DNA from: Mucilaginibacter rubeus
Lineage (GTDB): Bacteria > Bacteroidota > Bacteroidia > Sphingobacteriales > Sphingobacteriaceae
Assembly: GCF_014643835.1 (NCBI RefSeq)
Contig: NZ_BMKD01000002.1
Span: 310,001-374,000, forward strand
Direction: 5' to 3'
Length of the DNA: 64,000 nt
In this document: in pieces, positions 1-64,000 of the stretch
How the letters are laid out: each line of letters opens with the position of its first letter
Position numbering within the stretch: the stretch's first letter is position 1
Notes under the pieces: generated by a model
What the model was told of the DNA's origin: nothing
Database searches by the model: none
The model's input: only the letters and a program-made list of their open reading frames with translations
Position numbers and translations under genes: made by a program

Positions 1-1403
1 TGAACAGCCGTATCTCTGCCGATCTTTCCCAAATCCAGGATACGTTGACCACCACTTTTGCCGAAATGATCCGCCAGTTGGTGATCATGATAGGCAGCAC
101 TACCTTACTGGCAATAGTGTCTATCAAACTTACACTTGCGCTATTAGCTATATTGCCATTCCTGGTTGCATTCGCTGTATTCTTCGGAAGGTATATCCGT
201 AAGCTATCTCGCGAGGCTCAGGACAAATTAGCCGAATCAAATACCATAGTTGAGGAAACACTGCAAGGCATTGCCAACGTAAAAGCTTTTGTTAACGAAG
301 CTTACGAGGCTAATCGTTACGATAAAATTCTGCGCAAGGTGGTTAACATCGCTGTTAGGGGTGCAAAATTCAGGGGTACCTTTGCCTCATTCATCGTATT
401 CTGCTTGTTCGGCACCTTTGTTGGTGTAATCTGGTATGGCTCGGTGCTGGTAGCTAATCATGAAATATATGTAGGCGACCTAACTACTTTTATCATGTAC
501 TCGATATTTGTAGGCGCCGCCATGGGTAGCTTTCCTGATCTGTATGCCAATCTGCAAAAAGCGGTTGGCGCAAGTGAGCGTGTACTTGAGATCCTTCACG
601 AACAGGGTGAAGATATTTCCATTATTGAAAGTAAAAACGGCATTAAACAGCCTATTAAAGGTGGTCTTGCTTTTGATAATGTATTGTTCGCATATCCCTC
701 TCGCCCTGAAATCACCGTATTAAAAGGTATTTCTTTTAATGCTGATGCAGGGCAGCGTGTTGCTATTGTTGGGCCAAGCGGTTCGGGAAAATCAACCATG
801 GCTTCATTAATCCTGCAGTTTTATCACCCACAAAACGGCAACATCTTATTTGATGGCAAGCCAGCAGATAACTATTCTCTTACCGATATCCGTAACCAGG
901 TAGCCATTGTTCCGCAGGATGTATTGTTGTTTGGGGGCACCATTATGGAAAACATTGCCTACGGTCGTTTAAATGCCTCAAAAGAAGATATCATCCAGGC
1001 TGCCAAACGCGCTAACGCTCATCAATTTATATCTTCCTTCCCAGAAGGCTATGAAACCGTTGTGGGTGAGCGTGGTGTTAAACTTTCAGGCGGACAAAGG
1101 CAACGGATTGCCATTGCGAGAGCATTGCTAAAAAACCCTTCGATATTGATACTTGACGAAGCTACATCATCGTTAGACTCTGAGTCGGAACGCCTTGTAC
1201 AGGAGGCGCTTGAGGAATTAATGAAAGATCGTACGTCGATCATCATAGCTCACCGTCTGTCAACTATTCGCGAAGCAGATAAGATCATCGTACTTGAAAA
1301 AGGCCATATAGTAGAAAGCGGCAGCCACGTCGAACTCATTGGCAATGAACAAGGTCTTTATAAATACTTAAGCCAGCTTCAGTTTGAAAGCAACCAGGCT
1401 TAG
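1..1403 (+). CDS. ABC transporter, fused permease/ATPase (5' partial)
   Basis: This is the 3' part of a half-size ABC exporter (MsbA/LmrA type) that moves a lipid, drug or peptide across the inner membrane. The frame is open to the window edge (codons from base 3), so the true start lies upstream. The visible part has the last transmembrane helices (bases ~80-190 and ~390-540), then a nucleotide-binding domain. Walker A (GPSGSGKST) is near base 771, the signature LSGGQRQR near 1080 and Walker B (ILILDEATSSLD) near 1145, followed by the switch His (IIAHR). All ATPase motifs are intact. The substrate cannot be told from sequence. A stem-loop follows the gene. Confidence 0.93.
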   Translation, partial: NSRISADLSQIQDTLTTTFAEMIRQLVIMIGSTTLLAIVSIKLTLALLAILPFLVAFAVFFGRYIRKLSREAQDKLAESNTIVEETLQGIANVKAFVNEAYEANRYDKILRKVVNIAVRGAKFRGTFASFIVFCLFGTFVGVIWYGSVLVANHEIYVGDLTTFIMYSIFVGAAMGSFPDLYANLQKAVGASERVLEILHEQGEDISIIESKNGIKQPIKGGLAFDNVLFAYPSRPEITVLKGISFNADAGQRVAIVGPSGSGKSTMASLILQFYHPQNGNILFDGKPADNYSLTDIRNQVAIVPQDVLLFGGTIMENIAYGRLNASKEDIIQAAKRANAHQFISSFPEGYETVVGERGVKLSGGQRQRIAIARALLKNPSILILDEATSSLDSESERLVQEALEELMKDRTSIIIAHRLSTIREADKIIVLEKGHIVESGSHVELIGNEQGLYKYLSQLQFESNQA

Positions 1404-1456
1404 TAACACTCCTTAAAACTTATTGGTTTCTAACTAAACTTATAAAGCATTAATAC

Positions 1457-1486
1457 GTTTACACTCGCAATAAAGCGGGTGTAAAC
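1457..1486 (+). terminator. stem-loop after the ABC exporter
   Basis: A 12-bp stem (GTTTACACTCGC paired with GCGGGTGTAAAC, one G-U pair) closes a 6-nt AATAAA loop 53 bases after the exporter stop. There is no clean U-tract, so it may be a weak terminator or an mRNA 3'-end stabiliser. Confidence 0.45.
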
Positions 1487-1567
1487 CGTTATATTCACAA
1501 ACTGAAGATTACTTACAACGTAATATAATTATCGATACCCGCTTTAGCACAGGTATCACTTATAAAA

Positions 1568-2968
1568 ATGAAACTAACTATACACGGGGCGGCCCGGCAG
1601 GTAACCGGGAGCATGCATTTGCTCGAGGTTGGACAATATAAAATTTTAGTGGATTGCGGACTTGATTATGAAAAGGACCGCAGTATCATATCTAACGAAA
1701 ACTTTCCTTTTCGGCCCGAAGACATTGACGTGGTAGTACTTACCCACGCTCATATCGACCATTCGGGCAACCTGCCTACCCTGATCCGCTTAGGTTTTGA
1801 GGGGCAGATCTTATGCACCCCTCCCACGGCAGACCTGACTGAATTATTGCTGCTCGATTCTGTAAACATATTCATGCGCAAAGCGGCAAGCAAGGGCGGT
1901 CACCATAAACGCGGCAGAGGCAAATTTAACACCCACGCACAGCCCCTATACATGCAAAAGCATGTTATGGACACGGTAGAGCGCTTCGTTACCATAGGAT
2001 TCAACAAACCGTTTAGAATCACCGGCGACATCGAGCTAACTTTTGTACCGGTGGGCCACCTGTTAGGTGCTGCTGCAGCCGTATTTAAAATAAATGATAA
2101 AGGCGAAGAAAAATCAATAGCCTTTACCGGCGATATCGGCAGGAAGAATTACCCCGTACTAAATGACCCTCAGCCCCTCCCTCTTGTTGATTTCCTGGTT
2201 TCTGAAGCAACTTATGGCGGCCGCTATCATAGTAAGGACAAAACAGTTGAACAAACCCTTATAGAGGTTATTGAAAAGGCCTGTATTAAAGAGCAGGGCC
2301 GTTTAATTATTCCGGCGTTTAGTATTGGCCGTACGCAATCTTTGGTTTATACGTTGAACAAAATCTTCAGTACAGGCTTACTGCCGCCTGTTAAAGTTTT
2401 TGTTGACAGCCCGATGGCTACGCAGGCTACCGAGGTATTCCGGAAATACCATAACCACGTTAACCAGGAAGCCCAGGAGTTTTACCAAAAACGCGGCGAT
2501 GAATTTGAGTTTGATAACCTCACTTACGTAGAAACACTAAAGGATAGCCGGCAGATCTCCAATTATTGGGAGCCTTGCATCATTATTTCATCCGCAGGGA
2601 TGCTTGAAGGAGGGCGTATCCAGGACCATCTTTTTTATAACATCCAAAATTACTACGCCACTATCCTGTTCATTGGCTACTGCGCCAAAGGAACATTAGG
2701 CCATCGTTTGTTACGTGGTGATTCCATCGTCCACATCAAAGATCGCGAACTGGCCGTTTATGCTACCATTAAGCAAACTGACGTCCTTAGTGCCCATGGC
2801 GACCATGACGACCTGATGAGCACCGTAAAAGCAATTGATAAAGCAAAACTCAAACACATATTCCTGGTACATGGTGAAAGTGAAAGTATGAAGTTATTGG
2901 CCGATGACCTTGAGAAGGAAGGTTATGGTGTTACTTTGCCGGAGAAAGGTGTGTCGTATACTATATAA
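1568..2968 (+). CDS. beta-CASP metallo-beta-lactamase fold ribonuclease-like protein
   Basis: This is a 466-aa member of the metallo-beta-lactamase/beta-CASP family (CPSF73/YsbV-like), whose members cleave RNA. The zinc motif HAHIDH is at residues 60-65. Further ligands are in VGHLLGA and FTGDIGR. The beta-CASP region has IPAFSIGRTQ and SSAGMLEGG, and the C-terminal RMMBL part has SAHGDHDD and LVHGE. Length and motif order fit the bacterial stand-alone family. It is a single gene, with an upstream stem-loop separating it from the exporter. The fold assignment is firm; the RNA substrate is inferred from the family. Confidence 0.88.
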   Translation: MKLTIHGAARQVTGSMHLLEVGQYKILVDCGLDYEKDRSIISNENFPFRPEDIDVVVLTHAHIDHSGNLPTLIRLGFEGQILCTPPTADLTELLLLDSVNIFMRKAASKGGHHKRGRGKFNTHAQPLYMQKHVMDTVERFVTIGFNKPFRITGDIELTFVPVGHLLGAAAAVFKINDKGEEKSIAFTGDIGRKNYPVLNDPQPLPLVDFLVSEATYGGRYHSKDKTVEQTLIEVIEKACIKEQGRLIIPAFSIGRTQSLVYTLNKIFSTGLLPPVKVFVDSPMATQATEVFRKYHNHVNQEAQEFYQKRGDEFEFDNLTYVETLKDSRQISNYWEPCIIISSAGMLEGGRIQDHLFYNIQNYYATILFIGYCAKGTLGHRLLRGDSIVHIKDRELAVYATIKQTDVLSAHGDHDDLMSTVKAIDKAKLKHIFLVHGESESMKLLADDLEKEGYGVTLPEKGVSYTI

Positions 2969-3016
2969 CACGAATACTCCCGAATTAAAGCGAATTACAC
3001 AAATTATAAGTAATAT

Positions 3017-3148
3017 CTGCCGCGGGTTTAGCGCAGCGTAACCCGTGGCCGCCTATGGCTAAAGTTTTCAACTTTAGCCCCTTTCCACTTGAGTTGAAAA
3101 CTCAAACTATTTTAAACCACGGGTTACGCTGCGCTAAACCCGCGGCAG
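3017..3148. repeat. 132-bp inverted repeat with two inner hairpins (copy A)
   Basis: Two perfect 32-bp arms (3017-3048 and 3117-3148, beginning CTGCCGCGGGTTTAGCGCAG) enclose two inner hairpins. One is GGCTAAAGTT-TTC-AACTTTAGCC at 3057-3079. The other is TTGAGTT-GAA-AACTCAA at 3089-3105. A second full copy lies at 23893-24009 and a half copy at 6702-6760. It sits between convergent genes. It has no coding capacity that looks real. Confidence 0.9.
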
Positions 3149-3229
3149 TGATCGAAGCAATCGTACGGAAGCATAGCGGCCCTGTACAGCATGCGATTGC
3201 CGTGCTACGCCCGCAATTACATAAGATAT

Positions 3230-3276
3230 ATAAAACAAACGGCACGAATTTCATCAATTCGTGCCGTTTGTTTTAT
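3230..3276. terminator. bidirectional terminator, perfect 21-bp stem
   Basis: A perfect 21-bp stem with a 5-nt loop (TCATC) ends in T-rich flanks on both strands (TTTGTTTTAT and its mirror). It lies between the convergent beta-CASP gene and serA, so it probably stops transcription from both sides. Confidence 0.8.
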
Positions 3277-3310
3277 AGTTTGTATTCGCTTTAATTAGAG
3301 CAAATTCGTG

Positions 3311-4264
3311 TTATGCTTTTTTGAAATGCTCGATGATCAAGCTTGCAAGCTCAACACCAATTCTTTCCTGGGCCTCGTTGGTAGCGGCGCCAATATGCGG
3401 GGTCAGGGAAATTTTTGGATGGGTCAAGATCTCGGCACGTGGGGTTGGTTCATTGTCAAAAACGTCAAGTGCAGCAAATGAAACCTGGCCGCTGTTTAGA
3501 GCGTCAACCAAAGCAAGTTCATCAATTAAACCACCGCGTGAGATGTTTACCAGGCCAACACCTTTTTTAGTTTTAGCCAATTCCTCAGCACCAAAAAGGG
3601 CTTTGTCGATAAATGGAGTATGTAGGGTAATGAAATCTGCGGTAGTGATGATCTCATCAAGAGTAGATTTTTTAACAGATGCTTTAACAGTGATACCACC
3701 GCCTAAAACAAGATCTAACTCGGGGTTAAAATCAAAAAGGTCATAAGCTAAAACATCCATACCAACACCGATAGCTATTTTAGCTACTTCTCTGCCGATA
3801 CGGCCAAAACCTACAATACCTAAAGTTTTGCCGCGAAGCTCAACGCCCTTAGCGTAAGCTTTTTTCAGGTCGTTAAATTTGGTACCGCCATCAACCGGCA
3901 TTTTACGGTTGCTATCCGGCAAAAAGCGTACAGCGCCAAATAAGCTGGCGAATACCAATTCAGCAACTGATAATGAAGAAGATGCTGGCGTGTTGTAAAC
4001 ACCAATGCCTTTTTCTTTGGCATAATCAACATCAATGTTATCAACACCTACACCACCGCGACCAATCAGTTTCAGGTTAGGCGTAGCGTCGATTAATGCT
4101 TTACGTACTTTAGTTGCGCTACGTACTGTAATAGCATCATAGTTTTTCAATTTTTCAGGAAGCTCGTCCTGTGGGATATTGTTGGTATCAACGAAAAAGC
4201 CGGCATCTTCCAGCATTTTTTTACCTATCGGGTCGATACCGTCATTAGCTAATATTTTGATCAT
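3311..4264 (-). CDS. serA: D-3-phosphoglycerate dehydrogenase
   Basis: This enzyme oxidises 3-phosphoglycerate with NAD to 3-phosphohydroxypyruvate, the first step of serine synthesis. The short (~317 aa) form lacks the C-terminal ACT regulatory domain. The Rossmann motif VGFGRIGREV is present, as are the catalytic Arg (NISRGGLIDE), Glu (DNEPTPRAE) and His (LTPHIGAAT). I chose the ATG at 4264, which gives the normal start MIKILANDG. An in-frame ATG at 4315 would add 17 residues encoded by a G/C-rich intergenic repeat. serC lies upstream on the same strand, so the two probably form a serine operon. Confidence 0.93.
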   Translation of the reverse strand: MIKILANDGIDPIGKKMLEDAGFFVDTNNIPQDELPEKLKNYDAITVRSATKVRKALIDATPNLKLIGRGGVGVDNIDVDYAKEKGIGVYNTPASSSLSVAELVFASLFGAVRFLPDSNRKMPVDGGTKFNDLKKAYAKGVELRGKTLGIVGFGRIGREVAKIAIGVGMDVLAYDLFDFNPELDLVLGGGITVKASVKKSTLDEIITTADFITLHTPFIDKALFGAEELAKTKKGVGLVNISRGGLIDELALVDALNSGQVSFAALDVFDNEPTPRAEILTHPKISLTPHIGAATNEAQERIGVELASLIIEHFKKA

Positions 4265-4276
4265 GTCTAAAGTTTT

Positions 4277-4377
4277 GCCCCCCGGCCCCCCAAAGGGGGA
4301 GTGATTATTCCACATCTTTAAGGGCCGGGGGTAATTATTTAAAATTGTTGTTCCCCCTTTAGGGGGTTAGGGGGCTA
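4277..4377. repeat. two inverted copies of the CCCCCTAAAGGGGG-type repeat
   Basis: Two G/C-rich units face each other, at about 4277-4310 and 4347-4377. Each contains a C-run, a short A/T step and a G-run (CCCCCCAAAGGGGG and CCCCCTTTAGGGGG). They fill the serC-serA gap, and the TAG stop of serC (4375-4377) is part of the repeat. Related units occur at 19890, 19966, 20965 and 22170. Confidence 0.8.
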
Positions 4378-5442
4378 CTTATTCTTTTCAGCAAATTCCT
4401 GCATTACATCAATCAGCACATAGATGCTGCTTATTGGCAATGCGTTGTAAATTGAGGCGCGGAAACCACCTACACTCCTGTGGCCTTTAATGCCTACTAT
4501 ACCGCGTTCTTCGGCAAGTTTCAGGAATGGTTTTTCCAATTCAGGATTTTCCATTACGAAGCAAACGTTCATTTTTGAACGGTCTTCAACAGCGGCCACT
4601 GCTTTGAACAATGGGTTGCGGTCAATTTCTTCGTAAAGTACACGTGCTTTGGTAATGTTTTCCTGCTCAATTGCCGGCACGCCGCCTTTTGCTTTTAACC
4701 ATTTAAGGGTAAGCATTGATACGTAGATAGCAAATACCGGTGGGGTATTATACATTGAACCACCTTCAATTTGAGTTTGGTAGTTGAACATTGCAGGGAT
4801 TTTGCGACCGGTTTTACCAAGCAGGTCATCCTTAACAATAACCAAAGTAACACCTGCAGGACCCATATTTTTCTGAGCACCGGCATAAATCAAACCAAAA
4901 TCGGCAACGTTAACCACGCGGCTGAAAATATCTGACGACATATCGCAAACCACCGGAATTGGCGATTTAAAGAACTCCTGTAACTGCGTACCGTAAATGG
5001 TATTGTTAGAAGTAATGTGAATATAAGCAGCATCAGCCGGGATTTCAAAATCCTTAGGGATGTAAGTAAAGTTGGCCTCTTTTGATGAAGCTACAATTTG
5101 TACTTCGCCAAAATATTTGGCTTCTTTTAAAGCTTTGTTAGCCCAAACACCGGTTTCCACATAAGCAGCTTTGCCGCCTTCTGGTAACAGGTTGTAAGGA
5201 GCTAAAGCAAACTGAGTGCTGGCGCCACCTTGCAGAAACAATACCGAATAACCTTCAGGAACGTTGAACAATTCTTTTACCAGGCTTACAGCTTCGTCTA
5301 AAACGGCCTCAAACTCTTTTGATCGGTGCGAAATTTCAAGCAAAGAGAGTCCAGTACCATTAAAATCAATAACTGCTTCTGAAGCTTGCTTTAAAACTTC
5401 GTGTGGTAGAATGCCAGGTCCGGCACCAAAATTATGTTTCAT
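4375..5442 (-). CDS. serC: phosphoserine aminotransferase
   Basis: This PLP enzyme transfers the amino group of glutamate to 3-phosphohydroxypyruvate, the second step of serine synthesis, and also acts in pyridoxine synthesis. The start [13 protein letters not shown] is typical of the family. The PLP lysine lies in [11 protein letters not shown]. The phosphate-binding end includes [11 protein letters not shown]. At 355 aa it has the normal length. It precedes serA on the same strand, separated only by a G/C-rich repeat that supplies its stop codon. Confidence 0.96.
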
Positions 5443-5592
5443 AATATTAACGAATTGTAGGTTCTAAATACACTATTAGGAAGTTTGTATTTTGTTGGGC
5501 CGAAGTTAATTAATTTGACAAAATATATAGACATTATTTACATTTTTTGAAAAAATATACAATTAATCAACAAACGGGCCTTTGATTGCAAA

Positions 5593-5626
5593 TAATTAAA
5601 CTAACCCTACAGGGCTGGTTTAATTA
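5593..5626 (-). terminator. probable rpe terminator
   Basis: An imperfect stem (outer arms TAATTAAAC/GTTTAATTA, inner CCCT/AGGG) lies just after the rpe stop when read on the minus strand. It has an A/T-rich base but no strong U-tract. Confidence 0.45.
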
Positions 5627-5644
5627 TTATCATTATAATAACTT

Positions 5645-6295
5645 TTAGGGATGTTTGAGTTTTGAAATTGCGGCCGCCTGGTTGGCCGACGAGAACACTG
5701 AAGTGCCCGCAACAAACACATTTGCTCCGGCTTCTATCAGTTTGGTGATATTGTTAGCATCTACCCCACCGTCAATCTCAATTAACAGACCGGGATTTAT
5801 TTCGGCACTTAGTGTCCTGAGTTCTTTGATCTTTTTGTAGGTATTTTCAATAAAATGCTGTCCGCCGAAGCCGGGGTTAACCGACATGATCAAAACCATA
5901 TCCAGATCAGCAACAATATCCTCCAATAAAAAAACAGGTGTTGCCGGATTAATAGCCACGGCGGCTTTGCAACCTAATTGCTTAATAGCCTGAATAGTGC
6001 GGTGCAAATGAGGACATGTTTCCTGGTGAACAGTAATACTATCGGCTCCGGCATCTTTAAACGCTTTCAGGTAACGATCGGGGTCAACTATCATCAGGTG
6101 AACATCGAGTGGTTTAGTTGCGTGTTTTTTTACCGCGCTAACAACCGGGAAGCCAAAAGAGATATTTGGAACAAACATGCCATCCATAATATCAACGTGG
6201 ATCCAGTCGGCTTCGCTGTTATTGATCATTTCAATATCGCGTTGCAGGTTGGCAAAATCGGCCGCTAAGATAGATGGTGCTATGAGGTGATTCAT
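5645..6295 (-). CDS. rpe: ribulose-phosphate 3-epimerase
   Basis: This enzyme interconverts ribulose 5-phosphate and xylulose 5-phosphate in the pentose phosphate pathway. It is a TIM barrel of about 216 aa with the start APSILAADF, metal-binding HVDIMDG, the loop MSVNPGFGGQ and the end EIDGGV...VAGTSVF. I chose the ATG at 6295 (MNHLIAPS); a TTG two codons upstream is less likely. It is read in the same direction as serC but separated by a stem-loop and about 200 bases, so it is likely its own unit. Confidence 0.95.
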   Translation of the reverse strand: MNHLIAPSILAADFANLQRDIEMINNSEADWIHVDIMDGMFVPNISFGFPVVSAVKKHATKPLDVHLMIVDPDRYLKAFKDAGADSITVHQETCPHLHRTIQAIKQLGCKAAVAINPATPVFLLEDIVADLDMVLIMSVNPGFGGQHFIENTYKKIKELRTLSAEINPGLLIEIDGGVDANNITKLIEAGANVFVAGTSVFSSANQAAAISKLKHP

Positions 6296-6301
6296 ATGCA
6301 A

Positions 6302-6774
6302 ATATATAAAAGCAGGTAATCTATGGGACTGATAGTGTAATTATTTTTATGGGAGAATTGTAAAAAAGTGCCTGTCCCAAAATCGCCGTTCTCCATAAAA
6401 AAATGAAAACGCGCAGACGCCGATTTTTAAATGTTCCATTTTTTGAGTGTAAAAACACGAAACGCCTTGAAAATGAAACAAACTGAAAATCAATGATTTA
6501 ATATATCGCCCGAAACGACACTAATAACTGATAATCAATGAATAAAACTTTTAAGAATAAAAAATACGCGTTTCCAAAAGCACTTTATTTACCCTTGTTT
6601 TTTGGTGATTTTTGGGTTGTTTTTTTGATTTTTTCGCTCAAATCTAAAATTGACAGGAAGGTACTGACAGAACAGAGCCACCAAAAAATGCGGTTAATTT
6701 AGTTAAAGCCGAAAACTTTAACCATGCTTACCACGGTTATGCTGCGCTAAACCCGCGGCTATTATGCAGCTATT
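6302..6774. other. non-coding gap with a half repeat
   Basis: This A/T-rich 470-base gap has no credible ORF or RNA gene. Its only recognisable element is the degenerate repeat at 6702-6760. Several oligo-T stretches around 6590-6640 give it low complexity. Confidence 0.6.
6702..6760. repeat. degenerate half copy of the 3017/23893 repeat
   Basis: It carries a right arm with a few changes (GCTGCGCTAAACCCGCGGCT, 6741-6760) preceded by one inner hairpin (GTTAAAG...CTTTAAC, 6702-6722). The left arm is missing. It lies just after the outer-membrane protein gene that ends at 6775. Confidence 0.75.
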
Positions 6775-9360
6775 TTAAAATCTAAACCCAATAGATATAT
6801 AAGGCAACGATCCTTCTTTTGAAAAGCCCATTACGGCTTCAATCAGCACCAATTGCGCTGGAATAATATACAAACCGCCGCCATATCCATCGTGCCACCT
6901 GTCGGATAATTCGCCGGGGACCCATACCCTGCCTACATCATTAAAGCCGATCAAACCAAATGAGCCGGGAAGCAGGTACGATGTGAAATCCATAACCTTT
7001 AAACGTAACTCGAGGTTATTATAAGCGATTGTTTTACCGGTAAACCTATTGGTATGAAATCCCCTGAAATTTTGCGAGCCGCCCAGTTTCATCTGTTGAA
7101 AATATGCTGCATTACCTATCGTAGTACCTAATCCCGTGCGGTTAGCTATTACCAATATCGAGTCCCTGTCGGGATTTAGATAGAAACTAAACTCAGATAA
7201 TACCTGTCCGTAAGTATTATGACTACCTGAACCACCGCCGCTAAAGCCGCTCACGGTGGTTGTCCATAAAATGCCTTGTGTAGGGATGATCAGTTTATTC
7301 CGTGTATCAACCGTTGCGTTGGCTGTTAAGCCGCCGTAGACCTTAGTGCCAAATACCTTCTCATCCGGAAACGTCGCATTGTAGCCATTCAAAAATCTTT
7401 CAGTATTGTTTGATGCCTTGCTGTTATAAAACTGCCCTGTAACGCCGGCGCTTACGTGCAGGTTTCCAAAACTGCGGTGCAGGGAAACGTCGCCGGTAAC
7501 ATAATCATAGCGGTTACGATAGTACGAGATCTTCCTGTCGTCCTTATTTTCAAAAACGGTGTTATTCCCAATTCCGAAAAAATTGCTCAGGTTACTTGGC
7601 CCGCGCGAAAGCAGGTTGATCTTCAGGTCGTTTTCACCGATGGCTTTTTTCCAGTCGGCGGTATAGGTAAACAAAAATGATTTACGCCCCAGTGAATAAT
7701 TGGTCAAAAATTCTTCGCGGAAAGCATATGGTTCCTTACGAAACCCGTGCCGCTCGTATGAGAAACCTCCAATCAACAAAATGCCAATATCATTACTGTA
7801 ATTAGCCAGGATAATAGGCTCAAACCTGTCGAACTTAAAGGCAGTTTTATCATAACTATTTACCGCCGTGTCTGTTGATGTACGGTTTTTAGCCAGCGAT
7901 GAAGGAGGAAGTACATTTTTTTGATCCGAACGGTCATAAATATAGGTTTTGCCTTTATTATTTAAACTGCTGTCAACTGCAAAGGTGTCCATCCCCTCCC
8001 CACCTATCATCCGCACAGTTATGGGTGATGGCGTTGAGCCCGTCACCTTAAATAAATCATCGCCATCAAAACCATACATCCTGATCTCTTTGGTAACATC
8101 GGGTTTAAAGGTACGCTGGTAGGTAACCTTATCAACGCTGCCGTCTTTCTTTATCTTATTTATAGTAAGCGTGATGTCACCATTAGTTTCATGAGCCACA
8201 GTAAATTTGTCCGTTTTATCACTCGCTGGTACATCGACATATATGGAGATGAATTTATAATATTCGAGTGCCTGTTTTTGCAGGATGTTACGCCTCGCTA
8301 TCATTTTGCTGATGATCTCAGGTCCCGAAAGTTTGTAGATGGTATCGGGCATTAAATGCACCGCTTTTTTGATCAGGGCATCGGTCAGTTTGCTTTGCAC
8401 ATAGGCTATCTGCTCTTTCCAGTCATCTTCGCTCAACTGGTTCAGGAAATAGCGGTCGAAATAACGGGCATTGAAATTCCATCCATTGATATCCCTGATC
8501 TCGTCGCTGTAACCCTGAAATTTTGATTTAAGCCATTGGTGCGCTACTATCCAGGGCAACACACCCGAAGTTTTATAGTACACCTGGTCACGATCGCGTG
8601 GAACAGGTTCATAAACGGTTTCATGTTTTCCGTCGATCTTTTCCCAGCGCCATTGGTCTTCATGCCTGTCCCAATCGCCTAAAAGCATATCCAACAGGCG
8701 GGCGCGCAGCACAATCTTCTGGTCAACCCGGTTATCGTTGTCATCCTGTAGTTTACGCTGTACTTTTTCGGTGTTATCAGTTTTTTCGGCGTCGAGCGGT
8801 TCACGTTCTTCAAATAAAAAAACCTGGTTAGCAAAATCCTTTTGATACTCGCCAAAAGCAGGATCATCAGGAATATAAACAATTTTAGGGTTTGAATGCG
8901 GAACGCCTAATGCTTCGGCCAGCGGGGGTACCGTAAGCGCCGAAAAGGGATGAGCGGCCGATACCTGGTCTTGCAGAATATCTTTAGCTACCGTAGGCCT
9001 TAAATCAACAGGCAGACCTTTTTCGGGATATTTTTGAATAGTACGCAATACCCATTGCTGCCCCGTAGGATCCTGCAATCGCAATGATTTGGTTTGCTTG
9101 CCCCCGCCCCTTTGCAATATTTTAAGACCACCTTTTTCTGTGGTAAGATGGAATACAGGCAGTGTGACAGGTGCAGTCCAAAGTTTACGGTAATTATCGC
9201 CTAAAAAAAATTGGTGGGTACCGCTTACATTATTATAAGATGGTTCGATGGCCAGTTTAATACTATCGGCAGGGGTTTGAGCATATGAAATATTGCCGGC
9301 TAAACAAATGCCAGCCGTTAAAAAAAGAGATAAAGCGTTGAACAGTTTTTTGCCGCCCAT
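6775..9360 (-). CDS. kinase-like domain plus Omp85-type outer-membrane barrel
   Basis: An 861-aa exported protein (ATG at 9360; signal peptide ending near SYA-Q). Residues ~60-270 show kinase-like features: WVLRTIQK (possible nucleotide Lys), LAEALGVPH, then LLDMLLGDWDRHEDQW (~221-237) and PRDRDQ (~254-259). These look like the catalytic loop and metal site of FAM20/PI4K/HipA-type atypical kinases. The last ~350 residues are barrel-like, with GGSQNFRGFHTNRF and a terminal aromatic (GFRF), as in BamA/TamA-family proteins. It is usually annotated only as a BamA/TamA-like protein. The barrel call is good; the kinase relation is my inference. A TTG seven codons upstream is a less likely start. 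Confidence 0.75.
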   Translation of the reverse strand: MGGKKLFNALSLFLTAGICLAGNISYAQTPADSIKLAIEPSYNNVSGTHQFFLGDNYRKLWTAPVTLPVFHLTTEKGGLKILQRGGGKQTKSLRLQDPTGQQWVLRTIQKYPEKGLPVDLRPTVAKDILQDQVSAAHPFSALTVPPLAEALGVPHSNPKIVYIPDDPAFGEYQKDFANQVFLFEEREPLDAEKTDNTEKVQRKLQDDNDNRVDQKIVLRARLLDMLLGDWDRHEDQWRWEKIDGKHETVYEPVPRDRDQVYYKTSGVLPWIVAHQWLKSKFQGYSDEIRDINGWNFNARYFDRYFLNQLSEDDWKEQIAYVQSKLTDALIKKAVHLMPDTIYKLSGPEIISKMIARRNILQKQALEYYKFISIYVDVPASDKTDKFTVAHETNGDITLTINKIKKDGSVDKVTYQRTFKPDVTKEIRMYGFDGDDLFKVTGSTPSPITVRMIGGEGMDTFAVDSSLNNKGKTYIYDRSDQKNVLPPSSLAKNRTSTDTAVNSYDKTAFKFDRFEPIILANYSNDIGILLIGGFSYERHGFRKEPYAFREEFLTNYSLGRKSFLFTYTADWKKAIGENDLKINLLSRGPSNLSNFFGIGNNTVFENKDDRKISYYRNRYDYVTGDVSLHRSFGNLHVSAGVTGQFYNSKASNNTERFLNGYNATFPDEKVFGTKVYGGLTANATVDTRNKLIIPTQGILWTTTVSGFSGGGSGSHNTYGQVLSEFSFYLNPDRDSILVIANRTGLGTTIGNAAYFQQMKLGGSQNFRGFHTNRFTGKTIAYNNLELRLKVMDFTSYLLPGSFGLIGFNDVGRVWVPGELSDRWHDGYGGGLYIIPAQLVLIEAVMGFSKEGSLPYISIGFRF

Positions 9361-9478
9361 GAGGTTTTGTAAGTAATGCAACGTAGAATAAATGCATATT
9401 ACAAAATAGTTTTAATTATACACAGGGAAATTACTTTAAAAAGCATGGTGAGCAGCTGTTTAACTTTAACTGTTTTAA

Positions 9479-9584
9479 ACGTAGAGACGCATCACATGCG
9501 TCTCCCAAATGCAAATTCCCAAACTTAATGATTTATTACAAAGCGGCTTGTCCTATGGAAGACGCATGTGATGCGTCTCTACGT
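9479..9584. repeat. inverted repeat with self-palindromic arms
   Basis: Perfect 25-bp arms (9479-9503 and 9560-9584) contain GTAGAGACGC. Each arm is itself a hairpin, AGACGCAT-3 nt-ATGCGTCT. The 56-base centre has no coding signal. It lies in the gap between two leftward genes. The rest of that gap (9585-9768) shows nothing recognisable. Confidence 0.85.
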
Positions 9585-9768
9585 AAAACCTTCTCAAACA
9601 AAATTTATAGGTTTCTAAGAAGAAGCGAACAAATAAGAAACTTCCGGACTAATTTTTACATCAATTTCAAATTTACGCTATTGAAAAATTCGTGTGATTC
9701 GATTAATTGGGACCGGTATGAAAAGCAATCGCGTAGAAATTTCTGATCCTACTATTAAAACTTGATTA

Positions 9769-10467
9769 CTATCTGCCCTGATTAATCAACGCGTGCATTA
9801 CCTGGTCTTTAAGCTGCCTGCTGATCGGCACCTCAAATGTGCCTATATGCAACATATTTCCTTCTATCGATGTGATCTTATTATTTGCAACTATGTATGA
9901 TTTATGCGTTTGCATGAATTTACGCGGAGGTAGCTTTTCGGCAAAGGCCCGCAGGGTACTGTGGGTTATGATCTTACGCGCCGGGGTATAAACCTCTACA
10001 TAGTTTTCCATGCCTTTAATGAACAACACTTCGTCAAAAATTATCTTCTCGAGCTTACCATTGCTTTTAACAAACAGATAATCTACACTATCTGTATTGT
10101 TCCTTAAATCAAAGTAATCCTTAGCTTTAAAGGCTGCCTTCATAAAACGCTCAAAAGGTATAGGTTTAAGGAGATAGTCGAGCACATCCAGGTCGAAACC
10201 ATCAGTAGCGTATTCTTTAAACGCGGTAGTAAAGATCACTTTTGGCGGGTTAGGCAGCGAACGAATAAATTCAACGCCGGTTAAATGTGGCATCTGGATA
10301 TCCAGGAACAGCAGGTCTACAGGTTGCTGCGCTAACAACGCTCCTAATTCCATAGCGTCTTCACATTGTGCTTTCAGGTCAAAAAAACCGGCTTTTTTAA
10401 CATAGCCTTCCAGGCCCTTACGGGCAAAGGGTTCATCGTCGGTAATAATGCAGCTAATTAACGCCAT
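9769..10467 (-). CDS. LytTR-family response regulator
   Basis: This is a two-component regulator of the LytR/AlgR class, 232 aa. The N-terminal receiver domain has the acidic pair DDE near 10-12, the phosphorylation site Asp56 (LFLDIQMP), and the conserved Lys in LLKPI (~107). The C-terminal LytTR DNA-binding domain spans ~135-230 (FIKGMENYVEVY, MQTHKSYIVN-like). It starts 3 bases after the sensor kinase gene and must be its partner. The target genes are unknown; the upstream acyltransferase is one candidate. Confidence 0.93.
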   Translation of the reverse strand: MALISCIITDDEPFARKGLEGYVKKAGFFDLKAQCEDAMELGALLAQQPVDLLFLDIQMPHLTGVEFIRSLPNPPKVIFTTAFKEYATDGFDLDVLDYLLKPIPFERFMKAAFKAKDYFDLRNNTDSVDYLFVKSNGKLEKIIFDEVLFIKGMENYVEVYTPARKIITHSTLRAFAEKLPPRKFMQTHKSYIVANNKITSIEGNMLHIGTFEVPISRQLKDQVMHALINQGR

Positions 10468-10470
10468 CTT

Positions 10471-11514
10471 TTATATATTCAATTCAAGTACTGCTGTGTA
10501 GTGATTTTCTTCGCGGCCCGCGATTAGTTTATGTTTATCCGGATAAAGCAATTGCAATCTGCGGCTTAAGTTTTCCAAACCAATACCGCTGTAATTATCG
10601 GGCGCTTTCATATTCGGCGGCACATCGTTATAAACTTTAAAAACAAATTCATGGTCAATAATGCGCCCTTCAATGGCTATTTTATATTCACCGCCTATAT
10701 ACTTAAAAGCGTTTTCAACCAGTGGCAGCAAAAGCAGCGGATAGATGAGCTGATCCGTTAAACATCCTTCAAAATTAACATTGAGCTGCATTTTGCTGCT
10801 CGCCCTGATCTGCTGCAGCCGGATATAATTTTCAAGATATTCCAACTCCTGTTTTACCGGCACCTGTTGATGCTGATCATAAAGTTGATAACGTAGTAAA
10901 CTTGATAGCAACTCGGTACTTTTTTTAGCACCCGGAACATCATCATCCATCTGGAAATAAATAGTATTCAGGGCATTAAATAAAAAATGCGGATGGTATT
11001 GGGCTTTTAGAAACTTCAGCTCAGTTTCCAGCTGATCGTTGGTGAGCTTTTCCAGTTGCATCTTATTATTTACATAAGCCTTCAGCCAGGTACTGCTGCG
11101 GGCGATGCCATAATAAACAATAGCGTACAAAGTGGGGATCATATTAATATCGGCCACGTCTGCCCAGGGCATCAGCTCATCTATGCCCTGGCTTACGTGC
11201 AGGGCCATGACCATCGGAACAAATACAACGTTCACTAATATCAAATTTGCTCCCACCAATATGGCCAACTCGCGCACTACGGCCCGGTAGGATAACTGTA
11301 CAGTCTGGTGCCTGTCATAGTAAGTAAAAAGCCGTTCAAAAATATAGATTGCCAAATAGCCCACCAATATTGAACAGGCCATTTCAATGCCATTAACATA
11401 AAAATCCCTTTCCCAAAAATGCTGACCAATGTCAGTATCATGTAACAGCCTTATGGTAAAATATACCAATAAGCCATACAATGCCGGAAAAATGTACTTC
11501 CTGAAAAATTTCAT
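10471..11514 (-). CDS. LytS-type sensor histidine kinase
   Basis: A 347-aa membrane sensor kinase of the His_kinase (PF06580) type. Four hydrophobic segments lie at about 8-24, 44-60, 83-105 and 125-140. A short coiled stretch follows, then QYHPHFLFNALN with the probable phospho-accepting His176. The ATPase part has LLLPLVENAFKY (N box) and GIGLENLSRRL (G box). It has no separate periplasmic sensor domain, so it may sense membrane state or a small lipophilic ligand. It lies 9 bases after the acyltransferase and 3 bases before the regulator. Confidence 0.92.
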   Translation of the reverse strand: MKFFRKYIFPALYGLLVYFTIRLLHDTDIGQHFWERDFYVNGIEMACSILVGYLAIYIFERLFTYYDRHQTVQLSYRAVVRELAILVGANLILVNVVFVPMVMALHVSQGIDELMPWADVADINMIPTLYAIVYYGIARSSTWLKAYVNNKMQLEKLTNDQLETELKFLKAQYHPHFLFNALNTIYFQMDDDVPGAKKSTELLSSLLRYQLYDQHQQVPVKQELEYLENYIRLQQIRASSKMQLNVNFEGCLTDQLIYPLLLLPLVENAFKYIGGEYKIAIEGRIIDHEFVFKVYNDVPPNMKAPDNYSGIGLENLSRRLQLLYPDKHKLIAGREENHYTAVLELNI

Positions 11515-11523
11515 ATCAGCAAA

Positions 11524-12747
11524 TTACAAATTTAAGGCAGAAAGGACAGGTTCGGGTTTTGTCTCTACTATCTCCGGGATCGGCACAGTTTTGAGTTTTT
11601 CCTTTGGTTTCATACCAAATAAAAACCGGGTTAAAGCGTAAGGGCGTACTAACAAATGATAGGTAAGCACCGTTACAAAAAAGGTAATGCCTACAGTATA
11701 AATATATTTTGATAGGATGCTTTCATTTTGCGTTTGCACAATATAATAGGCAATTAATACAATAACGGTTTGGTGCAATATGTAAAACGGATATACCGCC
11801 TGGTTTAAATAATTGAGCGCGTTATGAGGCTTATTTAAATAATGTTTGCCATAGCCAACCAGCGCCAACACCCATCCCCAGGCAATGATTGGGCGCAATG
11901 CGGTAAAAGCATAGGAGAATGCGATATTTTGAAAAGGCCAGTGAGGATGCAAAGGTTCGATGCCGTTCCAGCGCATTACCTCCCACATCATCAGGCTTAA
12001 AAAACCGATGGTTAAGGCAAAACGGCGATTGCGCTCAAGGCTGTCCATCAGTTTAGGCTGCAGGATGCAGATAAAACCTGCCAGGAGGAACAATAGCCAG
12101 TAAACAAAGTAACTGCCATCATGGATCAGGTCATTGGTTTCGGGGAGGTCCCAGCTGGTGAAGGTAAACCACAGGATTCCGGGCAGCATCAATAAATAAA
12201 CCCATTTTCCCCGGGCCAAAATAGCAAGCTTTTGTTTAAAACCATTGCTTTTGGGCGAGATCATCCAGGCAAATAAAGGCGCGAAGATGAGGTCATAAAG
12301 AAACAGATAGGCAATAAACCAAAGATGGTGCCAGCTGAAATTGCCTTTGGGATATGGCTGAAAGTTAAATGTACTGGGATAAAAATCCAGGAATGAGCCT
12401 TTGTAACCATTGGCCAATCGTTCCATGTAGATCTGCGGCGGCACTATGATGAACATCCCCACCAACAGCGGAATAAAAAGACGGCGGAAACGCAAACCGA
12501 TGAAACTGAGTGTAGAACGCCGCTGCATCATGTAGTAACTCACGGTACCTGAAATAAAAAAGAGCAGCGGCATGCGAAAAAGGTGCAAAAAATGATTCGA
12601 TTCCATCATCAGGTTGCTGGTTTCGTGGTTTTTGATGTGCCAGCCATCCTCGGCAACAAAAGGCATTGCCGAATGAAAAAATAACACCCCCAATATGGAT
12701 AAGATCCTCAGCCAATCGAGGTAGGTTTGACGTTGTGTGGTTTCCAT
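11524..12747 (-). CDS. acyltransferase 3 family membrane protein
   Basis: This is an integral membrane O-acyltransferase (~407 aa, about ten hydrophobic segments). The family moves acetyl or succinyl groups onto surface glycans or lipids. The N-terminal motif YLDWLRILSILGVLFFHS carries the conserved R and H, and FFISG follows near residue 84. I chose the ATG at 12747 (METTQRQ), preceded by an AAAGAAA stretch; a TTG six codons upstream is unlikely. It is followed closely by the LytS/LytTR pair, suggesting one operon. The acceptor substrate is unknown. Confidence 0.85.
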   Translation of the reverse strand: METTQRQTYLDWLRILSILGVLFFHSAMPFVAEDGWHIKNHETSNLMMESNHFLHLFRMPLLFFISGTVSYYMMQRRSTLSFIGLRFRRLFIPLLVGMFIIVPPQIYMERLANGYKGSFLDFYPSTFNFQPYPKGNFSWHHLWFIAYLFLYDLIFAPLFAWMISPKSNGFKQKLAILARGKWVYLLMLPGILWFTFTSWDLPETNDLIHDGSYFVYWLLFLLAGFICILQPKLMDSLERNRRFALTIGFLSLMMWEVMRWNGIEPLHPHWPFQNIAFSYAFTALRPIIAWGWVLALVGYGKHYLNKPHNALNYLNQAVYPFYILHQTVIVLIAYYIVQTQNESILSKYIYTVGITFFVTVLTYHLLVRPYALTRFLFGMKPKEKLKTVPIPEIVETKPEPVLSALNL

Positions 12748-12919
12748 GATTTCTTTTTTTATCAAAAGAAGTCACAACCCATCGCCCCATAAAATTACTT
12801 TGACCAATGGTAAAAAACCTTTGACCATTGGTAGAAAACAAGAACATTCCCCACGGCGGCCAGAGGCCGTTTGATAGTTGCCACCCGGCTGGAGCCGAGC
12901 GGCGTTCGGAAGATTTTTA

Positions 12920-13040
12920 ATTCCCTCCCTTGGGAGGGGTGTGGCTGGAATGTGTAGTGGCAGGGAGGGGTTTATCCGCCATTTCAAAGGAATAGGCAAA
13001 ACGATGAAACCCCTCCCTACACCTTCCCAGGGGAGGGAAT
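12920..13040. repeat. CCCTCCC/GGGAGGG inverted repeat
   Basis: A left unit (12920-12973) and a right unit (13007-13040) are inverted relatives: ATTCCCTCCC...GGGAGGGGTTT facing AAACCCCTCCC...GGGAGGGAAT. The left arm also folds on itself (CCCTCCC-TT-GGGAGGG). It fills most of the 330-base gap between dinB and the acyltransferase; the rest of the gap shows nothing. Confidence 0.8.
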
Positions 13041-13094
13041 CGCACAATCCTGCGCCTTTTTTAAACAATTAACTCGTCACAAAACAATCAACGG

Positions 13095-14279
13095 TCAGCC
13101 GCGCATAAACGGATTAAAATTTCGTGTACCAATTTCCATCCCTGCCGCCCGGCAGATGGTTTTATCACCAAACTTGAAATTGATCTGATCCATGGCCTGG
13201 TAAAGTTTAATGCGTTCCTCATTATCCTCGAACAGGTTGATCTGGTAACTGCCTGTACAAAGATCACTCAACCTTACACCTATGAGCCTGATGGGCCGGT
13301 GCTGGTCCCAGGCCATTTTAAGCAGGTTCTTTACACCGGGGATCAGGATATGTTCTGCCGCGGTAAGTGCTATCTTTTGCTGTTGGGTATGGGTTTCAAA
13401 ATTACCGTATCGCAACTTAATAGCCAGGCATGATGAAAGCTTGTTTTCCCGACGTAATTTGGACGATAGCTCTTCCGTCATGGATACTAAAATAGTTTCA
13501 AGTGTGCGGTGATCAAACACATTAGTATGGAAGGTATGTTCGGTGCTAATAGATTTTCTGTCGGAATGGGATACGATTTCGCTATGATCAATACCATTGG
13601 CTTTTTCCCAAAGCGAATGCCCGTATTTACCAAAAACAGTTTCGAGAAAACGGATATTGGTACGCTGCAGATCGCCAATTTTCTCGATGCCGTATTGATA
13701 TAATTTATTGCGGGTACTTTCGCCCAGGCCGGGTATCTTACCAATGTTAAGCGGGGCCAGAAACTTCAATTCATCGCCATGCTTTACAAACATTTGCCCG
13801 TTGGGCTTGGCCTGGTTTGTAGCCATTTTTGCTATGGTTTTGCCCGATGCCATACCGAAAGATATAGGCAGGCCTGTTTCTTTAATTACCTTCTGCCTAA
13901 GCTTGGTGGCCTCATGGTAGCAATCAAAAAAGCGGTCCATACCGGTGTAATCTATATAAAATTCATCAACCGATGTTTTTTGATACAGGGGCACTGTGTC
14001 GTGAATGATCTGTGTAACCTCGCGTGAGGCTTCGCCATAGCGCCCGTGCGAGCCGCGAATAAGAATGGCATGCGGACAAAGCTTTAAAGCTTGCCGGGTA
14101 GGCATAGCCGAATGCACACCAAAAGCCCTTGCCTCATAACTGCAGGAAGCCACAACTCCCCTTTCGGCCGAGCCTCCTATGATCACAGGCTTACCGATAA
14201 GCTCGGGATGAAACTTACGTTCCACTGAAACGAAGAACGAATCAAGATCGATATGAACAATATAACGTTTAGCTTCCAC
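13095..14279 (-). CDS. dinB: DNA polymerase IV (Y family)
   Basis: This translesion polymerase (394 aa) shows HIDLDSFFVSVE (first catalytic Asp), SYEARAFGVHSAMP, and SVDEFYIDYTG with the second carboxylates. The helix-hairpin-helix region PGLGESTRNKLYQYGI follows, then the little-finger domain. The start codon is GTG at 14279; there is no in-frame ATG before the catalytic motif. It lacks an obvious C-terminal clamp-binding peptide. It is transcribed divergently from the 2H phosphoesterase pair, and the 75-base gap has a palindrome that may control both sides. Confidence 0.94.
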   Translation of the reverse strand: MEAKRYIVHIDLDSFFVSVERKFHPELIGKPVIIGGSAERGVVASCSYEARAFGVHSAMPTRQALKLCPHAILIRGSHGRYGEASREVTQIIHDTVPLYQKTSVDEFYIDYTGMDRFFDCYHEATKLRQKVIKETGLPISFGMASGKTIAKMATNQAKPNGQMFVKHGDELKFLAPLNIGKIPGLGESTRNKLYQYGIEKIGDLQRTNIRFLETVFGKYGHSLWEKANGIDHSEIVSHSDRKSISTEHTFHTNVFDHRTLETILVSMTEELSSKLRRENKLSSCLAIKLRYGNFETHTQQQKIALTAAEHILIPGVKNLLKMAWDQHRPIRLIGVRLSDLCTGSYQINLFEDNEERIKLYQAMDQINFKFGDKTICRAAGMEIGTRNFNPFMRG

Positions 14280-14289
14280 ATAACAAAAA

Positions 14290-14326
14290 TGCTAATATTT
14301 TTTGTATTTTGCTAATTTTATTAGCA
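14290..14326. promoter_or_regulatory. TGCTAAT operator candidate between dinB and the 2H genes
   Basis: TGCTAAT occurs at 14290-14296 and again exactly 20 bases later at 14310-14316, where it forms a palindrome with ATTAGCA (14320-14326; TGCTAAT-TTT-ATTAGCA). The 20-base spacing of the two direct copies puts them on the same helix face. It sits in the shared divergent promoter region. Binding by a damage-responsive repressor is inference only. Confidence 0.5.
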
Positions 14327-14354
14327 TATTTGACATATAGAAATTGTAAAGCAA

Positions 14355-14975
14355 ATGAGTATATATGAAGATTACCTGCTGTTATTATCCCCTCCCGAAA
14401 CGGTGAGGCATGAGATTTCACGCTATAAAAAAGCATCGGCGAGACTCATCGGCAATTATAAAAGTATGGATTCGCCTGCTCATATCTCTATACAACACCT
14501 GGAAAGGCAAAAGCCCTTTATGGCCGACAAAAACCTGGAATTGATGGAACAGGCCCTTAATACCATGCCACCTGTATTATTGCACATGGACGGTTTTGCC
14601 CATTTTACTCATCTGCATAACCGGATGACAATCTATGCCAACATCCGCGCAACACCCGCTACCGACGAATGGTTTAACACTTTAAAGAAGAAGTTACGGA
14701 TCAAAAAGAATATCATCCCCCATATAACGGTTGTGCGTGATATTGCCGAAAAAGATTTCGATGCACTTTGGTCGCATTTTAAGCATAAAAAATTGGTGGA
14801 GCCTTTTTGGATCAAAGAACTTACCATATTGAAACGCGATACACTTGACGCCTTTGCCAAATGGGATAAGTTTAAGGTTTTTGAATTTAAAAACATGACC
14901 GGCCCGGGCTACACCCGCGATGAACTGGAACTGCTTAAAGCCGGCGACCCTGATCAAATCAATTTATTCATTTAA
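14355..14975 (+). CDS. 2'-5' RNA ligase/2H phosphoesterase family protein 1
   Basis: A 206-aa protein with both 2H signature motifs: HIS at residues 43-45 (AHISIQH) and HIT at 123-125 (PHITVVR). The family acts on cyclic phosphates or 2'-5' linkages in RNA or nucleotides. Each lobe of the fold has one motif. The next gene is a diverged paralogue 12 bases downstream. The distinct C-terminal tail ends in QINLFI, resembling QISLF of the paralogue. The substrate is unknown. Confidence 0.85.
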   Translation: MSIYEDYLLLLSPPETVRHEISRYKKASARLIGNYKSMDSPAHISIQHLERQKPFMADKNLELMEQALNTMPPVLLHMDGFAHFTHLHNRMTIYANIRATPATDEWFNTLKKKLRIKKNIIPHITVVRDIAEKDFDALWSHFKHKKLVEPFWIKELTILKRDTLDAFAKWDKFKVFEFKNMTGPGYTRDELELLKAGDPDQINLFI

Positions 14976-14987
14976 AATTTAACAATC

Positions 14988-15617
14988 ATGGACTATGCAT
15001 TTTATCATTTTATCCTCCCGATACCTGATCATGTAGATGTTATGATCCGGAAATTAAAAAGCGAAGCAAAACGTGTTATCGGTAATTATCCCAGCATGCA
15101 TGCCCGGTCGCATATCACCATAAACAATTATCCGCGCAAACCGCTTGATGTGGACGTTCAGGGCTTCTCGTTTTTGAGCCGTAAACTTAGTTTGCTGCCT
15201 CCCGTTGTTTTTGAAACAGATGGATTTGATTGCTTTAATGAGAGTAATGACTATAACAAAACCATTTTTGCCAGGCTTAAGCTCACCGAACAAAATAAAT
15301 ATTGGATTAAACTATTGAAGGGTATTGTTGGCGATAGCAGTACCATACCTCATATTACCATAGCAAGGGCCATAACGCCCGAACAATTTAACCTGCTTTG
15401 GCCCTATTTTCAAAAAAGGGAAATGAAGGTAAAATTTGTTGTGAACCGGCTTACTATTTTGAAAAATCTGCTGCTGGATCTTGATCAACATGCCAAAACT
15501 TATCGCGAATTTGAATTTCGGGGAGATGAAAACGTGTTAACGAAGTACGATAATCTGGCTATAGCAAGGCAAATTAAAAATTATCCATCTATAAATCAAC
15601 AGATAAGCCTTTTTTAA
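14988..15617 (+). CDS. 2'-5' RNA ligase/2H phosphoesterase family protein 2
   Basis: A 209-aa paralogue of the preceding gene, with HIT at 42-44 (SHITINN) and HIT at 122-124 (PHITIAR), so both catalytic histidines are kept. Spacing and tail (QISLF) match the first copy, but overall identity looks low, which suggests an old duplication. The pair is probably co-transcribed from the dinB-side promoter region. The SRP RNA gene follows but has its own promoter element. Confidence 0.84.
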   Translation: MDYAFYHFILPIPDHVDVMIRKLKSEAKRVIGNYPSMHARSHITINNYPRKPLDVDVQGFSFLSRKLSLLPPVVFETDGFDCFNESNDYNKTIFARLKLTEQNKYWIKLLKGIVGDSSTIPHITIARAITPEQFNLLWPYFQKREMKVKFVVNRLTILKNLLLDLDQHAKTYREFEFRGDENVLTKYDNLAIARQIKNYPSINQQISLF

Positions 15618-15648
15618 CATTTTCTTAACCATAAACGCTACCTTTTTC

Positions 15649-15656
15649 TATATTTG
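15649..15656 (+). promoter_or_regulatory. Bacteroidota -7 box of the SRP RNA gene
   Basis: TATATTTG matches the TAnnTTTG consensus and lies 4 bases before the first base of the RNA stem. A good TTTG -33 box was not found. Confidence 0.6.
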
Positions 15657-15660
15657 CGCC

Positions 15661-15757
15661 GGGGTAAGTCTTTTACGGCCAGCTCCTCTTGAACTCCCCC
15701 AGGGTGGGAACACAGCAAGGGTAGAGAGTTGAGCGGCGCGATAAAAGTAGCTTACCC
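15661..15757 (+). ncRNA. ffs: bacterial small signal recognition particle RNA (4.5S-like)
   Basis: The RNA is a long hairpin of about 97 nt. The terminal stem GGGTAAG/CTTACCC closes it. The apical part has the SRP-specific asymmetric loop: CAGGGTGGGAACACAGCAAGG, with the GGAA tetraloop-like tip and the AGCA internal loop side. GCCAGCTCCTC pairs with GAGCGGC regions further down. A T-tract (CTTTTTTATTTT) follows at 15758 and acts as terminator. With Ffh it targets membrane proteins to the translocon. The ends are estimated from the stem. Confidence 0.9.
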
Positions 15758-15846
15758 TTTTTTATTTTCTTATTTTTGCCGTACCGGCAAACGTGCCCCG
15801 AACCTGCACCGGTTCACAATTTCTTTAATTTCTTAACTGTATATAA

Positions 15847-16803
15847 ATGCTCGATATATTCATTATTGGTGGTGGCCCGATAGGTTTAGCTTGCGGACTT
15901 GCCGCTCAAAAAGCTGGTTTAAGTTTTGTAATTGTTGAAAAAGGCACACTTGTAAATTCATTATACAACTACCCTGCTACCATGACGTTTTTCTCCACAT
16001 CTGAGAAATTGGAGATCGGCAGCGTTCCTTTTGTTACCGTACACAACAAACCAACCCGTAATGATGCTTTGGAGTATTATCGCCGGGTTGCGTTTTCAAA
16101 TAATTTGCCTATTCACCTTTTTGAAGAAGTTACCGAAGTAAAGCCGGAAGATGGCTTTTATACCATCATCACAAAAAAGGCAACATACCAAGCTAAAAAG
16201 GTGATCCTTTCAACCGGCTTTTATGATATCGCGGTAAACCTTGATATCCCCGGTGAAAACCTGCCCAAAGTAAAACACTACTACCAGGACCCCCATTATT
16301 ATACCCTGCAAAAAGTGGTGGTAGTTGGCTCAAGCAACTCGGCCATTGATGTGGCCCTGGAAACCTACCGTAAAGGAGCCGAGGTAACACTGGTGATCCG
16401 CGGCAGCGAAGTGAGCAACCGGGTTAAATACTGGGTGCGGCCGGATATTATTAACCGCATCAAAGAAGGCAGCATTAAAGCCTATTTCAATGCAAACCTC
16501 GAAGCCATCCGTGAAAATGAAGTCGATATCAAAACACCGGAAGGATTAATCACTATCCCTAATGATTTTGTAATGGCGATGACAGGCTATAAACCCAATT
16601 TTGAGTTCCTGAAAAAACTGGGCATTATCCTTTCTGAAGATAAATTCATCCCCCAATACAACCCCGAAACCATGGAAACAAACATGCCTGGTTTATACCT
16701 TGCAGGCGTGGTTTGCGGCGGCCTTGATACCCATCTTTGGTTCATCGAAAACTCCCGCGTTCATGCTGATATGATCATCAATGATATTGTGGCAGGGAGG
16801 TGA
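15847..16803 (+). CDS. ypdA: YpdA-family FAD/NAD(P) disulfide reductase
   Basis: A 318-aa flavoprotein with an N-terminal FAD motif (IIGGGPIGLACG, ~6-17) and a second dinucleotide motif (VVVGSSNSAIDVALE, ~158-172). It ends with the LAGVVCGG FAD site. YPATMTFFSTSEKLEIG is characteristic of the YpdA family, known in Firmicutes as bacillithiol disulfide reductase. It lacks the CxxC pair of thioredoxin reductases, as expected. In Bacteroidota the thiol substrate is inferred. It is a single gene; a repeat and the arginine leader follow. Confidence 0.85.
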   Translation: MLDIFIIGGGPIGLACGLAAQKAGLSFVIVEKGTLVNSLYNYPATMTFFSTSEKLEIGSVPFVTVHNKPTRNDALEYYRRVAFSNNLPIHLFEEVTEVKPEDGFYTIITKKATYQAKKVILSTGFYDIAVNLDIPGENLPKVKHYYQDPHYYTLQKVVVVGSSNSAIDVALETYRKGAEVTLVIRGSEVSNRVKYWVRPDIINRIKEGSIKAYFNANLEAIRENEVDIKTPEGLITIPNDFVMAMTGYKPNFEFLKKLGIILSEDKFIPQYNPETMETNMPGLYLAGVVCGGLDTHLWFIENSRVHADMIINDIVAGR

Positions 16804-16804
16804 A

Positions 16805-16915
16805 CGGTTGATTGGGTTGATTAGGTGAATAGTTATTGCTGTAAATCTGCGAGTTACAACAACAAACCAACCACTCATTCAATAAACTTAATCAACCATT
16901 CACCAACCAACAAAT
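16805..16915. repeat. GGTTGATT/AATCAACC inverted repeat
   Basis: The left side has GGTTGATTGGGTTGATTAGG and the right side the complementary words AATCAACCATTCACC and AACCAACCACTCATTC. It is a degenerate inverted repeat built from a short word, just after the ypdA stop. It may end transcription. Confidence 0.6.
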
Positions 16916-16995
16916 AATCACATTTTTTTCTTGTATAAATAAAATTTTATAGCCTAATTTGCAGCAAATTAAAAACACAGTAATTCAACAAAAAA

Positions 16996-17121
16996 ATGAA
17001 TACACCAAGCTTAAATAAGCCCGCTACAAGAGCAAATTTTGCTCCGGTTGCTGCTGCCTTGGGTTCAACTGTTTTTTTAAACTGCCCTCTCCGACGAAGG
17101 ACCTACATGCCACGGGTTTGA
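16996..17121 (+). CDS. putative arginine-rich leader peptide of the arg operon
   Basis: A 41-codon ORF starts 240 bases before the first arg gene. It is preceded by an A-rich stretch and ends in TGA. Near its end it has three Arg codons in a row (CGA CGA AGG, residues 33-35) and another Arg two codons before the stop (R12 and R40 flank the set). Stacked codons of the end product are the hallmark of attenuator leader peptides, as in the Bacteroidota trp leader motif. Downstream (17122-17235) are weak A/T-rich stems, such as TTTTTTAAA...TTTAAAAAA and GGCTTATAAAGCC. I see no textbook terminator, so the mechanism is open. The coding call rests on position and Arg codons. Confidence 0.5.
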   Translation: MNTPSLNKPATRANFAPVAAALGSTVFLNCPLRRRTYMPRV

Positions 17122-17235
17122 ATTAATTTTTCTCCTGTCCACACAAAAAGAGTTTTTTAAACGTCTTTTTAAAAAAACCATCTAATTATTTAAGGCTTAT
17201 AAAGCCAATTAATTTCACGGTAATTATCTATTTAA

Positions 17236-17880
17236 ATGACAATACAAGATTTTGATATTCAGGTTGCTACTGCACAGCATGTAGATTATGCTACCATGAT
17301 TTGCGATGAGATGGCCGAATCGGCCAAGGCGCGCGGAACTGGTATAGCTACACGCTCGCCCGAATACGTTGCTAATAAAATGCTGGAAGGCAAGGCTGTT
17401 ATAGCCCTGCATAAAGACGGTACCTGGGCCGGTTTCTGCTATATTGAAACCTGGAGCCATGGCGACTTTGTTGCTAACTCGGGACTTATTGTTAATCCGC
17501 AGTTCCGTAAGGCTGGATTGGCAAAAGCCATCAAACACCGAATTTTCCAGTTATCGCGTACCAAATACCCTAATGCCAAAATATTTGGGTTAACAACCGG
17601 TTTGGCGGTAATGAAGATCAACTCGGAGCTTGGTTACGAGCCGGTTACCTATTCAGAACTAACCCAGGACGAAAACTTTTGGGCCGGCTGCAAAAGCTGC
17701 GTAAACTTTGACATTTTAACCAGCAAAAACCGCAAAAACTGCATGTGCACCGCCATGCTTTTTGATCCTGCCGAAAAACAAAAAGAATACGAGGAGAAAA
17801 TGCAGCGCATTACGCACAAAGCGACTTTGCTTGAGCGTATTGAGAACGCCATAAAGAAACGTATAAAACATGATGTTTAA
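17236..17880 (+). CDS. GNAT acetyltransferase, probable glutamate N-acyltransferase of arginine synthesis
   Basis: A 214-aa GNAT protein with the acyl-CoA loop region NPQFRKAGLAKAIK (~87-100). As the first gene of the arg operon it likely makes N-acetyl- or N-succinylglutamate. The C-terminal part has a cysteine cluster, CxxC at 152/155 and CxC at 169/171, that could hold a metal; this is not part of the GNAT core. There is no amino-acid-kinase domain, unlike classical ArgA. The role is inferred from context. Confidence 0.75.
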   Translation: MTIQDFDIQVATAQHVDYATMICDEMAESAKARGTGIATRSPEYVANKMLEGKAVIALHKDGTWAGFCYIETWSHGDFVANSGLIVNPQFRKAGLAKAIKHRIFQLSRTKYPNAKIFGLTTGLAVMKINSELGYEPVTYSELTQDENFWAGCKSCVNFDILTSKNRKNCMCTAMLFDPAEKQKEYEEKMQRITHKATLLERIENAIKKRIKHDV

Positions 17881-18353
17881 GGATTAGGTTAAAGGCGAAA
17901 GGTTAAAGGCGAAAGGTTAAAGGTAGCTGCAACATAATGAGAGATTACAAAAAACTTGATGTTTGGAAAAAGGCGCATTTGCTTACAAAGCAAGTGTATG
18001 CGGATATACTGCCCATAATGCCCCGTGAAGAACAATTTGCCTTAACTAATCAACTACGTAGATCCACTTATTCTATCCCTTTAAATATAGTTGAAGGGTG
18101 TGGTAAAAACACTGATAAAGATTTCACTCATTATCTGGATAACGCGTTAGGATCTGCGCATGAAGTAGAATATACCGTTTATCTGATTTATGATCTGGGA
18201 TTTATTCCAACTGAAATTTACGATAAAACAAACACCTCGATTAACGAAGTGAAAGCGATGTTAATTGGGTTTATAAAATTTTTGAGAAGCGATAATTAAT
18301 ATAAAACGTACAAGGCGAAACCTTTTAGCTTTAACCTTTCGCCTTTAACCTTA
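17881..18353. repeat. inverted-repeat element carrying a four-helix-bundle gene
   Basis: The left arm (17887-17924) has nearly three 14-bp units of GGTTAAAGGCGAAA. The right arm (18320-18353) is its inverse (ACCTTT...CGCCTTTAACCTT), matching over at least 23 bases. Between them lies one gene, 17937-18299. A related gene-less repeat lies at 30130-30200. It sits inside the arg operon between the GNAT gene and argG. It looks like an inserted cassette, though no transposase is seen. Confidence 0.7.
17937..18299 (+). CDS. four-helix-bundle protein (23S rRNA intervening-sequence protein family)
   Basis: A 120-aa all-helical protein. Family features are the start YKKLDVWKKAHLL, LTNQLRRSTYSIPLNIVEG, and a middle helix region with GSAHEVEYTVYLIYDLG. 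Relatives are encoded in intervening sequences of 23S rRNA genes and as stand-alone copies. The molecular role is unknown; family structures are pentameric helical bundles. Its place in an arginine operon, inside inverted repeats, argues that it is a passenger rather than a pathway gene. Confidence 0.85.
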   Translation: MRDYKKLDVWKKAHLLTKQVYADILPIMPREEQFALTNQLRRSTYSIPLNIVEGCGKNTDKDFTHYLDNALGSAHEVEYTVYLIYDLGFIPTEIYDKTNTSINEVKAMLIGFIKFLRSDN

Positions 18354-18357
18354 AAAA

Positions 18358-19551
18358 ATGAAAAAAGTAGTATTAGCTTATAGCGGAGGTTTGGATACCT
18401 CATTTTGCTGTATTTATTTAACACAGGATCTTGGTTATGAGGTTCACTCGGTTATTGTAAATACCGGCGGTTTTAGCGAGGAAGAGTTAAAAGGCGTTGA
18501 GGAACGCGCTTATAAAATGGGCGTTACTTCGCATCATGTGGTTGATGAAACCGAAAACTTTTACAACACCTGCGTACGCTTTTTAATTTATGGTAACGTA
18601 TTAAAAAACAATACCTATCCGCTATCTGTAAGTGCCGAGCGCGTAAGCCAGGCAACTGCTATTGCTAACTACGCTAAAGAAATTGGTGCCGAATTTGTTG
18701 CCCACGGCAGCACCGGGGCCGGTAACGACCAGGTGCGTTTTGATATGATCTTCAATATCCTTGTACCGGAAGTAAAGATCATCACTCCTATCCGCGACCT
18801 GAAACTGAGCCGCGAAGAAGAGATCGAATACCTGAAAAAACATGGTGTTGATATGAACTTCGAAAAAGCTAAGTATTCTATCAACAAAGGGATCTGGGGT
18901 ACATCGGTAGGTGGTAAAGAAACTTTGACTTCAAACCTTGGCCTGCCAGAAGAAGCATGGCCTACCCAGGTAACTGCATCTGAAGTAAAAGATCTTGTGC
19001 TTACTTTTGAAAAAGGTGAGTTGGTAGCCATCGGTGATGAAAAATACGATCATCCAACAAAAGCTATCCAGGCCTTACAGGCTATTGCTCAGCCTTATGG
19101 CATTGGCCGGGATATTCACGTTGGTGATACCATTATCGGCATTAAAGGCCGTGTAGGCTTTGAGGCCGCTGCTCCTATGGTGATCATCAAAGCTCACCAT
19201 ACTTTAGAGAAACATGTGCTAACCAAATGGCAGCTTTCATGGAAAGATCAGTTATCATCTTTCTATGGCAACTGGCTGCATGAAGGTCAGTTCCATGACC
19301 CGATCATGCGCAATATCGAAGCTTTTTTAACCGATACTCAGAAAAACGTTACAGGTAAAGTATTTGTTCAGTTACACCCATATCGCTTCCAGGTAGTAGG
19401 CATTGAATCACCATACGATCTGATGTCGAACAAGTTTGGCAGCTATGGAGAAATGAACAACGCCTGGAGCGGCGAAGACGTTAAAGGGTTCTCCAAAATA
19501 TTTGGCAACCAGGTAATGATCTATCATAAAGTAAACAGCCAAAATGATTAA
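18358..19551 (+). CDS. argG: argininosuccinate synthase
   Basis: This enzyme joins citrulline and aspartate with ATP to form argininosuccinate. It is 397 aa, with the PP-motif AYSGGLDTS at residues 6-14 and the substrate loops GSTGAGNDQVRF and YSINKGIWG. The length is normal for the type. Its start lies only 4 bases after the right repeat arm, so its ribosome binding site is inside or next to the repeat. The cupin gene overlaps its 3' end by 8 bases. Confidence 0.97.
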   Translation: MKKVVLAYSGGLDTSFCCIYLTQDLGYEVHSVIVNTGGFSEEELKGVEERAYKMGVTSHHVVDETENFYNTCVRFLIYGNVLKNNTYPLSVSAERVSQATAIANYAKEIGAEFVAHGSTGAGNDQVRFDMIFNILVPEVKIITPIRDLKLSREEEIEYLKKHGVDMNFEKAKYSINKGIWGTSVGGKETLTSNLGLPEEAWPTQVTASEVKDLVLTFEKGELVAIGDEKYDHPTKAIQALQAIAQPYGIGRDIHVGDTIIGIKGRVGFEAAAPMVIIKAHHTLEKHVLTKWQLSWKDQLSSFYGNWLHEGQFHDPIMRNIEAFLTDTQKNVTGKVFVQLHPYRFQVVGIESPYDLMSNKFGSYGEMNNAWSGEDVKGFSKIFGNQVMIYHKVNSQND

Positions 19552-19900
19552 TACGGCGTTTTCAAAAGGTGACTGCATAAAGCATTATAACTGGGGCGAT
19601 GATTGCCACGGATGGACCTTCATTGATACTGAAGCCCTGTCCGTTAAGCAGGAGCTGATGCCGCCAGATACTGCAGAGCAATTGCATTACCACGAAAAAG
19701 CCACACAGGTGTTTTTTATTTTGAAAGGAAGGGCTACATTTTCGATAGACGGCGAGGTTACGGTATTGAAGCCCGAACAGGGTATCGAGATCCATCCGGG
19801 TCAAAAGCATTTCATCAGCAATAACGACCGGAGCGACCTCGAGTTTATTTTATATTCATATCCATCTACAAATAATGATCGGATAAATTTAGCCCCCTAA
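19544..19900 (+). CDS. cupin-domain protein
   Basis: A 118-aa single-domain cupin with LHYHEKATQVFFILKGRATF (metal ligands H and E, ~45-64) and IHPGQKHFISN (second motif, ~86-96). It overlaps argG by 8 bases, so translation is probably coupled. Small cupins may bind metals, sugars or act as isomerases; no role in arginine synthesis is known to me. Its last codons and TAA stop come from the repeat at 19890. Confidence 0.82.
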   Translation: MINTAFSKGDCIKHYNWGDDCHGWTFIDTEALSVKQELMPPDTAEQLHYHEKATQVFFILKGRATFSIDGEVTVLKPEQGIEIHPGQKHFISNNDRSDLEFILYSYPSTNNDRINLAP

Positions 19901-19915
19901 CCCCCTAAAGGGGAA
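19890..19915. repeat. TAGCCCCCTAACCCCCTAAAGGGG repeat unit
   Basis: This unit spans the cupin stop codon and the cupin-argC gap. It belongs to the same family as the units at 4277 and 20965. CCCC-TAAA-GGGG can fold into a small hairpin. Confidence 0.75.
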
Positions 19916-19929
19916 TAATTGTTAAAATT

Positions 19930-20967
19930 ATGACTGAATTTAAAGATAATAATGACGCTACTCTTGCTCCCCCTTCAGGGGGCGGGGGGGCGATACGTGC
20001 AGGCATAATTGGCGGAGCAGGGTACACCGGTGGCGAAATGCTCCGGATCCTGATCAACCATCCTAACGTGGAGATTGCTTTTGTTCATAGCAACAGCAAC
20101 GCGGGTAACTATGTTTACCAGGTACATACCGACCTGTTTGGTGATACCGATCTGAAATTTGCGGCCGAATTATCTACAGATATTGATGTACTTTTCCTTT
20201 GCGTTGGCCACGGTGATGCCAAAAAGTTCCTGGAAGCAAACGCTATTCCCGATTCGGTTAAGATCATTGATTTAAGCCAGGATTTCAGGCTTAATCAAAA
20301 CTCAACTTTAAACGGCAAAAGCTTTGTTTATGGCTTACCAGAATTAAATCGTGAAGCCATAAAAACGGCTGCTAATATTGCTAACCCGGGGTGTTTTGCT
20401 ACCTGTTTGCAATTGGGCCTGCTTCCCTTGGCTTCAAAAGGTTTGCTAAACAACGAAGTACACGTTACTGCTACAACAGGTTCAACTGGTGCAGGTCAAA
20501 GCTTGTCACCTACCTCGCATTTTACATGGCGTAATGATAACCTTTCTGTTTACAAAGCATTTAGTCACCAGCATTTAAACGAGATCGGTCAGTCATTGAG
20601 GCAGCTACAAGCCGGTTTTGATAAGGCTATCAACTTTATTCCTTACCGTGGCGATTTTACCCGTGGCATTATCGCTTCAATTTATACTGAGAGCGATCTG
20701 AGCGAGGAAGAAGCATTAGCACTTTACCAAAGCTACTACGATGGGCATCCTTTTACGCATGTCACCAATCGCAATATTGATTTAAAGCAAATTGTAAACA
20801 CCAATAAATGCTTTATCCAGGTAAAAAAACACGACAACAAAATATTCATTATCAGCATAATGGACAACTTACTTAAGGGCGCTTCCGGCCAGGCAGTACA
20901 GAACATGAACTTATTGTTCGGGCTGGACGAACGCGCAGGCTTACGACTTAAGGGAATAGCGTTTTAG
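19930..20967 (+). CDS. argC: N-acetyl-gamma-glutamyl-phosphate reductase
   Basis: This NADPH enzyme makes acyl-glutamate semialdehyde. The core starts at AGIIGGAGYTGGE (NADP motif, ~24-36). The catalytic Cys is in NPGCFATC and the His in the SHQHLNEI region. The protein is 345 aa. The first ~23 residues are extra: part of them (APPSGGGG) is encoded by a G/C-rich repeat at 19966-19991. No start codon lies between that repeat and the core, so the repeat must be translated unless a non-standard start is used. Substrate may be the acetyl or succinyl form. Confidence 0.95.
   Translation: MTEFKDNNDATLAPPSGGGGAIRAGIIGGAGYTGGEMLRILINHPNVEIAFVHSNSNAGNYVYQVHTDLFGDTDLKFAAELSTDIDVLFLCVGHGDAKKFLEANAIPDSVKIIDLSQDFRLNQNSTLNGKSFVYGLPELNREAIKTAANIANPGCFATCLQLGLLPLASKGLLNNEVHVTATTGSTGAGQSLSPTSHFTWRNDNLSVYKAFSHQHLNEIGQSLRQLQAGFDKAINFIPYRGDFTRGIIASIYTESDLSEEEALALYQSYYDGHPFTHVTNRNIDLKQIVNTNKCFIQVKKHDNKIFIISIMDNLLKGASGQAVQNMNLLFGLDERAGLRLKGIAF
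19966..19991. repeat. G/C-rich repeat inside argC
   Basis: CTCCCCCTTCAGGGGG followed by a G-run is a unit of the intergenic family (C-run, TTCA step, G-run) lying in frame at codons 13-21 of argC. Confidence 0.7.
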
Positions 20968-20992
20968 CCCCCCTGCCCCCTAAAGGGGGAGT
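20965..20992. repeat. G/C-rich repeat unit at the argC stop
   Basis: The TAG stop of argC is the first triplet of this unit, which continues with CCCCCCTGCCCCCTAAAGGG. It fills the start of the argC-argD gap and can form a CCCCC-TAAA-GGGGG hairpin. Confidence 0.75.
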
Positions 20993-21036
20993 AATTGTTT
21001 AATATTAATTTTAATTGCCTTTGAGGCTTCAATAAT

Positions 21037-22164
21037 ATGAATCTGTTCGACGTATATCCTATAAATCCGATCAACATAGTAAGAGGACAAGGAAGTTTAG
21101 TGTACGATAATCACGATACTGAATACCTTGATATGTATGGTGGTCATGCCGTTATTTCTATCGGTCATACCCATCCGCATTATGTTAAAAGATTAGAAGA
21201 TCAATTACACAAGCTTGGCTTTTACTCTAACTCTATCGAGATTCCTATTCAAAAAGAGTTAGCGCAAAAATTAGGTAAGGTTTCGGGTAAAGAAGATTAC
21301 CAATTATTCCTGTGTAACTCCGGTGCTGAAGCTAACGAGAATGCTTTAAAACTGGCTTCTTTTTATAATGGTAAAAAGAAAGTTATTGCTTTCAGCAAAT
21401 CATTTCATGGCCGTACTTCTTTAGCGGTTGCTGTAACCGATAACCCGAAGATTGTTGCGCCTATCAACGAAACTGATAACGTGATCTTTTTGCCTTGGGC
21501 AGATGAAGCCGCACTGGAAGAAGCTTTCAAAAACAATGAAATCTCTTCGGTAATTATCGAAGGCATCCAGGGTGTGGGTGGTATCCAGGTTGCACCTGAA
21601 GGCTTCCTGCAAAAAACCCGCTCGCTGTGCGACCAGTATAATGCCGTTTTCATTGCCGATTCCGTGCAATGCGGTTACGGTCGTACCGGAAAATTCTTCT
21701 CACATGATTTTGCCGGTGTGGATGCCGACATCTACAGCATGGCTAAAGGCATGGGTAATGGTTTCCCTGTTGGTGGTATTATCATATCGCCTAAAATACA
21801 GCCGGCTTATGGCATGTTGGGTACTACATTTGGTGGTAACCACTTAGCTTGTGCGGCAGGTTTAGCTGTACTTGAAACCATTGAGCAGGACAACCTATTA
21901 CAAAATGCGGCTGAAATTGGCGGCTACTTAATAAAGGAGCTTAACAAGCTGGAACAGGTTAAGGAGGTTCGTGGTCGTGGTTTAATGATCGGCATTGAAT
22001 TGCCTGAGGAATTGGCCCATGCGCGTAAAGAATTGCTGAACAAGCACCATATATTTACCGGGGAAGCTAAACCAAACGTGATCAGGCTGTTACCCGCCTT
22101 GAATTTAACTAAGGCCCATGCTGATAGGTTCCTGGAAGCTTTTGTTAATGTATTGAATCAATAA
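21037..22164 (+). CDS. argD: acetyl/succinylornithine aminotransferase
   Basis: This class-III PLP aminotransferase converts acyl-glutamate semialdehyde to N-acyl-ornithine. It is 375 aa. The PLP lysine is in YSMAKGMGNGFPVGG, with FHGRT, IIEGIQGVGG and FADSVQCGYGRTG-type motifs (here IADSVQCGYGRTG). The order argC-argD-argF' fits the acylated-ornithine pathway of Bacteroidota. The gap before argF' contains a perfect hairpin. Confidence 0.94.
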   Translation: MNLFDVYPINPINIVRGQGSLVYDNHDTEYLDMYGGHAVISIGHTHPHYVKRLEDQLHKLGFYSNSIEIPIQKELAQKLGKVSGKEDYQLFLCNSGAEANENALKLASFYNGKKKVIAFSKSFHGRTSLAVAVTDNPKIVAPINETDNVIFLPWADEAALEEAFKNNEISSVIIEGIQGVGGIQVAPEGFLQKTRSLCDQYNAVFIADSVQCGYGRTGKFFSHDFAGVDADIYSMAKGMGNGFPVGGIIISPKIQPAYGMLGTTFGGNHLACAAGLAVLETIEQDNLLQNAAEIGGYLIKELNKLEQVKEVRGRGLMIGIELPEELAHARKELLNKHHIFTGEAKPNVIRLLPALNLTKAHADRFLEAFVNVLNQ

Positions 22165-22176
22165 GACGCCCCCTCT

Positions 22177-22200
22177 AAATCTCCCCTTTAGGGGAGATTT
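22177..22200. repeat. AAATCTCCCC-TTTA-GGGGAGATTT hairpin
   Basis: A perfect 10-bp stem with a 4-nt loop lies in the argD-argF' gap. On the plus strand it is followed by A's rather than T's, so it is not a plain terminator for this operon; it may stabilise mRNA. It resembles the other C-run/G-run units. Confidence 0.7.
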
Positions 22201-22244
22201 AAAAAAATAGATAACAGAAAACACACTAATTAATTGTAAAGTTC

Positions 22245-23192
22245 ATGAAACTATTTTCTTCTGTTAATGATGTTGCCGATGTTAACGCACTTGTAAAAGA
22301 GGCATTGGCGCTTAAGCAGGATCCTTTTGCTCATCAGCAGCTTGGCAAAAATAAAACGCTGGCCCTGGTGTTTTTAAACCCAAGCCTGCGTACGCGTATG
22401 AGTACACAGAAAGCTGCCCTTAACCTGGGCATGAATGTAATGGTGCTCAATATCGATAAAGAAGGCTGGGCACTTGAACTGCGCGACGGCGTGATCATGG
22501 ACGGCACTACTGTTGAGCATATCCGTGAAGCTGCAGGCGTTATGGGACAATACGCTGATATTATCGGTGTGCGTTCGTTCCCCGGCTTAAGGAACCGCGA
22601 GGAAGATTATAGTGAGATGATTTTTAACAAGTTTGTTGAGTTTTGCAAAGTGCCGGTTGTTAGTCTGGAATCAGCAACCCGCCACCCGCTGCAAAGTTTG
22701 GCCGACTTGATCACTATTGAAGAACTGAAAACAACAGCGCGTCCTAAAGTGGTTTTAACCTGGGCGCCGCATATCAAACCTTTGCCGCAGGCTGTTCCTA
22801 ACTCATTCTCGGAGTGGATGTGCAAGGCGGATGTCGACTTCGCTATCGTGCAGCCTAAAGGATATGAGCTTTGTACCGATTTTACCCAGGGTGCAAACAT
22901 CACTTATGATCAGGACGAAGCTTTGGCCGGTGCAGATTTCATATACGTAAAAAACTGGTCGGCGTATGAGCCTTATGGCAATATATTAGGCAAACACGAA
23001 GAGTGGATGCTTACTAACAAAAAGCTGGAGCAAACCAACAATGCCAAAGTAATGCATTGCTTACCGGTACGCCGTAACCTGGAGCTTTCTGATGAAATAT
23101 TAGACGGGCCAAACTCCATTGTGGTGCACGAAGCCGGCAACCGCGTTTGGGCTGCGCAAGCGGTGCTTAAACAGATGCTGGAAAGTTTGTAA
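22245..23192 (+). CDS. argF': N-acetylornithine/N-succinylornithine carbamoyltransferase
   Basis: This 315-aa transcarbamylase makes acyl-citrulline from carbamoyl phosphate and acyl-ornithine. The carbamoyl-phosphate motif is NPSLRTRMST (in place of STRT of classical OTCases), and HCLPVRRN is the second substrate motif. IMDGTTVEHIREAAG marks the acyl-ornithine class. Whether the acyl group is acetyl or succinyl turns on residues in this loop region and is not decided here. It ends the first arg block; PaiB follows. Confidence 0.9.
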   Translation: MKLFSSVNDVADVNALVKEALALKQDPFAHQQLGKNKTLALVFLNPSLRTRMSTQKAALNLGMNVMVLNIDKEGWALELRDGVIMDGTTVEHIREAAGVMGQYADIIGVRSFPGLRNREEDYSEMIFNKFVEFCKVPVVSLESATRHPLQSLADLITIEELKTTARPKVVLTWAPHIKPLPQAVPNSFSEWMCKADVDFAIVQPKGYELCTDFTQGANITYDQDEALAGADFIYVKNWSAYEPYGNILGKHEEWMLTNKKLEQTNNAKVMHCLPVRRNLELSDEILDGPNSIVVHEAGNRVWAAQAVLKQMLESL

Positions 23193-23275
23193 GTAATTGT
23201 TATTCATATAAAAGCAAGAATCAAAGCAAATCTGTCTTGGTTCTTGCTTCTTCTTTTCTTAAATCTTTCCTCCCT

Positions 23276-23884
23276 ATGTATACTCCCAAACATTTTCAGT
23301 TAAGCGATGAGCAGGAAGCAATCAGCTTTATGCGGCGTTACAGTTTTGCAACAATTGTAACCGCTACCGATAATGTTCCATTCGCTACCCATCTGCCCTT
23401 TTTGGTAAGCAAGTGCGGTGATAAAATTGTTCTTTCATCTCATTTCGCAAAGGCAAATCCACAAGCTGCGGAGATCATCGGGAAAGATGTATTGGTAATA
23501 TTTACTGAGCCCCACGCCTATATCTCACCCAAACATTACGAAAAGGAAACCAACGTACCTACCTGGAATTATATCGCTGTACACGCTTATGGCAAAGCAA
23601 CCATTTTATCGGAGGGTGAACAAACTGCCGGTTTGCTATCGCAAATGATCAGTAATTACGAGGCTGACTATCTAACTCAATGGAATAACCTCCCTGATGA
23701 ATATAAGCAACGAATGATGAAAGGGATTGTAGCTTTTGAGATCATCGTTGATGATTTGCAGGGCAAACAAAAGCTTAGTCAAAACCGGAGCGAAACGGAG
23801 CGGGAAAATATCATAAACGAATTAAGTAATAGTGGCGATACGGTTGAAGCTGAGATTGGCAAATATATGTCGCGCCTTAAATAA
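23276..23884 (+). CDS. PaiB-family FMN-binding protein
   Basis: A ~202-aa protein of the FMN-binding negative transcriptional regulator (PaiB) type, with a split-barrel flavin fold. Family features are MYTPKHFQLSD at the start, FATIVTA, HLPFLV, PTWNYIAVHAYGKA and KGIVAFEI. I chose the ATG at 23276, which gives the usual N-terminus; an upstream in-frame start would add 13 unlike residues. The DNA-binding role reported for PaiB in Bacillus is not visible here; flavin binding is the safer call. Confidence 0.85.
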   Translation: MYTPKHFQLSDEQEAISFMRRYSFATIVTATDNVPFATHLPFLVSKCGDKIVLSSHFAKANPQAAEIIGKDVLVIFTEPHAYISPKHYEKETNVPTWNYIAVHAYGKATILSEGEQTAGLLSQMISNYEADYLTQWNNLPDEYKQRMMKGIVAFEIIVDDLQGKQKLSQNRSETERENIINELSNSGDTVEAEIGKYMSRLK

Positions 23885-23892
23885 GTTAACTA

Positions 23893-24009
23893 CCGCGGGT
23901 TTAGCGCAGCGTAACCCGTGGGGCATATCGGTTAAGTTTCCAACTTAACCGATGAAATTGAAAACTTCAAATATCGTTTACCACGGGTTACGCTGCGCTA
24001 AACCCGCGG
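23893..24009. repeat. inverted repeat with two inner hairpins (copy B)
   Basis: Arms at 23893-23921 and 23981-24009 are identical in sequence to the inner 29 bases of copy A (CCGCGGGTTTAGCGCAGCGT...). The first inner hairpin is ATCGGTTAAGTT-TCC-AACTTAACCGAT (23927-23953), the second TTGAA-AAC-TTCAA. The stem sequences differ from copy A but pairing is kept. It lies between convergent genes. Confidence 0.9.
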
Positions 24010-24031
24010 CAGATTACAGAATGTCTGAATG

Positions 24032-25279
24032 TTATTCTTCTATTTTCTTTGATGCACTGTTGATCATTCTGTTCAGCGTTAATCCCTGCACAATTACCGA
24101 AAATATAACAATAAAATAACTTCCCGACAGGATCAGATGCCTGTAAGGTGTATTAGGAAGTGACAAAGCCAACGCGATAGAAATACCGCCACGCAATCCC
24201 GCCCAGGTCATAATATTGATATTACTGTAGTTTACCTTGAGGGTACGTCGTAAAAAGGTAAGCGGTAGCATGATACTCAACCAGCGGGCTATTAAAACAG
24301 TAACAATAGAGACACTTCCCGTTACCCAATAGTTATTTACAAAGGGCAGGTTAACCAATTGCAGGCCTATCATCACAAATAAAATAGTGTTCAGGATCTC
24401 ATCAACCAGTTTCCAGAATTTCTCTAACGCCTCGTGCGACTTTTCTTTATTGTCCTGATTAATGGATTGACCGCCGGCAAATAACCCAGCAATAACAACC
24501 GATAGCGGAAGCGAGAACCCAAGCAATACGGCCAAAACTGATAGCGCCATTACCAAAGCGAGCGAGATCAATACGATAGTCTGAAAATCCTTAACCGAGC
24601 GCATCAACCGGTGAGCGACATAACCTAAAATGACGCCGGCTACTATCCCGCCAATAATTTCTTTAACAATAAGCGCTACAACCTTAGCCAGTTCAATTTT
24701 CTCTTCTCCTACCCGCGCCACCTCCAGGATGATCACAAACAGGATCAGCCCAATTCCATCATTAAACAGCGACTCACCCGAAATAATGGTTTCAAGATTG
24801 GCAGGCAATTTCGAATTGCGGATAATGGCTGCAACCGCTACCGGATCGGTGGGTGAAATCAAAGCGCCGAACAACAGACAATAGATCAGCGGCATATGGA
24901 TATGAAAAAATGGGGCTACATAAAACAACAGGCATCCAAACACCGCCGTCGAAATGATAACCCCCAATGTGCTCAGCACAAATACAGGTCGCATTTCTCT
25001 CTTCAACTTCCGGCCATCCAGGTTAAATGAGCTTGAAAAAAGCAGGAAACCAAGCAGCACATTCAATACCGCTTTTGAAAAGTTGATATTTTTGGCAAGT
25101 GTACCCAGGTAATCCGCTATCGACGAATCAATCTTATCTACAATAAGTATCGTGATAGAAGTAATGGTTGCCAGCAGTACAATGCCAATGGTGCCCGGCA
25201 GCTTAATAAAGCGGGCGTTAAGGTACGAGAATATCGCGCTGACAATAACCAGCAAAGCTATTACAACAAACAGATCCAT
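24032..25279 (-). CDS. cation:proton antiporter, CPA1 family
   Basis: A 415-aa membrane protein with about 11-12 hydrophobic segments that exchanges Na+ or K+ for H+. Conserved elements are the DPVAV motif (LISPTDPVAVAAI, ~140), FNDGIGLILF, and TWAGLRGGISIALALSLP in the late helix. There is no long cytoplasmic tail, unlike eukaryotic NHE. It is read in the same direction as the NDH-2 gene upstream, 108 bases away, so the two may be co-expressed to couple respiration and ion balance. Confidence 0.9.
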   Translation of the reverse strand: MDLFVVIALLVIVSAIFSYLNARFIKLPGTIGIVLLATITSITILIVDKIDSSIADYLGTLAKNINFSKAVLNVLLGFLLFSSSFNLDGRKLKREMRPVFVLSTLGVIISTAVFGCLLFYVAPFFHIHMPLIYCLLFGALISPTDPVAVAAIIRNSKLPANLETIISGESLFNDGIGLILFVIILEVARVGEEKIELAKVVALIVKEIIGGIVAGVILGYVAHRLMRSVKDFQTIVLISLALVMALSVLAVLLGFSLPLSVVIAGLFAGGQSINQDNKEKSHEALEKFWKLVDEILNTILFVMIGLQLVNLPFVNNYWVTGSVSIVTVLIARWLSIMLPLTFLRRTLKVNYSNINIMTWAGLRGGISIALALSLPNTPYRHLILSGSYFIVIFSVIVQGLTLNRMINSASKKIEE

Positions 25280-25282
25280 AAA

Positions 25283-25345
25283 TACTTAAAGCCAAAAGCT
25301 GAATGCACAAAGCCTAAAGCTAACAATTTGATTATAAGCAATGTG
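25283..25345. repeat. AAAGC-type dispersed repeat (pair with 56767)
   Basis: The segment has CTTAAAGCCAAAAGCTGAAT and then GCACAAAGCC and AAAGCTAACAAT. It matches, with few changes, a segment near 56767-56818. It lies between two leftward genes. Confidence 0.6.
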
Positions 25346-25387
25346 ATTACTGTTAAATTTTAATATTAAATCGCTCATCGTTTGCTT

Positions 25388-26686
25388 TTATCTCGATTCG
25401 GGATCCGTCATTCGGGTTTCGGTATCAAAATAGCGTACGATGAGTCGGTTGTCGCTGTTTTTGGTGAAATAGTTGATAGCCCAGCTAAAAAATATGATGC
25501 CCTTATTGGTAAAGCCTGCCAGCGACATGATATGTACAAATCCCCATACCAGCCAGGCAAAAAATCCCTGGAAATGGATTTTCCCCAAGTCGGCCACCGC
25601 TTTATTTCGGCCTATGGTAGCAAGCGAACCTTTATCTCTATATTTAAAGGGCACCAACGGTTTACGGTCGAACATTCGGTAAACGTTCTCACCCAGGTTT
25701 TGTCCCTGCTGGATAGCTACCGGTGCAACACCCGGATGCCCGTTTGGATACTCCTCGGTGATCATAGCGGCAACATCACCTATGGCGTAAATATTCTCGT
25801 AGCCTTTTACCTTATTAAATTCATCAACCAGGATGCGGTTACCCCGGGTTATATTATCAACTGAAATACCTTCAGGAAATTCCCCCTTTACTCCTGCCGC
25901 CCAAAGTACATTACGGGTTAACAACGATGTGCCATTATCTATCTTCAGTTCATAGCCATTATAGCTTTCCACGTGGGCGCTGTTATAAATGGTTACGTCC
26001 ATATCCTGCAAAAACTTTTTGGCCTTGGCCCTCGCCCCCGGGGAAAACGCGGCCAGCAGTTCCGCTTTACCTTCAACAAGGTAAACACTCATGCTGTGTT
26101 TACGCAAACCATGATAATCCTTCATTAATATCAGCTCACGCATTTCGGCAAGTGCACCGGATAGTTCCACACCGGTTGGGCCACCGCCTACAACCACAAA
26201 GGTCATTAGCGCCGCTTTTTCTTCCGGGTCTTTAGATACGAGCGACATTTCGAGGTTTTGGAGGATCAGGCTCCTTAAGTTTAAGGCCTCCGGGATATTC
26301 TTCATCGGCATAGCAAAATGCTCTATCTCTTTGTTACCAAAAAAGTTGGTATTGGAGCCGGTAGCTATAGCAAGGTAATCGTAATAAATGGTACCAATAT
26401 CAGTATCAAGCGTATTAGTTTCGGGATTGATCTTTTGCACTTCAGCAAGCGCGAAGCGAAAATTCTTTTGCCTGGTAAAGATCCGGCGCAATGGAAAGCC
26501 AATTGAATCGGCAGCTATGGAGCCTCCTGCCACCTGGTACAACAAAGGCTGAAAAGTGTGATAATTATGCTTATCAATCATCAGTACATCAACGGGTGCA
26601 TCTTTTAGTTTTTTAGCTAAATGGATCCCGCCAAATCCTCCCCCTATAATTGCCACCCGCGGCCTGGTATTCTTTTTTTGCTCCAT
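25388..26686 (-). CDS. ndh: type II NADH:quinone oxidoreductase (NDH-2)
   Basis: A 432-aa flavoprotein that transfers electrons from NADH to quinone without pumping protons. FAD motif VAIIGGGFGGIHLAKKL (~11-27), NADH motif FVVVGGGPTGVELSGAL (~164-180), and the FAD end motif NIYAIGDVA. The C-terminal hydrophobic/amphipathic region (FAWLVWGFVHIMSL...) would anchor it in the membrane. Length is as expected. It is divergent from argB. Confidence 0.92.
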   Translation of the reverse strand: MEQKKNTRPRVAIIGGGFGGIHLAKKLKDAPVDVLMIDKHNYHTFQPLLYQVAGGSIAADSIGFPLRRIFTRQKNFRFALAEVQKINPETNTLDTDIGTIYYDYLAIATGSNTNFFGNKEIEHFAMPMKNIPEALNLRSLILQNLEMSLVSKDPEEKAALMTFVVVGGGPTGVELSGALAEMRELILMKDYHGLRKHSMSVYLVEGKAELLAAFSPGARAKAKKFLQDMDVTIYNSAHVESYNGYELKIDNGTSLLTRNVLWAAGVKGEFPEGISVDNITRGNRILVDEFNKVKGYENIYAIGDVAAMITEEYPNGHPGVAPVAIQQGQNLGENVYRMFDRKPLVPFKYRDKGSLATIGRNKAVADLGKIHFQGFFAWLVWGFVHIMSLAGFTNKGIIFFSWAINYFTKNSDNRLIVRYFDTETRMTDPESR

Positions 26687-26890
26687 AGATAGTTATAAGC
26701 AAGGATAATGCCTTAAAGTTTTCCAATATTACTAATTCTTTCATAATCAAATTGTAAACTTAAACTGCAGATCCAATTATTCATTTTTAAATCAATTTTT
26801 GAAAAAACACACTATATTTTCGTAATTTTAACAGTTTTCCGTTTAAAAAAGTGGAAATTTGGCACTAAAAGAGTTATATTAACAGCTGGA

Positions 26891-27736
26891 ATGAATAAAA
26901 TTGATACAGATCATATCAAAACGAATAAATTACCATCAAATAAGAGCCTTTATATAATCAAAATAGGTGGAAACGTTATTGATAACTCTGAAAACCTATA
27001 TCATTTTTTAAAAGACTTTGAAGCACTCGACGGCCTGAAGATCCTGGTACACGGAGGTGGAAAAGTGGCCACACAAATGGCCGAAGATTTAGGTATTGAA
27101 TCGAAAATGGTTGATGGCAGGCGCATCACCGATATTGAAACGCTTAGGGTGGTTACCATGGTTTATGGAGGCCTCATCAACAAAAATATCGTAGCCCAGT
27201 TGCAGCGTTTTGGCAACAACGCCATAGGCCTCACCGGTGCCGATGGCAACTTTATTAAAGCGGTTAAACGGCCGGTAAAAACTATTGACTATGGTTTTGT
27301 GGGCGATATTGTTAAAGATTCGATAAACCCCCAAAATATAAGCCGGTTGATGGAAGCAGGCTTTACCCCCGTTTTCTGTGCTATAACGCATGATGGCGAA
27401 GGGCAACTGCTAAATACCAATGCGGACACCATTGCTTCGGCACTGGCGGTATCGTTATCGGGATTATATGACACCACCCTCATATACTGTTTTGAAAAAA
27501 AGGGCGTGTTAAAAGATATTAATGATGATGAATCGCTGATTAGGGAAATTAACCCGCAGCACTACGAGGAACTTAAAGTGGAAAGGATAATACACAGTGG
27601 TATGCTACCTAAACTTGATAACGCTTTTACCGCAATTGCTTGTGGTGTAAAGGCGGTAATTATTGGCAAATCAGATGATTTGGGCCAATTGAAAGATAAC
27701 AAACCATTTGGAACACGTTTAACAAAAAGCGCATGA
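26891..27736 (+). CDS. argB: N-acetylglutamate kinase
   Basis: This kinase phosphorylates acyl-glutamate, the step before ArgC. It is 281 aa of the amino-acid-kinase fold: YIIKIGGNVID (phosphate site), VHGGGKVATQMAEDLG, and GLTGADGN. An N-terminal extension of ~20 residues precedes the core, with no other ATG. Its stop overlaps proC by 4 bases (ATGA), so the two are translationally coupled. It is separated from the main arg block by a minus-strand insertion. Confidence 0.93.
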   Translation: MNKIDTDHIKTNKLPSNKSLYIIKIGGNVIDNSENLYHFLKDFEALDGLKILVHGGGKVATQMAEDLGIESKMVDGRRITDIETLRVVTMVYGGLINKNIVAQLQRFGNNAIGLTGADGNFIKAVKRPVKTIDYGFVGDIVKDSINPQNISRLMEAGFTPVFCAITHDGEGQLLNTNADTIASALAVSLSGLYDTTLIYCFEKKGVLKDINDDESLIREINPQHYEELKVERIIHSGMLPKLDNAFTAIACGVKAVIIGKSDDLGQLKDNKPFGTRLTKSA

Positions 27737-28551
27737 ACGCACAACAGCACATTTCAATATTAGGCTCCGGTAACATAGGGCTGTCATTAGCCAAAGGTTT
27801 AGTTAAAAAGGGTATTTGCAAACCCCAGCAAATATCATTAACGCGTCGTAACGTAGCTGCGCTGGCCCAATATGCCGAGCAGGGGTACCATGTGTCAGAC
27901 AATAATCTGCGTGCCGTGCGCAAAGCCGATATTATTGTGCTGGCCGTACTGCCGCAACAACTCAATAAACTGTTAGACGAGATCAAACCTTCGTTAAAGC
28001 CGGATAAGCAATTATTGATCTCGGTTATCTCCGGTGTTAGCTGTGCCGATATCCGCCAGCACCTTGACCTCAATGTACAGGTGATCAGGGCAATGCCGAA
28101 CACCGCGATTGCGATAGGCCACTCTATGACCTGTATCGCTACAGATAACGGCACCAATAAAAACATCAACATGACCAAATCATTGTTTGATACGGTTGGT
28201 GTAACTATCCAGATCAATGAAGAATTGATGACCTCGGCAACAGCTCTTTGTGCCTGTGGTATCGCTTTCTTTTTAAGGTCGATCCGCGCTGCTTCACAAG
28301 GCGGAACGGAGATTGGTTTCCATGCTCATGACGCTTTGAAAATGGCTGCGCAAACCGCTAAAGGCGCGGCAGACCTGCTATTGCAACTGGCGTCGCACCC
28401 CGAGCAGGAAATTGATAAGGTAACCTCACCAAGCGGCTGTACCATTGCCGGCTTAAATGAAATGGAGCACCATGGTTTCAGTTCGGCCATGATCAAGGGC
28501 ATCCGTCTTTCGGCCGAAAAAGCAGGCGATTTGTATAAAAAGGACAGTTAA
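27733..28551 (+). CDS. proC: pyrroline-5-carboxylate reductase
   Basis: This enzyme reduces pyrroline-5-carboxylate to proline with NAD(P)H. It is 272 aa with the Rossmann start ISILGSGNIGLSLAKGL and the C-terminal signature SPSGCTIAGLNEME (normally PGGTT..GL). The usual helical dimer region (TALCACGIAFFL...AAQTAKGA) is present. It overlaps argB by 4 bases, so proline and arginine synthesis share a transcript here. Confidence 0.92.
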   Translation: MNAQQHISILGSGNIGLSLAKGLVKKGICKPQQISLTRRNVAALAQYAEQGYHVSDNNLRAVRKADIIVLAVLPQQLNKLLDEIKPSLKPDKQLLISVISGVSCADIRQHLDLNVQVIRAMPNTAIAIGHSMTCIATDNGTNKNINMTKSLFDTVGVTIQINEELMTSATALCACGIAFFLRSIRAASQGGTEIGFHAHDALKMAAQTAKGAADLLLQLASHPEQEIDKVTSPSGCTIAGLNEMEHHGFSSAMIKGIRLSAEKAGDLYKKDS

Positions 28552-28560
28552 TTTAAACAG

Positions 28561-28592
28561 AAAGCTTAATGCGGAAGGCTTAAAGCTTTTTA
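28561..28592 (+). terminator. argB-proC terminator
   Basis: AAAGCTTA and TAAAGCTTT pair with one bulge around a small inner stem (ATGC...GGCT), and TTTTT follows. It starts 9 bases after the proC stop. Confidence 0.6.
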
Positions 28593-28746
28593 ATCATTAT
28601 ATTTCAATCGTTTTGATAGCGTATATCAAAATGAGTTATTTTTAAAAAAGCAGTTCAGATACAAGCTATTTACATTCAACCAATTAATAAATAGCTACAA
28701 CAACTGGTATGGTTATGGTATTTGACTGTCGATCTTTCAATATAAA

Positions 28747-30123
28747 ATGTTAACAGTAGAAAAAATTGGCGGTACATCCATGACCGCTTTGGGTGATGTT
28801 ATTAAAAACATTATCCTGTTTGAACGCAGCGGGGAACAACTTTACAACCGCATCTTTGTAGTATCGGCATTTTCGGGAGTAACCAACCTCCTGCTCGAAA
28901 ACAAAAAGACAGGCGCGCCGGGCGTATATCACAAGCTTGCCAATTACAAGGATTTTCATACGCCGTTAAAACAATTGATTACGCGCCTGAAGCAGATCAA
29001 TAAAACTTATGAAGGCCTTGGTTTGAACATAGCCGAAGCCGACAGGTACATTGAAACAAGGATCAACGATGCACAAACCTATCTGGAGAACCTGGCTAAT
29101 ATCCTGGCATCGGGATACGTAGGTAAAGAAGGCATTTTACAGGCCGCGAGAGAGATCCTGGCCTCAATAGGTGAAAGCCACTCGGCTTTTAACTTTACCA
29201 ATATCCTGCAAAATATGGGTATCAATGCTACTTTGGTGGACCTGAGCGGTTTTCATGACCACCGCGCATTAACCATTGATCAACGCATTAAGAAAGACCT
29301 TGCCCATATCGATTTTTCAAAAACCATTACCATTGTTACCGGCTACGCCAAGGGCACCGAAGGGATCATGCGCGAGTTCGACCGCGGCTATTCGGAAGTT
29401 ACTTTCAGTAAAATTGCCGTTGCTGTACAGCCGCAGGAAGCCATCATCCACAAAGAATACCACCTTTGTACTGCCGACCCTCAGTTGGTTGGCGTTGAAA
29501 ACTGTTTCCCGGTAGGTAATACCAACTATGATGTTGCCGATCAGTTAGCCGACGTGGGCATGGAAGCTATCCACCCAAAAGCGTCAAAACCGTTGGAAAT
29601 AAATGATATCGACCTACGGATCAAAAACACCTTTCAACCGGAACACCCGGGTACGCTGATTACCCGCGAATATATTTGCGATAAAAAGCGTGTTGAGGTT
29701 ATCACCGGCACCGATAAGGTGATCATGATCGATATTTATGACCCATCAATGGTTGGTAATGTAGGTACCGATTTTCATATCATGCAGTTGTTTTACAAGT
29801 TTGGCGTTAGCTACAGCTTCAAAGCCACCAGCGCTAACAGCATTTCTATAGTGATATGGGAGAAGGACTACAATAAAAAACTGATTGGCGAACTGGAAGA
29901 CAATTACGAAAAAGTTGCTGTTGAAAAAATGGCGATGGTTTGCCTGATAGGTTCCAACATGGATCAGCCTGGCTTACTGGCCAAATCCGCAACAGCACTG
30001 GCCCAAAAAGGGATCAATATCAAAAGCTGTGGCTTTGCACTAAGAATGGTCAATATCCAGTTTTTGATAGCCCGCGAAGATTTCGATGAGGCGATCCGCG
30101 CTTTGAACAAGGCGATGTGCTAA
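28747..30123 (+). CDS. aspartate kinase, monofunctional (Ask_Ect-like)
   Basis: This kinase makes aspartyl phosphate, the entry to Lys/Met/Thr synthesis. It is 458 aa. It starts with VEKIGGTSM rather than the usual KFGGTS, followed by EGIMREFDRGYSEVTFSKIA, HKEYHLCTADP and two C-terminal ACT-like repeats (VEVITGTDKVIMIDIY; AMVCLIGSNMDQPGLLAKSA). From memory these features resemble the specialised ectoine-linked aspartokinase group; no ectABC genes lie nearby. There is no homoserine dehydrogenase fusion. Confidence 0.85.
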   Translation: MLTVEKIGGTSMTALGDVIKNIILFERSGEQLYNRIFVVSAFSGVTNLLLENKKTGAPGVYHKLANYKDFHTPLKQLITRLKQINKTYEGLGLNIAEADRYIETRINDAQTYLENLANILASGYVGKEGILQAAREILASIGESHSAFNFTNILQNMGINATLVDLSGFHDHRALTIDQRIKKDLAHIDFSKTITIVTGYAKGTEGIMREFDRGYSEVTFSKIAVAVQPQEAIIHKEYHLCTADPQLVGVENCFPVGNTNYDVADQLADVGMEAIHPKASKPLEINDIDLRIKNTFQPEHPGTLITREYICDKKRVEVITGTDKVIMIDIYDPSMVGNVGTDFHIMQLFYKFGVSYSFKATSANSISIVIWEKDYNKKLIGELEDNYEKVAVEKMAMVCLIGSNMDQPGLLAKSATALAQKGINIKSCGFALRMVNIQFLIAREDFDEAIRALNKAMC

Positions 30124-30129
30124 GGGAGG

Positions 30130-30200
30130 CAAAAGGCGAAAGGTAAAAGGATAAAGGTTTTTTGTTTTCTGCTTAACCTAATGCCTTTCACCTTTTACAT
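30130..30200. repeat. gene-less relative of the 17881 repeat
   Basis: AAAGGCGAAAGGTAAAAGG on the left and its inverse (CCTTTCACCTTTTA) on the right flank a short centre after the aspartokinase gene. It is built from the same word as the repeat around 17937-18299, but without a gene between the arms. Confidence 0.7.
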
Positions 30201-30254
30201 CAATTGTAACTTTACAGTAACTAATTTCTTTTAACCATAAGTTTTCAGCATATT

Positions 30255-30262
30255 TAGGTTTG
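30255..30262 (+). promoter_or_regulatory. candidate -7 box before the S9 peptidase
   Basis: TAGGTTTG matches TAnnTTTG, 13 bases before the ATG, implying a very short leader. No clear TTTG -33 box was found at the right distance. Confidence 0.4.
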
Positions 30263-30275
30263 ACATCTTTCCTGT

Positions 30276-33086
30276 ATGCGTAAACTTTTACTATCAGCCT
30301 GCCTGTTATTAGCTATTGGGTTTCATGTATCTGCTCAAAAAAAAGCTAAAAAACCTTTAGATCATACTGTGTTTGATGGGTGGCAAAGTATAACCGGCCA
30401 ACGCATCAGCAATGATGGCAAATGGATAGGTTACGTCATAAAGCCGCAGCAGGGCGATGCTGAACTGATTATAAAAGACGCCAAGAACGCTACTTTGGTA
30501 AAAATTCCAAGAGCTGACACAATTAAGATAAGCAGCGATTCAAAATTTGCTGTATGCCTTATCCGGCCGTTTTATAAGGATACCAGGCAGGCCAAAATAA
30601 AGAAGAAAAAGCAGGCGGATTTCCCTAAAGATACTTTAGGCATAATTACTTTAGGATCATCATCCGTAAGCAAAGTCCCGGCCATCCGTTCATTTAAAAT
30701 AGCCGAAGATGCAGCTGTTATAGCCTACCTGGCAACAGCCGATACGCTTAAAAAACCAGCATCAAACGATACCTCAAAAAAAGCGGTAGCTGCAACTGTT
30801 GCCCCGCCTACGCATGAAGGTGCAGACTTAACAGTTAGAAAGTTAAAAACCGCCGCCGAACGCTCTTTTAAATATGTTACAGAATACCAGGTCAGCAAAA
30901 ATGGAAAATGGATTGCGTTTGCTGTAACAGCGCCGGCCAAACAAAAAGAGACTGTATCTGGTCTATATCTATTTGATTTGGAAAAAAACGCGGTTAAACA
31001 ATTAAGCACCGGCAGGGGTAATTACCGTAACATCAGCATTGATGATGCCGGACGTCAGGTAGCTTTTACTGCCGAAAAAAATCCGGAAAAGGCATTGGTA
31101 AAACCATTTAAGCTTTATTACTACAACACTGCAAAAGATAGCGCGGAAGTTATTGCCGCTGTCGGATCTGCAGGCATACCCAATAACTGGGCGGTAAGCG
31201 GCGATGGCAAAGTAAGCTTTAGCAAAAGCGGCAATAGCCTTTTCTTTGGCACTGCACCTATCCCCAAACCTGCCGATACCACCCTTGCTGATTTTGAGGT
31301 AGCCAAGCTGGATATCTGGAACTACAAAGATGATTACCTGCAGCCCCAGCAGCTCAAAAACCTGCAAACCGAGTTGAAGCGTAGCTATCTTGCAGTGATA
31401 AAACCTGAAGAAACGAATGCCAAAATTATTCAATTAGGTAGCAAGGCCATTCCCGAAATATTAACTGCCGAAAATAAAGATGCCCGCTATGTTTTAGGGC
31501 TTACAGATACCGGCGCCCGCGTATCGGCCCAGTGGGAAGGCAGTACCAGGCAACAGGCTATTTTAATTGACACCAAAAGCGGTAACCACCGGCTCGTGAA
31601 CGCTTCCGTGGGGCGTTATTATATCTCGCCGCATGGCAATTATGTGCTTTGGTTTGATGTTAAAGATCAGACATGGTATTGCTATACCATTGCAACAGGG
31701 CAAAAACTAAACCTGAGCAAGGCAACTGGCACAAAAATGGGCGACGAGCTAAACGACGTACCCGGATATGCTTCGCCTTACGGTGTAGCAGGCTGGTTAG
31801 CAGGAGACAAGGCTGTATTTATTTATGACCGGTACGACATATGGCGTTTTGACCCGGCAACGGGCGACGCGTTTAACTTCACCAAAGGCATCGGGCGCAA
31901 AAACAAACTGATCATCAGGTATGATCAAACAGACCCGGAGCAAAAATTCATCCCCCTGAAAGAGCCGATGTGGCTGTTAACCCAAAACGAAGAAACCAGG
32001 CAATGGGGATATTTCAGGAAGTTTCCTGAGACTAACAATCTGCCCGAAAAAGTGACCATGGCCCCAATGAGTTATGATAACCTGCTGAAAGCTAAAAATG
32101 CCGAAGCTTACATCTACACCAAGGCAAGCTATAAACAGTCGCCTGATTTGTACTTTTCATCTGATTTGAAGAAAGAGATCAAGCTGAGCAGCATCAACCT
32201 GCAACAAAATGAATATAACTGGGGCACTGCCGAACTTGTGAGGTGGGCGACACCTAAAGGCTATCAGTCGCAAGGCATCCTGTACAAGCCTGAAGACTTT
32301 GACCCGGCCAAAAAGTACCCGATGATAGTTTATTTTTATGAGAAACTTTCTGACGGGCTTTATAATTACATTGCTCCGGCTCCCACTCCTTCCCGCCTGC
32401 CTATCTCATTTTTTGTGAGCAACGGCTATCTTGTGTTCGCACCTGATATCAGCTATCAAACCGGTCATCCGGGGGCATCAGCGGTCGAGTTTGTAAATTC
32501 GGGTGTTGAGGCCTTAAAGAAAAACACATGGGTTGATGCTGCACATATTGGCTTACAGGGCCAAAGCTGGGGCGGTTACCAGGTGGCTTACCTCATTACC
32601 CAAACCAATATGTATGCAGCAGCCTGGGCAGGCGCGCCGGTAGCTAACATGACTTCCGCCTATGGGGGGATCCGCTGGGAATCGGGCCTAAACAGGCAAT
32701 TTCAGTACGAAAAATCACAAAGCCGCATTGGTGCCACGCTTTGGGAAAAGCCCGAGCTGTATATCGAAAACTCGCCCTTGTTCCAGTTGCCCAAAGTAAA
32801 AACACCGGTAATGATCATGAGTAATGATGCCGATGGCGCTGTGCCATGGTACCAGGGGATTGAAATGTTTACAGCTTTACGCCGTTTAGGTAAACCTGTT
32901 TGGTTACTGCAATACAATGGCGAGGCTCATAACCTGGTACTGCGCCAAAACCGCAAAGATATTACTATACGTGAGCAGCAATTCTTCGATCACTTTTTAA
33001 AAGGCGCGCCAATGCCGGTTTGGATGGATAAGGGCGTACCTGCAGTTGATAAAGGAAAAGACTGGGGCCTGGAGCTGGAAAAATAA
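30276..33086 (+). CDS. S9-family serine peptidase (prolyl oligopeptidase type)
   Basis: A 936-aa exported peptidase with signal peptide MRKLLLSACLLLAIGFHVSA. Residues ~25-640 form a beta-propeller-like region with WD/PD40-type strands. The C-terminal ~270 residues are the alpha/beta hydrolase. The catalytic Ser is in GQSWGGYQ, the Asp in MSNDADGAVPW and the His in YNGEAHNL. Probably periplasmic, cleaving short peptides after Pro or Ala. It is a single gene with its own promoter candidate. Confidence 0.92.
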   Translation: MRKLLLSACLLLAIGFHVSAQKKAKKPLDHTVFDGWQSITGQRISNDGKWIGYVIKPQQGDAELIIKDAKNATLVKIPRADTIKISSDSKFAVCLIRPFYKDTRQAKIKKKKQADFPKDTLGIITLGSSSVSKVPAIRSFKIAEDAAVIAYLATADTLKKPASNDTSKKAVAATVAPPTHEGADLTVRKLKTAAERSFKYVTEYQVSKNGKWIAFAVTAPAKQKETVSGLYLFDLEKNAVKQLSTGRGNYRNISIDDAGRQVAFTAEKNPEKALVKPFKLYYYNTAKDSAEVIAAVGSAGIPNNWAVSGDGKVSFSKSGNSLFFGTAPIPKPADTTLADFEVAKLDIWNYKDDYLQPQQLKNLQTELKRSYLAVIKPEETNAKIIQLGSKAIPEILTAENKDARYVLGLTDTGARVSAQWEGSTRQQAILIDTKSGNHRLVNASVGRYYISPHGNYVLWFDVKDQTWYCYTIATGQKLNLSKATGTKMGDELNDVPGYASPYGVAGWLAGDKAVFIYDRYDIWRFDPATGDAFNFTKGIGRKNKLIIRYDQTDPEQKFIPLKEPMWLLTQNEETRQWGYFRKFPETNNLPEKVTMAPMSYDNLLKAKNAEAYIYTKASYKQSPDLYFSSDLKKEIKLSSINLQQNEYNWGTAELVRWATPKGYQSQGILYKPEDFDPAKKYPMIVYFYEKLSDGLYNYIAPAPTPSRLPISFFVSNGYLVFAPDISYQTGHPGASAVEFVNSGVEALKKNTWVDAAHIGLQGQSWGGYQVAYLITQTNMYAAAWAGAPVANMTSAYGGIRWESGLNRQFQYEKSQSRIGATLWEKPELYIENSPLFQLPKVKTPVMIMSNDADGAVPWYQGIEMFTALRRLGKPVWLLQYNGEAHNLVLRQNRKDITIREQQFFDHFLKGAPMPVWMDKGVPAVDKGKDWGLELEK

Positions 33087-33133
33087 AAGTTTATATAGAA
33101 ATTGATTTCACATAAAGTAACAGCATGAATAAT

Positions 33134-33850
33134 CTATAGCTCTTTCAAAAAGCCCAGCAGCGCAATGGCCACACCGGCTAATACCGCCATCATTTTACGC
33201 ATATTGAAACGGTGATCAGCACTCGATTCAAAGAGGATGGTAGTGGAGATATGCAGGAAGATGCCGATGACAACGCCCATGATCCTGTTAAAATAATGCT
33301 GCAGGTTACCGATGTTTCCGCTGCTTAACGCATCGCTGAAAAAATAACCTGCCGGTGCCATTACCGCGAATACAGCCACAAAAAGTATGGTTTTGTTTTT
33401 GCCTTGTTTGTTTGTGAGCAACACTGTAGCCAGTGCGAAGGCCGCCGGGATATGGTGTAAGGCAATCCCGTAAACTAATTGGTCCTGGTTGCCCTGGGCA
33501 AGCGGCATCCCCTCCAAAAAAGCATGCAGGCAAAGGCTTGCCATGATACCAATCGGGAAAACTGCCATATCATGCGGGTGTTTGTGCATGTGGCCGTGCT
33601 CAATCCCGTCCGAAAATTGTTCAAGCACAATCTGAAACAGGAAACCGACCAAGATGAATACGCCAACGTAGTTATCATTACCGTGGTAAGCATCGGGAAT
33701 CAGGTGCAAAACGGTAATACCAAACAGGTAAGCCCCGCTGAACGACAGTACCAGCTTCAGCGTTTTGTGGTTATCGCCCTTAAATAAAAACACAGAAGTA
33801 CCGCCAAAAAAGGCAGCAAAAAAAAGCAGCAGAATTTTCCAATATCCCAT
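33134..33850 (-). CDS. ZIP-family metal transporter
   Basis: A 238-aa membrane protein with about eight hydrophobic segments. The metal site is split: HAFLEGMPL (His/Glu) in one helix and GIALHHIPAAFAL (His-His) in the other. A His-rich loop (GIEHGHMHKHPHD) between them is typical. It imports divalent metals such as zinc or iron. Its start overlaps the stop of the PAP2 gene by one base (TAATG), so the two are coupled. Confidence 0.9.
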   Translation of the reverse strand: MGYWKILLLFFAAFFGGTSVFLFKGDNHKTLKLVLSFSGAYLFGITVLHLIPDAYHGNDNYVGVFILVGFLFQIVLEQFSDGIEHGHMHKHPHDMAVFPIGIMASLCLHAFLEGMPLAQGNQDQLVYGIALHHIPAAFALATVLLTNKQGKNKTILFVAVFAVMAPAGYFFSDALSSGNIGNLQHYFNRIMGVVIGIFLHISTTILFESSADHRFNMRKMMAVLAGVAIALLGFLKEL

Positions 33851-34413
33851 TAAAAGGCAGGTTGTAATTTTTTAAATAATAATGAAAACAGCCATCCAAC
33901 AAAGGCCCCATATAAAGCGCCGCACAATACATCTACCGGGAAATGCACCCCCACGTACACCTGTGCAAAGCAAATGCTGCCTGCCCAAAGTATCGCCCAA
34001 AACCATACCCACCTCCATTTTCTGAAAAACACAAAGCTAAGGAATATCGCCATGGCAAAATGATCGGTGGCGTGGGTTGATGGAAAACTATACCCGCTAC
34101 CACAGGGCACGCGGCTGATATCGGTTGCAGATACAACCGGATCACGGCAAGGGCGAAGCCGCTGAATATTGTGCTTAATAATAACTCCACTGGTGAAATC
34201 AGCAACGCCTGCCGATGCCGCCAGCAGCATTATAATAATAGCGCCTGTTTTTTTATATCGCCATAAACAAAAAATAATAATGAAAATATACAGCGGGATC
34301 CAGAATTTGGGGTTACGCAACAAGGGCATGATCCAGTCGAAAAATGAATTGGACAGGTCATGATTAATGAAATAAAATAAATGCCGGTCGAGGTTTAAAA
34401 GATAGTCGGGCAT
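33850..34413 (-). CDS. PAP2-family phosphatase
   Basis: A 187-aa integral membrane phosphatase with the three PAP2 motifs: KHNIQRLRPCRDP, SFPSTHATDHF and VGVHFPVDVLCGA. About five hydrophobic segments are visible. The active site faces the periplasm. Substrates in the family are undecaprenyl pyrophosphate or phosphatidic acid; which applies is not clear. It is the first gene of a two-gene unit with the ZIP transporter. Confidence 0.9.
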   Translation of the reverse strand: MPDYLLNLDRHLFYFINHDLSNSFFDWIMPLLRNPKFWIPLYIFIIIFCLWRYKKTGAIIIMLLAASAGVADFTSGVIIKHNIQRLRPCRDPVVSATDISRVPCGSGYSFPSTHATDHFAMAIFLSFVFFRKWRWVWFWAILWAGSICFAQVYVGVHFPVDVLCGALYGAFVGWLFSLLFKKLQPAF

Positions 34414-34597
34414 TGTTTTTTACTATAGGTGTTTGTTTGCTGTAATTTCCAAAGTTATCAAATAGCTTAAAAAATCCTTTAAATTTTAATACTTAGCAGC
34501 AGCATTATCCCGTTAAGCATAAAATAATGCGCAGGGATGACAATTGAAACCACCCTGCACCGTATTAAAAAACAGTAAATTAGCCGTAACCTTATAT

Positions 34598-34609
34598 GCA
34601 AGCGTTTGC
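34598..34609. promoter_or_regulatory. LacI/PurR-like operator candidate
   Basis: GCAAGCGTTTGC is a near-palindrome with a central CG, like LacI-family operators. It is 70 bases before glmM. The call is based on shape only. Confidence 0.25.
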
Positions 34610-34678
34610 GTAAATCCTTAAAACAATATCATTTGTAGCTTATATTTTTTACTTTTACCACACCAAAAACTTCGCATT

Positions 34679-36070
34679 TTGACATTAATAAAATCTATTT
34701 CAGGAATACGCGGCACCATAGGCGGTGCTGTTGGCGATGGTTTAACACCGCTTGATATTGTAAAATTCACTTCGGCCTACGGATCATGGGCTGTAAAAAA
34801 ATCAGGGATTAAAAAGATTGTAGTAGGCCGTGATGCCCGTTTATCGGGTGCTATGGTGAACAATCTTGTTATTGGCACACTGCAGGGTTTGGGGATTGAT
34901 GTTATTGATCTTGGTTTATCAACTACGCCGACTGTTGAGGTTGCCGTTACCGGTGAGCAGGCAGCGGGTGGTATCATCCTTACCGCAAGCCATAACCCAA
35001 AACAATGGAACGCCCTTAAGCTGCTCAATGCAAACGGGGAGTTCATCAGTGATGCCGATGGCAAAGAAGTGCTAACAATTGCCGAATACAGCGACTTTAA
35101 TTATGCCGATGTAAACGATCTGGGTAAAGTTACTCATGATGACACCTGGCTTCAAAAACACATCGATCTTGTACTGGCCTTGCCGCTGGTTGATGTTGAG
35201 GCTATAAAGAAAGCCAACTTTAAAGTGGTAATAGATTGTGTTAACTCAACAGGCGGTATTTTTGTGCCGGCCTTGCTGAAAGCTTTAGGCGTGGAAACCG
35301 TTCACGAACTGTATTGTGAGCCGGATGGCAATTTTCCGCATAATCCTGAGCCGCTTCCCGAAAACCTGATAGCTTTATCAAAAGAGGTTGTGGGTAAACG
35401 TGCCGATTTGGGTATTGCTGTTGATCCGGATGTAGACCGCCTTTGCTTTGTTTGCGAAGATGGTAACATGTTTGGCGAAGAATATACGCTGGTTGCCGTA
35501 GCCGACTATGTTTTGAAAAACAATGTGGGCAACACGGTATCTAACCTGTCATCAACCCGTGCGCTGCGCGACGTAACTGAAAAAGCAGGCGGCGAATACC
35601 ATGCGGCTGCGGTTGGAGAGGTTAACGTGGTTAACAAGATGAAAGAAGTAAACGCTATTATTGGCGGCGAAGGTAATGGCGGCGTTATCTATCCTGAGTT
35701 ACATTATGGTCGTGACGCTTTAGTTGGTATCGCGTTGTTTTTAACTCATCTGGCTAAATATGGTAAGTCGGTTTCGAGTTTGCGCGCGTCATATCCGGGT
35801 TATTTTATTTCAAAAAATAAGATCACTTTAACACCCGAAATGGACATAGACGCCCTTTTGGCGAAAGTTGAAGAAAAATACATCAAGCAGCCCCACTCAA
35901 CAATAGATGGCCTGAAAATAGAATTTGATAAAGAATGGGTACATTTGCGGAGGTCAAACACCGAGCCCATTATCAGGATTTACTCTGAAGGCAATTCTGA
36001 AACCGTGGCAAACGGTTTGGCCAATAAGATCATCATCGATATTAAGGAGATCTTACAGCTGAAAGGTTAA
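34679..36070 (+). CDS. glmM: phosphoglucosamine mutase
   Basis: This enzyme converts glucosamine 6-phosphate to glucosamine 1-phosphate for cell-wall precursors. It is 463 aa. The phosphoserine loop is TASHNPKQWNALK, the metal loop DPDVDRLCF, the sugar loop GGEGNGG, and the phosphate-binding loop RRSNTEPIIRIY. The start codon is TTG: MTLIKSISGIRGTIGG is the normal family N-terminus and no ATG precedes it, so the rare start is well supported. It is a single gene. Confidence 0.94.
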   Translation: MTLIKSISGIRGTIGGAVGDGLTPLDIVKFTSAYGSWAVKKSGIKKIVVGRDARLSGAMVNNLVIGTLQGLGIDVIDLGLSTTPTVEVAVTGEQAAGGIILTASHNPKQWNALKLLNANGEFISDADGKEVLTIAEYSDFNYADVNDLGKVTHDDTWLQKHIDLVLALPLVDVEAIKKANFKVVIDCVNSTGGIFVPALLKALGVETVHELYCEPDGNFPHNPEPLPENLIALSKEVVGKRADLGIAVDPDVDRLCFVCEDGNMFGEEYTLVAVADYVLKNNVGNTVSNLSSTRALRDVTEKAGGEYHAAAVGEVNVVNKMKEVNAIIGGEGNGGVIYPELHYGRDALVGIALFLTHLAKYGKSVSSLRASYPGYFISKNKITLTPEMDIDALLAKVEEKYIKQPHSTIDGLKIEFDKEWVHLRRSNTEPIIRIYSEGNSETVANGLANKIIIDIKEILQLKG

Positions 36071-36190
36071 TTTTACTGGTATTAAAAATAGCAGGCAACC
36101 GGCGGTAAATACCGTTGGTTGCTTGCTTATATATAATTACCGGGCATGTGTTTTGATTTACTGATCCATTAATTTATAAATTTTAAAAAA

Positions 36191-37327
36191 ATGCGCGTTT
36201 ATTTTGATAATGCCGCCACTACGCCGCTTGATCCGGATGTGATGAAGGAGATGTATAAGGTGATGGAAAGCCAGTTTGGTAATCCGTCGTCAATACATGC
36301 CCACGGCAGGGAAGCCCGTACTTTAATTGAGCGTTCGCGGAAAACGATTGCCGGTTTACTGCACACCTCGCCCGCCGAAATCTTTTTTACATCAAGCGGT
36401 ACGGAGGCCGATAATACGGCTATCAGGTGCGGGATCATTGATCACAAAATTACCCATGCTATCACCAGCCCCACCGAGCATCACGCAGTGCTCCACACGC
36501 TGGAAGCAATGGAAAAATCGGGCATTATTAAATTGAGCCTGGTAAACATAAACAGCAAGGGCGTTATTGATTATGATCATCTGGAAACATTATTGAAAGA
36601 AAATGAACGCAGTTTTGTTTCATTAATGCATGCCAATAACGAAATAGGCACCCTATCAGATATGGAGCGCATTGGTGACCTGTGCGAAACATACAATGCC
36701 ATTTATCATTGTGATACTGTGCAAACCATGGGCCATTACCAGCATGACCTGAGCAAGCTTAAAGCTCATTTTGTGGTATGTGCCGGTCATAAATTGCATG
36801 GGCCTAAGGGTGTAGGGTTCCTGCATATCAATCATAAAATCAAAATAAAACCATTTATTTACGGCGGCGCCCAGGAACGCAACATGCGCGGCGGTACCGA
36901 AAATATTTACGGCATAGTAGGTTTGGCCAAAGCGCTTGAACTTGCTTACGGCGAAATGGAACAGCATCAAAACCACATTCAGGGCTTAAAATCATACATG
37001 ATGGAGCAACTGGTTGCTAACGTACCCGGTGTAAGCTTTAACGGCGAAACCGACCCCGAAAAAAGTTTATATACAGTATTGAACGTGGCTTTCCCCGAGA
37101 TGGAAATGAGCGATATGCTGCTGTTTAATCTTGATATTGCCGGTATTTCTGCTTCGGGCGGCAGTGCCTGCAGTTCGGGCAGCGATATTGGTTCTCACGT
37201 GTTAACTGCTATCGGGGCCAGCTCTTCAAGGCCATCGGTTAGGTTCTCGTTCTCAAAGTATAATACAAAAGAAGAAGTTGATTTTGTAGTAGCTAAAGTT
37301 CGCGAGCTTTGTGCTGTGAATGTGTAA
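36191..37327 (+). CDS. cysteine desulfurase (NifS/IscS family)
   Basis: A 378-aa PLP enzyme that takes sulfur from cysteine for Fe-S clusters or thiolated tRNA. It starts VYFDNAATTPLDPDV, has the PLP His in TEHHAV and the Lys in AGHKLHGPKG. The active Cys is in SGGSACSSGS, in the long-loop class I (IscS-like) arrangement. There is no isc operon partner around it; it is followed by a strong terminator. The specific acceptor is unknown. Confidence 0.92.
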   Translation: MRVYFDNAATTPLDPDVMKEMYKVMESQFGNPSSIHAHGREARTLIERSRKTIAGLLHTSPAEIFFTSSGTEADNTAIRCGIIDHKITHAITSPTEHHAVLHTLEAMEKSGIIKLSLVNINSKGVIDYDHLETLLKENERSFVSLMHANNEIGTLSDMERIGDLCETYNAIYHCDTVQTMGHYQHDLSKLKAHFVVCAGHKLHGPKGVGFLHINHKIKIKPFIYGGAQERNMRGGTENIYGIVGLAKALELAYGEMEQHQNHIQGLKSYMMEQLVANVPGVSFNGETDPEKSLYTVLNVAFPEMEMSDMLLFNLDIAGISASGGSACSSGSDIGSHVLTAIGASSSRPSVRFSFSKYNTKEEVDFVVAKVRELCAVNV

Positions 37328-37349
37328 ACTTTGAAAGTACTGATATTAT

Positions 37350-37381
37350 AAACGCCTTAAGGACTGGTTCTTAAGGCGTTT
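37350..37381 (+). terminator. terminator after cysteine desulfurase
   Basis: A perfect 12-bp stem AAACGCCTTAAG / CTTAAGGCGTTT with an 8-nt loop. It starts 23 bases after the stop and ends in T-rich sequence (TTTTACTTT). Confidence 0.8.
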
Positions 37382-37450
37382 TACTTTGATAGGGGCATGC
37401 TGAGTAAATTAAATCCGGGGCCTCTGAAGGTGAAATGACAAAGAGGGCTT

Positions 37451-37520
37451 GTCAGTCTGAGCCCGTCGAAGACTCGTGCGCAGAGGCCTGCCCGCCATAC
37501 TTCGACGGGCTCAGTATGAC
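37451..37520. repeat. GAGCCCGTCGAAG inverted repeat
   Basis: Arms at 37451-37471 and 37500-37520 match at 19 of 21 bases (shared core CTGAGCCCGTCGAAG). It is a dispersed Sphingobacteriaceae-type repeat lying in the convergent gap between the desulfurase and rpoN. Confidence 0.75.
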
Positions 37521-37548
37521 ACCTCTCTTTTTAAGTTGTCATGGGTAA

Positions 37549-37623
37549 CTTGTTTCAGCACCTCATATGCTAAGCACACTGCCAAGCAAATCGCCCACCC
37601 GTCCAGTGGGGTGCTGAAACAAG
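37549..37623. repeat. CTTGTTTCAGCACC inverted repeat
   Basis: Perfect 14-bp arms at 37549-37562 and 37610-37623 enclose a 47-base centre. It lies next to the 37451 repeat, with no spacer gene. A TCTAATCTC direct repeat follows up to 37704. The whole 378-base gap holds no coding signal. Confidence 0.75.
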
Positions 37624-37705
37624 TTCAGCATGACGGTATGGGGGATTTTTCGTTAAGGATCGTGATTTGCAACTAATCTCTAATCTCCGGCCTCTAATCT
37701 CTAAG

Positions 37706-39181
37706 CTACAACTCCTTCCTTAACCTTGCCACCGGGATGTTCATTTGTTCGCGGTATTTGGCTACGGTACGGCGGGCTATGTTGTAGCCGGCATCTTTAA
37801 GAATCTCGGTCAATTTTTCATCAGCAAGCGGATGACGCTTATCTTCTTTGCCGATATGCTCTTCCAAAATCTTTTTAACCTCTTTATTGGATACTTCCTC
37901 GCCGCTCTCGGTTTGGATGGCTTCAGAGAAGAAAGATTTCAGCAGGAAGGTACCAAACTCGGTTTGTACATACTTGGAGTTGGCTACACGGGATACCGTT
38001 GAAATATCCATGCCAATCCTGTCGGCAATGTCTTTCAGGATCATCGGCTTCAGATTTTTATCATCACCGGTAAGGAAAAACTCATACTGGTACTGCATAA
38101 TGGCATTCATGGTTTTGAGCAGCGTTTGCTGGCGCTGTTTAATGGCATCAATAAACCATTTGGCCGAATCAAGCTTTTGCTTTACAAATTGCACTGCTTC
38201 CTTCAGTTTTTTATCCTTTTGGGAAGCCTTGTCATAATGCTGAAACATTTCCTGGTATGAGCGGCTTACTCTAAGTTCGGGGGCGTTTTTTGAATTGAGG
38301 GTAAGGATGAGCACACCATCATTGTTAGTGATATGAAAATCAGGGATCACCTGCATTTGCTTGGTGTTGATTTCGTTTGAATCGCCGGGTTTGGGATTGA
38401 GTTTCAAGATCTCATTGACCACCGCACGCAACTCAACGGAGTTCATATTCAATGATTTTTCAAGCTTATCGTAATGTTTGCGGGTAAACTCATCCAAATA
38501 ATGTTCAACAACCTGTATCGCTTTTTTGATGATAGGGTCGTTTGCATCTTTTTTGCGAAGCTGGATCAGCAGGCATTCCTGTAAGCTGCGCGCGCCCACA
38601 CCGGGAGGGTCAAAGCCCTGGATCACCCTGAGCATCTCTTCTACTTCGTCATCCTCAGCCAATACATTTTGTGAAAATGCAAGGTCGTCGGTTAGCGACA
38701 TGATGGGGCGGCGCAGATAGCCGTCGTCATCAAGGCTGCCTATGATCTGCTTGCCGATCATGAAATCTTTATCACTCAAAGGAAGCAGGTCTAACTGGGC
38801 TTGCAGGCTTTCAAAAAATGAGCTTTGCACAGCAATGGGGATCTCTTTACGCTCATCCTCATCGTCACCATTTTGATCATAGCGCGATCCGTAATCATTT
38901 ACGTTGTCTTCCTGCAGATAGTCGTCAATATTAAATTCATCCATCTCGCCCTTTTCCTCGTCATTGTTATAATTATCTTCGTCGGGGTCGCGGTCAGGAT
39001 ATTGTTCTTCGGGTTCGTTTAGGTTGGTAAGGCTCAGATCTTCAAGTGCGGGGTTTTCTTCCAGTTCTTCTTTTATCCGGGTATCAAGCGAAACAGTAGG
39101 CACCTGCAGCAATTTTATAAATTGTATTTGCTGGGGCGAAAGTTTTTGTAAAAGTTTTTGTTGAAGGTTCTGTTTAAGCAT
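37706..39181 (-). CDS. rpoN: RNA polymerase sigma-54 factor
   Basis: A 491-aa alternative sigma factor. The N-terminal Gln/Leu-rich activator-interacting region is at ~1-45 (LQQKLLQKLSPQQIQFIKLLQVP). An acidic Asp/Glu/Asn linker spans ~60-110. The core-binding domain follows, then the helix-turn-helix (DIADRIGMDISTVSRVANSKYV) and the C-terminal RpoN box ARRTVAKYRE. All domains are present. Sigma-54 activators are not in this window. A Bacteroidota -7 box lies just upstream. Confidence 0.95.
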   Translation of the reverse strand: MLKQNLQQKLLQKLSPQQIQFIKLLQVPTVSLDTRIKEELEENPALEDLSLTNLNEPEEQYPDRDPDEDNYNNDEEKGEMDEFNIDDYLQEDNVNDYGSRYDQNGDDEDERKEIPIAVQSSFFESLQAQLDLLPLSDKDFMIGKQIIGSLDDDGYLRRPIMSLTDDLAFSQNVLAEDDEVEEMLRVIQGFDPPGVGARSLQECLLIQLRKKDANDPIIKKAIQVVEHYLDEFTRKHYDKLEKSLNMNSVELRAVVNEILKLNPKPGDSNEINTKQMQVIPDFHITNNDGVLILTLNSKNAPELRVSRSYQEMFQHYDKASQKDKKLKEAVQFVKQKLDSAKWFIDAIKQRQQTLLKTMNAIMQYQYEFFLTGDDKNLKPMILKDIADRIGMDISTVSRVANSKYVQTEFGTFLLKSFFSEAIQTESGEEVSNKEVKKILEEHIGKEDKRHPLADEKLTEILKDAGYNIARRTVAKYREQMNIPVARLRKEL

Positions 39182-39195
39182 AATTAAGATGTAGC

Positions 39196-39203
39196 CAAAA
39201 ATA
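39196..39203 (-). promoter_or_regulatory. -7 box of rpoN
   Basis: Read on the minus strand, TATTTTTG matches TAnnTTTG 14 bases before the ATG. The -33 region has no clear TTTG. Confidence 0.4.
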
Positions 39204-39357
39204 CATCAAATTAATATTAACTAAAAATTACTTGAGGTATCTGCTTTAAAGTTGTTAAATGTTTTAGGCATGCCAATTGTTTTAGCGCTATCAAAAAAAC
39301 TATATGAATTGATAGTTTATGTAATATTATTAACTTTAAGTAACCAAACTTTAATTT

Positions 39358-39762
39358 ATGGCAATAGTAAAAGAGTTCAAAGAATTTGCAATGCGGGGCA
39401 ACGTGGTTGACCTTGCTGTAGGTGTTATCATTGGCGCTGCTTTTGGTAAAATTGTTACCTCGCTGGTTGCAGATATTATTATGCCGCCTATTGGCATGGC
39501 AACCGGGGGTATTGATTTTAAAGATTTAAAGTATGTACTTAAGCCAGCTGTTGATAAAACACCGGAAACAGCCATCAATTATGGCTTGTTCATCAACAAC
39601 GTGATCGACTTTCTTATAGTTGCTTTTTGTATCTTTTTAATTGTTAAGGCAATCAACTCGCTGAAGAAAAAAGAAGAAGTCGCTCCAGCAGCAGCGCCAG
39701 AACCAACTAAAGAAGAAGTTTTACTTACAGAAATCCGCGATTTACTGGCTAAGAAAGCTTAA
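39358..39762 (+). CDS. mscL: large-conductance mechanosensitive channel
   Basis: This pentameric channel releases osmolytes on hypo-osmotic shock. It is 134 aa. The start [27 protein letters not shown] is the first helix, and IIMPPIG the loop. The second helix is at ~80-100, with the KKKEE cytoplasmic cluster and an acidic C-terminal helix. Length fits the family. It is a single gene with a repeat after it. Confidence 0.96.
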
Positions 39763-39768
39763 TGGAAT

Positions 39769-39957
39769 TTAGTTCATAGTCGATGGTTCATAGTCGATGG
39801 TTCATAGTTCATAGCTATAAGAAAAACCGCGAACCATAAAATTTGGTAACCATGATTGATAGTTAGGAAATAGTTAATGGTTCATACATAGCCATATAGC
39901 ACAAAAACCATGAACTATGGTCCATCGACTATGAACTATCAACCATGAACTATCAAA
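39769..39957. repeat. TAGTTCATAGTCGATGG inverted repeat
   Basis: Words of the type TTCATAGTCGATGG are tandem on the left (39770-39824) and their inverse (CCATCGACTATGAAC) on the right (39907-39956). It fills the mscL-ChaN gap, and the ChaN stop codon (TGA, 39953-39955) lies inside it. Confidence 0.7.
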
Positions 39958-40831
39958 AAGTTTTGGGCAGCTTAGGATCAGTTAAAATGATATAGTCGGC
40001 CATGCCGACTAATTTGCTCCAGTCGGGCTTGTCAAAACTATCATCCATATAGGTTGCTATGTTAAGCACACGTAATTTGGGTGCGTATTTTTTAAGCTGA
40101 GCTACCGCGCCCAGTTTTTCTTCACTGTGAAAGCCGCCGTTAAGCTGCAATACTTTAAAACCGGAATGGTTTTTCAGGAATTTCGCTATCGACCAGCCCA
40201 TCGTAGCATCCCAAAGGTTTTGCGATTGGTAAATCTGCATGCCCGGCATTGAGGCATGACCTCCCATTATTTTAGCAAATTTATCATAATAAGCTCCGGT
40301 AGCGGTATCAATTGGCAGTGGTGCAAGATAGCTTTTAGCCTGGGCATCAAGCTGCTTTAAAGCGTCAAGTCCACCGCGTGTAACCATGTTAGTATAGCGG
40401 GTTGGGGCGTTGGCTGCTATTACCGGCAGATGATTGGATTTGGCAAGTTCAATAAGCGGTTTGTAATCCTTATAATTTGGCCAGGTACGCGCATCTGTTA
40501 CCAGATTTTTTTCGCGAATAAGCCCCGCGAGATATTCATTCAGCACCAGCTGACAGTCAGTTTGAAACATCTCCATGGAAAGCGCTGTTTTCTGCGGATA
40601 TTTTTCCGAAAGCTTTTTGAACAAGCTAAATTCCAGGTAGTGCGCTGTTGAATCATTATGCTCTTCGCCAAAGAAAATCACGTCGGCATTGGCCATATCA
40701 TTAACAATATCGTCGGGCGTGATGGTCTTTTGCGCGGATGTGCTGTAAATTTTATAATGTGTTGCAGGTAGCTCCTGCGCTATGGTAACGGCCGATAGAA
40801 ATATGAATATTACGGAAAGGATTAATTTCAT
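39953..40831 (-). CDS. ChaN-like protein
   Basis: A 292-aa exported protein of the ChaN (haem-binding lipoprotein-like) family. Signal peptide MKLILSVIFIFLSAVTIAQ; no lipobox Cys was seen, so it is likely periplasmic. Family motifs are DVIFFGEEHND near residue 50, SMEMFQTDCQ, and GGFHSE with ALNGGF-like ends. ChaN of Campylobacter binds haem pairs; the role in this organism is unknown. The stop codon is inside a repeat. Confidence 0.82.
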   Translation of the reverse strand: MKLILSVIFIFLSAVTIAQELPATHYKIYSTSAQKTITPDDIVNDMANADVIFFGEEHNDSTAHYLEFSLFKKLSEKYPQKTALSMEMFQTDCQLVLNEYLAGLIREKNLVTDARTWPNYKDYKPLIELAKSNHLPVIAANAPTRYTNMVTRGGLDALKQLDAQAKSYLAPLPIDTATGAYYDKFAKIMGGHASMPGMQIYQSQNLWDATMGWSIAKFLKNHSGFKVLQLNGGFHSEEKLGAVAQLKKYAPKLRVLNIATYMDDSFDKPDWSKLVGMADYIILTDPKLPKTF

Positions 40832-41215
40832 TTGTTAGGATAAGCTGTTGAATTTACACTTTGTTAATGATTCGGACCTGTTTATTCAGCTTTTTTTAAT
40901 AAATGCACACTTCGCGAGTGCACATTGTTGCAAAATCTGAATCTGTAACAAATAATTAATGTTAAATTTAACTTTTTATTTAATTTGATTTGGAATGATA
41001 GCTTGCCGCTGTTATTTAGTTCAGATAATGAACAGGATTTCGAATTTAATTATTGCGCGTACAATTAGTTTTCCGAAAAAAGAGCCGCTGATTTACAGCC
41101 GCCGGGCGGCGGTACACATGTTATTATAAATAAGAAAAATAGTGTTTGAATTATTAAATAAAATAACTACATTTGCGCTCTTGTTTTAAAAAGACGAATA
41201 GAATAAAATATAGCC
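40832..41215. other. non-coding region upstream of rpmH
   Basis: This 384-base A/T-rich gap holds the rpmH promoter and one small G/C palindrome (GCCGCC-GG-GCGGC, near 41100). No other ORF or RNA is supported. Confidence 0.6.
41145..41175 (+). promoter_or_regulatory. rpmH promoter
   Basis: TTTG at 41145-41148 and TACATTTG at 41168-41175 are separated by 19 bases. This is a textbook Bacteroidota -33/-7 pair. Transcription would start near 41180. Confidence 0.8.
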
Positions 41216-41374
41216 ATGAAAAGAACGTTTCAGCCTTCTCAAAGAAAAAGAAGAAATAAACACGGTTTCCGTGAACGCATGTCAACTGCTAACGGTAGGA
41301 GAGTATTAGCAGCCAGAAGAGCTAAAGGCAGAAAAAGGTTAACTGTTTCTGACGAAGGCAGGCACAAAGCATAA
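41216..41374 (+). CDS. rpmH: 50S ribosomal protein L34
   Basis: A 52-aa, very basic protein ([20 protein letters not shown]...), typical of L34: about a third Arg or Lys. It starts with the family motif KRTFQPS and ends in DEGRHKA. Too short for a 60-aa cut-off. It begins the usual rpmH-rnpA-yidD order, from a strong promoter. Confidence 0.97.
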
Positions 41375-41441
41375 TTGAGGTTGCCCTACCCTATTTATAA
41401 GGGTTTGGAACCGCTTATCTGCTTTATCCTTCGGTTCAAAA

Positions 41442-41855
41442 ATGGCAACTATGTATACTTTTAAAAAAGAAGAACGGTTATGTAACAAGAGGCTTATTGA
41501 CAAGCTTTTTCATAACGGTTCTTCTTTTTTATGTTATCCCTTCCGGGTATCCTGGCTTGTCAATTCCGAGCCACAGGCCTATCCTGCGCAAATTCTTTTT
41601 TCCGTTCCTAAAAAGCGTTATAAGCACGCTGTCGACCGTAATTTGGTAAAACGTCTGATGCGCGAAGCGTACAGGCTCCACAAACAGCAGCATCTTTATG
41701 ATATTCTGCAGCAATCGGATAAAAAGGTAATTGTTTCGGTAGGCTATGTAGGCAAAGAAATTGAACCATACCTTTTCATCGAAAAAAAAATGCTGAGGAT
41801 GCTCGCCCAGCTTTCCGGTGAGTTAACTGCTGCAATACCCGTCACAGCTAATTAA
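41442..41855 (+). CDS. rnpA: ribonuclease P protein component
   Basis: This small basic subunit of RNase P helps 5' processing of tRNA. It is 137 aa with [17 protein letters not shown] and the RNR-type motif [13 protein letters not shown] (~66-78). It follows rpmH by 67 bases, and yidD starts one base after its stop. An ATG three codons in is an equally good start. Confidence 0.92.
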
Positions 41856-41856
41856 C

Positions 41857-42111
41857 ATGAATGGGCTTATGGATACAATCGCCAGGTTTTTAAAAGCATT
41901 AGTTGAGGGAGTTTTCATCATCCTGATCAAATTTTACCAATATTTTATATCGCCGCTTTCGGCGGCATCATGCCGGTATACACCCACCTGCTCGCAGTAC
42001 GGTGTTGAAGCCATCAGGAAGTATGGTGCTTTTAAAGGTGGTTGGTTAACCATAAAGCGCATTGCCAGTTGTAATCCCTGGGGTGGTCATGGGCATGATC
42101 CGGTACCATAA
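41857..42111 (+). CDS. yidD: membrane protein insertion efficiency factor
   Basis: An 84-aa protein of the YidD family. The signature is [29 protein letters not shown] and [17 protein letters not shown], with three conserved Cys. An N-terminal amphipathic/hydrophobic helix associates with the membrane. It starts one base after rnpA, a coupled arrangement conserved in bacteria. yidC is not nearby. Confidence 0.95.
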
Positions 42112-42120
42112 ATTTATAAT

Positions 42121-42813
42121 ATGAGCCTTATACTTCAAATAGAAACAGCAACAACATCCTGCTCGGTAGCACTTGCCCGCGACGGCAAGGTTTTAGGCTT
42201 TAAGCAAATAAATATCCGTAATATCCATGCTGAAGTTATTACTTTATATATCGATGAATTGCTGAATAAATCGGGATTAACTTATAACGAGCTTGATGCT
42301 ATTGCTGTAAGCAGCGGTCCGGGGTCATACACCGGTTTACGGATAGGTGTATCTACCGCCAAAGGATTGTGCTTCGCCCTTGATAAACCTTTGATAGCGG
42401 TTGAAACACTTGAGGCTATGGCTTATGGCGTTATTAACAGCCCGGGGGATGCTACTGATGGTAATATGCTGTTATGCCCGATGATAGATGCCCGCCGAAT
42501 GGAGGTTTATACAGCATTATTTGATGCTGCCGGCAACAGGGTGCGTGAAACAGCTGCTGATATTATAGAAGGAAACAGCTTTGCCAACTATTTGAAAGAC
42601 CATCAGATCCTGTTTTTTGGTGATGGTGCCGAAAAATGCAAAGCTGTTTTAAGTGAAAGCCCAAATGCTTTGTTTTTGGATGATTTTGTAAATTCGGCAA
42701 CATATCTTACTCAAAAAGCAGCTCAAAAATTTGCTGATGGCGCATTTGAAGATGTAGCTTATTACGAACCTTACTACCTTAAAGATTTTATAGCCGGGAA
42801 AAAAGCGCTTTAA
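42121..42813 (+). CDS. tsaB: tRNA threonylcarbamoyladenosine biosynthesis protein TsaB
   Basis: This partner of TsaD helps make t6A37 in ANN-decoding tRNAs. It is 230 aa with the ASKHA fold: ILQIETATTSCSVAL and VSSGPGSYTGLRIGVSTAKG. The start follows yidD by 9 bases, so it is probably in the rpmH operon. Its stop overlaps the stop of the convergent DUF5723 gene by 4 bases. Confidence 0.94.
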   Translation: MSLILQIETATTSCSVALARDGKVLGFKQINIRNIHAEVITLYIDELLNKSGLTYNELDAIAVSSGPGSYTGLRIGVSTAKGLCFALDKPLIAVETLEAMAYGVINSPGDATDGNMLLCPMIDARRMEVYTALFDAAGNRVRETAADIIEGNSFANYLKDHQILFFGDGAEKCKAVLSESPNALFLDDFVNSATYLTQKAAQKFADGAFEDVAYYEPYYLKDFIAGKKAL

Positions 42814-44264
42814 TTATTGGTTTTAAAAATACGGCCAAACAAACGGCCCAAAAACCCTTTTTCGCCCATAGGGATATAGCTGGAATTCATTGGATGTTCA
42901 ATTACCCGTCCAAATTTCAGTGAAAAGCCCAGGAAGATATCCGCCCCGCTATAATTGCCTACCCTATTTATTTGATTGGTATTATTTAAAGCGGCCAGAG
43001 TAAGGCGGCCCGTATTTAGTAAGCGTTCGGAACCTATAAAAAATTCGACATTAGGGGATTTTACCATAATTTGTGCGCCGAGATTAAATAATTTATAATC
43101 GTCATAAGTGGCCGTTAAGGTAGCTATCAGGTTGTTTTTCTGTACCGAGTTAACCATTGCTCCGGTAAAACCGGAAAAGAACATTTCTTTTTGGGCTACA
43201 ACTGTTGGGAAATATCTGTATGTTTTTTCATCATCAAGCCAATAGCTTTTGGATACGCTCAATTCGGCTTTGGCATTGGTTTTTGTGTTAAATGAAGTAA
43301 CCATTCCGTTGCCCCTGACCAATTCATATACAGCGTTATATATATTCTCATCACGATGCTGGGATGTAATATCTGTTATATTTGTTGTGTTATTAAAATC
43401 AGTAATGGTTGAGCGCTTGTTCCAGTGAATAAAGCCAAGGTCTTTTATATTACCTTGTATCAGGATCCCATCCTCTGTTCGGTAAGTTGCACCCATTGAT
43501 ATCGCCGCACCTGGGTTGCGAAACGTTGGTAAAAAGTCACGCCCATCCAGTCTGCCGGGCACATAGCTCCTGTAATACCGTCCCCTCATATAAACGTCGG
43601 CATTGTCATTGTCAGGATTTGCCGGGTCCCGGTTAATCTGCAGGCTCGACTCCTCCACATCTATTTTGTTATATTGAACACCAGACAGGTAGCTCAGCTT
43701 AAAGCCTAAGGAGAGTTGTTTATTAACCTGCTCCCGGTAGATATAACTTAACTGGTCATACATCTGCATCCTATAATGGTTGTTGAATATATTATCATAA
43801 TTATCACGCGCAAAATTTGACGGTCCATCAAGAAAAGCTATAGACTCATCGGTGACCAGGCCTTTACCTTCTACTTTGGTTTGGGCCGAAAAGCCCATTT
43901 CAACATTGCCGTTTAAACTGGTGAAAAGTTTAACCATTACCGCATATGCATTGGCGTTTACATTGAAATGATTTAAAGCATTTTGACCGATGCGCAGTGA
44001 TGAGGTATTATAATAAGAAGGGCTTGCAAATGCGCGGCTTTTTAGCGGCCGTTGTATATCGCCGGTTATATAGAAATTAGCATTAAAATTCGGGATTAAA
44101 AAATTGAAAGCTATTTCCCGGCTCGAATCGGGGATAAAGGCTCTTTGTGAAGGATTTTCAAATGAATCGTAAAGGGTGCCGGTATTATACTGCGAAAACT
44201 GTTGAGCCGATACCGATAAAGAATAAAAGATAAAAAAAAGAATAGTAAAGAAGATCTTATTCAT
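42810..44264 (-). CDS. DUF5723 outer-membrane protein
   Basis: A 484-aa exported protein with signal peptide ending at SVSAQQ. It is a beta-rich protein (many alternating strands, no helices) with an OMP-like aromatic pattern. From memory the start QFSQYNTGTLYDSFENPSQRAF fits DUF5723. Such proteins are common in Bacteroidota; the function is not known. The next gene upstream reads the same way, but a 136-base gap separates them. Confidence 0.7.
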   Translation of the reverse strand: MNKIFFTILFFIFYSLSVSAQQFSQYNTGTLYDSFENPSQRAFIPDSSREIAFNFLIPNFNANFYITGDIQRPLKSRAFASPSYYNTSSLRIGQNALNHFNVNANAYAVMVKLFTSLNGNVEMGFSAQTKVEGKGLVTDESIAFLDGPSNFARDNYDNIFNNHYRMQMYDQLSYIYREQVNKQLSLGFKLSYLSGVQYNKIDVEESSLQINRDPANPDNDNADVYMRGRYYRSYVPGRLDGRDFLPTFRNPGAAISMGATYRTEDGILIQGNIKDLGFIHWNKRSTITDFNNTTNITDITSQHRDENIYNAVYELVRGNGMVTSFNTKTNAKAELSVSKSYWLDDEKTYRYFPTVVAQKEMFFSGFTGAMVNSVQKNNLIATLTATYDDYKLFNLGAQIMVKSPNVEFFIGSERLLNTGRLTLAALNNTNQINRVGNYSGADIFLGFSLKFGRVIEHPMNSSYIPMGEKGFLGRLFGRIFKTNN

Positions 44265-44399
44265 AATTGGCCCACATATCTTGCCCGAATTTTCTTAAAG
44301 AAAAGAACTCAAAGCTGATTGTCTGTAAAATTTTTACAAATTGCTATTTGTAATGTTCTACGAAATTGAGCGGGTATTGTTGTGTAAACGTAAATAAAT

Positions 44400-45989
44400 T
44401 TATTTTTTTACTGTACTTGTATCCGGAACATTCAGGCGCATACAAAAATTGGTATAAAAGTTTTTGTCGGATGCGGTGAGCTGGAAGGCAGCACCATAAT
44501 AATTTTTCCAACCGGGGTCGCTGTTTTCAAAAGCATCGTAAAAAGGCCTTTTTAAATCGCGCTTTAATACAGGCTGCATGTTTTTAAAGTTAATAAAAAA
44601 GGCCACATTGCTCCTTTCGGCCAGCAAATTATCAAACTGGGTATACTGATCGGTTTTGCCTATGAATTTGCGGTTGAAGTAGGTGTCGTTATAACTTTCT
44701 AACTCGGATACCGAAGTGGCAAGTATGAGATAATTATCAATGATCATAAAGTAAGGTTTCCGAAAAATGCTGAATGCATCGCCCAATAAAAAGAAAGGCA
44801 GTTTTTCATAATTAAACTGGCCAACTTTATCAGTAACCATATTACTGATGTTCATCATCACCGGAAAAAGCTTTGAACCATCTTTAACAGAAATGATGGC
44901 AAATTTTTCAAAGTACCGCGTGGTAACTATCGCGAACTCGTTACCGAGCAGCTTTTCAAACTCAGGTTTTACAAACAGCCCTGCTTCTGATTTTACCTTG
45001 TTCAAAAGTTCATTCTTTTCCCTGCCCACTCCCGCTTTATCATGCCATTGTGAAAGGTCGGCCTCAAACTTTTTAGGATCTGAAACGGCGAAGCTTGTGC
45101 TGTAGGCAGTTGTAGCCGGGAAAATATCTTTTAAATGATTCTCGACAGGTTGCTGGGCCGAAAAAATGTTTAAATAACTGGTTGCATTATTTCGTTTAGT
45201 GGTGAACCCGTTAAACATCAAAGCATCGCTTTTATAATTTAAGTTTAATGCCGCATAGGCCGGCAGCATTCTAAAGCTCTTAAAAAGATCGGTAGTTTTA
45301 TTAAGGAACAGCTGATCAAAAAACGGGTTAAGCTGGTTGTAATTAATATAAAGATTGGCAAGTGAATTGGCGTTTTGCTGCTCAGGCAACGGTACAAAGC
45401 CATTATGGCCTTTATCCTGCTGGTAGATGGCGCTATGATCAACCAAATCTTTTGAAAAACTGCCCGAAAATATATTGTCGCCGGTTTTAATGAGGTAAAA
45501 ATGTTTATTGAGCGGCTTGACATATATATTATAACCCTGGCTTGCCGCTATCTGCATAGGCGTTATTTGTAAAGCGTTTTTGGCACTGCCTGTTAAATGA
45601 TTAAACATAGTTGCTGAAAAAGCTTTTGATGCTGAAGTGGTTACAAGCAAGTCTATATCATCATTATTTGTTGGATGAAGGGAAACGAAAATGTTTTGGC
45701 CTGCAAAAAACTGATCAAGCTGCGGAGAGGCAATGAGCAACTTGCGTAAGGTATCAAGTTCATGTAATTTGGCGGGGCCAACAAAAGTGCTCAAGAGCTG
45801 GTTGCCGGCAAAAATATCATAAAATCCCTTTTCATTACCAAACTCAAATACTGCCACCGCATTATCAGGAATAGCACGCATAACCTGCCCGGTACGCACT
45901 CCCGGCGGACTTAAATTTTTAAAATATAACACCGTTATCAGCACGGTAGCTATAATCAAAAATATAGTGGTTACTATCAGTCGTTTCAT
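44400..45989 (-). CDS. unrecognised membrane-anchored protein
   Basis: A 529-aa protein with one N-terminal hydrophobic segment (residues 5-23), so most of it lies outside the inner membrane. It has a repeated two-part look: YxxxYxQFDNLL and FNHLTGSAK-like stretches recall DUF3352 proteins, but I am unsure. No catalytic motif was seen. It lies between the DUF5723 gene and DUF423 (divergent). Function unknown. Confidence 0.75.
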   Translation of the reverse strand: MKRLIVTTIFLIIATVLITVLYFKNLSPPGVRTGQVMRAIPDNAVAVFEFGNEKGFYDIFAGNQLLSTFVGPAKLHELDTLRKLLIASPQLDQFFAGQNIFVSLHPTNNDDIDLLVTTSASKAFSATMFNHLTGSAKNALQITPMQIAASQGYNIYVKPLNKHFYLIKTGDNIFSGSFSKDLVDHSAIYQQDKGHNGFVPLPEQQNANSLANLYINYNQLNPFFDQLFLNKTTDLFKSFRMLPAYAALNLNYKSDALMFNGFTTKRNNATSYLNIFSAQQPVENHLKDIFPATTAYSTSFAVSDPKKFEADLSQWHDKAGVGREKNELLNKVKSEAGLFVKPEFEKLLGNEFAIVTTRYFEKFAIISVKDGSKLFPVMMNISNMVTDKVGQFNYEKLPFFLLGDAFSIFRKPYFMIIDNYLILATSVSELESYNDTYFNRKFIGKTDQYTQFDNLLAERSNVAFFINFKNMQPVLKRDLKRPFYDAFENSDPGWKNYYGAAFQLTASDKNFYTNFCMRLNVPDTSTVKK

Positions 45990-46075
45990 AGCAGGGGGCG
46001 TGCAGCAAATATAGAATTTTACCCCACGGCGTTAAAGTAATACTTTCAATTGGTTAACTTAGCTTTTTATATCGC

Positions 46076-46465
46076 ATGAACAAACAAATAATTATTACCG
46101 CTTCGTTTTTAGGTATGCTGGCCGTTATAACCGGCGCTTTTGGAGCCCACGGTTTAAAAGCATTGCTTGCTCCGGCCCAGCTTGAGGTTTGGCATACTGC
46201 TGTACAATACAACTTTTATCATGTATTTGCCCTGCTTTTTTTAGCGGTTTTTGCGCGCGAAAAGAGCGGGGGCTTAATATCGGCAGCTTACTACCTGTTC
46301 ACTTTCGGCATTATATTCTTTTCAGGTTCGCTGTACCTGTTGTCATGTCGCGATCTGCTTGGCTGGAACTGGCTTATAGCCATGGGGCCAATTACACCCA
46401 TTGGTGGTTTATTGTTTATTTTGGGCTGGTTGATGCTGGCATTAGCTGCTATCCGCAACAAATAA
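46076..46465 (+). CDS. DUF423 small membrane protein
   Basis: A 129-aa protein with four hydrophobic segments, of the YgdD/DUF423 family: GAFGAHGLKALL near the start, then WHTAVQYNFYHVFALLF and GPITPIGGLLFILGW. The function is unknown. It is 6 bases before priA on the same strand, so they are probably co-transcribed. Confidence 0.9.
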   Translation: MNKQIIITASFLGMLAVITGAFGAHGLKALLAPAQLEVWHTAVQYNFYHVFALLFLAVFAREKSGGLISAAYYLFTFGIIFFSGSLYLLSCRDLLGWNWLIAMGPITPIGGLLFILGWLMLALAAIRNK

Positions 46466-46471
46466 TAAACG

Positions 46472-48961
46472 ATGTTAGAGTTTGCCGAAATTGAACATAC
46501 CGATCGTGAAACACTTTTTGCCGAAGTGATTTTGCCATTGGCTATTTCAAAAAACTACACCTACCGGGTTCCTTATGAGCAAAATGATGCTATTGCTATT
46601 GGCAAAAGAGTGGTGGTGCAGTTCGGCAAAAGCAAGCTTTATACAGCTATTGTTAAAGAGATAGGTAAACTGGCGCCCGAAAAGTACGAAGCAAAATATA
46701 TCATCGAGATCCTGGATGACCGCCCGGTTGTAACTCCTAAGCAGCTCGAATTTTGGCAGTGGCTGGCAGATTACTATATGTGCAACATAGGCGAAGTTAT
46801 GAACGCCGCGCTGCCATCGGCATTGAAGCTGGCCAGCGAAACCCGCATCATGCTTAACCGGGAATATGAGATAGATAAAGCCACGCTTCACGATAAAGAG
46901 TTTTTAATTGTTGAAGCCCTCGAAATTCAACCGGAGCTTACCATAAGCGATATTACCAAGCTTTTGGGACAGAAAACTGTAATGCCGATATTGAAGCTGA
47001 TGTTTGAAAAAAACATCATCAACATATCCGAAGAAGTAAACGAACGTTATAAGCCCCGCAAACGCACTTTTATTACACTTAACCCGGTTTATAACAACCA
47101 GGATAATCTGCGGGAGCTATTCCCGATATTGGAAAAGCGCGCGCCTAAACAGGCCGATGCCCTATTAGCTTACATCAAGCTTTCCCGTCATCAAAAAAAC
47201 ATCACCAAAAACGAACTTATTGAAGAGAGCGGTGCAGGTGAATCAAGCATTAAATCGCTCATTGAAAAAGAGATCTTCTTTTCGGAAGACAGGAACGTTA
47301 GCCGCCTGCATTTTGAGGAAGAAGGAGAAGAAGGCAACAACTTTGAATTGAGCGAACAGCAAACGGAGGTACTTCAAAGTATCCGCGGGCAGTTTAAAGA
47401 AAAAGATGTAACGCTGTTGCATGGCGTAACCTCGTCAGGCAAAACACAATTATATGTAAGGCTGATAGAAGAGATTGTACGCAGCGGCAGACAGGTGCTT
47501 TACCTTTTGCCTGAAATAGCCCTAACAACACATATTATTGAAAGGCTACGGATGTATTTTGGTGCGGATATCGGTGTTTATCATTCGCGTTTTAATGACA
47601 ATGAGCGGGTTGAGGTTTGGCAGAAAGTTTTAAGCGGAGAGTATAAGATTGTGCTCGGCGCGCGGTCGTCCGTGTTTTTACCTTTTGCCGATCTGGGATT
47701 GATCATCGTTGATGAAGAACACGAAACATCATATAAGCAATTTGATCCGGCGCCGCGCTACAACGCACGCGACACCTCGATTTTTTTGGCTAACATGCAC
47801 CAGGGTAAAGTGCTTTTGGGTTCGGCCACGCCATCCTTTGAAAGCTACTATAACGCCCGCACTCACAAATACGGTTTTGCAGAGCTCACCGAACGCTTTG
47901 GCGGCGTTGAGCTGCCCGATGTGCAGGTTGTGAGCATCGCTCACGAAACCAAACAAAAAACTATCCAGTCGCACTTTACCAGCGTACTGATGGAAGGCAT
48001 CAAGCAGGCGCTTGAAAATAAAGAGCAGGTGATTTTATTCCAAAACCGCCGCGGATATGCCCCCATCCTGATGTGCAAAGTATGTGCTTATACTCCAAAA
48101 TGTATCAACTGCGATGTAAGCCTTACTTATCATAAAAGCAGCGGCAAACTGCATTGCCACTACTGCGGTTACAAGGAAGATACGCCATCCATATGCCCCG
48201 CCTGCGGATCTACCCATTTAGAATATAAAGGCTTCGGTACCGAAAAAATCGAAGACGAACTGAGCGTTTTATTGCCCGAAGCCCGGATTGCCCGGATGGA
48301 CCTTGATACTACGCGATCACGGAATTCCCTGCAAACTATCCTCAACGATCTGGAAGAGAAAAGGATAGATATATTGGTTGGCACCCAGATGGTGGCCAAA
48401 GGGCTTGATTTTTCAGATGTGACACTTATTGGTATTATTAATGCTGATAGCCTGCTGAAATTCCCTGACTATAGGGCAAATGAGCGTGGTTATCAACTAC
48501 TTGCACAGGTAAGCGGCAGGGCCGGCCGCCGGGGTAAGCAAGGCAAAGTAGTAGTGCAAACCTATGATATTTATCACCGGGTGTTGAAGCAGGTGATTGA
48601 TAACAACTACGCCGATCTTTATTTTACCGAGATGGAAGAGCGGAAAAGCTTTAAATACCCCCCCTTCTACCGGATCATTAACCTCGATATCAAGCATAAA
48701 AATCCCGATGTGCTCCATAACCAGGCAGAGTACCTTGGCGCACGGCTCCGGGAGCATTTTGGCGAGCGCGTGATTGGCCCGGAGCAGCCGCTCATTAGCA
48801 GGATCCGCAATTATTACATTAAAAGCATTATGCTCAAATTTGAGAAGGATGGGATCTCTATCATAAAAGCAAAAACTGTTTTAAGGGATGTGATCACTCA
48901 GTATTATACAACCAAACTTAGCACGGGCAGTATTGTACAGCCCGACGTTGATCCGTATTGA
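46472..48961 (+). CDS. priA: primosomal protein N', replication restart helicase
   Basis: An 829-aa helicase that restarts stalled forks. It has an N-terminal DNA-binding domain, Walker A GVTSSGKTQLY (~310), DEEH-type Walker B (VDEEHETSYKQ), and helicase motifs FQNRRGYAP, QMVAKGLDF and SGRAGRRG. The Zn-binding region has four CxxC pairs (CKVC, CINC, CHYC, CPAC). All motifs are intact. Confidence 0.97.
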   Translation: MLEFAEIEHTDRETLFAEVILPLAISKNYTYRVPYEQNDAIAIGKRVVVQFGKSKLYTAIVKEIGKLAPEKYEAKYIIEILDDRPVVTPKQLEFWQWLADYYMCNIGEVMNAALPSALKLASETRIMLNREYEIDKATLHDKEFLIVEALEIQPELTISDITKLLGQKTVMPILKLMFEKNIINISEEVNERYKPRKRTFITLNPVYNNQDNLRELFPILEKRAPKQADALLAYIKLSRHQKNITKNELIEESGAGESSIKSLIEKEIFFSEDRNVSRLHFEEEGEEGNNFELSEQQTEVLQSIRGQFKEKDVTLLHGVTSSGKTQLYVRLIEEIVRSGRQVLYLLPEIALTTHIIERLRMYFGADIGVYHSRFNDNERVEVWQKVLSGEYKIVLGARSSVFLPFADLGLIIVDEEHETSYKQFDPAPRYNARDTSIFLANMHQGKVLLGSATPSFESYYNARTHKYGFAELTERFGGVELPDVQVVSIAHETKQKTIQSHFTSVLMEGIKQALENKEQVILFQNRRGYAPILMCKVCAYTPKCINCDVSLTYHKSSGKLHCHYCGYKEDTPSICPACGSTHLEYKGFGTEKIEDELSVLLPEARIARMDLDTTRSRNSLQTILNDLEEKRIDILVGTQMVAKGLDFSDVTLIGIINADSLLKFPDYRANERGYQLLAQVSGRAGRRGKQGKVVVQTYDIYHRVLKQVIDNNYADLYFTEMEERKSFKYPPFYRIINLDIKHKNPDVLHNQAEYLGARLREHFGERVIGPEQPLISRIRNYYIKSIMLKFEKDGISIIKAKTVLRDVITQYYTTKLSTGSIVQPDVDPY

Positions 48962-49022
48962 TACAATCTTGAGTCGTGCCGGGCGGGAATTTTCTGATTA
49001 ACAAATTCTGTATCTTAGTTAA

Positions 49023-49796
49023 ATGCATATTGAACGCTTTACGCCCGGCGAAATACTAAAGCCTTTTATACGGCAATACGTTTTTATCGAGACTGCAAAT
49101 GATCTGGTCAATCGTATTTTGCCCGATACATCGCTGGTAATGGCATTCAGGTACGGTGGCAAGATTAGCGATATTACCGAGGCACATAGCGGTAAGCTTC
49201 CCTCTTCTTTGATCACCGGCTTAAAAAAATCGCCCAGGCTAATTAATTACGCATCAGGCACAGTCAATATGTTGGTTTTATTTAAAGCAGCCGGCGCGAC
49301 AGCGTTTTTCAAAAATCCGCTTCATGAATTGTTTGAAACAACTCTGCCGCTTGATAATTTTATTGACCGGTGTGAATTAGCGTTAATTGAAGAACAACTG
49401 GCAGAAGCTGCCAATAATCAGCAACGGGTAATCATCACCGAACAATTTCTGCTTAAACATATTGAAAGCCACAAACAGGACCAGTTGATCATATCTGCCC
49501 TGCAAAAGATCCGCTTATCAAAAGGCATGATCAAAATTAAGGACCTTGCCGATACACATTATATAAGCCAGGATGCATTTGAAAAACGCTTCAGGCGAGT
49601 GGTTGGTACTTCGCCAAAGCAGTTTTCCAATATTATTAAGATCAGGTCGTTAGTTGATAGTAAACCTAAAAACGTTTCGCTCAGCCAGGTAGCTTTAGAA
49701 GCCGGGTACTTTGATCAGCCGCATTTCAATAAGGAATTTAAACTGTTTACAGGGTTAACCCCTACCGATTTCTTTAAAATACCGCAAGCCTGGTAA
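49023..49796 (+). CDS. AraC-family transcriptional regulator
   Basis: A 257-aa regulator. The N-terminal domain looks like the DUF6597-type sensor (FTPGEILKPFIRQYVFIE). The C-terminal AraC domain has the two helix-turn-helix segments (IKDLADTHYISQDAFEKRFR and VALEAGYFDQPHFNKEFKLFTG). The next gene is a monooxygenase-like protein 66 bases on, which is a likely target. Effector unknown. Confidence 0.88.
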   Translation: MHIERFTPGEILKPFIRQYVFIETANDLVNRILPDTSLVMAFRYGGKISDITEAHSGKLPSSLITGLKKSPRLINYASGTVNMLVLFKAAGATAFFKNPLHELFETTLPLDNFIDRCELALIEEQLAEAANNQQRVIITEQFLLKHIESHKQDQLIISALQKIRLSKGMIKIKDLADTHYISQDAFEKRFRRVVGTSPKQFSNIIKIRSLVDSKPKNVSLSQVALEAGYFDQPHFNKEFKLFTGLTPTDFFKIPQAW

Positions 49797-49862
49797 ATCA
49801 ATGATTTTTTACAAGTATTGAGCTTTCATTATCCCGATTTTTGAAGAAAAACAAGGATAATC

Positions 49863-50177
49863 ATGAAACAGATATTTATAGATCAATTTATTGTTCCCGC
49901 AACAGCTCAACATGAATTTAAAGAACGCATGAAAGTCAACAGGGATTTTATTAAAAAACTTGAGGGCTTTATTGAAGACAGGGCTTTTGAACGTTATGAT
50001 GAGCAAGGCAACCTCATTTGCATTACAACTGCCATTTGGCAAAACGAACATGTTTTGCAAAAGGCTAAAGAAGCAGTGCAGCAGCTATATCAGCAACAGG
50101 GCTTTGATATGAAGGCGATGTTGCAAAGGCTAAAGGTAAGCATGGAAAGGAACACTTACCGGGAGATTGCCGATTAG
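49863..50177 (+). CDS. antibiotic biosynthesis monooxygenase-domain protein
   Basis: A 104-aa single-domain protein of the ABM/dimeric alpha-beta barrel type: IDQFIVPATAQHEFKERMKVNRDFIKKLEGF resembles the family start, and WQNEHVLQKAKE the end. Such proteins are often cofactor-less oxygenases or haem-degrading enzymes. It follows an AraC regulator. Specific function unknown. Confidence 0.75.
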   Translation: MKQIFIDQFIVPATAQHEFKERMKVNRDFIKKLEGFIEDRAFERYDEQGNLICITTAIWQNEHVLQKAKEAVQQLYQQQGFDMKAMLQRLKVSMERNTYREIAD

Positions 50178-50319
50178 AAACCAGCAACATATAATCAACA
50201 CATAAAACGTTTTATATTGAATTAAAAGAACAGGCAAATATTACCCGGCCTAATTTTGCCGGGTAAGCCCGTTTTGTAATTTAATTTCTGATAGATTTGT
50301 GTTACGATTATAGTGTTTT

Positions 50320-51765
50320 ATGACAATAACCAACTCCGATTTTAAAATAGATGTAACCTCCGAAATTGGCACACTCCGCACTTTGCTTATTCATAGTCCG
50401 GATAGCGGTTTGGGCAAAGTTGTGCCTTCAAAGGCGCAGGACTGGCTTTTTGAAGATATAATTCACCTGGATACGGTACGCAGGAATGAATACGATTACT
50501 ACGTAAAGCTGTTGCTCTATTTTCTTGACCCGGATAAAATAAAAGGCAAGCTGCATCAAATTGATGATGAAGCTACCCGCCGTTCGTTTTTTAAACCTGA
50601 TAATGCAGGCTTCCATTCATCAGATAAGGTTATCGAGATCCAAACCCTGTTAGCCGATATTTTACAGCAGCCGGATATCCGTAAAAAACTGGTAGCTTCT
50701 GTATGCGCGGTTGAAAGCTGCAATTACCGTTTACAACAGCAGCTTACCGATACCGACCCGATTGAGCTGGCCAAGATCTTTATTTCGGGCTCGTTAACAA
50801 CTGAAGAAATGATCTTTGCCCCTATCCCCAACCTTATTTTTTCGAGGGATCTGGGTATAGCAGTGAATAATCATATGCTGCTCAACAAGCCGGCAAAGAA
50901 AGCCCGTTTCCGCGAAACTTTGCTGATGCGTTACATATTTTTCAATCATCCGCTGTTTGAGGCTTATCGCGATAATATTTTGGAAATTCCTGAAACCGCG
51001 CAGCATTTTTTACGCCCGGGCGAAGATGCTGAAGGACGCACAACTTTAGAAGGCGGCGATGTGATGATGGTTAGTCCTGATCATTTAGTGATTGGCTGCA
51101 GCGAGCGGACATCTGTCAGCGGGGCTAATGAAGCTATCAGGCTGTTGTTTGAGCACGATGTAGTGAAGAAGGTAACCATCGTAAAAATCCCAAACAAGCG
51201 TGATTATATGCATATAGATACTGTATTCACACAGGTAAAACGCGATACCTGGGTGTTGCTCCGCTCGCTTGCGGTGGCCGAAGCCCCCATTGAAGAACGG
51301 GAGCCGATATCATGGTTTGCCGATAAAAAACAAAAAGAACGGGCGGAAATTGTACAGTTTGAAAAAGATGAAAAACCAAGGCTATTTGGTTGTATTGAGG
51401 ACCTGCTTTCCGACATCAGCGAGAACGATCTCAAAAGCGGTGTAAAAACAAAATTTATTTACTCGGGCAACAACACCTTTCCCTTTGATGCCCGTGAACA
51501 ATGGACAGACTCCTGCAACCTGCTTGCCCTAAAAGAAGGCGTTGTTGTTGGATATGATCGGAATGATAAAACTGTAGAGGCTTTTAAAGAAGGCGGTTTT
51601 AATGTGATCCGGGTAGCCGAACTGCTTCAAAAATTTGAGAATAATGAACTTGATCCGCAAAGTTTGACTGATACGCTGATATTAATGCCTTCAGCCGAAC
51701 TTTCCCGTGCCCGCGGTGGTTTCCATTGCATGAGCATGCCGGTATTCAGGGACACTGTAATTTAA
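50320..51765 (+). CDS. arginine deiminase-family protein
   Basis: A 481-aa guanidine-modifying enzyme. It has the family motifs: SRD at 175-177 (IFSRDLG), EGGD at 244-247, HID at 298-300 (MHIDTVF), and the catalytic Cys470 in RGGFHCMSMP. It would hydrolyse arginine to citrulline and ammonia. It is longer than classical ArcA (~410 aa), with an extra stretch near 300-380. It is followed by CtlX, a citrulline-linked homologue, so the pair may break down arginine. Confidence 0.8.
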   Translation: MTITNSDFKIDVTSEIGTLRTLLIHSPDSGLGKVVPSKAQDWLFEDIIHLDTVRRNEYDYYVKLLLYFLDPDKIKGKLHQIDDEATRRSFFKPDNAGFHSSDKVIEIQTLLADILQQPDIRKKLVASVCAVESCNYRLQQQLTDTDPIELAKIFISGSLTTEEMIFAPIPNLIFSRDLGIAVNNHMLLNKPAKKARFRETLLMRYIFFNHPLFEAYRDNILEIPETAQHFLRPGEDAEGRTTLEGGDVMMVSPDHLVIGCSERTSVSGANEAIRLLFEHDVVKKVTIVKIPNKRDYMHIDTVFTQVKRDTWVLLRSLAVAEAPIEEREPISWFADKKQKERAEIVQFEKDEKPRLFGCIEDLLSDISENDLKSGVKTKFIYSGNNTFPFDAREQWTDSCNLLALKEGVVVGYDRNDKTVEAFKEGGFNVIRVAELLQKFENNELDPQSLTDTLILMPSAELSRARGGFHCMSMPVFRDTVI

Positions 51766-51769
51766 TTTA

Positions 51770-51848
51770 TCATTGAGTCATCTGTTCATTAAGTCATTGC
51801 TTTGCATGATTTAAAAAAAATGACTCAATGACTCAATGAAATAATGAC
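51770..51848. repeat. TGACTCAATGA inverted repeat
   Basis: TCATTGAGTCATCTG... on the left and AATGACTCAATGACTCAATG on the right form a degenerate inverted repeat. It covers the gap between the deiminase and ctlX, and the upstream ATG of ctlX lies in it. Confidence 0.65.
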
Positions 51849-51855
51849 AAAAATC

Positions 51856-52773
51856 ATGAGTCAATCAACATCACATATATTAATGATCCGCCCGGTTAAT
51901 TTCGGGTTTAACGAAGAAACCGCTGCAAGCAATGCTTTCCAAAACCCTGATGCCGAAAAAAATGGCGTACAGGAAAGAGCCTTGAGTGAGTTTAATAGTA
52001 TGGTTAACATTTTGCGCCATAATGGCGTAGATGTTAGCGTTGTAGATGACACCCCACAGCCCTATACACCCGATTCAATATTTCCTAACAACTGGGTATC
52101 TTTTCACAACGATGGCGGCATTTTCCTTTACCCCATGCAGGCCGAAAACCGCCGGCTTGAGCGCAGGGAAGATATCATAACTGACCTGGAGGATAAATTT
52201 AAAGTAGCCCATGTAATTGACCTGAGCCGTTTTGAGCACGAGCACCGCTTTCTGGAAGGCACCGGCAGCATGGTACTTGACAGGGAGAATAAAATAGCAT
52301 ACGCCTGTTTGTCTCCCCGAACAGATAAAGATGTGCTTAATTATTTCTGTGAGCAATCGGGTTATCAGCCCATTAGTTTTGAAGCTGTAGATGAAAAAGG
52401 CAAGGCTATTTATCATACCAATGTATTGATGTGCATCGGCAGCCGGTTCGCGGTGATCTGCCTAAACAGTATTCCTAACCCGCATGAAAGAATAACGGTT
52501 ATCGAATCGTTAAAATCATCGCACAAAGAAATTAATGAAATCACTTTTGAGCAGATGAGCCAGTTTGCAGGCAATATGCTGGAGGTGCAGAACAAAGCCG
52601 GTGATACTTTGATCGTGATGTCGCAAAATGCTTTTAGCGCTTTAACTGAGGCGCAGCGTTCCGCTTTACAACAGTATGGCAAATTGGTTCATGCTGATAT
52701 CAATACCATTGAAACAAACGGCGGCGGCAGCGCAAGGTGTATGATGGCAGAGGTGCATTTACCGACTATTTAA
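51856..52773 (+). CDS. ctlX: citrulline utilization hydrolase, CtlX type
   Basis: A ~305-aa protein of the amidinotransferase/deiminase fold. Motifs are HILMIRPVNF at the start, FPNNWVSFHNDG, EGTGSMVLDR, YHTNVLMCIG and the Cys in GGGSARCMMAEVHLP. I chose ATG 51856 (MSQSTSHILM). The ATG at 51844 is also possible and lies in a repeat. It follows a deiminase, which supports an arginine/citrulline role, but the exact reaction is not shown here. Confidence 0.8.
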   Translation: MSQSTSHILMIRPVNFGFNEETAASNAFQNPDAEKNGVQERALSEFNSMVNILRHNGVDVSVVDDTPQPYTPDSIFPNNWVSFHNDGGIFLYPMQAENRRLERREDIITDLEDKFKVAHVIDLSRFEHEHRFLEGTGSMVLDRENKIAYACLSPRTDKDVLNYFCEQSGYQPISFEAVDEKGKAIYHTNVLMCIGSRFAVICLNSIPNPHERITVIESLKSSHKEINEITFEQMSQFAGNMLEVQNKAGDTLIVMSQNAFSALTEAQRSALQQYGKLVHADINTIETNGGGSARCMMAEVHLPTI

Positions 52774-52883
52774 CTTAGCAGCTATCGAGCGAAGGCACTG
52801 CAGAGATAAAGAATTATCATTATGACGATATGCATAAGCAGGTACTTATCCTTAAACATACGTTATTAATTAGGATTTTTTAC

Positions 52884-52920
52884 TAACGAATAAGCCCCTT
52901 CGTCAGGGGCCTATTCGTTA
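52884..52920. terminator. stem-loop between ctlX and the TPR gene
   Basis: TAACGAATAAGCCCCT pairs with AGGGGCCTATTCGTTA (one mismatch) around a 5-nt loop. It is symmetric between convergent genes and has an oligo-T run on the upstream side, so it could end either transcript. Confidence 0.6.
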
Positions 52921-52947
52921 AGTATCCAATTAAACAGCTATTTAAGT

Positions 52948-53469
52948 TTATTCTGTAATGAAATAGAGGTAAGCCTGTTTTTGCTTCATTTTTGAGCGTA
53001 CGCGTTTAAAACTATCTTCAATGTCTTTACGCTCGTCTTTTTCGGTCACTTCCATAAAGGCTTCCTGGTAATAGCCTAAGGATTTATTCCAGTCCTTTTG
53101 CTTTTCATAAAATAAACCAAGCAGCTCAAAGGTGCGGGCCTTGTTCACTCCCGGTGTGGTTAAAGCCTGGGCCGAAATTGTTGAAACCAGCTTATCCATT
53201 CCCAGGAATACTACCAGGTCAAGATAATGGGTGTAATTATCCGGAAAAGATGGCTCCAGCTCCATACAGGTTTTAAAATGATAACCTGCGGTTTGGTAAT
53301 CCTGGATCTTGTAATAGTAGATCATCCCTAACTGGTAATGCGCCCTTGCAAAAAATGGCTCATCTGTAATGATCTGGTTTAATATGTTTAAGCCCTTAGG
53401 TGTCTCTCCGAACGATAGTTCATCAACAGCCTGGAGGTACTTTTCTTCTATTGAATAATAATTGTCCAT
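52948..53469 (-). CDS. tetratricopeptide repeat protein
   Basis: A 173-aa cytosolic-looking protein (no signal peptide) with three to four TPR helices: ARAHYQLGMIYYY, AGYHFKTCMELEP, and KARTFELLGLFYEKQKDWNKSLGYYQEAF. TPR proteins are interaction scaffolds; the partner is unknown. It is a single gene, convergent to ctlX. Confidence 0.82.
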   Translation of the reverse strand: MDNYYSIEEKYLQAVDELSFGETPKGLNILNQIITDEPFFARAHYQLGMIYYYKIQDYQTAGYHFKTCMELEPSFPDNYTHYLDLVVFLGMDKLVSTISAQALTTPGVNKARTFELLGLFYEKQKDWNKSLGYYQEAFMEVTEKDERKDIEDSFKRVRSKMKQKQAYLYFITE

Positions 53470-53811
53470 ATAAATTTCAAATTCAGTTAGGCTTACGTTT
53501 ATGTAAGGCTTAATGTTATACTAATGTGGTAAATGCAGGATCGGTTTGGATGCTTCGAAAGCACTACACCGGAGTAGAGAAGAGAATTATCGACACAAAA
53601 CCCTTCTGCTGTGACACCATGGGCCACATTATTGTTGAGCAGATTGATTTATTAAACAGCATCGGTTTGTACTTTATGAATACAAACTTACAATTATTGA
53701 ACGAGAAAAGCAAGAGAGGAAGTGTTCATGCACAGCCCAATACCCTGTGCATGAGGTTTATTGCCTTTATATGACTTGAAAAAGCAATGTAAAAAAAATA
53801 GCAGCCTAAAA
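53470..53811. other. non-coding gap with a hairpin
   Basis: No convincing gene is seen; an 82-codon GTG frame here looks like chance. A perfect 9-bp hairpin, CATGCACAG...CTGTGCATG, lies at 53727-53753. A smaller imperfect stem lies near 53491. Could hold an unrecognised small RNA. Confidence 0.4.
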
Positions 53812-54057
53812 TTAAGCTGCTATTGCATTTTGTTTAACCGCCTCAATCAGGAAGTTGTTTTTTAATTCTTTTTCAGAGATCATTACGCTGAAATCATCAA
53901 ACTTAACGCCATGTTCAAGCGGGTAAAGTACATAGCCGCGTTTAAGGGCATCATATGCGCCAAGTTCAAATATTTCGTCGTGCTTTTTGCCTTTTATTTT
54001 CGCACCGCTTACTAACTGGTAAGCGTCGGATATGGTTTCAAAATTATTGTTTTTCAT
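53812..54057 (-). CDS. small unrecognised protein
   Basis: An 81-codon frame (80 aa) starting at ATG 54057 (MKNNNFETISDAYQLVSGAK). It is charged and probably helical at its end (SEKELKNNFLIEAVKQNAIAA). It follows the ABC transporter genes by 34 bases on the same strand. A longer version from an ATG at 54099 would overlap the ATPase gene. No family recognised. Confidence 0.6.
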   Translation of the reverse strand: MKNNNFETISDAYQLVSGAKIKGKKHDEIFELGAYDALKRGYVLYPLEHGVKFDDFSVMISEKELKNNFLIEAVKQNAIAA

Positions 54058-54091
54058 AGTACAGGTAGCTATGCAATTACTTTGCCAATTT

Positions 54092-54841
54092 TTATGCAAA
54101 CCAGTCGAACAGGTCGTTTTGTTTTAAAGAAGCTTTGGCCGTACCCGATAAGTCGTTAATAATCAACCCCTCACCCATTTGTATTATTCGTGTGCCATAA
54201 TTAAAAGCATCCTTCAAATTATGCGTAATGAATACCGCCGTTAAATTAAAATCGCGGATTAGTGTATCAGCTGTCCGCATCACCACATCGGCCGAGCGTG
54301 GGTCGAGGGCCGCGGTAGGTTCGTCCAGCAATAAAACTTTACAACTATCCATTACACTCATCAGCAGGGTAAGCGCCTGCCGCTGCCCGCCCGATAAAGT
54401 ACCCATTGGCTGGTCTATCTTATCCTGCAAACCCATGCCAAGGCCGGCTACTTTTTCCTGCACCTGTTTTTTAAAAGCGTCATTTACCCCAACGGATAAA
54501 CCTTTTCTTTTTGTGCGGATAGATGCCAGCCGGAAATTATCTAATATGCTCAAATCGGGCGCAGTGCCACTCAATGGGTTTTGAAACACCCTTGCAATCC
54601 ACCGGCTGCGTTTGTAATCAGGCATGTTGGTTACATCGTTACCGTCGATACTTATAGTGCCATTATCGGGCGATACGCTGCCGGCAATTAAATTAAGCAT
54701 CGTGGTCTTGCCTGAGCCATTAGAACCAACTATCACCAAAAACTCACCGCTTTGTATCTCCAGCGTAATGCCATTAACCGCGTTTACCTGGTTGGCTTTA
54801 CCTTTATTAAATGTTTTATGTACGTCGGTTATCGTTATCAT
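54092..54841 (-). CDS. ABC transporter ATP-binding protein (TrpZ-like)
   Basis: A 249-aa ATPase: Walker A VGSNGSGKTTML (~38-49), signature TLSGGQRQALTLLM, Walker B LLLDEPTAALDP, switch His in FITHNLKDAF. It overlaps the permease gene by 4 bases (ATGA). With the permease and binding protein it makes a complete importer. The substrate is likely an aromatic amino acid or another small nutrient, by analogy with TrpXYZ. Confidence 0.9.
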   Translation of the reverse strand: MITITDVHKTFNKGKANQVNAVNGITLEIQSGEFLVIVGSNGSGKTTMLNLIAGSVSPDNGTISIDGNDVTNMPDYKRSRWIARVFQNPLSGTAPDLSILDNFRLASIRTKRKGLSVGVNDAFKKQVQEKVAGLGMGLQDKIDQPMGTLSGGQRQALTLLMSVMDSCKVLLLDEPTAALDPRSADVVMRTADTLIRDFNLTAVFITHNLKDAFNYGTRIIQMGEGLIINDLSGTAKASLKQNDLFDWFA

Positions 54842-55707
54842 GATGATCTTAATAAGGATAAACGCGGCAGGCTTACAATTACCAGCACAAAACCGGCGGT
54901 AACTATTTTAAGTAATTTAGGGTCGACACCAACTGAGAGTGTAAACGCCAAAACCAGCTGAAATATCACTGCCCCTGCTAATACCAATACCAAACTTAAC
55001 CATACCGAGGTAAGCTTAAACCAATTAATTAATGTTTCGGCAATGATCACCGATCCTAACCCTACTATCACAATCCCAATACCCATGCTGATATCTGCAA
55101 AACCCTGGAACTGGGCCACCAGGTAGCCGCTCAAAGCCGTGAGCGCATTGGCCAGTGCCAGTCCGGTGATTTTCATCCTGTCGGTATTTACGCCTAATGA
55201 ACGGATCATGGATTCACTGTTACCTGTAGCCCGCATGGCTATGCCAAAATCGGTTTTGAGCAGGTAGCCGATCAAAAAAGTGATCACGATAACAAAAATG
55301 GCAAGGATCCAGAATGTATTTTGATTAGGGTCGTTCACAACACTTACTATAGTAAATAACGAAGGCAAATTGATAAGCGGTAAATTTGAGCGGCCTAAAA
55401 TAGTAAGGTTAACCGAGTAAAGCGCCGTCATAACCAGGATGCCGGCCAGCAGTGCATTGATCTTTAATTTGGTATGAATAATGCCGGTAAGCGCCCCCGC
55501 TGCTGCGCCTGCCAAAATCACAGCTGGTAAAATAACATAGGCAGGCTGATGATTGGTCAGCAATACTGCCGTAACCACGCCACCCAGTGTATAACTTCCA
55601 TCGGTTGTGATATCCGGAATATTGAAGATTTTCATGGATATATAAATCCCCAGCGCTATGGCCGAAAAGCATAGGCCCTGTAGTAAAGCGGTAAGGTAAA
55701 AATCCAT
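54838..55707 (-). CDS. ABC transporter permease (TrpY-like)
   Basis: A 289-aa membrane protein with about eight hydrophobic segments, of the family found beside TrpX-like binding proteins: GICFSAIALGIYISMKIFNIPDITTDGS-like start, then LKTDFGIAMRATGNSESMIRSLGVN, a conserved cytoplasmic loop. It starts next to the binding-protein stop and overlaps the ATPase by 4 bases. Confidence 0.9.
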   Translation of the reverse strand: MDFYLTALLQGLCFSAIALGIYISMKIFNIPDITTDGSYTLGGVVTAVLLTNHQPAYVILPAVILAGAAAGALTGIIHTKLKINALLAGILVMTALYSVNLTILGRSNLPLINLPSLFTIVSVVNDPNQNTFWILAIFVIVITFLIGYLLKTDFGIAMRATGNSESMIRSLGVNTDRMKITGLALANALTALSGYLVAQFQGFADISMGIGIVIVGLGSVIIAETLINWFKLTSVWLSLVLVLAGAVIFQLVLAFTLSVGVDPKLLKIVTAGFVLVIVSLPRLSLLRSS

Positions 55708-56682
55708 TTATTTTACAGGCTCAAAATTTGGCGGAATGGTAATATTGTATTTTTTAGCAGCAGCCGGGTTATATACCCTCTTTCTGACCTTTACCATTTC
55801 GGGTTGCAGGTCATCGGTTTTATGAGTTTTAAGAAATTTGGCTGCCTGCTCGCCGGCTTGGTACCCCCATTGATAAATATCAGCCCCAAAAGCAGCGACG
55901 GCTCCACGCTGTACCAAACCTGCTTCGCTTGTAAAAATCGGGATGTTTTTTTGATTACAATTTTTAAGGATAGTTTCAAAAGATGCAAAAACGGTATTGT
56001 CCGGATTAGCAAAAAAGGCGTCGATGTTTTTACTTAGCAGCGACTGCGTAACCAACTGCGCATCGGCAGATGCATTTAACGGAAGCGCAACAATATCAAC
56101 GTTTAGTCCTGCGGCCAATGATTTAATACGGTTTAAGGCATCGGCCGATTGCGGCTCCGACTGATTATAGATCATCCCGATAACCAGTTTTGAGCCTTTA
56201 GGCTTAAGCAGCTTTGGAATAATACTGAACGAAGTATCAATATAGTTTAACTCTTCTACTGCGCCGAAAAGGTTGGCGGGCGCTTTGCCGTTGGCATCAA
56301 CAACCTTCATGCGTTCGGCAGTTGGGGATACCATGGCAAAAACCGGGATATATTTTGTTTTTTGAAGCGCTGTTACCGTTGATAGCGTTGTACACGTTGC
56401 CAGCAGGTTAACACTATCAGTAACAAAGTGGTTAACGATTTGCGTAAGCGTTGGGATATCGCCCTGGGCATTGCTGTATTCAATTTGCACGGTCTTTTTT
56501 TCTTCGCTGAAACCATTTTTGTTCAAGGCATCAGTAAAGCCTTTGCGGGCCTGTGATATGGTGGCATCTTCAAAAGCATCAACAAAACCAACTACAGGCA
56601 CCTGCATTGATTTGGTTTTGGGTTTACAGGATACAAAAAAAACAAGTAATATAGTTACCGGCAGATATTTGATAAACTTCAT
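55708..56682 (-). CDS. ABC transporter substrate-binding lipoprotein (TrpX-like)
   Basis: A 324-aa lipoprotein: signal peptide with lipobox LLVFFVSC (Cys19). The ABC_sub_bind fold shows VGFVDAFEDATISQARKGF near the start and NCNQKNIPIFTSEAGLVQRGAVAAFGADIY. Gene order binding protein-permease-ATPase, without gaps. The ligand is unknown; family members bind tryptophan or tyrosine. Confidence 0.88.
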   Translation of the reverse strand: MKFIKYLPVTILLVFFVSCKPKTKSMQVPVVGFVDAFEDATISQARKGFTDALNKNGFSEEKKTVQIEYSNAQGDIPTLTQIVNHFVTDSVNLLATCTTLSTVTALQKTKYIPVFAMVSPTAERMKVVDANGKAPANLFGAVEELNYIDTSFSIIPKLLKPKGSKLVIGMIYNQSEPQSADALNRIKSLAAGLNVDIVALPLNASADAQLVTQSLLSKNIDAFFANPDNTVFASFETILKNCNQKNIPIFTSEAGLVQRGAVAAFGADIYQWGYQAGEQAAKFLKTHKTDDLQPEMVKVRKRVYNPAAAKKYNITIPPNFEPVK

Positions 56683-56706
56683 TTTACTAAATTAACTTTT
56701 TAGCCG

Positions 56707-56820
56707 TAAAGCTGAAAGTACAATGGCAAAAGCCGAAAATTGTTTTACAATAGGATTATCATTATACGAAAGCTTAAAGCGGAACGCACAAAGCCAAAAG
56801 CCAACAATCCGATTACCAAG
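56707..56820. repeat. AAAGC-type dispersed repeat (pair with 25283)
   Basis: AAGCTTAAAGCGGAACGCAC and AAAGCCAAAAGCCAACAATC near 56767-56818 match the segment near 25283. A similar word, GGCAAAAGCCGAAAATTG, precedes it. It lies upstream of the ABC operon. Confidence 0.55.
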
Positions 56821-56930
56821 TTATTTAATTATATATAATAATTGATAGACTGTATATTATTGACTGCATTACCTTTCCCGGCAATTAGCTTAACAACTAT
56901 TCAAACCCAATGTGATAAAAACACATAAGT

Positions 56931-57575
56931 TTAAAGCAGCTCTTTAAGCTCGGCAAAGTTACTGATGGTTGCTACCATGCCATCAGGCACAACGCCAAAA
57001 CCATAATTTGCAAAAATAAAAGGTACGCCGGCCTGTTTGGCGGCATTGTAATCGCCCATGGTATCGCCTACATAAACTGGAGCTTTCAATTGGTGATCGT
57101 TAACCACATCTTTGATATTATCGGCCTTAGGGTTTCCTTTTGTGCCAAAGCACTGGTGTCCAAGAAAATGGCTATGCAATTGGTTCAGATCCAAAAACAG
57201 TTCGATGTAACCGTTTTGGCAATTGCTTACAATATAAAGTTTATAGTTTGCGGCAAGATATTTAAGCGTTTCTACCAATTGCGGATAAAGCTCCCCTCCT
57301 TTGGTATGTAATATTTCCAGTTCGCTGACAGCACAAAGCGATTGTACTTCTTTACGTTGCTCAATATTTAGTTCCGGGAATAATTTATCAAAAATGGCAT
57401 CGTAGGTCATTCCGGTGATGGAACGCACACGTTCCTGCGTCATTTCCTCTTTAATATAATCAACCTTGCTTATAGCTGCCTGCCAAGCAAGAGCTACGTT
57501 TGCAGTGCTATCCCAAAGGGTACCATCAAGATCAAAAATTATGCTGTCGTATTTATTTTTAAGCGAATCATTCAT
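56931..57575 (-). CDS. HAD-family phosphatase
   Basis: A 214-aa hydrolase with DxD in IIFDLDGTLWDS (~13-20), motif II IVSNCQNG, and motif III/IV VYVGDTMGDYNAAKQAGVPF. It resembles phosphoglycolate phosphatase-like proteins with a helical cap (residues 20-90). The substrate is unknown. A single gene, before the NHL lipoprotein gene. Confidence 0.87.
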   Translation of the reverse strand: MNDSLKNKYDSIIFDLDGTLWDSTANVALAWQAAISKVDYIKEEMTQERVRSITGMTYDAIFDKLFPELNIEQRKEVQSLCAVSELEILHTKGGELYPQLVETLKYLAANYKLYIVSNCQNGYIELFLDLNQLHSHFLGHQCFGTKGNPKADNIKDVVNDHQLKAPVYVGDTMGDYNAAKQAGVPFIFANYGFGVVPDGMVATISNFAELKELL

Positions 57576-57654
57576 ATCGCCGGCAAAAGTAAAGGTTTTT
57601 TATTCCTGCCGGCTATCAGATTGATGTTAATTTAGGAAGTAAAGAAATATGGGG

Positions 57655-58728
57655 TTATTGAGCTGTAAGTACCCTTATCATATTATTAAAAGTATCAGCC
57701 ACGTACACCTTCCCTATTCCTACAGACAGACCATAAGGAACTGAAAAACTTGCCTTAGAACCCTCTCCATCGGCCAATCCCGAAAAACCTGTACCCGCAA
57801 CCGTGGTAACCTGTCCAAAAGTATCAACAGCCCTGATAAAATGGTCTGAATCCCCTACATAAATGTTACCCTGATTGTCGGCGGTTATACTTACAGGTGC
57901 GTTAAAAGTAGCAGTATTACCAGCACCATCTGCCGAGCCTTTGATTCCGTTACCGGCCAATGTCGAAACAACGCCATCAGAAGTAATCTTCCTAATCATG
58001 TTATTGCCCAAATCTGTTACATAGAGGTTACCCGACAAACCAATTACAATACCTGTAACCTGTGAAAAACTTGCTGCAGTTCCTGTTCCATTTGCTGAGC
58101 CACTTACACCCGAACCTGCAAACGTAGTTACAACACCGGCCGGAGTTATTTTACGGATCTTATAAACATCGGCAACAAATAAATTTCCACTTCCATCTAC
58201 CGCTATTCCGGTTGGCGCACTGAAGCCTGCAGCTGTGCCTGCACCATCAACCCCGTTCGCCCCTCCCCCCGCCAATGTAGTAACAGCACCTGCCGAAGTT
58301 ATTTTCCTGACCACTTTACCTGTACTTTCGGCTACATATAAGTTACCGTTCCCATCCAGTGTTATATCCTGAGGATTGTTAAAACTGGCAGCGGTACCAA
58401 TACCGTCAGTGTCTCCCTGCGCACCACTCCCGGCAAAAGTAGTAACTACACCAGCCGGGGTTATTTTACGGATCAGGTTATTGCCAGCATCAGCTACATA
58501 GATATTGCCTGCTGCATCTGTGATCATACCGCTGGGCCTGTTAAAAGACGCTGTCGTTCCGGCGCCATCAGCTTTGCCCGGATTTATATTGCCTGCAAAT
58601 GTGCTTACTACAACCTTTAGCGCCTGGGGAGCGTTATCATTATTTTTTTTTGAGCATGCGGAAACAGCAAGTAAAACTATTAGGCATGATATGGTCACTT
58701 TAAAAAAGGCTAATTGAGTTTTTTTCAT
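57655..58728 (-). CDS. NHL-repeat lipoprotein
   Basis: A 357-aa lipoprotein: signal peptide with lipobox LLAVSAC (Cys25). The rest has about six NHL repeats of the type ITDAAGNIYVADAGNNLIRKITPAG followed by VTTFAGSG-like ends, so a six-bladed propeller. These are common extracellular or outer-membrane proteins of Bacteroidota. The highly repetitive DNA may recombine. Ligand unknown. Confidence 0.88.
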   Translation of the reverse strand: MKKTQLAFFKVTISCLIVLLAVSACSKKNNDNAPQALKVVVSTFAGNINPGKADGAGTTASFNRPSGMITDAAGNIYVADAGNNLIRKITPAGVVTTFAGSGAQGDTDGIGTAASFNNPQDITLDGNGNLYVAESTGKVVRKITSAGAVTTLAGGGANGVDGAGTAAGFSAPTGIAVDGSGNLFVADVYKIRKITPAGVVTTFAGSGVSGSANGTGTAASFSQVTGIVIGLSGNLYVTDLGNNMIRKITSDGVVSTLAGNGIKGSADGAGNTATFNAPVSITADNQGNIYVGDSDHFIRAVDTFGQVTTVAGTGFSGLADGEGSKASFSVPYGLSVGIGKVYVADTFNNMIRVLTAQ

Positions 58729-59112
58729 AATGTAGTTTTAGATCGATGATCTCTTAATTGGTTTTATTGTAGATAAATGTACTGAGCCAAATGAATTAAA
58801 ATCAGGAAAAGCTAACCTGATTAAACACTAATATCACAACTGAAAATTTATTCATCTTTTAAACAAGTTTACGAATATAAACTGCTGTTTGTAACAGCGT
58901 AAAAAGTTTAATTTTTTTTATCGATCTTATAACGTTATATCAAATTTTCTTTCTACATTTAACTATTCATCTGTATCTATTAAAAAATGCGTAAAACTAC
59001 GTACGCAAAACGGTGAAATCCCTGATTATTTTTTATAAAGCGTTGGTTATTTTTGGAGCATAATATGTTTCTGAACATCCGGAGGCATCTTTTAAAAACT
59101 TATACCTTGCTT
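58729..59112. other. non-coding gap before the small lipoprotein
   Basis: A/T-rich and without a clear ORF. One small stem (TGCGTA...TACGCA, 58988-59007) was seen. Frames starting at non-ATG codons here lead into the lipoprotein. Confidence 0.5.
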
Positions 59113-59415
59113 ATGAAATTATTCTACCATTTTCTTGTTTTGGTTGCGGCGTCTCTCATTTTGGTAGCTTGTGCCAATATGTTTTCCTCAACACCCGAAA
59201 AAAAAATCGATAAACCTGCGCAACGCAGCGGCATCTACTTAGGCAAAGATTCATTGTATAATTCAGAAATAAACACCCGGCTCACATTCTCGGATTCTTA
59301 TTACTATGATGTTTTAAACCGGTATACAATCGGCAACCACCAGGCCTGGCACAAAATCAATAACAATTTATTTATTGCTGCAAATTACCTGGGCCTTAAT
59401 CCAATCGAAAAATAA
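59113..59415 (+). CDS. small lipoprotein of unknown function
   Basis: A 100-aa lipoprotein: ATG at 59113 gives MKLFYHFLVLVAASLILVAC with a lipobox Cys20. The mature part (~80 aa) has a Lys/Asp-rich stretch and an aromatic-rich end (YYYDVLNRYTIGNHQAWHKI). Upstream in-frame starts (TTG 59053, ATG 59065) would spoil the signal peptide. No family recognised. A terminator follows. Confidence 0.65.
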   Translation: MKLFYHFLVLVAASLILVACANMFSSTPEKKIDKPAQRSGIYLGKDSLYNSEINTRLTFSDSYYYDVLNRYTIGNHQAWHKINNNLFIAANYLGLNPIEK

Positions 59416-59456
59416 TTTAGTTTAATAGTTAGTTAATTAGTTAGGAACAGTTGTAA

Positions 59457-59489
59457 ACAGTCGCCGCAGAACGCTCCGACTGTTTTTTT
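59457..59489 (+). terminator. terminator after the small lipoprotein
   Basis: ACAGTCG / CGACTGT stem (7 bp, 13-nt loop) followed by seven T's. It also lies 5 bases from the stop of the convergent small gene. Confidence 0.75.
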
Positions 59490-59493
59490 ATGA

Positions 59494-59646
59494 TCAGAAT
59501 TTGGGAAATGAACCCAGGCCAAAAAATATGGCGAATAAAGGGATAGCCAGCAAAAAGTATGCTTTTGCCAATTGCCTGTCATCGGCATTCCCAACTACAA
59601 ATACATTATATAGATCGGCTTTCAGTGATTTAAGTTTCGCTTTCAT
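59494..59646 (-). CDS. 50-aa small membrane protein
   Basis: The ATG at 59646 begins MKAKLKSLKADLYNVFVVGN, a charged start, followed by a hydrophobic segment (AYFLLAIPLFAIFFGLG, ~29-45). It looks like a single-pass membrane protein. It is below the usual 60-aa cut-off. No family is recognised; the coding call rests on clean start, stop and composition. Confidence 0.45.
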   Translation of the reverse strand: MKAKLKSLKADLYNVFVVGNADDRQLAKAYFLLAIPLFAIFFGLGSFPKF

Positions 59647-59759
59647 GATAATAGATTTTAAGTAATTATAAACAGCTTAATTTCAAATACTTATTTAATT
59701 TACATAAATTAAGCTTGTTATTATTATGACTGTAGCTGCAGGTTTTGGTTTAAATGAAA

Positions 59760-59787
59760 ATGCCCTTGATTTTTCAATCAAGGGCAT
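59760..59787 (-). terminator. terminator of the DUF983 gene
   Basis: ATGCCCTTGATT / AATCAAGGGCAT is a perfect 12-bp stem with a 4-nt loop, 24 bases after the DUF983 stop on the minus strand, followed by a T-rich run. Confidence 0.75.
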
Positions 59788-59811
59788 CTGCGTGTATCTC
59801 AGTCAATTAAA

Positions 59812-60219
59812 TTATTCCGGTTTATCCTCGCTCATCTCCGGATGATAATGCAAGCCCGGTGTAAGCCAGTGCAAAAGCATCACTCTTGAATACCTGAAAT
59901 TAAACGGCGCTAAAATTACCGCTACCCCTAAAATAATAGTTACATACAACCAGGGGTTACTGCTACCTGTTAAAACGCTGATAGCAACTGCCAGTGTAAC
60001 CATCTCGGCAACGTTAAGCGCATAACTGGCAAACATTGCTACATAAAAATAACCGGGTTCACGCTCGTACACCAGGCCGCAGTGTGAACAGGTTTTATAC
60101 ATCTCCTGTCCTTTAAATTCATACATACCGGTGATAAATAAGTCTCCCCTCCTGCAACGCGGACATTTGGCGTTTACAAAGGCAGACCAGGCGGATAATT
60201 TATATTTAGGGGTTTCCAT
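59812..60219 (-). CDS. DUF983 membrane protein
   Basis: A 135-aa protein with an N-terminal zinc-ribbon (KCPRC and TCSHC pairs) and two hydrophobic segments at ~60-80 and ~88-110, fitting DUF983. The family is uncharacterised and widespread; an envelope role has been suggested. It is 4 bases after the AraC regulator gene, so they share a transcript. Confidence 0.88.
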   Translation of the reverse strand: METPKYKLSAWSAFVNAKCPRCRRGDLFITGMYEFKGQEMYKTCSHCGLVYEREPGYFYVAMFASYALNVAEMVTLAVAISVLTGSSNPWLYVTIILGVAVILAPFNFRYSRVMLLHWLTPGLHYHPEMSEDKPE

Positions 60220-60223
60220 AACG

Positions 60224-61108
60224 TTATGATTTATTGTTTAAGGTTTTTTTTCTGAACTCTTCGGGGGTAATGCCTTCAATTTTTTTAAAGAACTTGGTAA
60301 AATAGGAGTTATCGCTAAAATTTAGGTTAAAAGCTATTTCACTTATATTAAGTCGCGGATTAGTTAATAGCCTTTTTGCTTCAAGCAAAGTACGGTTACG
60401 GATCACCTCTCCTGCCGACAGGCCAAGCACATCTTTACATACCGCATTTAAATGATTGGGGGTGATATAAAGCAGTTCTGCATAATCTTTAGGAAGCTTT
60501 ACATCGATATAATGCTGTTCAATCAGCTTCTGAAAGTTACGGATCAGTGTTTGATTATAGCCCTGTTTGCCAAAGCTATCGCCTTTGCCCTGGCAACGAT
60601 TTATCAGAATAAAAAGCTGAAGCATAAGCACCCTTACCATATCGCTGCCCAAAACTGCAGGCTTTTCAACTTCAGATACAATCCTTTCAAAAAGGGCAAT
60701 GATTTCGGGTAACTGGTTGGCAGGTAAGTCAACTACTTCATCCTTTGGATTGCCGTTCAAAAAGTTAAAATTGTCAAAGTAGCCTGAGCGTAATAAAAAC
60801 GACTGGATAAACGAGCTTGAGAAATTGATGATATAACCGTCAGTAAAACCTTCAAAAGCCCATGAATGCACCTGCCCGGGAATCATAAAGTAAATCTGCC
60901 CCGGCCTTACCTCAAAGCTTTCAAAGTCAATGGTATGTGATCCTCCGCCATCAGTAAACAATACCAGGTGGTAAAACGAGTGGCGGTGCGGGAAGAAAAG
61001 GTTTTTATGAGCATCCAAATAAGACGCAAACCTGCTGATCAGGATGTCATCCTGTTTAATATCATCGGCAAGTGTGCAAATATCAATTGTTGGAATACTT
61101 TGTAACAT
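60224..61108 (-). CDS. AraC-family transcriptional regulator with cupin-like sensor
   Basis: A 294-aa regulator. The N-terminal cupin-like part (FPHRHSFYHLVLFTDGGGSHTIDFE) binds an effector. The C-terminal AraC domain (LPKDYAELLYITPNHLNAVCKDVLGLS...ISEIAFNLNFSDNSYFTKFFKK) binds DNA. Operon with DUF983. Effector and targets are unknown; an adjacent hybrid kinase lies upstream. Confidence 0.9.
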   Translation of the reverse strand: MLQSIPTIDICTLADDIKQDDILISRFASYLDAHKNLFFPHRHSFYHLVLFTDGGGSHTIDFESFEVRPGQIYFMIPGQVHSWAFEGFTDGYIINFSSSFIQSFLLRSGYFDNFNFLNGNPKDEVVDLPANQLPEIIALFERIVSEVEKPAVLGSDMVRVLMLQLFILINRCQGKGDSFGKQGYNQTLIRNFQKLIEQHYIDVKLPKDYAELLYITPNHLNAVCKDVLGLSAGEVIRNRTLLEAKRLLTNPRLNISEIAFNLNFSDNSYFTKFFKKIEGITPEEFRKKTLNNKS

Positions 61109-61198
61109 GACACAAAACTACACACAATAGCTTTGCCCTTAATGGTACTATTTTTATTTTGTATGGTACTAATCAACGATTGACATTTTTTTGATAAA

Positions 61199-62956
61199 TC
61201 ACGTCCATTTTTGGATGATATCTTCCAGCCGTTCAAAAGTAAAAGGTTTACTTACAAAATCTTTCATACCGGCCTGGGTGCATTCACGCTCATTTTCGCT
61301 AAGCACGTTGGCTGTCATGGCAATAATAGGCGGAGCGCCTTTACCATGCTTTGTTAATATATGGCGGGTAGCCTGTAAACCATCCATTTCGGGCATTTGA
61401 ATGTCCATAAATATCAGATCGTAGTTACACTGCTCAACCATATTTATCGCGGCCAGTCCATTTTCGGCAATATCAATATTATAACCAACCTTTTTAAAAA
61501 TCTTACTGGCTATTAACTGGTTCATTTTATTATCCTCGGCCAATAAAATGCGTAAAGGCCGGTACTGAAAAGCTTCCTTTTCATCCGGTTGCATCTCCGG
61601 TTCAATAATACCATAGGTAACATGTAAAGGCAAGGTAAAACTAAACAATGAGCCCTGGGCTTCCTTACTTTCTACCCAGATTCTGCCGTGCATCATCTCC
61701 ACAAGTTTTTTGCAAATGGATAAGCCCAGCCCCGTACCGCCATATTTGCGCAAAGCGGTAGTATTTACCTGTGAAAATGGTTTAAATAACTGTGCTAATG
61801 CCTCTTCACTTATGCCAATCCCGTCATCTTTGATGCTAAAGGTTATGTCCTGGACGTTGTTCCTGATCTCAGATGCTGTGACGCGTAAACTTACCGAACC
61901 TTCGTCGGTAAACTTAATGGCATTTCCGATCAAATTAACCAGGATTTGCTGAAGCCTGCCCTCATCTGCTATTACATAGTTTGCTACATTAGCATCAACA
62001 TCATAAGTTAAGCTTAGGGGTTTGTGAAGAGATGTAATGGCCGGTTCGGTAATCTCAATAACTGTTTTTATACAGTTACGCAAATGCGTTGAAACCGGGT
62101 GAAGGACCAGTTTATCTGCTTCGATTTTTGAAATATCAAGAATATCACTGATGATGTTAATCAATAAATTACTGCTCGATTGTAAAGTTTGAAGCAGTTC
62201 CTGTTGCTCGGGCTGTAAATTGGTGCGGGATAGCAATTGAGCGGTACCGATGATACCATTAAGTGGTGTGCGAATTTCGTGGCTCATATTGGCCAGAAAA
62301 TTCGATTTGGCAAACGTGGCCGCCTCAGCCTGGTCACGTGAGGCCGAAAGTTCAATTTGAGAAGCTTGTAACTCTTCACTCTTATGAATCAGGTCGCGCT
62401 TATCGGTTTCGTGGCTTTTTTTAATAAAACCTACCAGTAGCCCAACAGTCAATATGTTTACTACAGCCGAAGTGATGAGGTCAGATTCTTTTGATGCCGT
62501 GCTATCATAAGGCTGTACTAAACCAGGAAAATGTTTTTCAATAAAGTAGCATCCTAAAAATATAGCTATCAGCGCGCCAATAAAAATATAATGATATCGT
62601 TTTTTTACAAGCAGGGTTATAAGTACAATAAAAAAGACTCCCGAAAGCGTTGTTGATCCGGAGATACCGCCATTGTAAAACCAGCCCGGAATAATTGCAA
62701 ACAGCCCTAAGCAAATGTAAATGACGGTTGCATCCTCTTTATACTTAACAAACCTGCTCCTGTAAAAAGCCCAGCCCGACATCAGGATTACAAAAAGCTC
62801 GACAAGCTCAAGCTTATAACTTAAGCCCAAAAACAAATTGCAGATTAGCGAAAAAACGCTGCTGGCACAAATGAATAATGAGAGCGCATTAAACAGCTTA
62901 TTCTCCAGCGACAAATCAGGCATCCCGTAGCCAATAATCCGCTTCAGTTTTTCCAT
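61199..62956 (-). CDS. hybrid sensor histidine kinase
   Basis: A 585-aa membrane kinase. Six hydrophobic segments (~20-185) form the membrane part. The HisKA motif is [13 protein letters not shown] (~225). HATPase motifs are [23 protein letters not shown] and [15 protein letters not shown]-terminal receiver follows with the phosphorylation site in [13 protein letters not shown] and Lys in VSKPF. There is no output domain, so it signals through a phosphorelay partner not seen here. Confidence 0.93.
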
Positions 62957-63159
62957 TTAAAATAAAAAATTAATTAGAGAGAACTCTTTATACTCAAAAA
63001 CAGGGAGTTCGGTTTAGTAAATAAACTATTTTTCAGGAAATATTTAAAACTTTAGTGTTTAAAAAAGTAAAAAACAGGATATTATTGTTTAATAATTAAA
63101 ATTAAAAATCAATGTAATTATTAAGTAATCCAAAGTCAGTGATTGAAATGTTAATCAGG

Positions 63160-63205
63160 CAACTAAAAACAAACAGCGCAGCTTTCATTTAAAAAGCGCG
63201 CTGTT
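63160..63205 (-). terminator. terminator of the aldo/keto reductase gene
   Basis: AACAGCGCAGCTTT pairs with AAAGCGCGCTGTT (one bulge). Read on the minus strand it is followed by TTTGTTTTTAG, a good U-tract, 27 bases after the stop. Confidence 0.75.
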
Positions 63206-63231
63206 ATATATAGTGAAATATAAATTAATAT

Positions 63232-64000
63232 TTAATAAACACTGGCGATATTCAGCATTTCAATAGCTTCATTATCTAATTTCAAAGCGGCTGATTCAAA
63301 AAGATCAGTAAGTTGCTCCAAACTGGTGGCACTAACAATGGGTGCTGTAATACCAGGCCTTGCAATTAACCAGGCCAGTGCAATTGCCGACTGACTGGTT
63401 TGATACTGCCCGGCAAGGTCGTCCAGGACTTTTAATATTCTGTAGCCTCTTGGGTTAAGATATTTTTTGACCATACCGGCGCGGCTGCTTCCCTTCAGGT
63501 CGGCTTCCGAACGGTATTTGCCGCTTAAAAAACCGCTGGCCAACGAAAAATAACTGATCACCCCAAGGTTTTGCTCTTTAATGAAAGGCTCGTAAGTAGT
63601 TTCATATTTTTCCCTGTCGAACAGGTTATATTCGGGCTGAAGCGTTTGATAAGCTACCAGGCCTTTTTCAATACTCGTTTTGAGCGACTCATGCAACCGT
63701 TCGACAGACATATTGGAAGTTCCTATAGCCCTCACCTTACCGTCCTGCATAAGTTGATCATAAGCACGCAGGGTTTCTTCAACCGGGGTTGAGGGGTCAT
63801 CGTAATGGGTTTGATACAAATCAATATAATCGGTTTGCAAGCGCTTTAATGAAGCCTCGGCCGATTTAATAATGTAATCCTTTTTAAGCCCTTTACTGCC
63901 CGAATCCATTTCGGCGCCTACTTTAGTGGCTATAACTACTTTATCGCGTTTGCCGCTTTGCTTAAGCCAGTTACCAATTTCGGTTTCCGATTCGCCGCCT
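63232..64000 (-). CDS. aldo/keto reductase (5' partial)
   Basis: The C-terminal ~256 residues of an NADPH aldo/keto reductase (TIM barrel) run to the window edge. Visible: GNWLKQSGKRDKVVIATKVG, DLYQTHYDDPSTPVEETL, AIGTSNMS, QPEYNLFDR, and AIALAWLIARPGITAPIVSAT, which is the NADP end region. The catalytic Asp and Tyr lie beyond the edge. No stop interrupts the frame. The substrate is unknown. Confidence 0.9.
   Translation of the reverse strand, partial: GGESETEIGNWLKQSGKRDKVVIATKVGAEMDSGSKGLKKDYIIKSAEASLKRLQTDYIDLYQTHYDDPSTPVEETLRAYDQLMQDGKVRAIGTSNMSVERLHESLKTSIEKGLVAYQTLQPEYNLFDREKYETTYEPFIKEQNLGVISYFSLASGFLSGKYRSEADLKGSSRAGMVKKYLNPRGYRILKVLDDLAGQYQTSQSAIALAWLIARPGITAPIVSATSLEQLTDLFESAALKLDNEAIEMLNIASVY

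Follow-up and report, generated by a model that had tools for sequence, protein, structure and literature searches.

An Omp85-type barrel protein with a predicted kinase-like domain in Bacteroidota, and the linkage of part of its family to PPK1

Background

Few kinases act outside the cytoplasm of bacteria, and if an outer-membrane barrel carries a kinase fold, one has to ask what donor and what substrate it would use there. Among the described systems, CotH is presented in the available text of one article as an atypical kinase and a distant relative of Fam20C (PMC7821199), and LepB is grouped with FAM20 and CotH in the accessible part of a Legionella survey (PMC9758233). On the barrel side, Heinz and Lithgow named in 2014 a 'Metallo' subfamily of Omp85 proteins with PF00149. 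The accessible portions of their article read this domain as a metalloprotease, do not use the word 'kinase' in the main text, and recognise Omp85 proteins devoid of POTRA domains (PMC4104836).

Here we describe a gene for which a first-pass annotation had proposed an atypical kinase attached to an Omp85-type barrel, an architecture that it believed to be undescribed. Our literature search agrees with this belief: a multi-term search, with two-term papers, subscription papers and preprints outside its scope, returned no publication joining Omp85 and a kinase fold.

Results

Layout of the gene

The gene lies in the window, by which we mean the whole 64 kb stretch of DNA that was analysed, and its features are collected in Table 1. 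The open reading frame on the minus strand spans 6775..9381, and the program assigned to it a TTG start and 868 aa. We consider the ATG at 9360 the likelier start because a clean signal peptide begins there, as the first-pass annotation had also read. Residue numbers refer throughout to the 868-aa frame.

Table 1. Features of the gene for the kinase-like domain (KD) and barrel, and of its upstream neighbours
Feature	Position	Strand	Remarks
Whole gene	6775..9360	-	Likely ATG start, 861 aa
Signal peptide	9280..9360	-	Residues 8-34; sequence reading; homologues start alike
Kinase-like domain (KD)	8227..9270	-	Residues 38-385; AlphaFold2 model and PDB matches
RGGGKQT, Gly-rich loop between two N-lobe strands	9091..9111	-	Residues 91-97
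WVLRTIQK strand, near-invariant R113 and invariant K117	9031..9054	-	Candidates for the ATP-lysine role
DWDRH, catalytic-loop motif	8662..8676	-	D238, candidate catalytic base
PRDRD, candidate metal-binding motif	8587..8601	-	D263/D265; conservation and profile alignment
All-beta linker domain	7936..8241	-	Residues 381-482; secondary structure of full-length model
16-stranded Omp85 barrel, with NFRGFH and GFNDVGR	6784..7827	-	Residues 519-866
LytTR response regulator and histidine kinase	9769-11514	-	Directly upstream of the KD gene

The Omp85-type end that had been proposed is borne out by 16 barrel strands and an RGF motif at the C-terminus, and by the proximity of the barrel to TamA and BamA when the full-length model is compared with known structures (this likeness rests on VIA). 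The sequence match to Omp85 lies below the curated cut-off. The linker consists entirely of strands, helices of four residues or longer are absent beyond the last KD helix, and the secondary structure of the full-length model at residues 381-482 reveals no POTRA domain in the window protein. Both halves of the gene are under strongly purifying selection. The closest named relative among the matches listed is Mucilaginibacter gossypiicola (97% across KD), and the window therefore probably comes from Mucilaginibacter or a close neighbour of this genus.

Predicted fold and candidate active site

Structure prediction, which the first-pass annotation had named as a possible refuter of its kinase reading, gave a two-lobed kinase fold for KD in a confident AlphaFold2 model (pLDDT 91.1, pTM 0.90), with kinase matches in the PDB by both Foldseek and VIA. 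Together with the conserved motifs, these matches support the atypical-kinase reading. The fold search suggested earlier gave a divided answer: the best HipA and HipT rows reach a Foldseek probability of 1.00, but TM-scores of 0.3-0.44 are low, and the rmsd is 7-10 A. Several of the best 50 Foldseek rows bear titles of pre-40S ribosomes or uncharacterised proteins that name no kinase, and a few VIA rows have titles without a molecule name. FAM20 entries are absent from the best 50 rows of the Foldseek and VIA lists, and longer lists could hold them. On the strength of the model, KD almost certainly has a kinase fold.

In the model, GGG 92-94 closes strand 87-92 and precedes strand 99-103. The WVLRTIQK segment, previously noted as a strand ahead of the motifs, is indeed a strand of the model; it contains R113, and K117 comes four residues further. 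The proposed placement of DRH and of the metal-binding aspartates also fits: conservation and profile alignment, used without superposition, point to D238 and D263/D265 as the putative catalytic and metal aspartates.

Sequence comparison with kinase families is far less telling. Alone, the window protein matches no Pfam family and no PDB sequence. None of the kinase models of Pfam and NCBIfam scores above its cut-off for the KD family, and this includes the Pfam families CotH (PF08757), HipA_C (PF07804) and HipA_2 (PF20613). Of 55 KD members, a single one is found by HipA_C (E 0.23), and one KD member gives an E of 0.019 with Pfam LepB_N. When the broader profile A4 (55 rows) is compared with PDB sequences, CtkA is still the top match, but with an E of only 0.41; the sequence alone therefore fails to prove the kinase link. 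The hhalign probabilities for KD are 5.5% with CotH, 1.5% with HipA_2 and 0.4% with HipA_C, and the region aligned to HipA_C lacks the KD motifs. The motif register agrees with CtkA, HipA_2 and CotH, except that PRDRD is not in exact register with CtkA, and the HipA_2 profile aligns on the catalytic loop of KD. As controls, the metallophosphoesterase scores 24.4, equal to the HipA_2 score, and the SdiA-regulated family 24.9. Among 52 control families, of which the best 12 are listed, two score at least 24.4 and none attains the 30.3 of CotH; the best control has an E of 0.0082 versus 0.007 for CotH.

Conservation and degenerate copies

We measured conservation in a set of 48 KD rows found by whole-protein homology. 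K117, D138, D231, W237 and D263 are invariant in all 48; R113, D236, D238, R239 and D265 are kept in 47, and H240 in 46. The loci L053-L132 are invariant at WDRH and PRDRD because they were selected by those patterns, and they were left out of a wider set of 100 KD rows, which holds a few places twice and includes 18 loci (L223-L240) that were picked because they are divergent, standalone or clustered. Compared with the window gene at 19 sites, 70 of the 100 rows are identical, 13 differ by one change, six by two to six and 11 by at least eight, and the set falls into two populations.

The 11 degenerate rows still score as KD (two only in part) and keep their barrels. They lack many of the residues of the putative active site, which lie across 170 positions of the sequence; at single sites, their alignment is uncertain. 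The losses differ from row to row: L230, L231 and L238, for example, keep K117 and D238 and lack H240 and the DRD. Judged from sequence, this pattern resembles that of enzymes turning into pseudoenzymes. Single changes, which weigh against an active site, occur also where most other sites are kept, with D238 replaced by G in L046 and by S in one copy each of L234 and L235, D236 changed in L048 and H240 changed in L040. L234:2129-7148 consists of three adjoining KD genes without barrel, one of which has D238 and H240 altered.

These data bear on whether KD is a pseudokinase, that is, a module that binds a ligand or acts as a scaffold, gating the barrel in the place taken by the POTRA domains of BamA and TamA. 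The persistence of barrels in the 11 degenerate copies would fit such a role, as would Q243 of the window gene, which occupies D238+5, the position of Asn in kinases (the standalone KD proteins L034 and L035 have DRHEGN, or DRHxxN, with Asn at this position). So would the compartment, since the periplasm is, to our knowledge, held to be free of ATP. The retention of all 19 sites in 70 of 100 rows, however, goes beyond the needs of a scaffold, and we regard a pseudokinase as unlikely. KD is instead probably an active phosphotransferase, with D238 as its putative base.

Spread and architectures of the family

Of 296 genomes sampled from the phylum, 113 contain the KD family, as do 61 of the 139 genera. 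Scanning GTDB contigs gave at least 595 relatives, of which 80 were kept; by their titles these are Bacteroidota, with one MAG from Chlorobiota. The phage collection contained no KD match. Six plasmid records match the family: the annotation is hypothetical protein in four and blank at that place in another, and the sixth, annotated as a DUF5982 protein, matches the barrel end only. The family is large and has no Pfam model above cut-off.

Four architectures recur: KD followed by the barrel (about 860 aa), as in the window gene; metallophosphoesterase, KD and barrel (about 1200-1300 aa); standalone KD of about 400-430 aa, preceded by a hydrophobic N-terminus; and KD plus the beta domain, without a barrel (about 500-570 aa). 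The 80 pattern-found loci comprise 43 short forms, 35 long forms and two that are cut or split. PF00149 scores above cut-off in three of the four long relatives scanned (L020, L025 and L043) and below it in L031. N-termini carry signal peptides or are lipoprotein-like, the latter in at least four long forms. From the accessible text of PMC10281475, a Riemerella metallophosphoesterase referenced there may be a long-form relative.

Some loci depart from these layouts. At L036:4114-6663 a KD-barrel gene has decayed into pieces, and L078:5911-8493 encodes KD and barrel as two adjoining frames. At L031:12501-18068, PPK1 runs directly into metallophosphoesterase, KD and barrel in one frame of 1855 aa. 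We rejected a working fusion here: a lost stop is likelier, because a Met and a signal-like stretch occur at the junction.

Gene neighbourhood and the link to PPK1

We counted the neighbours of KD at the 80 loci in flanks of up to 6 kb, some contigs ending sooner. An HD-PycTM gene lies beside KD in 26 of 35 long loci versus 7 of 43 short ones, and an SdiA-regulated/phytase-like propeller in 20 versus 9. A protein of about 787 aa adjoins 12 long and 13 short loci, and PPK1 adjoins 9 and 6, respectively. In the first of these neighbours, HD is joined to the PycTM (Pycsar effector) domain, for instance at L097:2614-3855 and L031:11177-12511. The protein of about 787 aa (L040:7456-9801) forms a cluster in 29 loci; it has no NCBIfam match and a faint one to GAF_2 (E 0.005, below cut-off).

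The association with PPK1 was followed in 101 genomes of the taxonomic family, 63 of which contain KD. Counting 88 full-length KD genes, with barrel-only, domain-only and fragment rows left out, PPK1 lies within 6 kb of 37 of them, in 36 of the 63 genomes. The long type of about 1.2 k, classed by frame length, has PPK1 within this distance in 22 of 27 cases. The PPK1 rows used came from the KD-bearing genomes, plus a few further ones, without fragments. Two or more PPK1 above cut-off occur in 40 of 63 KD genomes versus none of 38 KD-less ones (P-value 5e-12, Fisher test, which ignores kinship and genome size). The KD-less group includes many small genomes; none of its 19 members of 3 Mb or more has a second PPK1 above cut-off.

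The tree of 38 PPK1 sequences that we selected separates a second clade of 19 rows (L259-L274, L276-L278) from the housekeeping PPK1 at 100/100. KD is within 6 kb of 17 members of this clade; L274 and L260 are more than 6 kb away from it. L275, entered in the tree as KD-adjacent though it is not, groups with the housekeeping clade, and L248 (G030), a PPK1 of the housekeeping clade, has a KD gene within 6 kb. Across all 38 sequences, three His and several Arg positions do not vary; we take these to be the catalytic residues of PPK1, and the linked PPK1 therefore looks catalytic. The link to KD would give this separate clade a functional context.

The window gene has none of the cluster neighbours within its 64 kb, and the polyphosphate link therefore belongs to part of the family. 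A ribulose-phosphate epimerase gene lies downstream of the window gene. A cluster of 347-aa proteins, taken as the same histidine kinase as the one upstream, occurs also in L032, L053 and L069.

The linkage leaves some room for KD being another transferase, for example of AMP, as SelO is reported to be, or an enzyme that uses polyphosphate and is fed by the linked, apparently catalytic PPK1. However, the two linked PPK1 whose N-termini we inspected have no export signal, so their product would be cytoplasmic, and the window copy is unlinked. We thus find this alternative rather improbable and polyphosphate as the phosphate donor a speculative and doubtful proposal. We see an even chance that KD has a functional tie to phosphate/polyphosphate metabolism, in the linked subfamily at the least.

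Discussion

Proposed function

On balance, we favour as the best overall explanation an exported, Omp85-anchored periplasmic atypical kinase that phosphorylates an envelope molecule. The protein would leave the cytoplasm by Sec, its C-terminal barrel would be inserted in the outer membrane, and the N-terminal part, an atypical kinase domain like those of PI4K-II, CotH, CtkA and HipA, would face the periplasm, an orientation that we hold to be quite likely. From there, KD would move a phosphoryl group onto a protein, lipid or glycan of the envelope. In the long relatives (35 of 80 loci), the N-terminal metallophosphoesterase of the same chain would remove or recycle the phosphate, which would put writer and eraser on a single anchor. 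Because many members adjoin PPK1, part of the family may act in a phosphate/polyphosphate pathway.

The protein could also be a usual Omp85 assembly factor whose N-terminal domain is unrelated and resembles kinases by coincidence of fold. This would agree with a barrel near TamA/BamA, weak kinase sequence scores and low TM-scores, but we consider it very improbable.

If an envelope kinase it is, phosphorylation would be placed in a compartment thought to lack ATP. A wider picture can be drawn, though we deem it unlikely as a whole: a periplasmic phosphorylation system of Bacteroidota at the inner face of the outer membrane, in which an Omp85-anchored kinase, often with a phosphatase in the same chain, is coupled to its own second polyphosphate kinase, which delivers polyphosphate or a donor made from it.

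Comparison with known systems

Three of the kinases nearest to KD lack a barrel. CtkA of Helicobacter pylori (3akj/3akk/3akl) shares 11-14% identity with KD, the CotH kinase of Bacillus cereus (5jda) belongs to a Pfam family that KD does not match, and phosphatidylinositol 4-kinase type II is a eukaryotic lipid kinase. HipA and HipT match KD at a Foldseek probability of 1.00, and the HipA_2 profile aligns on its catalytic loop; unlike the KD protein, the members of this group are not exported. TamA and BamA have POTRA domains where the KD protein has KD and a beta domain. The 'Metallo' Omp85 proteins, as described in the accessible text of PMC4104836, combine PF00149 with an Omp85 barrel as the long form of the KD family does, and differ in this domain from the short-form window gene, which has no PF00149 match.
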